A stretch of DNA of 23,646 nt from a virus. The notes below the pieces were generated by a model. It was given only the letters and a program-made list of their open reading frames with translations. It did not search any database and was not told the origin of the DNA. The stretch is taken from IMG/VR virus record IMGVR_UViG_3300032049_000003, positions 1 through 23,646 of that record; one strand, written 5' to 3'. Positions 1 to 23,646 of the stretch are shown one piece after another. Numbering within the stretch: the first letter of the stretch is position 1; every line of letters starts with the position of its first letter. The position numbers were made by a program, and so were the translations under genes.

Positions 1-1
1 T

Positions 2-55
2 AGGAAGGGATATGTGCGGGTTGCACCGTTGGAAAAGTTTTTTGAAATGTCGTAA
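2..55 (+). CDS. Possible C-terminal end of a gene entering from the left
   Basis: The frame starting at base 2 stays open to a TAA at 53-55 and reads as a protein-like tail ending GYVRVAPLEKFFEMS. The other two plus frames also close early and look less protein-like. No start codon is visible because the window begins inside the frame. I cannot assign a function. With only 17 codons, chance is a real alternative. Confidence 0.25.
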   Translation, partial: RKGYVRVAPLEKFFEMS

Positions 56-152
56 GTGAGTGTACGGCGAATGGTGAGGAAATGTAGGAGGTTGTCATGG
101 TCGAACAGGTTGCGCAACCTATTTGCAACCGTGCTGCAACCGTGTGAAACCG
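18..152. promoter_or_regulatory. Cluster of GTTGCA/TGCAAC motifs, possible operator
   Basis: GGGTTGCAC occurs at 18-26, the perfect 14-bp palindrome AGGTTGCGCAACCT at 107-120, and TGCAACCGTG twice at 124-133 and 135-144. The last two are exactly 11 bp apart and a weaker TGAAACCG follows at 145-152. Related sites occur again at 1695-1703 and 1745-1753. Palindromes with flanking half-sites on the same face of the helix are typical of repressor operators or replication iterons. The motif family is visible in the sequence, but the binding protein is unknown. Confidence 0.4.
97..147 (+). CDS. Short ORF (16 aa) with a strong ribosome binding site
   Basis: An ATG at 97 follows a perfect AGGAGG (86-91) with 5 bases between them, which is a far better initiation signal than most genes here have. 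The frame encodes MVEQVAQPICNRAATV and ends at TGA 145-147. It runs through the palindrome and the two TGCAACCGTG repeats. It could be a leader peptide, the remnant of a decayed gene, or a chance Shine-Dalgarno match. No function can be given. The rest of the gap up to 294 shows no convincing gene. Confidence 0.25.
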   Translation: MVEQVAQPICNRAATV

Positions 153-294
153 CAGTGAAATTCGTGTGTAACTGTTACCAGGAGTGGCCCTGGTGAGATT
201 GGCGTGGTCAGTCCGATCAAGTGAGGGGCCACAGTGGAGGGCCGATTAGGAGAGTGCGTTTGAGTTGTGAGTTTTGACAGAATTTTACATGGGT

Positions 295-1572
295 TTATAA
301 AAGGGAGGGGATCTTGGATAGGGTTTTCTGATTCGGGGTGAGGAACTGCGAATATGACTCATCGGGTTGATGGTGTTGGTCTGTTCTCGTTCTAGACGGT
401 GTCAGTACTGCGGCCAGACACTGGCGGACGATTTCCCGCGACTCAGAGACCGATGTGTGAGGTTTTTTTGGGTTCGTTGTGTCGGTGGGGGGGGATGTGG
501 TCCGCTGTTTTCGCGGGGGACATTGGTCGGCCCAACTGGGAACAGGGATCGTTTGGAGCCAGACCCACTCCTCGGGAGGGGTGTGGCGTACAGCCAGTGT
601 CTGGAGGTACGCTCCATAGGAGCGCGGCCTAGGGTCGTCACGGATGGCGTTGCCAAAGGCATCGAGGATGGCAGAGGCCCACGCTTTTCCTGAGGATCGT
701 GCTATCACCAGTCGTGATAGGAGTACACGGTCCCGACTGCGCCTAGGCCAGCCTCCAGGCCAGTGACTGGCCAGTCGGCGATACTCGGCAACGAGGTGTC
801 CAGTGCCGTTCGCACGGGATGACTCTGTTGGGTGCGTGTGTCCGTTTTTTCCAGCCTTTATATACGTCGTCGACGACGACGTAGATATATATATCTTCAT
901 ATGGGTATTTATATAGGGATGAGATACCGATGGGGTCGGTATGGGGTCGGTATGGGGTCCCGATGGGGTCGGTATGGGGTCGGTATGGGGTCCCGATGGG
1001 GTCACTATGGGGTCGGTATGGGGTCCGGACGGGGTGGGTAGGGGCTTCGTATGTGGTATGAGTTCACCGGGTGTAGGAGTGGAGTGTGACGGAGCTGGTA
1101 TCGTGGCTCGGTCACAGTCCGGAAAGGGTTCCGAGGATGTATCAGGAATTAGGCAACTGGGGGCCACCCGACTGGGGGGATGTATCGAGGTATCCACGAA
1201 CTCGACCATGCCGTCCGATGTTTGCAGGGTGACATATCGTATGCGATAGTCACCATGATCATCGGGATAGTGAGCATTCCTGCTTCTGCTGCACCGCCGC
1301 CACTTGGTTATCTGTAAAACCGTCAGCCCATCATAGCACCATTTGGTGATTAGGCCCGCCTTCTCGATCTCGGCCAGTGCCTGTTCCAGGTCGGTGTCCG
1401 ACACAGTGCGGATAGGGAACAGGCGCGAGTTGAGAAGCCGGATTCGTCCGTCCATTCGGCCTGCATCATCGGCTATTAGGATCATCCTGTGGTAGACACA
1501 CTCAGCGAACCAGGAGAGTCGGTTAACCCGTTCCGAGTCTATGAAGCCGTCCCTGACAATCCGGTTGGGCAT
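295..1572 (-). CDS. Phage replication initiator-like protein (lambda O-type architecture)
   Basis: The 425-aa product begins MPNRIVRDGFIDSERVNRLS, the opening typical of phage replication proteins with an N-terminal winged-helix domain. Residues 1-105 fit that domain, including a 'DDAGRMDGR' segment and 'IEKAGLI'. Residues 110-250 are low-complexity Pro/Ser/Thr, with three tandem 11-residue repeats (PSGPHTDPI plus two residues) at about 181-213. Residues 255-345 form a second folded-looking region, perhaps for contact with a helicase or its loader. The start is supported by GGGGAG (minus strand, 1580-1585) 7 bases upstream. The gene runs opposite to the structural genes. Its DNA carries a repeat array that may be the replication origin. 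The winged-helix reading is family knowledge. The initiator role is inferred from this and from the origin-like repeats. It could instead be a DnaD/DnaT-like primosome protein. Confidence 0.65.
   Translation of the reverse strand: MPNRIVRDGFIDSERVNRLSWFAECVYHRMILIADDAGRMDGRIRLLNSRLFPIRTVSDTDLEQALAEIEKAGLITKWCYDGLTVLQITKWRRCSRSRNAHYPDDHGDYRIRYVTLQTSDGMVEFVDTSIHPPSRVAPSCLIPDTSSEPFPDCDRATIPAPSHSTPTPGELIPHTKPLPTPSGPHTDPIVTPSGPHTDPIPTPSGPHTDPIPTPSVSHPYINTHMKIYISTSSSTTYIKAGKNGHTHPTESSRANGTGHLVAEYRRLASHWPGGWPRRSRDRVLLSRLVIARSSGKAWASAILDAFGNAIRDDPRPRSYGAYLQTLAVRHTPPEEWVWLQTIPVPSWADQCPPRKQRTTSPPTDTTNPKKPHTSVSESREIVRQCLAAVLTPSRTRTDQHHQPDESYSQFLTPNQKTLSKIPSLL
855..927. other. AT-rich segment with palindrome, possible DNA unwinding element
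   Basis: Between the GGGG repeat array and the 3' part of the initiator gene, the sequence becomes rich in A/T steps (TATATA, TAGATATATATATC, TATTTATATAG). It is interrupted by a perfect 14-bp palindrome, CGTCGTCGACGACG, at 865-878. In lambda and related phages an AT-rich stretch next to initiator iterons melts first. The composition and palindrome are visible; unwinding is inferred. It encodes Tyr/Ile/Ser/Thr-rich residues of the linker, so coding constraint there is probably low. Confidence 0.4.
928..1034. repeat. Three 33-bp tandem repeats made of 11-bp units; candidate iterons
   Basis: Units start at 928, 961 and 994. The first two are identical over 33 bp and the third differs only at 1004-1005 (ac for gg). 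Each unit contains three copies of a 10-12 bp element built around ATGGGGTC, mostly GGTATGGGGTC. GGGG runs begin at 932, 943, 954, 965, 976, 987, 998, 1009, 1020 and 1031, always exactly 11 bases apart, about one helical turn. The array lies inside the replication-initiator gene and encodes its 11-residue repeat. It resembles initiator iterons. A coding-only repeat or a recent slippage expansion is the alternative. Confidence 0.7.
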
Positions 1573-1775
1573 AGGTGTGCTCCCCGTCCAGTCTATCTAG
1601 TCTGTCCAAACCGACCGTACTGTAACGAGAACCATGACTAGGCTTATCACTATTGACACATATCATTTCCGATTGGTGCTGACTTGACACAGTCGGGTTG
1701 CACAGAGTGGTAGTGAGTGTACCATGGATTCACGAGACTGTCTATGCAACGTGTGTACAGTACGAAGACAGAAAC
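1573..1775. promoter_or_regulatory. Divergent control region between initiator (-) and AlpA-like gene (+)
   Basis: This gap separates a leftward and a rightward gene and should hold both promoters. Two TTGACA hexamers (1653-1658 and 1684-1689) lie 31 bp apart and read rightward, but neither has a good -10 hexamer at the usual distance. GGGTTGCAC (1695-1703) and TGCAACGTG (1745-1753) repeat the motif seen at the left end in opposite orientations, so a shared regulator is plausible. CTATCTAGTCT at 1593-1603 contains a partial internal symmetry. Promoter calls here are weak. Confidence 0.3.
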
Positions 1776-2024
1776 ATGACCGCACGACTGCTTGTTAGTG
1801 CCAGGGAAGTGTGTCAACCTCTAGGGGGAATGAGCTACCGTCCGCTATGGAACCTAACATATCCACGGGGCCCGAGCCCGTGTATCGGGCTGGGCCGGCG
1901 AGTGTTGTATCGACTCACCCATGTTCTTGAGTTTCTTGACAAGCTAGTGCAGGACCAAAACTACGAGAACGAGAGGCCCGCGTGGCAGAACGATGAGCAC
2001 ACTTTACCTTTTGCAGGATCATAG
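1776..2024 (+). CDS. AlpA/excisionase-like small DNA-binding protein
   Basis: From the ATG at 1776 the 82-aa product begins MTARLLVSAREVCQPLGG and contains GLGRRVLYRLTHVLEFLDKL. This matches the AlpA/Xis-like MerR-type pattern: a short first helix (SAREV), a wing ending in 'xLGRRVLYR', then a C-terminal helix. The frame is open upstream to a TTG at 1698, but those residues do not look like the family, so I prefer 1776 although no clear Shine-Dalgarno is seen. The recognition helix area (GMSYRPLWNLTYPRG) departs from the usual 'VSxxTVYRL' form. Such proteins act as excisionases or transcription regulators, consistent with the control region just upstream. It converges on the next, leftward gene with a 6-base overlap. 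Confidence 0.5.
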   Translation: MTARLLVSAREVCQPLGGMSYRPLWNLTYPRGPSPCIGLGRRVLYRLTHVLEFLDKLVQDQNYENERPAWQNDEHTLPFAGS

Positions 2025-2267
2025 GTACTCACCGGAGATAGCCCTCTGAACCTCGTAACAAAACTGGGCTAAATCGCCGAGAGGGATACAAACCCACTCA
2101 TCGCCGACTCCTACAGGGATCCGCGCCGTATCCATAGAACCGGGAGGCGGTTCACAGGGCGGATCCTTACACGAGAACAGCACGAAATTCGTCGCCAGCC
2201 GCCATGCCTCTGGCATCGTCAGGCGTAGTGCCCGTTTTAGTGTGTCTACAAGATCAAGCCGGTTCAT
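2019..2267 (-). CDS. Hypothetical protein (82 aa), leftward
   Basis: This is the only open frame of length in 2025-2267, and its sequence is protein-like: MNRLDLVDTLKRALRLTMPE, then a short Pro/Cys-containing stretch (KDPPCEPPPG) and a C-terminal LGDLAQFCYEVQRAI. I do not recognise a family. No good Shine-Dalgarno precedes the ATG on the minus strand. It converges with the AlpA-like gene (6-base overlap) and is divergent from the rightward late operon, so its upstream region is shared with the promoter region of that operon. It may be a small regulator. Confidence 0.45.
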   Translation of the reverse strand: MNRLDLVDTLKRALRLTMPEAWRLATNFVLFSCKDPPCEPPPGSMDTARIPVGVGDEWVCIPLGDLAQFCYEVQRAISGEYL

Positions 2268-2290
2268 GGTGCCAGTGAAAATTGTGTTCG

Positions 2291-2330
2291 TTTTGGTCCC
2301 ACTTCCATCTTATCATAATAGTAAGGTAGG
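2291..2330 (+). promoter_or_regulatory. Possible rightward promoter and ribosome binding site of the late block
   Basis: CATAAT (2314-2319) lies 17 bases after TTTTGG (2291-2296), a weak but acceptable sigma70-like pair in the only AT-rich gap before the rightward block. AAGGTAGG (2323-2330) then precedes the ATG at 2334. From here on all convincing genes point right, so a promoter is expected. The exact hexamers are a guess. Confidence 0.3.
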
Positions 2331-2333
2331 TCT

Positions 2334-2639
2334 ATGCTACCAGAATGGGTCAAGATGCGAGTCTGGGCGTTACACCACCGTGGCAGATTGCCTATTCGGC
2401 AAATAGCTGAGGTTGTCGGAATAGGCCAGGCTACAGTCGTCCGCGTGCTCCGACAACCGAGACCGCACTGGCCGGTGAGTCGTCCGAGAATCAGGTGCCG
2501 CCATTGTGGCGCAATTGTCATAGGTAGTTGTAAAGCCTGTCAAGGGAAAGGAGGATACTATGGATCTCGTACGAGAATTGCGGCAACTGGTGCTGGAAAT
2601 ACGTTCTGCATTGGACGACGGCAGGATCTCTCCGATTGA
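2334..2639 (+). CDS. Helix-turn-helix protein with a zinc ribbon
   Basis: The 101-aa product has a resolvase/transposase-type helix-turn-helix at about residues 18-42 (IRQIAEVVGIGQATVVRVLR). It is followed by a four-cysteine ribbon, C55-x2-C58 and C66-x2-C69 (RCRHCGAIVIGSCKACQ), likely to bind zinc. Residues after 70 look unstructured and are encoded in the 80-base overlap with the next gene, whose ribosome binding site lies inside this one. Being first in the rightward block, it may be a DNA-binding regulator of late expression. The fold is seen in the sequence; the role is inferred. No catalytic domain is present, so it is not a recombinase. Confidence 0.6.
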   Translation: MLPEWVKMRVWALHHRGRLPIRQIAEVVGIGQATVVRVLRQPRPHWPVSRPRIRCRHCGAIVIGSCKACQGKGGYYGSRTRIAATGAGNTFCIGRRQDLSD

Positions 2640-2763
2640 GGCGCTCCGGATCGCGAAGGAAATGGCGGATGTGATTTATGTGCTGTACCAGATTTTCGCA
2701 TCCGGGATCCGGCCGTGGGCCGCAGAACTGGAGGAAAGGCTGAGTCAGCAAAATGGGACGTGA
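2560..2763 (+). CDS. Small helical phage protein (67 aa), function unknown
   Basis: A strong AAAGGAGG lies just upstream of the ATG. The product is almost wholly alpha-helical and charged (MDLVRELRQLVLEIRSALDD and SPIEALRIAKEMADVIYVLY). There is no clear membrane span, though residues 35-55 are moderately hydrophobic. Small proteins of this kind are common next to lysis or structural genes in phages from environmental genomes, but I cannot name a function. It overlaps the preceding gene by 80 bases and the following gene by 11, which suggests translational coupling. Confidence 0.6.
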   Translation: MDLVRELRQLVLEIRSALDDGRISPIEALRIAKEMADVIYVLYQIFASGIRPWAAELEERLSQQNGT

Positions 2764-3526
2764 ACTTCTGTCACTTCTAATTCTGTGTTCATTGGAAATT
2801 GTTGGCCCGACGCAGGTAGAACCAGGTGATCTAGCGGTCTTCCGAATCAAACCGGCAAGTGCTGTGGTTGTGTGGGATGTGATCCCGCGCTCGGTTCGGG
2901 ACCGCTTTCTTGAGGTTAGTCTTCCGAACGGAGAACGTGCGCTGGTATTCGCCTGTGCACGCGATGTACAAGTCACAATCATCGCGGCTGGGTGCGTAGA
3001 GGGGGAGGTTCGCCTAGCCCTTCACTCTTTCTCGAACGGCTCTTGCCCACCGAACCCTCCTGGCCCTAGTCCTGGACCACCGCCAGAGCCGCAACCACCG
3101 ACGCCTCCCCCTCCCACCCCGCCGTTTATTTTGCTCTGGATAGAGGAGTCGACAGAGAGAACAGCAGCACAGGCTGCTGCGCAGAACGACAGGATAATTC
3201 GTGACGCTTTACAAAGGGCCGGCTGGACACTGCGCGTAGTGGACAAAGATGTAACGGACGAGCGAGGACGAAGGCCACCGGACTTACAGCCGTGGATCGA
3301 GAAAGCCCTAAAACTCGGACTGCCGCGGCTATTTGTAATCGACAAGAACGGCCGTTATCTGTCGTACCGGGCTCCTGCGAACCGGCAGGAGTTCATCCGA
3401 ATTTTGGCTGAGTTGAAGTTGCAGCTAGACGACACGCGTGTGCCACCAGACACTCAGTCGCGAGTTCGGATGTACAGTCCTCAATACGTCATGCCGTACT
3501 GTGTCGGTCCTGTGTGTGTACCATGA
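2753..3526 (+). CDS. Secreted-looking protein: Ig-like region, Pro linker, thioredoxin-like end
   Basis: The 257-aa product starts with a short hydrophobic segment (LLSLLILCSLEIVG) that could be a signal peptide. A beta-rich stretch at about residues 20-95 contains 'VEPGDLAVFRI' and 'VVWDVIP'. A proline-rich linker follows at about 99-124. The C-terminal part (125-225) reads 'ILLWIEESTERTAAQAA', 'WTLRVVDKDV' and 'LPRLFVIDKNGRYL', an alternation of strands and helices like a thioredoxin fold. It lacks the CxxC active site, so redox catalysis is not expected. Two cysteines occur near the C-terminus (MPYCVGPVCVP). I associate this architecture with Planctomycetota phages from memory only. It may act at the host envelope. 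It sits between the small helical protein and a cysteine peptidase. Confidence 0.55.
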   Translation: MGRELLSLLILCSLEIVGPTQVEPGDLAVFRIKPASAVVVWDVIPRSVRDRFLEVSLPNGERALVFACARDVQVTIIAAGCVEGEVRLALHSFSNGSCPPNPPGPSPGPPPEPQPPTPPPPTPPFILLWIEESTERTAAQAAAQNDRIIRDALQRAGWTLRVVDKDVTDERGRRPPDLQPWIEKALKLGLPRLFVIDKNGRYLSYRAPANRQEFIRILAELKLQLDDTRVPPDTQSRVRMYSPQYVMPYCVGPVCVP

Positions 3527-3535
3527 GGCCATAAT

Positions 3536-4312
3536 ATGGCGCAAAGGGCACTGATAGCCGGAACCGAACGGATTTTGGGATGTCTGCCGCGCACCATACC
3601 ACCGGGGACTGTTTATCCGGTTTTCGGTGAGCGGCCGACAGCGAGACTCATCCCGCGCGCGGAGTGGATTCCTTGTGATTGGTCCCATTTTATAACTCGG
3701 GTACTCGACCAGGATGGTACGGGTGCCTGTAACGCGTTCGCTAGTGTACAGGCAATACACATGTTGCGTGCGGCGGCAGGCCTCCCTTATGTCGAGCTAT
3801 CGGCCGGAAACCTGTACGGCCGAATCAACGGTGGACGCGATGCTGGTTCCACACTAGTTGATGCGATTCGCGAACTAGAACGGCGTGGAGTCTGTCGTGC
3901 AGCACTCGTCGGCCAGCTAGAATGGCAGCCGTGGCGCTGGCCTAAGAATTGGCAGGAGGATGCCATCCGCTTTAGGGTTCTAGAAGCGTGGGACTGCCCT
4001 ACGTTCGACCATATCGCTAGTGCGGTTCAGCTAGGGTTCGGTGTCAACATCGGGATCCTGATAGGAACGAATTTTGAACCGGGAACCGATGGGTGGGTTC
4101 CAGACCGGAAAGGTCGTGCCGGCGGTCACGCTATGTGTGCCGTAGGTCTGGAACGAAAGGGGGATGTATGGGGAATAAAAGTCGTGAATAGCTGGGGCGA
4201 GAAGTGGGGCAGAAAAGGCTACGCTATCATACCAGAGTCGTATTTCCGCGATGTGGTGTGGACCGACGGATGGGCAGTCCGCGTCGTCGTTGATCCGGAG
4301 GGACCCGAATGA
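3536..4312 (+). CDS. Papain-like (C1 family) cysteine peptidase
   Basis: All elements of a papain-type active site are present in order: Q59 (oxyanion hole) and C65 in LDQDGTGACNAFASVQA, H198 in AGGHAMCAVG, and N218 in VVNSWGEKWGRKGYAII. The last segment is the hallmark 'NSWG..WG..GY' motif. The 258-aa length equals one mature catalytic domain plus a short N-terminal extension; there is no obvious signal peptide or long inhibitory propeptide. It cleaves peptide bonds, but the substrate is unknown. It sits just before an XhlA-like membrane protein and overlaps it by 4 bases, so a role in host lysis or envelope penetration is plausible. Virion maturation is less likely because a separate capsid protease is encoded at 7615-8901. 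Confidence 0.85.
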   Translation: MAQRALIAGTERILGCLPRTIPPGTVYPVFGERPTARLIPRAEWIPCDWSHFITRVLDQDGTGACNAFASVQAIHMLRAAAGLPYVELSAGNLYGRINGGRDAGSTLVDAIRELERRGVCRAALVGQLEWQPWRWPKNWQEDAIRFRVLEAWDCPTFDHIASAVQLGFGVNIGILIGTNFEPGTDGWVPDRKGRAGGHAMCAVGLERKGDVWGIKVVNSWGEKWGRKGYAIIPESYFRDVVWTDGWAVRVVVDPEGPE

Positions 4313-4560
4313 ACTGTGATGTGGAGAGACTACAACGCATCGAGGACAAACTTGATGCGATCCGCATGTCGCTTGCCGAAGTGAGTGGCATGGTTCCCAT
4401 TCTGGCCCAGCGCGTCGAGCGATTAGAACGAGAGGTGTGGGGCAACGGCAGAGTCGGGCTAACGGTCAAGGTGAACACGATTGTATGGCTCGCATGGGTG
4501 ATCACAGGTTTAGTGACCGTGTCGGCGGGTAGTACGGTACGGATGCTTCTGGGCTTCTGA
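4309..4560 (+). CDS. XhlA/holin-like membrane protein with N-terminal coiled coil
   Basis: The 83-aa product has a heptad-like helix at about residues 5-45 (IEDKLDAIRMSLAEV, LAQRVERLEREVW) followed by one hydrophobic span (IVWLAWVITGLVTVSAGSTV) near the C-terminus. This is the plan of hemolysin XhlA-type proteins, which assist holins and endolysins in phage lysis. The start overlaps the stop of the peptidase gene (ATGA), indicating coupling. No second membrane protein is visible next to it. Confidence 0.65.
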   Translation: MNCDVERLQRIEDKLDAIRMSLAEVSGMVPILAQRVERLEREVWGNGRVGLTVKVNTIVWLAWVITGLVTVSAGSTVRMLLGF

Positions 4561-4561
4561 T

Positions 4562-5008
4562 GTGGAACGCAACGACTTTCCTTCTGGGTTAACCAGACGG
4601 CAGCGCCAGTTTCTGCGGGCATTCGTCGAGTGTGGATCCGTACAGGGCGCTGCTGATTCCGTGGGCATATCACGACAGACTCACTATGTCTGGCTGAAAA
4701 AGCCGGTGTACCGTGATGCATATGAACAGGCGCAGGAAATGGCAGCCGATCGGCTGATTTCTGAGGCCTATAAACGGGCACTCGATCGGCGCGACCGTGC
4801 GAGTCCCTATCTGCTGACATTTTTGATCAAAAGGCTGCGTCCGGAGTTTGGCGTTTCCCGTGTTGAGGTAACTCAGGTTCTGCGGGAGAGGGAGTTAACG
4901 GAAGCGGAAATCGATGCAGAAATCGCACGTCTGCTCAGCGCGCTGGGATACCAAAAAACGGATTCTCCATCTTCTGACTCGCGCAGCACTGGCACGAGCA
5001 CGACGTGA
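4562..5008 (+). CDS. terS: Terminase small subunit
   Basis: The 148-aa product begins at GTG 4562, two bases after the upstream stop. Residues 8-45 form a helix-turn-helix (LTRRQRQFLRAFVECGSVQG, ADSVGISRQTHYVWL) typical of small terminase subunits of the phBC6A51 type. The middle (YRDAYEQAQEMAADRLISEA) is a helical region likely used for ring assembly. The position directly before the large subunit fits. This subunit recognises packaging sites on phage DNA and delivers them to the large subunit. The C-terminus is Ser/Thr-rich and overlaps the large-subunit frame by 95 bases. Confidence 0.85.
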   Translation: MERNDFPSGLTRRQRQFLRAFVECGSVQGAADSVGISRQTHYVWLKKPVYRDAYEQAQEMAADRLISEAYKRALDRRDRASPYLLTFLIKRLRPEFGVSRVEVTQVLRERELTEAEIDAEIARLLSALGYQKTDSPSSDSRSTGTSTT

Positions 5009-6428
5009 CCTCCTAACGTTCACAGTGCTGACGAAGCGCGACTATCGCGTCAACTGGCACCACAGGCAATTGGCACACGTATTGACTGAATTGGCTGGTG
5101 GAACGATCACGCGCTTGATCGTCTGCATGCCGCCAGGGCATGGCAAGAGTGAATTGGTGTGCAGGCGCTTTCCTGCATGGTTGTTTGGTCGTGATCCGGG
5201 AACACGGATCATCCTCGTCACGCACACAGCAACACTCGCAGAGGCGCACAGCAGGGACATTCGTCGCATACTGGTAGATCCGTGGTACCAGGCTGTGTTT
5301 CCGACAACTCGCTTCGTGCACAGACCACATGACTGCCGCGATCGCGAAGACTTCTGGGAGTGGCCGGAGGGCGGTTATCTGCGAGCGACGGGTGTCGGAG
5401 GTGCCATTACTGGTTTGCGCTGTGATGTGGCCATCATCGATGATCCCATAAAATCGCGCGAGGAGGCAGAAAGCGAGGTGTACCGCGAACGTTTGTGGGA
5501 ATGGTTTACATCCGACCTATATACACGCTTAAGTCGCGAGGGACGCATCATCGTATGTTCCACACGCTGGCACCGAGATGACCTCGTCGGGCGACTGTTA
5601 CGTATGTCCAGGGAGGACTGGCGCGTTCTGTCGTTCCCCGCTATAGCCACCGACAAGCGAGATGCTGTAGGTGATCCGCGGCAACCCGGTGACGCGCTAT
5701 GGCCGGAGTTTTTGTCAACCGCGAAATTATTGGAAATTCAAAGACAGGATCCGCGCGCGTTTGCGGCCCTGTACCAACAAGACCCAGCGGAGGCAGAGGG
5801 GACTGAGTTTCCCGCGTCCTATTTCGGTGACTGGTTGTGGCTGGGTGAGGACCGTTGGCCACCACCAGTCAGCCATTGGGTGATGGCTATCGATCCATCC
5901 AGGGGCCGGAGCGATTCACCGGGCGATTATGCCGCGATCGTCATCGTCGGTGTGGCACCTGATCGACAGTTACTGTACATCGATGCGGACATCGCGGTAC
6001 GACCACCAGAGGATCTCATACGTACAGCGTTGCGACTGTACGATACGTACCGACCAGTTTGGGTGGCGGTAGAGACAAACCAGTATCACGGGCTTCTTGA
6101 GCGGCTCTTCGAACGGGAGTCCATGCAGCGCTATGGGATCCGCATTCCTGCATGGCCAATAACCAACGTAGAACCGAAGGTTATGCGAATTCGTCGCCTG
6201 GCTCCGTATTTGGCACATCGGGAATTGCGCTTCCGTGATACGCCCGCGTGTCGGCTGCTGGTCGAGCAACTGCAGGAGTTCCCGTTGGGACGGTACGACG
6301 ATGGGCCTGATGCGCTGGAAATGGCCGTGCGCATCCTCACCAGTACGGCCGCATTTACACCAGAGCGTCAGGTAGTTCCGTGGGAAGGGCCTACCGTTTT
6401 GCCGTGGACACCGAGATATGGGCGATAG
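4914..6428 (+). CDS. terL: Terminase large subunit (ATPase and nuclease)
   Basis: The 504-aa protein has both terminase domains. The ATPase carries Walker A PPGHGKSE (73-80) and Walker B AIIDDP (173-178, D176/D177). The RNase H-like nuclease carries D327 (MAIDPS), E387 (VAVETN) and the DDGPDAL acidic cluster (462-468). It drives ATP-dependent packaging of DNA into the prohead and cuts the concatemer. The ATG at 4914 lies 95 bases inside the small-subunit gene. GCGGAA upstream is a tolerable ribosome site, and residues from about 23 (RAALARARRDLLTF) already match the family, so the true start must be near here. A GTG at 5025 would cut into the conserved region. It overlaps the next gene by 11 bases. 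Confidence 0.95.
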   Translation: MQKSHVCSARWDTKKRILHLLTRAALARARRDLLTFTVLTKRDYRVNWHHRQLAHVLTELAGGTITRLIVCMPPGHGKSELVCRRFPAWLFGRDPGTRIILVTHTATLAEAHSRDIRRILVDPWYQAVFPTTRFVHRPHDCRDREDFWEWPEGGYLRATGVGGAITGLRCDVAIIDDPIKSREEAESEVYRERLWEWFTSDLYTRLSREGRIIVCSTRWHRDDLVGRLLRMSREDWRVLSFPAIATDKRDAVGDPRQPGDALWPEFLSTAKLLEIQRQDPRAFAALYQQDPAEAEGTEFPASYFGDWLWLGEDRWPPPVSHWVMAIDPSRGRSDSPGDYAAIVIVGVAPDRQLLYIDADIAVRPPEDLIRTALRLYDTYRPVWVAVETNQYHGLLERLFERESMQRYGIRIPAWPITNVEPKVMRIRRLAPYLAHRELRFRDTPACRLLVEQLQEFPLGRYDDGPDALEMAVRILTSTAAFTPERQVVPWEGPTVLPWTPRYGR

Positions 6429-7512
6429 TGACCTATTTCGCGAAGCGGAAAATGAGATTCGTAGGCAGCTAGAGGCAGCATTTTGGCAGACACCATTCGG
6501 CCAGTTGGTGCAGCGATATCGAGGAACTGGCCGAGTGGGTTATGCGGAAATCTTCAAACTGGTGGACGCGGCCGGAGGGTTTAGGGACTACGGCCCGCGT
6601 ATCGCGCACGAGTTGCGTTTAATCGAACGCTATTCCGCGTTCGATTATCGGAGATATCTGCGGGAGTTTCTAAAACAACTTGGACCGGCGGGCCGCTTGC
6701 TTGAGGTAATCGTTGGCGGCCTAACCTCTGCTGGTCGGCTGGACGCAGTTAAGACAGCGGTTGAACTGCTGCGGGCATTCGGCTTTGAAGTGCTGCCGCG
6801 CCCAGGCATGCCCTTATCGCGGCAAGAACTACAACGTGCAGTGCAGGCAGCACGGCAGTTCCTGGACTGGGCATCGCAGTTACAACATGTTCCAGAAAGG
6901 CGGCCAGTTCAACCCGCGAGGATGCTGGCAGAGCAGATTGAAAAGCGGCGCCGCCAGGCAATTGAGGGTGACTATGTTATTGTGCCATTTGCTGATGGTC
7001 CCCGGCAGTATCCAGCGGACCATCCACTAGTGACTGGTGAAATGGTCCGGGTTCAGTCGAGCAACGTGTACTCGATCGGTTACGACCTGAACACGCATAC
7101 TCTATACGTACGGTTCCTGGTGGAACGCATCAGTGATGGCAGGGTAACCCGATCACCGGGTAGTCTGTACGGCTATAGGAATGTGACACCCGAAGAATTC
7201 CTCGATTTTCTCTCGGCACCGTCAAAGGGGAACTGGGTATGGGATCACCTGCGTATACGCGGGACTGTGAGTGGTCATCAAAAGGACTATTTTCTGGCCG
7301 GTATCAGTGGCGGATACATACCTAGAAAGGCCACTCTAAAGTGGATTCGGCATCCGAGGACGGGTAAACCGTACCTGGCGGAGGTGTTTGCACCGCGAAC
7401 CGTTATTCTGGGCGGCCAGTACGTAACGAGCCAGAGACCATTGGAAGTCGTGCAGGTTCTCAAAGTGGTTAGGCCGCCACGACCGGAACTACGACCGTTG
7501 ATGGGCTTGTAA
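6418..7512 (+). CDS. KTSC-domain protein following terminase
   Basis: The 364-aa product has a helical N-terminal part (1-180) ending in a charged segment (EQIEKRRRQAIEG). A beta-rich domain at about 211-282 matches the KTSC pattern: VQSSNVYSIGYDLNTHTLYV, GSLYGYRNVTPEEFLDFL and APSKGNWVWDHL. KTSC domains occur in phage and bacterial proteins and are of poorly known function; some are linked to lysyl-tRNA synthetase homologues. A C-terminal stretch of about 75 residues follows. The gene sits where many phages carry the portal or a minor head protein, so a virion or prohead component is likely. It does not look like a portal, which is found at 11411. Confidence 0.65.
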   Translation: MGDSDLFREAENEIRRQLEAAFWQTPFGQLVQRYRGTGRVGYAEIFKLVDAAGGFRDYGPRIAHELRLIERYSAFDYRRYLREFLKQLGPAGRLLEVIVGGLTSAGRLDAVKTAVELLRAFGFEVLPRPGMPLSRQELQRAVQAARQFLDWASQLQHVPERRPVQPARMLAEQIEKRRRQAIEGDYVIVPFADGPRQYPADHPLVTGEMVRVQSSNVYSIGYDLNTHTLYVRFLVERISDGRVTRSPGSLYGYRNVTPEEFLDFLSAPSKGNWVWDHLRIRGTVSGHQKDYFLAGISGGYIPRKATLKWIRHPRTGKPYLAEVFAPRTVILGGQYVTSQRPLEVVQVLKVVRPPRPELRPLMGL

Positions 7513-7614
7513 CGACAGTTTTTGTTATCATTCTCTATCGTAGGCGTTCACACAATAATAATAAATGGAGTGCTGAAAGTGCCATTGGCGATGTTCACGT
7601 ATATCTCTGTTTAG
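7513..7614 (+). promoter_or_regulatory. AT-rich gap with a possible leader ORF before the protease-scaffold gene
   Basis: This is the longest gap within the head genes. It is AT-rich (CAATAATAATAAATGG around 7552-7567), so an internal promoter is possible though no clear -35/-10 pair is seen. GGAG (7567-7570) precedes a GTG at 7579 that opens a frame of 11 codons (with an internal ATG at 7591) ending in TAG 7612-7614. That stop directly abuts the GTG (7615) of the next gene, in the same frame. The arrangement could serve translational coupling, or stop readthrough giving an N-terminal extension, or be chance. Confidence 0.3.
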
Positions 7615-8901
7615 GTGACAGGTAAATCCTGGCTCTTGATGACGAAACCTACGCTCGTATTAGGGAACAAACTGCCACCAGGCGTTTTTGTGACCGTCCG
7701 ACGTGTCCCTGTATTCGTAGAACACGAGGCTACGCTGTCGGACGGGAGGCGGGTACGCTTCGATTGGCGCCTGCTGAGTGCCATTGTGCGAAACTGCAAC
7801 CGACGGATCGAGGAAGCGGGCGGTTATGCAACGGTAATAATTGGACACACAAAGGGTCCTGGTGACAACCCTCCGATCATAGGGTTCGCCGGTCCGTTCT
7901 CGCTCGGAATACTGAACGGGCGTGTAACAGTGTTTGCGGATTTTCATCTATATCCGGAGCATGCTGATGCCCTACGCCGATACCCGCGACGGAGTGCGGA
8001 GTTTATTCTCCACGAAGACCTCTCGCGGACCTTCTTCGATCCTATCGCGTTGCTGGGAGGGGAGGTACCGCGATTGGACCTCGGTGTCACTTTGTTGTAT
8101 TCAGCGATCGTAAATGGTGCTCGGGTAGAACGCTATGCAGCGGTGATGCCCGGGCCGAGCAACACGTATCTGCCTAGGCATGGTGTGACGGAGGAGTATG
8201 CACATATGAACGACGAACAACTGAAAGCGATTATCGAGGCGCTGGAACAACTTGATTGGGTACAGTGGGTCAAACGGAAAATGGCAGAAGAGACAGAGGC
8301 GAACGAGAACAATGTCCGACCGAGCGATGCCGAACGTGAACAAACGGAAACTTACACGGAATTGCCTTCCGAGAAAGTCGATCCGCAAAAGGCGAAGGAA
8401 ATCCTCGAACACGGCGAAGCGCACGGACAACCACTCACCGAAGCACAAAAACGGATGTTCGGAGCAGCAGCAGCGCGAGAAAAGGAGCGAAGTGACACTC
8501 CGCGCGAAAGTTACCGCGCCATCGTAGCCCAGATTGAACGGCTGCAACAAGAGCTAGAGGCGGAACGCGCGGAGAGGATCAACGCACAGAGGCAGGCAAC
8601 ACTCGTTGCGCTTCGTCAGCAGTACGCGTTCGACCTGACAAGGGAAATGGAACGTTGTGCATGGCCCAAAATGAGCGATGCTCAGTTCGAGGAACACGTT
8701 CAGTGCATCCGCGAAAATTATCGTAGGATTCCGATTGGGGAACGGTGGCCCATTTTGCCTTCCCCGCCGATGGACGTACAACCAGAACAGTATTCAGAAG
8801 ATCAGCGGCGGCGCGCACGTGAACTGGTCCTGCGTGAGCGCGAACGAGGAGTTGAACTAACGTTCGAGGAGGCGTTGTCACGGGTAACAGGCAGAGCGTA
8901 A
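7615..8901 (+). CDS. Prohead protease-scaffold fusion (Mu gpI-like)
   Basis: Residues 1-175 resemble the Mu I-type capsid protease. 'YATVIIGHTKGPGD' provides a candidate catalytic H78, 'YPRRSAEFI' a candidate S127, and 'VPRLDLGVTLLYSA' is the typical end of the domain. From about residue 196 the protein becomes charged and helical with long coiled-coil runs (YRAIVAQIERLQQELEAERA), as expected for an internal scaffold. The junction carries VMPGPSNTYLP (177-187), nearly identical to the start of the major capsid protein. The protein would organise capsid assembly and then cleave itself and other head proteins. The first in-frame start is GTG 7615, immediately after an in-frame TAG; an ATG at 7639 is the alternative. 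Neither has a strong ribosome site. It is followed by the decoration and capsid genes, the usual order. Confidence 0.8.
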   Translation: MTGKSWLLMTKPTLVLGNKLPPGVFVTVRRVPVFVEHEATLSDGRRVRFDWRLLSAIVRNCNRRIEEAGGYATVIIGHTKGPGDNPPIIGFAGPFSLGILNGRVTVFADFHLYPEHADALRRYPRRSAEFILHEDLSRTFFDPIALLGGEVPRLDLGVTLLYSAIVNGARVERYAAVMPGPSNTYLPRHGVTEEYAHMNDEQLKAIIEALEQLDWVQWVKRKMAEETEANENNVRPSDAEREQTETYTELPSEKVDPQKAKEILEHGEAHGQPLTEAQKRMFGAAAAREKERSDTPRESYRAIVAQIERLQQELEAERAERINAQRQATLVALRQQYAFDLTREMERCAWPKMSDAQFEEHVQCIRENYRRIPIGERWPILPSPPMDVQPEQYSEDQRRRARELVLRERERGVELTFEEALSRVTGRA

Positions 8902-8913
8902 AGGAGAACAGGC

Positions 8914-9330
8914 ATGGCGGTTCTGTCGTTTCGTGCGGGCGGTAACATCTTGCCGAGTCGATTCGTCAAATTGACTAGTGCGGCGATGGTGACACAGGCC
9001 GGAGATAACGAGGAGATTATTGGGGTTGCATTCGAAGGGACTCAGAAAGCACCGCTGCAAGACTATGTCAGCACTCCATATGCGGCAGAACCGGGGCAGT
9101 CTGTAGCTGTGTACAGTACTGGGGAGGTATGCCTCGTGGAGGCCGGTACAACGATTAGCGCTGGGAATCTGCTGAAGAGCGATTCGCAAGGCAGGGCGAT
9201 CCCAATCGCCACGAGTGGTACCGTCATTCAAAACTATGGTGCTGTTGCGCTAGATCCGGCGACAGCGGCTGGGCAAAAGGTTAGGGTGTTGGTTCTTCCA
9301 TTTGGAAAGGTGCGGCCAGCACTGACGTAA
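8914..9330 (+). CDS. Capsid decoration/cement protein (DUF2190-like)
   Basis: The 138-aa product has an N-terminal tail, a beta-rich body with 'EEIIGVAFEGTQ' and 'PGQSVAVYSTGEVCLVEAGT', and a C-terminal 'AGQKVRVLVLPFGKV'. This is the DUF2190-type fold of small phage proteins that sit on the capsid surface and stabilise it. Placement between the scaffold and the major capsid gene supports this. A good AAAGGAG lies upstream of the ATG. It is likely produced in high amounts. Trimer formation at capsid threefold sites is family knowledge, not seen here. Confidence 0.75.
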   Translation: MAVLSFRAGGNILPSRFVKLTSAAMVTQAGDNEEIIGVAFEGTQKAPLQDYVSTPYAAEPGQSVAVYSTGEVCLVEAGTTISAGNLLKSDSQGRAIPIATSGTVIQNYGAVALDPATAAGQKVRVLVLPFGKVRPALT

Positions 9331-9352
9331 TCGCTCACAAAGGAGGTATGCT

Positions 9353-10384
9353 ATGCCACTGGTGATGCCAGGTCAGTCTAACACATATGTGCCAGTCGCT
9401 CTGGCTGGTGACAAACTCCTAGTCGATTTCGCGCGCGATCCGAAGCGCTTTAAAATCGCGCGATACTCGCAGGTAGTTCCGGTCGAACGCGATACGGGGT
9501 ACTATCTGTATCTGAGTCCCGACGAGGCGGGACGCATTTTGTATTCTGACCTCCGGGACCTCGTATGGTATGACGGTGCGGATGCACCACGTAGGCATGA
9601 TTCCAATCGCGAATTTGAGTTCAGGCCATATCGGACGCAACGCTATGCGTACGAGTTTGTGCTAGGATGGAAAGCGGTCGAACAGGCAAGTTGGGACATC
9701 ATCGCAAAACATGCACAAGCGGCCGCACAGCGCGCTATGACCGCACGTACACAGGCGGCAGCGAATATCCTGTTTGACTCCACACAATACGAGTCCGGTC
9801 ACGTGATCAACGTAAGTACGACATATGGCGGCACGTGGGCCACATCGGATCTCAGCAGTAAGCGGATTCTGAGAAGCCTGAACGATGCAGCGGATATCAT
9901 TTTGAATGATACACTTGGTGCAGTGACAAAGGACGATCTGGTGTTAGTCATGGGCACGGGAGTGGCAAAGGCGATCGCACAGAGCACTGAGGTGATCGAG
10001 TTACTCCGTTGGCAGGCAGGTTGGGACTATTTGCGCGGTGCGAGTGAACGCACGAATGTGAGTTACGGTGTGCCCGAGGCACTGTACGGTTATCCAGTGG
10101 TGGTAGATGAAACACGAAAGGTGACTAGCCGTAAGGGCGGCACGCGGACCGTAGAATCCGTGTTGCCGAGTAATATGGCAGTCCTCCTGGCACGCCCCGG
10201 AGGAATGGAAGGTTCCCCCGGTGTAATCAATTTTAGCGCGCTCGTTTTCTTCATGAAGGAGGAAATGACCGTGGAAACAAAGGAAGACGCGGATAACAGG
10301 CGCACCATGGGACGAGTCGTTGAGGATTTCGACTGCAGGTTGGTTGCTCCGAGTGCAGCAGTCCTCTTTACGAACGTGGTATGA
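9353..10384 (+). CDS. Major capsid protein
   Basis: The 343-aa protein follows the decoration gene and has a strong AAAGGAGG upstream, fitting the most abundant virion protein. It shows features of the lambda E/HK97-fold capsid group: an extended N-terminal region, 'EFEFRPYRTQRYAYEFVLGW' before a long spine-like helix (KAVEQASWDIIAKHAQAAAQ), then 'DLVLVMGTGVAKAIAQS' and a C-terminal 'INFSALVFFMKEEMTVETKE'. It forms the icosahedral shell. Its first residues, MPLVMPGQSNTYVP, repeat a motif found at the protease/scaffold junction of the upstream gene, so N-terminal processing is possible. The identification rests on position, size and general pattern. Confidence 0.85.
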   Translation: MPLVMPGQSNTYVPVALAGDKLLVDFARDPKRFKIARYSQVVPVERDTGYYLYLSPDEAGRILYSDLRDLVWYDGADAPRRHDSNREFEFRPYRTQRYAYEFVLGWKAVEQASWDIIAKHAQAAAQRAMTARTQAAANILFDSTQYESGHVINVSTTYGGTWATSDLSSKRILRSLNDAADIILNDTLGAVTKDDLVLVMGTGVAKAIAQSTEVIELLRWQAGWDYLRGASERTNVSYGVPEALYGYPVVVDETRKVTSRKGGTRTVESVLPSNMAVLLARPGGMEGSPGVINFSALVFFMKEEMTVETKEDADNRRTMGRVVEDFDCRLVAPSAAVLFTNVV

Positions 10385-10385
10385 T

Positions 10386-10886
10386 ATGTTGACAACAGTT
10401 CAGGACCTACTAGATCGGTGGGATCGACGACTCATTGCCCAACTGGCCAGAGACGATGGGCAGCCCGAACAGAATCTGGATGAAAACCGCAGAATCCTCC
10501 AAGCACTGAAAGGGGCTGAGGGACAGGTTCGTAGTGCGGTACTGAAAGGCCGACGCTACACACTAGATGAGCTACAGAACCTGGAGCCTGAGGACGAAGC
10601 CTTTCTCAAGGATGTCATATGTGCATTGGCAATGCTTCGCCTGGCTGCATGCCGGGTCAACACATTAGGCAGTCAGTTATACGACGTGCTGCGAGAACAA
10701 ACCACTGAAATCCTCAGGCAGTTAGAATCGGGCGAACTCATTTTCGCCACGAGAGCGGCGCAGGATGCCGGACTGCCTCGCACGGAGGCGGTGGCTCTCG
10801 TAGATCTTTATCGGCAGAATCTTCTGGTAGATCGTTGTGTCCGGTACTACCCTCCGCGAACCGAAGGACATGTCCTAGGGGGTTAA
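10386..10886 (+). CDS. Head-tail connector/adaptor protein (DUF1320/gp36-like)
   Basis: I place the start at ATG 10386, one base after the capsid stop, giving 166 aa. The frame is open further upstream, but inside the capsid gene. The first 90 residues follow the connector pattern: 'TTVQDLLDRWDRRLIAQLAR', then a helix with 'LKGAEGQVRSAVLKGRRYTL', then 'DVICALAMLRLAACRV'. Such proteins form a ring below the portal that joins head and tail. The C-terminal part (105-166) is an extra helical segment that I cannot place. The ribosome site is weak, so translation is probably coupled to the capsid gene. Confidence 0.6.
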   Translation: MLTTVQDLLDRWDRRLIAQLARDDGQPEQNLDENRRILQALKGAEGQVRSAVLKGRRYTLDELQNLEPEDEAFLKDVICALAMLRLAACRVNTLGSQLYDVLREQTTEILRQLESGELIFATRAAQDAGLPRTEAVALVDLYRQNLLVDRCVRYYPPRTEGHVLGG

Positions 10887-10892
10887 GCACAA

Positions 10893-11411
10893 ATGCCACT
10901 TGCAGTTCATGTAGCTGGCCCAGCTCTCATCCGTATAGGTCCGGAAGGGTGTTCAAATACGCAGTTGCAGGCGTTGGGTTACACACGCGATGGTGCACGC
11001 ATCAGGACCGAGGGCTATTGGGAGGAGGTGCATACGGATGAGTGGGGTGGAGATGCTGGACCACCCGCGGAAATCGTATATCATGGTGAACGTGCCATCG
11101 TGCAACTAGAACTCACCAAGTGGGATGCAACGATCGCAGATGCGATTGCGAAACGTGTGAGTTCGATTGAAGGACATAACACGGGAATCATCCCTGGTGC
11201 TGGTCTCTTAGTTTTCAGTGGCGGACTGGCATATCGTCTCGTGATAGACTTTCAAAAAGAGGGAGTGGTCGACTGGGAATTTCCTAGGGCTGTGCCGCGT
11301 GAGCCCATTGAAATCAACAAGGGCTCGCGCCCGTCCATTATGGTCGTGACCTTCGACTGCTATCCCAAATTCATTGGTGCCGCGTGGGTACTGTACAAAC
11401 CGTTCACGTGA
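10893..11411 (+). CDS. Tail tube-like (major tail) protein
   Basis: The 172-aa product contains 'LGYTRDGARIRTEGYWEEVH', 'TDEWGGDAGPPAEIVYHGER' and 'AIVQLELTKWD'. This is the pattern of tail tube proteins, in which 'LGYT..G' and 'D..G..P...I..GE...V...L...D' mark the first half of the tube fold. The C-terminal half is beta-rich (IMVVTFDCYPKFIGAAWVLY). It would polymerise into the inner channel of the tail. A GGGGG tract lies 11 bases upstream of the ATG. The stop overlaps the portal start. Size and pattern fit, but an adaptor role cannot be excluded. Confidence 0.6.
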   Translation: MPLAVHVAGPALIRIGPEGCSNTQLQALGYTRDGARIRTEGYWEEVHTDEWGGDAGPPAEIVYHGERAIVQLELTKWDATIADAIAKRVSSIEGHNTGIIPGAGLLVFSGGLAYRLVIDFQKEGVVDWEFPRAVPREPIEINKGSRPSIMVVTFDCYPKFIGAAWVLYKPFT

Positions 11412-12856
11412 TGGATGATCCTCTCTATCTCGTCGAAAATGGTGTTGTAACACAAATCCCCGGCATGCCACCGGGGAATGGTCAACCACTTGTGCCTCAT
11501 GCTCTTACGTTTGCGGGATTAGTCACGGGCGGTACTGTACGAGTGTATCGACCGTCGGATGAGGCACTGCGGCAGGCAGCGGCACATGCACGTTTCATGC
11601 GCTATGATCCGACTATCATGGAGTGTGTCGAACTGCGCCAACGTGCAACCGCCTTGCTGGACTGGCATATCGAGGTTGAAACCCAGGAACCAACTTACAA
11701 AGCCGCTGCGGACATAATTACGCGGATCATCAAGAGGATACCCCGTTTCACGCAGTACCGAGACGTACTGATGTCGGCGATTTGGTTTGGCAGATACGCC
11801 ATAGCCAACGAGTATCAGTGGCTCTGGATAGATGATAAAAAATATGTCGGCATTCGCTCCTGGATACCGATACATGGTGACAAGCTAGTATGGCAAATCG
11901 ACTCCCCGCTGGGGCTGCCCAGTGTAGAGGACTGGGGGATTTTGATCGGAACCGGTGCAGGCCTCTCGGAGAAAATCAAAGCGTGGCGTGAGGCGAACCG
12001 TCAGTACATCACGATCACTCATCGTGGTCTGGCCTATTTTCCGCCACGGGAAAAACGTGATCTAGTCGTCGTGCACCGGCATCTGATTGAGGATGGGGAA
12101 TATGAGGACGGGGTGACTGCCGATAGAATCTTTGGTGTCGGCATCCGTACACGCGTGTACTGGTGCTGGTACCAAAAGCAAGAGGCACTCCGGTGGCTAA
12201 TGGAATTCCTGGAACGGTCGGCCTTCGGCATCGAACTATGGTACTATCCTGCTGGAAATCCGACCGCAAGAGAGGAAACACTTAGGGCCGCAGCACAGCG
12301 CGTCGGTACAGGAAAAAACATTCTCCTAGTCCCACGACCACCAGGTGCTGAAGGTGCCATTTATGGTGTGGAACGCATAGAACCATCCATGGCTGGTGCG
12401 GAAGTTCTCAAAAACATCCTTGTTGAATATTTCGGCCATCAAATTAAACGCTACATCCTAGGTCAGACGTTGACGACGGAGGCCCATGCGACGGGGCTTG
12501 GTTCCAACCTTGCTACTATACATTTAGATACATTCCTCCAAATCGTAAAATACGATTCGGCGAACCTTTCCGAGACGCTTACGGACCAATTGGTGAGACG
12601 CCTCGTCCAGTGGAATTTCCCTGGCCTCGAGCCATCATACTTCCGCTTTGTTATCGAGGTCGAAAAGCCTAACATCGACGAGCGGCTGCACGCGATACGG
12701 ACAGCATTTGAAATGGGACTCCGCATCCGTGCACAGGATCTACGTGACATAACAGGACTAGGAGTACCGTCAGACGAGGAGGAAACACTACAGAATCCGG
12801 TGTTCCGAGACACTCGTTCACCGCCACCGACAGAGGATGCAATAACGGCATCATAA
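11411..12856 (+). CDS. Portal protein (DUF935/Mu gp29-like)
   Basis: I choose ATG 11411 (TGATG overlap with the upstream stop), giving 481 aa; the frame is open 9 codons further upstream. Features of the Mu gp29/DUF935 portal family include 'HARFMRYDPTIMECVELRQR' followed by 'ALLDWHIEV', 'WIPIHGDKLVWQ', 'LVVVHRHLIEDGEYEDG', 'YWCWYQKQEALRWLMEFLER', 'FGIELWYYPAG', 'EVLKNILVEYFGHQIKRYIL' and the late 'RIRAQDLRDITGLGVPSDEE'. It forms the dodecameric ring through which DNA enters and leaves the head. Its place after the capsid, connector and tail tube genes is unusual; it is normally next to terminase. Confidence 0.85.
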   Translation: MDDPLYLVENGVVTQIPGMPPGNGQPLVPHALTFAGLVTGGTVRVYRPSDEALRQAAAHARFMRYDPTIMECVELRQRATALLDWHIEVETQEPTYKAAADIITRIIKRIPRFTQYRDVLMSAIWFGRYAIANEYQWLWIDDKKYVGIRSWIPIHGDKLVWQIDSPLGLPSVEDWGILIGTGAGLSEKIKAWREANRQYITITHRGLAYFPPREKRDLVVVHRHLIEDGEYEDGVTADRIFGVGIRTRVYWCWYQKQEALRWLMEFLERSAFGIELWYYPAGNPTAREETLRAAAQRVGTGKNILLVPRPPGAEGAIYGVERIEPSMAGAEVLKNILVEYFGHQIKRYILGQTLTTEAHATGLGSNLATIHLDTFLQIVKYDSANLSETLTDQLVRRLVQWNFPGLEPSYFRFVIEVEKPNIDERLHAIRTAFEMGLRIRAQDLRDITGLGVPSDEEETLQNPVFRDTRSPPPTEDAITAS

Positions 12857-12888
12857 GGCATCGTCGAATCGTTCAGGAGTCGCGACGT

Positions 12889-13293
12889 ATGCTGTTGACG
12901 TGGTATAGGCGCTGGAGACTCAAACGGAGTGGTGCCCTGTTCCGTTACTATAACGGACGACGAATCGTATGGGCCGATGTCCTAACTCTGTATCGCAAAA
13001 TCATCCATCATGATGCCGATATCATTTCGCTCCTGCCGGCGGTCGACAAACAGCAGGAACCAGAAACGACGCAGTTCCTGGAGGCCATTACAGAGATTTT
13101 CGGGTTGATTCCGTATGACCAGACGTCAGCCACGGGCGTGACCGAGTGGGAAAGAATCGCTGTGTTCATGCGCTTCCTAGAACACCTCAATGATTTGAAA
13201 AAAAAAGTGCACCATGGATTAGGGCAGCATGCATTTGCGGGGACTGGGTATGGCAGCTCCCCAACGCACCACGAAACGATGCCAGCATCATAA
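12889..13293 (+). CDS. Tail assembly chaperone, short form (lambda gpG-like)
   Basis: The 134-aa product starts with AGGAG upstream (12876-12880 region) and reads 'LFRYYNGRRIVWADVLTLYR', 'FLEAITEIFGLIPYD' and 'LTEWERIAVFMRFLEHLNDL'-like helices before LKKKV. These are typical of the G-type chaperone encoded just ahead of the tape measure gene. It binds the tape measure protein and helps the tail tube polymerise around it. The last 28 residues after the LKKK run are low-complexity. The run of nine A bases at 13198-13206 is a probable frameshift site leading to a longer form. Confidence 0.7.
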   Translation: MLLTWYRRWRLKRSGALFRYYNGRRIVWADVLTLYRKIIHHDADIISLLPAVDKQQEPETTQFLEAITEIFGLIPYDQTSATGVTEWERIAVFMRFLEHLNDLKKKVHHGLGQHAFAGTGYGSSPTHHETMPAS

Positions 13294-13481
13294 TCGCCTG
13301 CCACCTGATGGAAGCGGAAATCGCATATCTCCGCGCGTGGCCAGTTCTCCTCGCGATGTCTATGGCGTTGGGGGAAATCCCCCAGGAATTTTTTGAAGCG
13401 TTGCTCGATGACACGGACGAGGCACAGGTTCAGTATCAACTGTATCGCGCACGACGCGAGCTATATAACGATGGGAGATAG
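12889..13481 (+). CDS. Tail assembly chaperone, frameshifted long form (gpGT-like)
   Basis: A -1 shift at the nine-A run (13198-13206) moves ribosomes from the short chaperone frame into a frame that stays open to TAG 13479-13481. It would give about 197 aa: 106 from the first frame and about 91 from the second. The second part ends with convincing protein sequence (MEAEIAYLRAWPVLLAMSMA, IPQEFFEALLDDTDEAQVQY, LYRARRELYNDG) that is otherwise an orphan between the chaperone and the tape measure gene. In lambda and many siphophages the GT fusion is made by exactly such a -1 shift and recruits tail tube subunits. The open frame and slippery run are seen; frameshifting is inferred. Confidence 0.7.
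13198..13206 (+). promoter_or_regulatory. Slippery site for -1 programmed frameshift
   Basis: Nine consecutive A bases span three in-frame AAA codons followed by GTG. They include the heptamer A AAA AAA in the correct phase (13200-13206). After a -1 slip both tRNA-Lys re-pair perfectly. The site lies near the end of the G-type chaperone, where lambda uses GGGAAAG. I see no strong stimulatory hairpin by eye downstream. Confidence 0.7.
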
Positions 13482-13496
13482 ACTCAGGCTACACGT

Positions 13497-14507
13497 ATGA
13501 TTGCCAGGTTGTTCACCTCGATTCTGCAGCAGATACGAACAGGCGTCGAACGCCTAGGCAGACAGCGCCATGTGCCTGGTTTTAGTAACCGAGGCGGTGA
13601 ATCCCTACACCTCACGGAATTAGCAGAGAATGCGGGCCTAACGCAGTCCGTAATTTCCCAACTCAGTGTCATCGCAGTACAGCAACGGGATCTACAAACA
13701 GGAATTGACGAAACGCGCGAACTGGCGCGCGATACACTGGAGGGTATCCAACGCGTTGAAGAAACGGACTCACCACGGAGTACGGTGACACCCCGCTCTT
13801 CTCAACCGCTCCTAGGCGTCGGCACTACCCGACTCATCCAGGCCTCGGTTCAACCGCGACGGTCTGTGCGTGGTCATGGTGTAGGGCAAACGGCGATTGC
13901 TGGCCAGGGGCAGCGGTCAGCGGTTGATATGACCGTGGGGAAGAACGTTCTTTCGACGACAGCAGCATCAGTTGTATGGCCCCTTCTCCGCGTGCTAGGA
14001 CTAATCGCGGGCGCTGGTGTTCTCGTCGCGAAAACGTTTCAATCGGTCGCTGGGGCTGCGGAAAAATTTGGAATGCGACTCATCGGGGTATTGGACCAGT
14101 TTGCCGATGTGTCCCCAGCAGTTGCTGGTATGCGGGGTGTTCTAGAGGTATACACGAGACGCGATCGTATGGCGGTTGCGATGGCACTCACTCCACAATG
14201 GCGCCGAGAACTCACCACCTACAAGGAGCTGCTGGACCACACACGCGAGATCCGCATTCTCAGTCAGCAGCTGGGATCACAGTTCCGTGTCGCGATGATG
14301 AGGATTGTCACGTTGGTGGCGGATATTTTTAACGCGGTCTATGGCATTTATACATATCTGTTTGGCGAATCTGCTAAGACACAGCAGGCACCTAAACCAC
14401 CGTTAAATCCCATCATTGAGGTGCTGCGGGACGTTCTGCGGAATCAAAACGCACCCCGCCATTGGCAACCAGCACCACCACCGAAACGACGTCCGGGAGT
14501 GGCATAG
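13497..14507 (+). CDS. Tape measure-like protein (short, 336 aa)
   Basis: The position immediately after the chaperone pair is the classic place of the tail tape measure gene. The product is mainly helical. Residues 40-90 are coiled-coil-like (QQRDLQTGIDETRELARDTL), a hydrophobic segment lies at about 158-178 (VVWPLLRVLGLIAGAGVLVA), and the C-terminal half has long amphipathic helices (LLDHTREIRILSQQLGSQFR). The tail end is Pro/Arg-rich. At roughly 0.15 nm of tail per residue this predicts a tail of only about 50 nm. The call rests mainly on context. A minor tail protein is the alternative. Confidence 0.6.
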   Translation: MIARLFTSILQQIRTGVERLGRQRHVPGFSNRGGESLHLTELAENAGLTQSVISQLSVIAVQQRDLQTGIDETRELARDTLEGIQRVEETDSPRSTVTPRSSQPLLGVGTTRLIQASVQPRRSVRGHGVGQTAIAGQGQRSAVDMTVGKNVLSTTAASVVWPLLRVLGLIAGAGVLVAKTFQSVAGAAEKFGMRLIGVLDQFADVSPAVAGMRGVLEVYTRRDRMAVAMALTPQWRRELTTYKELLDHTREIRILSQQLGSQFRVAMMRIVTLVADIFNAVYGIYTYLFGESAKTQQAPKPPLNPIIEVLRDVLRNQNAPRHWQPAPPPKRRPGVA

Positions 14508-16538
14508 ATGCCCACGATCGTACGATACAACAATATCGAGATTTTCAATTGTCGCATTCGCGAGTTCCGGCAGGAGGTAGTGTACGATGAGTCAGGTACT
14601 GACTACCTCTATACTAGGTTCTCTATCAGTGTCGAGGGTATCGTAGGTGCACATGAGCACACGTTGGGTACATGGTTAGTAAACGAGCAGAATGGACAGC
14701 CCGTCGATAGAAACACAGCACAGAAACGACTGCAGGACATTTTTATCGCGCTGCGCGAACCGCGTAAGCGGTTGCAACTCCTTGTGCGGGCCGTGCGAGT
14801 GGAAAACGGAAACGTCGTGATCGAGGATCGGCCAGTCCTAGACATTCACCCCATCGATACAACGGAACGATACGTGGTACGCGACTTCCGCAACGGACCC
14901 CAACCGAAAGAACTGCGGGTGCTTTCCATAATGGGAAGCCGGCTTTGTACCATTGCGTGGCAAGTCGAAACCTCTGTATTGCAATATCCAACTGATGTAC
15001 ACCAGCGTGCATCCACGCACGAATGGCCTCAAGACGAAGTGTCCCCATTAGTCCTTAGTAATCGCTGGGCCATTGACGAGTCGTTCGACGCAAATTTCCA
15101 GTTGACCAGGACGATCAGAGGGACGCTTGTTCAGTCCTCACCATTCAATCTCTCTGCCAGGGTGGCACGATGGTATTGCTGGCCTCCACTCGAACCGGGA
15201 TTTCGTCGCGAAAGTGCCCGTTTTTCATATCGGGAGGATGGACTCCGACTCGATTATGAGATCACGGACCGACAAATTAAAGACGCGGCACCCTGGCCAT
15301 GCACGACGATGAATGTTGTGCACCGGCGGCGGGTTCAGGATGGGGCAACGTGCATAATTAGTGTACAAATATCCCTGACGGCTCCGCCGGTCATTCCGCG
15401 TTACATGCTGATTCGCAGGGCGGTACAGTTGGCCAACTTTTTTCTGCGCTTTAGGGATGACCGCGTAGCCGCGCGCTATGGTTACTCCTGGATTATCCAG
15501 AATTGCGAAATCGTCGAAGAATTCGGGCAGGAGTCACGAGTCACGTTGAACATGGACGTCGAAACGCTACCTGAGGATGTTGACGGAAACCCGACCGATT
15601 TTATCCGCGGGCATTTGTTTGCGTGCGGACGGGAATTGACAGATATCGACAAAAACGCGGACGATATTCCTAAACTCCCGAGGGGGCATTCTTTGCCTTA
15701 TCCGTTTGGTGATGAGTTGTACAGTCCGCATATTAGTTGGAAGGGGGACCCATTCGGGTTGACTGCAATCCCACACATAGGATACAGAAATCCGGCCATT
15801 TTCGACGCATTCATCAACTACCTCCAGTACCCGTATCAGGCCCAAAAATCATTCCCGACAGAGGATCTTCCGGTTGGGTTTCAGGCGCGACCAGAAAATG
15901 GACAACAGGATACAGTGAGCGATAACATAGATGATGATACACAGCAGCCAGCACGGCCGGATTTCCCCGTAGAAGTCGTGGTCTACCGCACCAGCGAGGA
16001 TTTTGATCCATACGCGGGATTGTGGCCCGACTATATTTTCGGTCGTTACGACGATGCGCACAGGTATGGGCTGTACACGTATACACGTATCTCAGACACC
16101 TATGTGTATGAGTCGGCCAGGCAGGCGCTCCGACTTTCCGACTATGGCGGTCCCTCACACGTCGTCATCAGTGTAGGCCCGACAGCATGTTACCGTGTGC
16201 TGCAATATGATTGCGAGCGGCACGGCCAAATGCCCGAGATCCCTATACTGCAGGATTTTGTCACGACAGTCGGTCCGTCGAATGCGCCGTTTAGAATTTC
16301 TGGCTGGTTAGTGGGTCGTCCGAGGATCCGCATCTATCCACCAGCACTGTCACCGACGGGAGATGGCTACGTGTATCGTGTCAAAATTAGGGCCGTATGG
16401 GCACTGGACAGAGCACCACCACCGCAGGCACCTCTACCAGTGACTGTGCGCCCCTACCTCGCACCACCACAGGAGCAACTCCAGTACAAAGGGTTGGCAC
16501 TGAATTTTAGCCCCCGTATAGGACCAGTCATCGGATGA
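14508..16538 (+). CDS. Tail structural protein, probably distal tail/baseplate
   Basis: This 676-aa beta-rich protein follows the tape measure gene, where siphophages carry the distal tail and hub proteins. It opens 'IVRYNNIEIFNCRIREFRQE' then 'VVYDESGTDYLYTRFSISVE'. Later segments are 'GFRRESARFSYREDGLRLDY' and 'RYMLIRRAVQLANFFL'. Similar openings ('..VREF..EVVYD.SGTD.LYTR..') are known to me from environmental phage genomes, but I cannot name a Pfam family. An acidic spacer (DNIDDDTQQ) near residue 470 separates a C-terminal region. It ends in a Pro-rich tail. Stop and next start overlap, so it is co-translated with the following gene. Confidence 0.5.
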   Translation: MPTIVRYNNIEIFNCRIREFRQEVVYDESGTDYLYTRFSISVEGIVGAHEHTLGTWLVNEQNGQPVDRNTAQKRLQDIFIALREPRKRLQLLVRAVRVENGNVVIEDRPVLDIHPIDTTERYVVRDFRNGPQPKELRVLSIMGSRLCTIAWQVETSVLQYPTDVHQRASTHEWPQDEVSPLVLSNRWAIDESFDANFQLTRTIRGTLVQSSPFNLSARVARWYCWPPLEPGFRRESARFSYREDGLRLDYEITDRQIKDAAPWPCTTMNVVHRRRVQDGATCIISVQISLTAPPVIPRYMLIRRAVQLANFFLRFRDDRVAARYGYSWIIQNCEIVEEFGQESRVTLNMDVETLPEDVDGNPTDFIRGHLFACGRELTDIDKNADDIPKLPRGHSLPYPFGDELYSPHISWKGDPFGLTAIPHIGYRNPAIFDAFINYLQYPYQAQKSFPTEDLPVGFQARPENGQQDTVSDNIDDDTQQPARPDFPVEVVVYRTSEDFDPYAGLWPDYIFGRYDDAHRYGLYTYTRISDTYVYESARQALRLSDYGGPSHVVISVGPTACYRVLQYDCERHGQMPEIPILQDFVTTVGPSNAPFRISGWLVGRPRIRIYPPALSPTGDGYVYRVKIRAVWALDRAPPPQAPLPVTVRPYLAPPQEQLQYKGLALNFSPRIGPVIG

Positions 16539-17026
16539 CCATGAATGATCTAACCCCGCATGCGATCATTTCCTGGTTCGCCAATACAGTGGCCGAATCC
16601 CTTGGTCTCAGTCCACAAACTGTACTGATATCCAGCACTGACAATGCGCCAGATACCATTCCGCCGGCGAGTGTGTTTTGTCTTATATCACCGCGTGATA
16701 TGCGGTTTGTCATCGAGGAACAATCACCTACACAATGTGTGTGCGAGTTCCGCGTGCGCGTTCGCATCTACCTGCGCTATTCGGTTGATCACGCAGGGAG
16801 TATCGCGACCGCACTGCTCGATAGTGAGACAGGCCTGTATAGACTATGTCAGAGAATAATCGCGGGCGTGCTCAGTACTGCAGCACCGTCGGGGAATTTA
16901 CGAGGCTGTTTTGCTGCAGAAATGTCCTCACCGGTAGAATGGGTAGCACCACCTGACGGACAACTGTCATTTCTAACAGTGGCGATAGATTTCCGAACCG
17001 ATTTCGATTGGGCTATTCGTGACTAG
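16535..17026 (+). CDS. Probable tail terminator/completion protein
   Basis: The 163-aa product has an alpha/beta plan resembling tail terminators (lambda U-like): an N-terminal helix (AIISWFANTVAESLGL), 'PPASVFCLISPRDM', strands with 'CEFRVRVRIYLRYS', a helix (SETGLYRLCQRIIAGVL) and a closing 'LTVAIDFRTDFDWAI'. Terminators cap the tail tube and join it to the head. Placement after the baseplate-like gene is unusual for a terminator, so a minor tail role is possible. Two start codons are close together (16535 and 16541); the first overlaps the previous stop. Confidence 0.4.
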   Translation: MTMNDLTPHAIISWFANTVAESLGLSPQTVLISSTDNAPDTIPPASVFCLISPRDMRFVIEEQSPTQCVCEFRVRVRIYLRYSVDHAGSIATALLDSETGLYRLCQRIIAGVLSTAAPSGNLRGCFAAEMSSPVEWVAPPDGQLSFLTVAIDFRTDFDWAIRD

Positions 17027-17028
17027 GT

Positions 17029-19956
17029 ATGAGCCTGCGAATCGTCTATAGATACTCAGGACATCCCATCCCGTTATGGGATGGCCGAGGGATACTACGT
17101 GAACATGTTGACAGGTTACTAGCGCTTCCGCCGCTTAAAAAACTATACGAAAAACGGGAATGGATACCTGGCTGGGTGGGTGGTAAAGGGGATGCAGGCC
17201 CTCCCGGGTTTGGGCAACCAGTCGGCGCTTTTGAATGGGATCCGATGCCGGAGATCAAACCGGGCGTGCTCTATTGGGCTACAGGGGCAACACGACCAGC
17301 TATACTAGTGATCACTTTGCCCGGAGCACTCCTCCTCGATGCCCTCAGGACTCCCTGCCCGCTCTTCGAATTCGGTTTCCTCGATCAGAACTTGCATGAA
17401 GTCGATTACTTCTATATACCACTGTTCCCCGTATCATGGATTCGCGTTGGTTGGGTAGAGTCACCGTATCCGTTAGGTCCGACGACAACCTCCACAACGA
17501 CAACACGTGAATATGACGAGCCCCTACCCAAGAGCGGACGTCCAGAGATAATCATCCCACACGGTCTGTATTTGACGGCCCTGGTGTCCTGGACCTATTT
17601 CCTACGCGAAATCTATGTCGATATTACGGATACGTCCTCATGGGCCGCCATCTGTCGCGACATATTTCAGGCCCTGATAGAGCACGGCCGTGTTGGTGCT
17701 TATTTGAACTTCCTACAAATCGAACGGTGGTATCAACTGTTTATTTACCGTGAGGACGACCACGAGGTTCCGATACCTGGATGGGACACGTTGCCGGAGT
17801 ACCTCGAAACCACCACGACGACGACCACGACAACCACCACATTCGAGTGCATCCCCAAAGGCTCGACCACGACCACGACGACGACGACGAGCACAACGAC
17901 CACAACGACCACAACGGGTGATGCGGACTATGAGTGTCTTACTGTACCAAACTCTACCATTTGGTATGGCTCTCGCATACCGGCCGATTGTGCTATCGAT
18001 GCAGTGGCTGCACATTTGTGTGCCATTGCCCACGTGAGTGATCTAGTGTATTTTCGCAAAGTGGCACGCCCAGCAGTGATGACAGGACAGCATCTAGCTG
18101 GGCGGATTCGTGAGGGTACAGGAGTTCAGCGCCTAACTGTGTTAGCTCCTGAATGCGTAGAAAACAAACTGCCAAGTCGGCGCTATTTCAGTGACTGGAA
18201 ACTGCCAATTGCGAGAGGGGATTTGCAGTTAACGATCACGGAATCGACGTGCTCAAAGGACTGCCTCTATTCGCGCCTGTTCAAAATCCATAAAGCACTA
18301 TGGCGCAGACTCGGTCGTGGTGGCAAAACCGCCAGTTTCGTCCTCACGGGAACACCGTTCCTTCCGGAGCAAACCGATTGGATATCGATAGACCTCGCAG
18401 AAGGTACCGCGACAATCCGCAGTGCCGGGGCTGTTCACTGGCCTCGGTCTTGGGCGTGGGACTGCCCGACAACGACAACGACCACAGCCCCCGGCCTATT
18501 CGGGCCACGTTATGAACCAAAAACTCGACCACGACGTGAGCCGCATCCCTGTACACGATGCCACTGCTACTGGACGTGCCAAGGGACTCAGGATGGATAC
18601 TATTGGGTGCGCATCGATGAACTAGACGAGTGTACAGAACCATGTCAATGTCCTGAACCGTTTGAGGTCGAGTGCGACCAGGAGTATGTCGGTGCACAGT
18701 GGACCGTGTTCTGCGAAGAGAAGCCTGACGATCACTGTTGGGGCCACTATGCGCGGTGGAAGTGGGTACAGGACGGCGAAACCTATTCCGAGGGACATTG
18801 GGAACTAGAGGAACCGTGCCCTAATGGGTGTGACTCGTGTTATCCGGAATTTTGCTGTGAGGATGAAACAATCACACTCGATGATGGGACAACCACTACA
18901 CAGGAGTACGAGTGTACACATACCTACACTGAGTGCTTTGCTTCTGGAACACGTGAATGTCCGGATGGCGGTGCCTTCCCTGAAGGGCGTGATTGCCGGA
19001 CCACAACGAGCACAACAACGTCGACGACGACAACGACTCCTGAGTCCTGCGACGGTGAGTGTACGTGGATTTGGACGGACCAGGGCTACGTTAGAACTAA
19101 ACGAGATACGCCCGAACATGAGGACTGTCCTGAGGGCTGTACCTGCTGTTACCCCCCTGACTGTTCAGACGTAGAATATGGAGATATAGTGCGTGGAACA
19201 TGTGCCAAAAGCGCATCCGAGTGTCCGGAAGTACCTGACGAATGTACACCTATAGATCCGCTCTGCGGTCCCTGGCCTCCAGGACACCCGTGTTGTGAGG
19301 ACCCTCATGCACCGAAGCCTCCTAAACCGAGGGATTGCCGCTGTGGTCGAGAGGGTCGATGTGTATGGTATCTCGCCCCGCCCGATCCTGGCAGCCTGAC
19401 GCTATTAGAGTTCGATTGCTGTCCTGAATGCCCATGTGAACTGCCGCAGGATATACAACTGTGTGGTACAGAGATCACCTATTGTCGTCCCGAACCACCA
19501 CGACCCCCGCGGCCAGCAGAAACACGCTGTCGTGGAGGCTGTATCTACGTGTGGTGTGAATGGCCAGACGGCTGGACGGGCTGGGTTTTGATACATGGTG
19601 GCTGTGTTCGTGGTACTGCATTAGAGTGTGAGTGGAAAACCTGGAAGGGCTCTGTACGCCGCTCACCGTGCCTAGAATGTGCGTGCGGTGCTCCTGCTAG
19701 TGGATCCTATCCGTGCGTAGGTCGTTGTGTGTGGGAATGCCAAAATGGAAGGTGGGTCCAAACTATGTCTTGCAAGGATGCGGGCGACGGGGCAGGGTGT
19801 ACATGCCCTGAGGTCACTCTGACTCAACAGTGTTCTAATGGGGATAGGATTAGTGGTGCCTGCATCGGCTATAATACCTATCCGGTCTGTGGTACACTAT
19901 CTATCCAGGACTGTGTGTGTGTCTGTCCGCACTATGACTGTACGAGCGGCCCATGA
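17029..19956 (+). CDS. Tail appendage protein with Cys/Trp modules and Thr-rich linkers
   Basis: The 975-aa protein has an N-terminal virion-attachment-like region (1-250), which includes a short GKGDAGPPGFGQP stretch. A second folded region spans about 297-478. The Cys-rich half (508-975) holds at least six related modules, at about 508-543, 570-609, 674-710, 770-805, 834-886 and 896-927. The module pattern is C-x-G-x-C-x-W, a hydrophobic strand with a second W, then C..C-x-C and often P, for example CDGECTWIWTDQGYVRT then CPEGCTCCYP. Mostly-Thr linkers occur at 151-159, 261-271, 280-296, 481-486 and 657-670. This is likely a receptor-binding or adhesion appendage; disulfides are probable once outside the cell. 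It overlaps the next gene by 4 bases (ATGA). Confidence 0.6.
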   Translation: MSLRIVYRYSGHPIPLWDGRGILREHVDRLLALPPLKKLYEKREWIPGWVGGKGDAGPPGFGQPVGAFEWDPMPEIKPGVLYWATGATRPAILVITLPGALLLDALRTPCPLFEFGFLDQNLHEVDYFYIPLFPVSWIRVGWVESPYPLGPTTTSTTTTREYDEPLPKSGRPEIIIPHGLYLTALVSWTYFLREIYVDITDTSSWAAICRDIFQALIEHGRVGAYLNFLQIERWYQLFIYREDDHEVPIPGWDTLPEYLETTTTTTTTTTTFECIPKGSTTTTTTTTSTTTTTTTTGDADYECLTVPNSTIWYGSRIPADCAIDAVAAHLCAIAHVSDLVYFRKVARPAVMTGQHLAGRIREGTGVQRLTVLAPECVENKLPSRRYFSDWKLPIARGDLQLTITESTCSKDCLYSRLFKIHKALWRRLGRGGKTASFVLTGTPFLPEQTDWISIDLAEGTATIRSAGAVHWPRSWAWDCPTTTTTTAPGLFGPRYEPKTRPRREPHPCTRCHCYWTCQGTQDGYYWVRIDELDECTEPCQCPEPFEVECDQEYVGAQWTVFCEEKPDDHCWGHYARWKWVQDGETYSEGHWELEEPCPNGCDSCYPEFCCEDETITLDDGTTTTQEYECTHTYTECFASGTRECPDGGAFPEGRDCRTTTSTTTSTTTTTPESCDGECTWIWTDQGYVRTKRDTPEHEDCPEGCTCCYPPDCSDVEYGDIVRGTCAKSASECPEVPDECTPIDPLCGPWPPGHPCCEDPHAPKPPKPRDCRCGREGRCVWYLAPPDPGSLTLLEFDCCPECPCELPQDIQLCGTEITYCRPEPPRPPRPAETRCRGGCIYVWCEWPDGWTGWVLIHGGCVRGTALECEWKTWKGSVRRSPCLECACGAPASGSYPCVGRCVWECQNGRWVQTMSCKDAGDGAGCTCPEVTLTQQCSNGDRISGACIGYNTYPVCGTLSIQDCVCVCPHYDCTSGP
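17809..17916 (+). repeat. ACN triplet tracts encoding Thr linkers
   Basis: Two runs of Thr codons (residues 261-271 and 280-296 of the appendage protein) flank a short FECIPKGS segment. The codons mix ACG, ACA and ACC in no fixed order, so the selection appears to be for threonine rather than for a DNA repeat. Shorter runs of the same type occur near 17479-17505, 18469-18486 and 18997-19038. Confidence 0.8.
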
Positions 19957-22067
19957 TTCCCTGTGCGCTTAGGTGCCGTATGGCGTACTGGCATGGGCAG
20001 TGGGTCCCTCACGGGGACAGGGACTGCCCAGCGTTGTGTGAGTGCAGTCCTCCGCGACTGCCCGCGACGCTCGCTTTGAGAAACGGGGACACATTTATGT
20101 CCTCGTGTACACCATCGCGCACGACAACGACAACGACGAGTTATGATCTTCCGCCACCTCCGCCTCCGACTACGACAACGACAGGCGACGCGCCATACGG
20201 GTATTGCATTTACGAGTTCGACCTTGGACAGCAGGAGTACCGATTGGCCCAGCAAAACTGTGTAGAGGGCCATAAATGCCCAGGACCACCATGTGACTGG
20301 CACGGCCTCTCAATTCGGCGCGACTGTATTCCCGAAAACACACCAGAGGAGGAATGTCCCTGCGATGGACGGTTTTGTGAGTATTACGCGAGCTATGGAC
20401 GCGCAGGATACTATCTCGTAGCCAAGCGGTGTCGCGGTCAGGACTGTCTTTGCGGTGAACCGATTCTCAGGTATCCACAGGGTGAGTACAATTTAGCACG
20501 TTACTGGCGGTGGACACGGTTTCACTATCCGTGGGAAGGGGATCCATATGCAACCCATTTGGATTCACGCCCCCCTGCACTTGTGTTCACCGAGTGCAGG
20601 GATGACATAGACGGAGACTGGCAGCCCCCGCGCTGCTTTGGGTGGGCACTATTTTATAAATCCCTGCCACTGCCTAGCGAGGTACAAAACGCGCGAGAAT
20701 ATCACCTAGCCCAGAATGCACGTTGCCCTGAGGGCTGTGAACCATATGAGCATCCCTGTGAGAACGATTGGTACATTTGGAACGGTCCAGACGAGGTGTG
20801 GATGCCGTGTGTCGAGGCCGATGGACCACTCGCGAACCGATATCCTGGCTGGAACCCCACGATTGATTGCCAGTGCCGCGGCCGCTGCTACTGGGTTTCC
20901 TACGACGGAAAAATTTGGTCGAGAAAGGAGCCACAGAATCGTGCACCCTGCTATTGCCGTTTTCGTAGACGGTGGACACCTGAACTCTGTTACTGCCCGT
21001 ACCCAGACCACCCACCAAAGGGCATAGGTGATGAAACGTATACGTCCTGTAAGGGCGTAGACATCAACGAGGCAAGGATCGGTCTGTGGTATGGCGCCAA
21101 TATATTCCCATTCGGAGGACCTAGCCCTGAGCAGGCGCGTGTGCGCTGCATACCATGGCCCGATGGGGGTGAGTACTGCCGTTGTGAATTTGCGGACATA
21201 TATACGGACGAACAGGGGGCGCATTTCGTCCCAACCGACCAACTCTATCCAAAATATGAAGCGGGGCGCCTGGTGTGCGAGTCGGTCTTTAGGCTCTTTT
21301 CCGTCCACCATTGCCGGGATCTACCACCACCGCCACCACCGCCTCCGCCACCTCCACCACCTCCGCCGCCGGAGCCACCGTGGCCCACAACAACATCCAC
21401 GACAACGAGCACGACACCGGATGGCCAACCCCAATGTTCTGATGCCCTGTGCACGTGGTTTTGGGCCGGTTTTCGCGGCTATTACTGGTTCCTAGCACTG
21501 GATAGGTGCAGCGCCTACGGAAATGACTGTACATGCCCATATCCTACATTTATCCCGGAGGGAGGACTACCGGCCTTTGTCCACTTCCAGTGTCAAGGAG
21601 GCACGACGACCACTACAACGACGAGCACTACGACGACGACTACGACGACTACAACGACGACCACTACAACGACGACCCCAGAGACTGAACCAACAACTAC
21701 GACATCCACGACCACGACAACTACGACCAGCACAACAACGACCACGACCAGCACAACGACTAGCACGACGACAACCACGACGAGTACTACAACGACGTCG
21801 ACGACTACAACCAGCACGACGACCAGCACAACAACGACAACCAGCACAACCACCAGCACAACGACGACAACGGAGGACTCCTATTATGGGTGTTCGTCCT
21901 GCTATTGCTGGTGGTATACCTACGAGGATAGCGGTGGCAATCTGTACTGGGAGTTGATACAATGGTGCTCGGGTGGACAGGAGTGTGGCGCTTGTACAGG
22001 TTGTCAACCGCCGCCACGCAATCCGCAGTACTACGGTGAGTTGCTATTGACTCTGTGTTACATGTGA
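19953..22067 (+). CDS. Second Cys/Trp-module appendage protein with poly-Pro and mucin-like tract
   Basis: The 704-aa protein starts directly inside a Cys/Trp module (CALRCRMAYWHGQWVPHGDRDC), continuing the module family of the upstream gene. More modules lie at about 85-115, 137-170, 308-335, 495-530 and 646-683, for example CRGRCYWVSYDGKIW and CSDALCTWFWAG. Linkers are extreme: PPPPPP near 67-72, 16 consecutive prolines at 458-473, and about 90 residues of almost pure Thr/Ser at 551-640. No enzymatic domain is seen. It is probably a tail fibre or tip component exposed to the environment, with rigid (Pro) and possibly glycosylated (Thr/Ser) stalks. Its ATG overlaps the previous stop, so both are made together, perhaps as a complex. 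Confidence 0.6.
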   Translation: MIPCALRCRMAYWHGQWVPHGDRDCPALCECSPPRLPATLALRNGDTFMSSCTPSRTTTTTTSYDLPPPPPPTTTTTGDAPYGYCIYEFDLGQQEYRLAQQNCVEGHKCPGPPCDWHGLSIRRDCIPENTPEEECPCDGRFCEYYASYGRAGYYLVAKRCRGQDCLCGEPILRYPQGEYNLARYWRWTRFHYPWEGDPYATHLDSRPPALVFTECRDDIDGDWQPPRCFGWALFYKSLPLPSEVQNAREYHLAQNARCPEGCEPYEHPCENDWYIWNGPDEVWMPCVEADGPLANRYPGWNPTIDCQCRGRCYWVSYDGKIWSRKEPQNRAPCYCRFRRRWTPELCYCPYPDHPPKGIGDETYTSCKGVDINEARIGLWYGANIFPFGGPSPEQARVRCIPWPDGGEYCRCEFADIYTDEQGAHFVPTDQLYPKYEAGRLVCESVFRLFSVHHCRDLPPPPPPPPPPPPPPPPEPPWPTTTSTTTSTTPDGQPQCSDALCTWFWAGFRGYYWFLALDRCSAYGNDCTCPYPTFIPEGGLPAFVHFQCQGGTTTTTTTSTTTTTTTTTTTTTTTTTPETEPTTTTSTTTTTTTSTTTTTTSTTTSTTTTTTSTTTTSTTTTSTTTSTTTTTSTTTSTTTTTEDSYYGCSSCYCWWYTYEDSGGNLYWELIQWCSGGQECGACTGCQPPPRNPQYYGELLLTLCYM
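21324..21371 (+). repeat. Run of 16 proline codons
   Basis: Sixteen uninterrupted Pro codons (CCA, CCG and CCT mixed) encode a polyproline stalk ahead of a short Thr linker. Polyproline runs stall ribosomes and normally need elongation factor P. The mixed codons argue for selection on the protein. Confidence 0.9.
21603..21872 (+). repeat. 270-bp mucin-like Thr/Ser tract
   Basis: Ninety codons, nearly all Thr with scattered Ser, are interrupted once by PETEP at residues 575-579. Codons mix ACG, ACA, ACC and ACT, and Ser uses AGC, AGT, TCC and TCG. Triplet slippage would change stalk length without breaking the frame. The composition resembles O-glycosylated mucin domains. A glycosyltransferase gene begins about 210 bases downstream. 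Confidence 0.9.
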
Positions 22068-22085
22068 GGGAGGTATCTGACTGCC

Positions 22086-23646
22086 ATGAACGTCAGCTTC
22101 GTCACAGCGACCTATCGGGACCTGCGTGTGATCGAGACTGTACAGTCGCTGCGTCTTCACCATGGACTCCTAGATGCGGACATCGTAGTCGTAGATAATG
22201 CGCCGCATACACCAGAGGGTGCGCAACTGGAGGACTTTTCTAGAAAGACAGGCATACGGTATATTCCGTTCACTGATGCCGTCGGTACCTCACCGGCACG
22301 GAACAAGGCGATTTTAGAGGCACGTCATGAGTGGGTACTCTGTTTTGATTGTCACGTTCTTTTTCCGTCTGATTTAGTGGAGAACGTGGAACGGGCTCTA
22401 GAATATGCTGGTAATGCGCGCATTCTTTTCCATGGTGTAAAATTGTACGACGACCTGCGCAGCAACCCAGCAACACATTTTGAACCAGTGTTCAGGTATG
22501 GCATGCTCGGTATCTGGCGATATGATCCGCGAGCTGAACGCAATGAACCATTCGAAATTCCGGGCAGCGGCTTCGGCATGTTCCTGGTGAGGAAGAGTGA
22601 CTTTTTCTTAGCTGGTGGTTTTCACCCAGCAGCCCGCGGGTTCGGCGGGGAGGAAATATGCTTCCATGAAGCATTCCGCAGAACAGATGGCCGCGTAGTG
22701 TGTTTCCCGGGACTTAGGTACTGGCACAATTTTCACCAGGTGCAGGTGCGGTATCCGCTCTATCTCCATGATAAGGTCCGCAATTACATGCTGTGGTTCC
22801 GCCTTTTGAACTGGGATATCGAGCGATTGAAACGGCATTTCGTGAAGGGATTCACTGTGCCAGAGGTTACAGGGGACGGTGAATTGTGCGACGTCTCACC
22901 ACATTTGATGACAGAAGAGGAATTTGTTTCCCTGTGGGAAACGCTCGACGAACCATACGTACCTCCGACTGTTCCATCGCACCATTCGGAACAACGCGAG
23001 GCCACGCGACGAGGCTGCGGGGCATGCGGTGAACGTCCTCGGCCCGAACTGGATCACATTGCAGAAACGCTCGGACAGCTAGGGGTTGGCACTGAACACG
23101 TGACTATCGTCACGTTCGACCGCCGCTGGATTGAAAAATTTCCGTCTGCGCGGATCGTTACGCTAAACACGGAACTACGTGCGGAAAACGTTGTTTACCA
23201 GCCGCTGAACAAATTGCCACAACCAGAAGAGGGCCGATCGGTGTTGATTTGGGACCCGCCACAGCCCCTCGGTCCGATGTTTGAGACCATCCGGGACCAA
23301 GTCCACGTCTGGCCTACGCTGGTGATTTGCAATTTAGGACGCGGTGATAACATCGTCGTGCAGGTATACGATCCCCGGACACGCAGTCCAGGTATACGCG
23401 AGGAAAAGACGGTTCTGCGGGCCATACGTGAATGGCTTTCCAGTACCGGTTCTCCATATGCGGTGATCAGTCTAGACAACGAGGGAGAGGGCTACATAAT
23501 ACTATCGCGTGATCCTGCGTACAGTCACAAGAGGTTGCCGAATTGGTTTGAAAAGCTCAGAAACTTCGCTGCGAGTGCAGTACAACACGTCGCGAGCGGC
23601 GCTGCTATAGTACCCGATGAGGTGTACCGAAAACGGATAGAAATCT
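22086..23646 (+). CDS. GT2-type glycosyltransferase (partial, runs off the right edge)
   Basis: The frame from ATG 22086 is open to the window end (520 codons) with no stop. GGGAGG (22068-22073) lies 12 bases upstream. Residues 1-95 are a GT-A nucleotide-sugar domain: VSFVTATYRD, ADIVVVDNAP, GTSPARNKAI and 'CFDCHVLF' in the place of the DxD motif (D88 and H90). 'GGFHPAARGFGGEEICFHEA' (177-196) matches the 'GG..E.F.GWGGED.E' region of GalNAc/galactosyltransferase-type enzymes (GT27, Glyco_transf_7C). It ends 'VVCFPGLRYWHNFHQ'. From about residue 300, after CGACGERP, an unrecognised second domain begins (ELDHIAETLGQLGVG, SVLIWDPPQPLGP, PYAVISLDNEGEGYII). It probably transfers a sugar. The adjacent Thr-rich appendages are candidate substrates. 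Confidence 0.7.
   Translation, partial: MNVSFVTATYRDLRVIETVQSLRLHHGLLDADIVVVDNAPHTPEGAQLEDFSRKTGIRYIPFTDAVGTSPARNKAILEARHEWVLCFDCHVLFPSDLVENVERALEYAGNARILFHGVKLYDDLRSNPATHFEPVFRYGMLGIWRYDPRAERNEPFEIPGSGFGMFLVRKSDFFLAGGFHPAARGFGGEEICFHEAFRRTDGRVVCFPGLRYWHNFHQVQVRYPLYLHDKVRNYMLWFRLLNWDIERLKRHFVKGFTVPEVTGDGELCDVSPHLMTEEEFVSLWETLDEPYVPPTVPSHHSEQREATRRGCGACGERPRPELDHIAETLGQLGVGTEHVTIVTFDRRWIEKFPSARIVTLNTELRAENVVYQPLNKLPQPEEGRSVLIWDPPQPLGPMFETIRDQVHVWPTLVICNLGRGDNIVVQVYDPRTRSPGIREEKTVLRAIREWLSSTGSPYAVISLDNEGEGYIILSRDPAYSHKRLPNWFEKLRNFAASAVQHVASGAAIVPDEVYRKRIEI

Follow-up and report, generated by a model that had tools for sequence, protein, structure and literature searches.

Replication origins located inside initiator genes are well established, with lambda, SPP1 oriL, TP901-1, Tuc2009 and several plasmids as examples. 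In lambda ori, the iterons occur in the middle of gene O and are followed by an A+T-rich tract (PMC7466680). The organizer proteins of the lactococcal phages TP901-1 (ORF13) and Tuc2009 (Rep2009) bind direct repeats within their own genes, and these repeats are the phage origin (PMC8965321). SPP1 oriL comprises direct repeats and an AT-rich unwinding element within gene 38 and is bound by gp38 (PMC6316719), while RepA_N-type plasmids, including pSK41, pSK1 and pAD1, carry their origin iterons within the rep gene (PMC3155836). Among mycobacteriophages, Wetzel et al. suspected that the origin for cluster A RepA lies within repA or immediately upstream of it and found no repeats in the regions that they examined (PMC7157519); cluster A RepA may or may not belong to the family described here.

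The stretch of DNA analyzed here (hereafter, the window) is a virus record of 23,646 bases (IMGVR_UViG_3300032049_000003). In the linker-coding middle of its 425-aa replication-initiator gene is an array of 11-bp units that is very probably the iteron part of a phage replication origin (Table 1). The array, its phase, its position in the initiator gene, its recurrence in diverged relatives and its conservation as DNA can all be read from the nucleotides themselves. An earlier note had proposed an origin within the initiator gene, and this is the best-supported reading; GGGG is not the essential feature, because relatives use other cores.

Like lambda ori, the window has tandem direct repeats inside the initiator gene and an adjacent AT-rich tract (856-926), and the lambda iterons occupy a similar relative place, at approximately codons 116-145 of O. 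The two differ in that the four iterons of lambda are 18 bp long and spaced at 20-24 bp, a feature of the O family that is absent from the window with its ten units at 11 bp, and the family profile gives no significant match to lambda O (E 0.16). SPP1, compared by description, resembles the window in having both repeats and an AT-rich element inside the gene for gp38. RepA_N initiators are similar in having iterons inside the initiator gene, with a fold likeness (Z 7.2-7.7) that is below the decisive level. TP901-1 rep differs from the window family, showing neither a lag-11 signal nor a significant profile match. The family is set apart from these systems by the 11-bp period, by the frequent presence of a short-period tract in place of the AT-rich element, and by its breadth.

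Table 1. Features of the window at and around the iteron array
Feature	Position	Strand	Remarks
Replication-initiator gene P0001, 425 aa	295..1572	-	ORF; phrog_1408 match
N-terminal winged-helix domain, residues 1-135	1168..1572	-	AlphaFold2 model
Iteron array, ten 11-bp units	930..1039	-	Sense strand GACCCCATNNN; encodes the 11-aa repeat PTPSGPHTDPI
Degenerate eleventh unit, in phase	919..925	-	ATGAGAT, sense ATCTCAT; between the array and the AT-rich stretch
AT-rich stretch, candidate unwinding element	856..926		Directly 3' of the iterons in gene sense
Inverted repeat, near-perfect	859..887		14-nt arms, 1-nt loop, 93% complementary; within the AT-rich stretch
C-terminal part of initiator	295..855	-	Counterpart in relatives matches primosomal protein I-type proteins

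GGGG begins at positions 932, 943, 954, 965, 976, 987, 998, 1009, 1020 and 1031, with 9/9 intervals of exactly 11.0 bp; an eleventh GGGG, at 1041, is off phase by one base. The longest chain of equally spaced G-runs was thus 10 (period 11), compared to a maximum of 3 when the first 3 kb was shuffled 200 times (first-order Markov) with any period from 6 to 40 allowed, and the ten phased runs described in the earlier note are thereby confirmed. TRF reported the array at 927-1044 with a period of 11 (10.5 copies) and, in a second call, with a period of 33 (3.6 copies, 90% matches). The core is GACCCCAT, and the 33-bp superperiod arises because the sense-strand spacers cycle ACC-ACC-CGG, a pattern that growth by in-frame 33-bp duplications would produce. 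Since three 11-bp units amount to 33 bp, the repeat is in frame and is translated as a peptide repeat. A single array of ten 11-bp units is a better description than the three 33-bp repeats noted earlier. The slot that corresponds to the degenerate eleventh unit holds an intact ATCCCAT in relative L003. An exact search of viral contigs for two of the window's units returned no matches.

The AT content of positions 858-926 is 67%, and the two lowest-GC places in the window are the 60-mers at 856 (GC 0.317) and 7507 (GC 0.30). The AT-rich DNA that had been described as following the array is indeed beside it, but it follows only in gene sense and precedes the array in + coordinates.

Residues 10-94 of the window protein match phrog_1408, "replication initiation protein" (E 2.1e-9), and phrog_2149 and phrog_16167 are matched as well. 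The AlphaFold2 model of residues 1-135 is a confident winged helix (pLDDT 89, pTM 0.83), presumed to be the iteron-binding domain; profile match and model together uphold the placement of the array inside a replication-initiator-like gene. In a second look at PDB folds, 4pql, 4pt7 and 5kbj, which we take to be staphylococcal plasmid RepA initiators, ranked 1, 2 and 4, with Z scores of 7.2-7.7 that do not stand out from those of unrelated winged helices. No Pfam or NCBIfam model matched the window protein or the relatives tried, a PDB sequence search with the initiator family gave no usable match, and family profile searches returned no match for the C-terminal part of the window protein. Elsewhere in the window, an ORF at 3536-4312 resembles a papain-type cysteine peptidase by eye (GACNAFA, GGHAMCAVG, VNSWG), and two long ORFs at 17029-22067, downstream of structural genes, contain threonine-codon runs (TTTTSTTTT) and many cysteines.

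Relatives of the initiator were found in four viral contigs and then at 72 viral loci and 9 genome loci, among the latter records of Thermogutta, Luteimonas and Akkermansia; the most similar cellular record is a Thermogutta MAG. The family ranges over viral contigs, genome contigs of Planctomycetota, Verrucomicrobiota and Pseudomonadota, and phages of Actinomycetota. The nearest relatives (L002, L003, L005, L014 and L082; 43-51% identity within the N-terminal part that was matched) have (A/G)(C/T)CCCAT-type units, spaced 11.0 bp apart, in this linker, numbering five, four, three, four and four, respectively. Distant relatives have arrays at the same place and period with other cores, namely GCANATGC and TGWCNGWCA, and mycobacteriophage and Propionibacterium phage proteins show the core TCGCGA/CTCGCGAG. 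Across the loci compared, array cores are lineage-specific. In core classes A-C, 78/90 spacings (counting those up to 45 bp) are exactly 11. In the GCANATGC class (L021, L032, L033, L041, L043 and L045), the last spacing of the array is often 10 bp. In gene sense, the iterons are usually followed by a tract with a period of 6 or 8 bp or by an AT-rich tract. That arrays occupy the same place in many distant viruses suggests that the site itself has been preserved by evolution.

The "RepA-like replication initiator" proteins of mycobacteriophages Che8, Raymond7, BigNuz, Brujita and Fishburne, belong by protein similarity to the same family, the search having led from the Luteimonas locus L083 to them and then onward from BigNuz. 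Several of their linkers contain approximately 11-bp units around TCGCGA or CTCNNGAG, followed by an 8-bp GGGGAACA tract; this second element distinguishes them from the other relatives, in which it is a 6-bp or AT-rich tract. In the actinobacteriophage relatives L091, L092, L097, L099-L103, L106 and L108, an 8-bp (GGGGAACA)n tract replaces the hexamer tract. The 2006 review of phage replication modules by Weigel and Seitz may already have predicted some of these origins.

The periodicity was measured in 58 divergent representatives by a lag-11 test, in which the best 33-nt segment of each linker was scored and an identity of at least 64% was considered strong. A strong segment was present in the linker of 40% of the representatives, compared to 0/320 other ORFs of the same loci. 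In a codon-preserving shuffle, synonymous codons were permuted within each linker, leaving both protein and codon usage intact; such shuffles were beaten at p<=0.01 by 31% of representatives and 0% of controls. At the control lags of 13, 14, 16, 17 and 19, at most ~5% of representatives gave a signal, and the linker held the strongest 11-bp repeat of the contig in 8/14 whole contigs. The earlier note had named relatives that lack repeats here and carry iterons elsewhere as evidence against the origin. This worry is answered in part, as approximately 40% of the 58 representatives keep the array, but about half show no significant lag-11 signal. As a positive control, the proven iterons of lambda O were recovered at lags 20, 23 and 24 (p 0.005-0.02); TP901-1 rep, used as an 11-bp positive control, gave no lag-11 signal. 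GC skew minima in 14 contigs of relatives did not lie clearly close to the linker, at a mean circular distance of 0.21 compared to 0.25 expected.

The short-period tracts bear on the level at which selection acts. In different relatives, the hexamer tract ACGGAG yields GDGDGD or ETETET, and AATCCG yields NPNP or SESE. Because the reading frame of the DNA units varies, so do the encoded residues, and it is therefore the DNA that is kept: as judged from these tracts, conservation is at the DNA level and not at the peptide level.

A scan of viral contigs for TGWCNGWCA occurring three times at 11 bp was performed on DNA only, blind to protein. It yielded 50 loci, a few of them on contigs already in the profile. 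At 37 loci the array fell within an ORF that matched the initiator profile, between codons 105 and 258; 19 of these 37 matches were weak (E 2.8e-5 to 4.3e-3). When class-C ORFs were compared to PHROGs, 7 of the 10 scanned fell in replication-initiation or DnaD-like loader families. The other patterns were unspecific, with profile matches for 2/48 viral-contig hits of the class-A pattern (CCCAT four times at 11 bp) and 2/36 hits of AGCANATGC occurring three times. Many class-A hits were plain 11-bp minisatellites, and many class-B hits were one recurrent repeat with no long ORF around it; several CCCAT and AGCANATGC hits were inside other replication proteins, DUF1376 proteins included. A repeat of AGCAAATGC at 11 bp followed by AAATGGGGTTNTATAA was observed outside long ORFs at L159, L161, L162, L164-L167, L169-L174 and other loci.

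When core class was mapped onto a tree of the N-terminal domain, 9 changes were needed, compared to 20.7 with shuffled labels, and class A, to which the window belongs, formed one clade (support 99). This agreement fits recognition of the core by the N-terminal domain, although adjacency within one gene would yield part of it by descent alone. Initiators whose N-terminal domains are apparently of different kinds (phrog_1408, DUF1376, DnaD-like loaders and one ribbon-helix-helix look-alike) also have the cores CCCAT, AGCANATGC and TGWCNGWCA in their linkers. An 11-bp iteron with its short-period tract might thus be a transferable origin cassette that passes from one initiator family to another, or the cores might be read by some common factor distinct from the N-terminal domain. 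We consider this unlikely and give it a minor place, because cores of 5 to 8 bp may recur by chance in a very large collection. The N-terminus of L194, L196 and L205, which carry the same TGTCAGTCA-type 11-bp array, appears by eye to be ribbon-helix-helix-like rather than winged helix. In the DnaD-like initiators of L220, L226 and L240, and by eye probably also in L199, an HNH endonuclease domain is inserted between the N-terminal domain and the iteron linker.

An array of this kind could instead be a neutral or slippage-driven minisatellite, kept in frame by its 33-bp steps and merely lengthening a flexible, Pro-rich linker. The superperiod does suggest recent in-frame duplication, 11-bp CCCAT minisatellites are found in many other viral contigs, and linkers tolerate repeats. 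Drift of this sort is nevertheless very improbable, given that diverged relatives have arrays with different cores at this same place and that such arrays are absent from the 320 other ORFs; moreover, units of L003, L014 and L082 vary in their spacers, and some units of L005, L014 and L082 are inverted, with the 11-bp phase kept throughout. Selection on the protein, in which PTPSGPHTDPI would be a functional linker and the DNA period its by-product, could draw on a repeat of exactly 11 in-frame codons. We rejected it as extremely unlikely, since codon-preserving shuffles destroy the 11-bp DNA period of the window (p=0.005), relatives have arrays whose unit numbers are not divisible by three, and the residues encoded at the corresponding place (QMHSTCAAD, DGHMTVICQT, ESVASPRET) are unrelated, with the DNA phase roughly kept.

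Repeats of approximately 11 bp form arrays in some plasmid centromeres, as in ParR/parC of R1, and such arrays are possible binding sites for winged-helix and related proteins. These points would favor a parC/parS-like partition centromere, or an operator through which the initiator represses its own gene. Either is very unlikely as the main function in view of the mid-gene location of the array beside an AT-rich or short-period tract, the replication or helicase-loading families in which most class-C pattern-first hits fall, and the failure to recognize a partition gene among the scanned subset of window proteins; the array may have a second role alongside origin function. Finally, the ten G-runs of the window, with four Gs each and 7-nt spacers, match the classical pattern of a G-quadruplex element on the + strand. 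There is next to no chance that this accounts for the array, and we rejected it: in relatives, arrays at this place and of this period have cores that lack G-runs (GCANATGC, TGACCGTCA, CTCGCGAG), and L005 has units with only three C.

If the array is the iteron part of an origin, the N-terminal winged-helix domain would bind the 11-bp units at roughly one unit for each turn of the helix, and initiator molecules on successive turns, possibly lined up on one face as the earlier note suggested, would build a nucleoprotein complex. This complex is proposed to strain and open the adjacent tract, which is AT-rich in the window and has a short period of 6 or 8 bp in relatives, and the C-terminal part would then recruit or help load the replicative helicase. 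The helicase-loading step is proposed because the neighboring genes and C-terminal matches of relatives point there. In LESphi2, genes for rep, a DnaC-like loader and a DnaB-like helicase occur in a row, an annotated helicase loader adjoins rep in Che8, and the C-terminal parts of relatives match primosomal protein I. The contig is a fragment, and so no helicase or loader gene was seen next to the window initiator.

The arrangement provides a rule that uses sequence only, in which an 11-bp array in the linker of an initiator, followed by a 6- or 8-bp-period or AT-rich tract, marks a predicted origin. The rule covers a large family of phage initiators for which there is no Pfam or NCBIfam model, and it makes mycobacteriophage origins, such as those of Che8 and Raymond7, directly testable. 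Odd low-complexity linkers in these proteins (GDGDGD, ETETET, NPNPNP) are likely by-products of the underlying DNA sites.

Follow-up and report, generated by a model that had tools for sequence, protein, structure and literature searches.

The window, that is the whole stretch of DNA analysed, is an IMG/VR fragment of 23,646 bases from an uncultured tailed phage. Genes for a terminase large subunit (phrog_38, E 2e-107), a Mu-type portal (PF06074, E 2e-44) and a head protein (phrog_1005) lie ahead of two genes whose products carry long Thr/Ser tracts (Table 1) and whose reading frames overlap by 4 nt. The glycosyltransferase (GT) gene starts 18 nt after the second of these, so that the earlier note was right to place a GT2-type enzyme directly after two tract proteins (PF00535 Glycos_transf_2, E 4.6e-12, 46.6 bits against a curated cut-off of 23.3). 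Its reading frame has not closed where the window stops. In L002, a close relative of the window whose GT is 73% identical, the full enzyme has 555 aa from the same start and ends in a Zn ribbon; it is followed by a second GT gene, also beyond the window edge. Elsewhere in the window there are a papain-like C1 cysteine peptidase gene (3536-4312, PF00112 E 6.7e-9), a 364-aa protein with a KTSC domain after the terminase (6418-7512, PF13619 E 1.2e-12) and an 11-bp tandem DNA repeat (927-1044) within a minus-strand ORF (295-1572), which encodes PTPSGPHTDP-type peptide repeats.

Table 1. Positions in the window of the tract proteins, the glycosyltransferase and their features
Feature	Position	Strand	Remarks
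Late-module appendage-like protein 1, 975 aa	17029..19956	+	Homologues L002, L003, L160, L238, L146, L145
Thr/Ser tract, 8 residues	17482..17505	+	
Thr/Ser tracts of 11 and 18 residues with FECIPKG between	17809..17916	+	
Thr/Ser tract, 13 residues	19000..19038	+	
Appendage-like protein 2, 704 aa	19953..22067	+	
90-residue Thr-rich region: 25 + PETEP + 60 T/S residues	21603..21872	+	
GT27-like DxH glycosyltransferase of GT-A fold; 520 aa before the window ends, incomplete	22086..23646	+	
DCH (residues 88-90) = DxH, taken as metal-binding from the GalNAc-T10 alignment	22347..22355	+	Both D and H unchanged among 104 relatives
FGGEE, aligned to WGGE of GalNAc-T10	22641..22655	+	
His214, aligned to His of RVGH in GalNAc-T10	22725..22727	+	
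C-terminal Rossmann-like domain	23043..23646	+	Aligns with Methyltransf_24 region of L144 homologue

The Thr/Ser-tract proteins

Protein 1 begins with a domain common to other phages of the group and continues as Cys-rich modules joined by Thr/Ser tracts, while protein 2 has a poly-Pro stretch besides its Cys-rich modules and carries the longest tracts. When runs of at least 6 T/S residues were counted there were nine in all, five in protein 1 (8, 11, 18, 6 and 13 residues) and four in protein 2 (7, 10, 25 and 60). The tracts of up to about 90 residues claimed in the earlier note are therefore found only if the PETEP break between the last two is included; the longest unbroken run is 60 residues, compared with a maximum of 9 in 2000 shuffles of the 704-aa protein at the same composition. 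Both proteins contain about 7% Cys, with C-x-W...C-x-C modules between the tracts, and neither has a Pfam match. An origin of the tracts as a DNA microsatellite or by slippage was considered and ruled out by codon usage and kept tract positions: in the tracts Thr is written with each of its four codons and Ser with codons of both classes, the preferred Thr codon is ACG in the window and ACA in L002, and the positions of the tracts are kept in L002 and L003, indicating that it is the protein that is conserved and not a DNA repeat. The appendage role and virion location of both proteins are inferred from gene order only. For protein 1 this is because the structure model of its N-terminal domain (homologue L438, 6 sequences) was unusable, with a mean pLDDT of 36; single-protein scans with the same domain brought up nothing beyond the query contigs and near-copies of them.

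Likeness of the glycosyltransferase to GT27

GT27 enzymes glycosylate Thr/Ser in mucin-like repeats, and the earlier note had likened the segment GGFHPAARGFGGEE (GT residues 177-190) to a motif of the GalNAc-transferases of this family. The likeness is borne out by the pairing of FGGEE with WGGE of GalNAc-T10, and it extends to the rest of the predicted active site, as DxH, GGE and the second His all pair with GalNAc-T10 and show little or no variation among 104 relatives (D88, H90, F186, G187, E189, E190, H214 and N233 are invariant in the 104-sequence alignment). An AlphaFold model of the GT (pLDDT about 97 across the GT domain) was used for a Foldseek search of the PDB, and the best 50 matches, which were those examined, were all polypeptide GalNAc-transferases (GT27; E 1.3e-13 to 2e-10). 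The comparison of GT27 with GT2 that had been proposed thus came out on the side of GT27, and the clustering with lipid or DNA-base GTs that would have spoken against it was not seen, there being no such entry in these top 50. Superposition on GalNAc-T10 gave 4.4 Å over 273 columns. The family profile aligned with GalNAc-T10 at 34-228 (E 3e-6), with DxH, GGE and His paired, and matched GalNAc-T4 at E 0.002; single-sequence phmmer gave 0.028. By E-value the best PDB matches of the profile were TarP and chondroitin synthase, confined to the N-terminal part, which is also the only part matched by other GT2 enzymes. A C-terminal ricin-B lectin domain is typical of GT27 although not universal, and no Pfam match to a lectin domain was found in the GT; in its C-terminal Rossmann-like domain the SAM-binding Gly motif of the L144 homologue is not recognisable. 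We regard the resemblance to GT27 as real, resting as it does on a predicted structure and alignments, but the phage GT has not been shown to be a formal member of that family. The DCH motif, the C-terminal Rossmann-like domain, the Cys-rich modules, the Zn ribbon and the second GT were not mentioned in the earlier note.

Family spread and pairing with poly-Thr

Scanning with the GT alignment gave at least 577 viral matches and 100 genome loci, of which the best 80 of each were analysed; tblastn with four GT queries found no match among 50,697 sequenced phages, nor did one GT query find any among 72,556 plasmids. With a T-rich gene defined as one having 40% T in 30 aa, such a gene stood at −1 of the GT in 21/51 viral loci and at +1 in 0/44 (best 80 of 577), the −1 figure comparing with 6/282 at other positions except −2 (p 2e-14). 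Among genome loci (best 80 of 100) the values were 10/35 at −1 and 3/31 at +1, with 5/221 elsewhere except −2 (p 1e-6). Counting T-rich ORFs within 1.5 kb gave the same direction, upstream 26/59 versus downstream 5/59 in viral loci (p 8e-6) and 24/68 versus 4/68 in genome loci (p 1.5e-5). The co-occurrence that had been predicted is thus present as an enrichment directly upstream, significant in viral and bacterial loci separately. In addition, (ACN)8 tracts occurred in 25/65 family contigs and in 0/50 random viral contigs (p 5e-8), and in contigs selected for T tracts a GT2 gene lay directly downstream in 6 cases where 0.94 were expected. It should be noted that the p values are uncorrected for relatedness, that the random control contigs were not GC-matched, that the loci were chosen by similarity to T-tract-linked GTs and that the ORFs were called mechanically.

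The link between tract and enzyme proposed for phages therefore stands as enriched adjacency and not as a rule, as only 21/110 T-tract contigs have a PF00535 gene of any kind; poly-Thr alone does not predict the enzyme, and most Thr-tract contigs show none. Conversely, about half of the viral family loci have no T-rich neighbour. Many of these contigs show no (ACN)8, for example L166 and L205, where the GT lies among replication genes, and in L214 the tracts are elsewhere on the contig and not beside the GT, so the enzyme may have other acceptors. On the tree about 30 label changes are needed to account for the pairing, 10 of them forced by starred branches, which means that it has been gained or lost many times, or is missed in fragments, and is not the heritage of one clade. 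A second GT with a W[DE]DDD motif is present in 11/59 viral loci, mainly those of the window's kind with Cys-rich partners. Separately, a Cys-rich Thr-tract protein in L146 (contig IMGVR_UViG_3300023218_000089, 975-6149) has next to it three GTs, two of them of DxH type, together with a Stf0 sulphotransferase and a methyltransferase-like gene, which may form a cluster for glycan decoration. In L149, L151 and L156, DxH GT2 genes belonging to other subfamilies were also seen near Thr-tract genes, and several GT types may therefore serve such tracts.

The GT domain of the genome contigs often follows, within one protein, an HprK-rel-A-like domain (TIGR04352, E 6e-25, below cut-off), and genes for PqqD and NTP_transf_5 lie close by. 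Directly upstream of the bacterial GT lies at least one short protein with a TAT-like start, a poly-Thr tail and the motifs W.KP and PAHA; TIGR01409 was above cut-off in two of these proteins, and a motif filter for such peptides picked out 17/68 genome loci, including L238, which is a phage-type locus. The fusion together with PqqD, NTP_transf_5 and TAT peptides was observed in L240, L243, L245, L247, L255, L260, L288 and others, apparently an undescribed exported-peptide system. The peptides have no Cys and no phage domains, and no recognised domain is common to bacterial and phage partner proteins, so that Thr is what the partners share. Cultured bacteria with family members include Desulfofustis glycolicus (L260) and Oricola indica (L255). 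In L238, which comes from a Thermogutta MAG, there are homologues of appendage protein 1 and of two neighbouring genes of the window; the locus is therefore probably phage or prophage DNA, which hints at Planctomycetota as hosts.

Proposed function, alternatives and known systems

Given the observed tract anatomy and genomic association with poly-Thr, and the GT27-like fold and active-site residues obtained by prediction and alignment, we think it probable that the phage GT is a dedicated metal-dependent, GT27-like poly-Thr O-glycosyltransferase acting on the tracts of the upstream proteins. Catalysis, donor sugar, extension, virion location and stiffness are inferred, and there are no glycan or activity data. 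In the infected cell the GT would move sugar from a nucleotide-sugar donor onto Thr/Ser hydroxyls in the tracts of both proteins, and the adjoining second GT (L002 and about ten relatives) may extend this first sugar. As the tracts link Cys-rich modules, their glycosylation would give a tail or surface appendage stiff linkers that resemble a bottle brush and resist proteases.

Four other explanations have to be weighed against poly-Thr glycosylation. The GT might modify a host surface glycan or a teichoic or lipid acceptor, in seroconversion or superinfection exclusion, its adjacency to the tract genes being due to late-gene co-transcription. The N-terminal matches to TarP and chondroitin synthase would fit this, and host-serotype-modifying phage GTs are known (PMC12619734); nevertheless we consider it unlikely, since the fold search favours GT27 and the upstream-only adjacency to Thr tracts recurs across deep divergence and in bacteria with unrelated partners. 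It is slightly less likely again that the GT glycosylates the Cys-rich modules (at Cys S- or Ser/Thr O-sites) and that the Thr tracts are passive linkers. Glycocin S-glycosyltransferases are GT2-like and provide a precedent, and the upstream proteins of the window's clade are indeed Cys-rich (more than 4% Cys at −1 in 15/58 loci), but the bacterial poly-Thr-tail peptides have no Cys and the phage partners in L181, L190 and L228 have tracts (129 residues in L181) with Cys at 0.4% or less, leaving Thr as the common factor. That the tracts are mere disordered spacers, travelling with the GT as cargo without mutual action, is compatible with the many phages that have T tracts and no GT on the same contig; we give this a little less weight still, as cargo status would hardly explain why the adjacency is directional, at −1 and never at +1 in viral loci, or why the pairing is repeated in bacterial systems with other partners. 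Glycosylation of hypermodified phage DNA is very improbable, for although DNA-hypermodifying virus-encoded GTs are on record (Pyle 2024, as cited in PMC12619734), none of the window proteins scanned was recognised as a base-hypermodification enzyme, the fold is GT27-like and the recurrent neighbour is a Thr-tract protein.

Beyond the phage enzyme as a poly-Thr O-glycosyltransferase, we put at about even the wider proposal that GT27-like O-glycosyltransferases dedicated to poly-Thr form a widespread and apparently unnamed family in prokaryotes, serving phages for mucin-like virion appendages and bacteria for exported mucin-like peptides. If true, this would be a prokaryotic counterpart to mucin-type O-glycosylation, phages would be self-sufficient in making mucin-like, sugar-coated appendages, and the animal mucin O-glycosylation enzymes would be linked with a family of prokaryotes and viruses whose acceptor, poly-Thr, is very simple. 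Such an enzyme could serve as a simple tool for mucin-like proteins in E. coli, and the family members in cultured bacteria make modification of poly-Thr tails directly testable. Searches of the open-licence literature for glycosyltransferases or O-glycosylation in connection with poly-Thr, Thr-rich proteins, phages or TAT proteins gave nothing relevant, and no description of the system was found there.

Compared with the GT27 GalNAc-transferases of animals and Toxoplasma, the phage enzyme has the same GT-A fold, with DxH, GGE and the second His in matching places, and its family recurrently adjoins Thr/Ser-rich proteins; it differs in that identity is only 14-19%, FGGEE replaces WGGE(N/Q), and it has neither a recognised lectin (ricin-B) domain nor a secretory-pathway location. 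TarP and chondroitin synthase (PDB 6h1j, 2z86) share the N-terminal nucleotide-sugar half of the fold, but the match ends there and they have DxD in place of DxH. The bacterial branch resembles HprK-related kinase A/PqqD systems (NCBIfam TIGR04352, Pfam PF05402) in its fused HprK-rel-A-like domain and nearby PqqD, although the L247 fusion reaches 87.8 bits where the cut-off is 200, making it a relative and not a member, and the phage GT has no HprK domain. Virion glycosylation itself is known from mycobacteriophage (Freeman et al. 2023, as cited in PMC12619734), where phage virion proteins bear glycans. The glycans there are at the C-termini of capsid and tail-tube subunits, whereas here there are long Thr tracts in separate appendage-like proteins together with a GT27-like enzyme, whose gene adjoins its putative structural-protein target in the window, L002 and many relatives (the neighbour's place in the virion being inferred from gene order). 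The new elements are the GT27-like enzyme, the inferred poly-Thr acceptor and the bacterial parallel.
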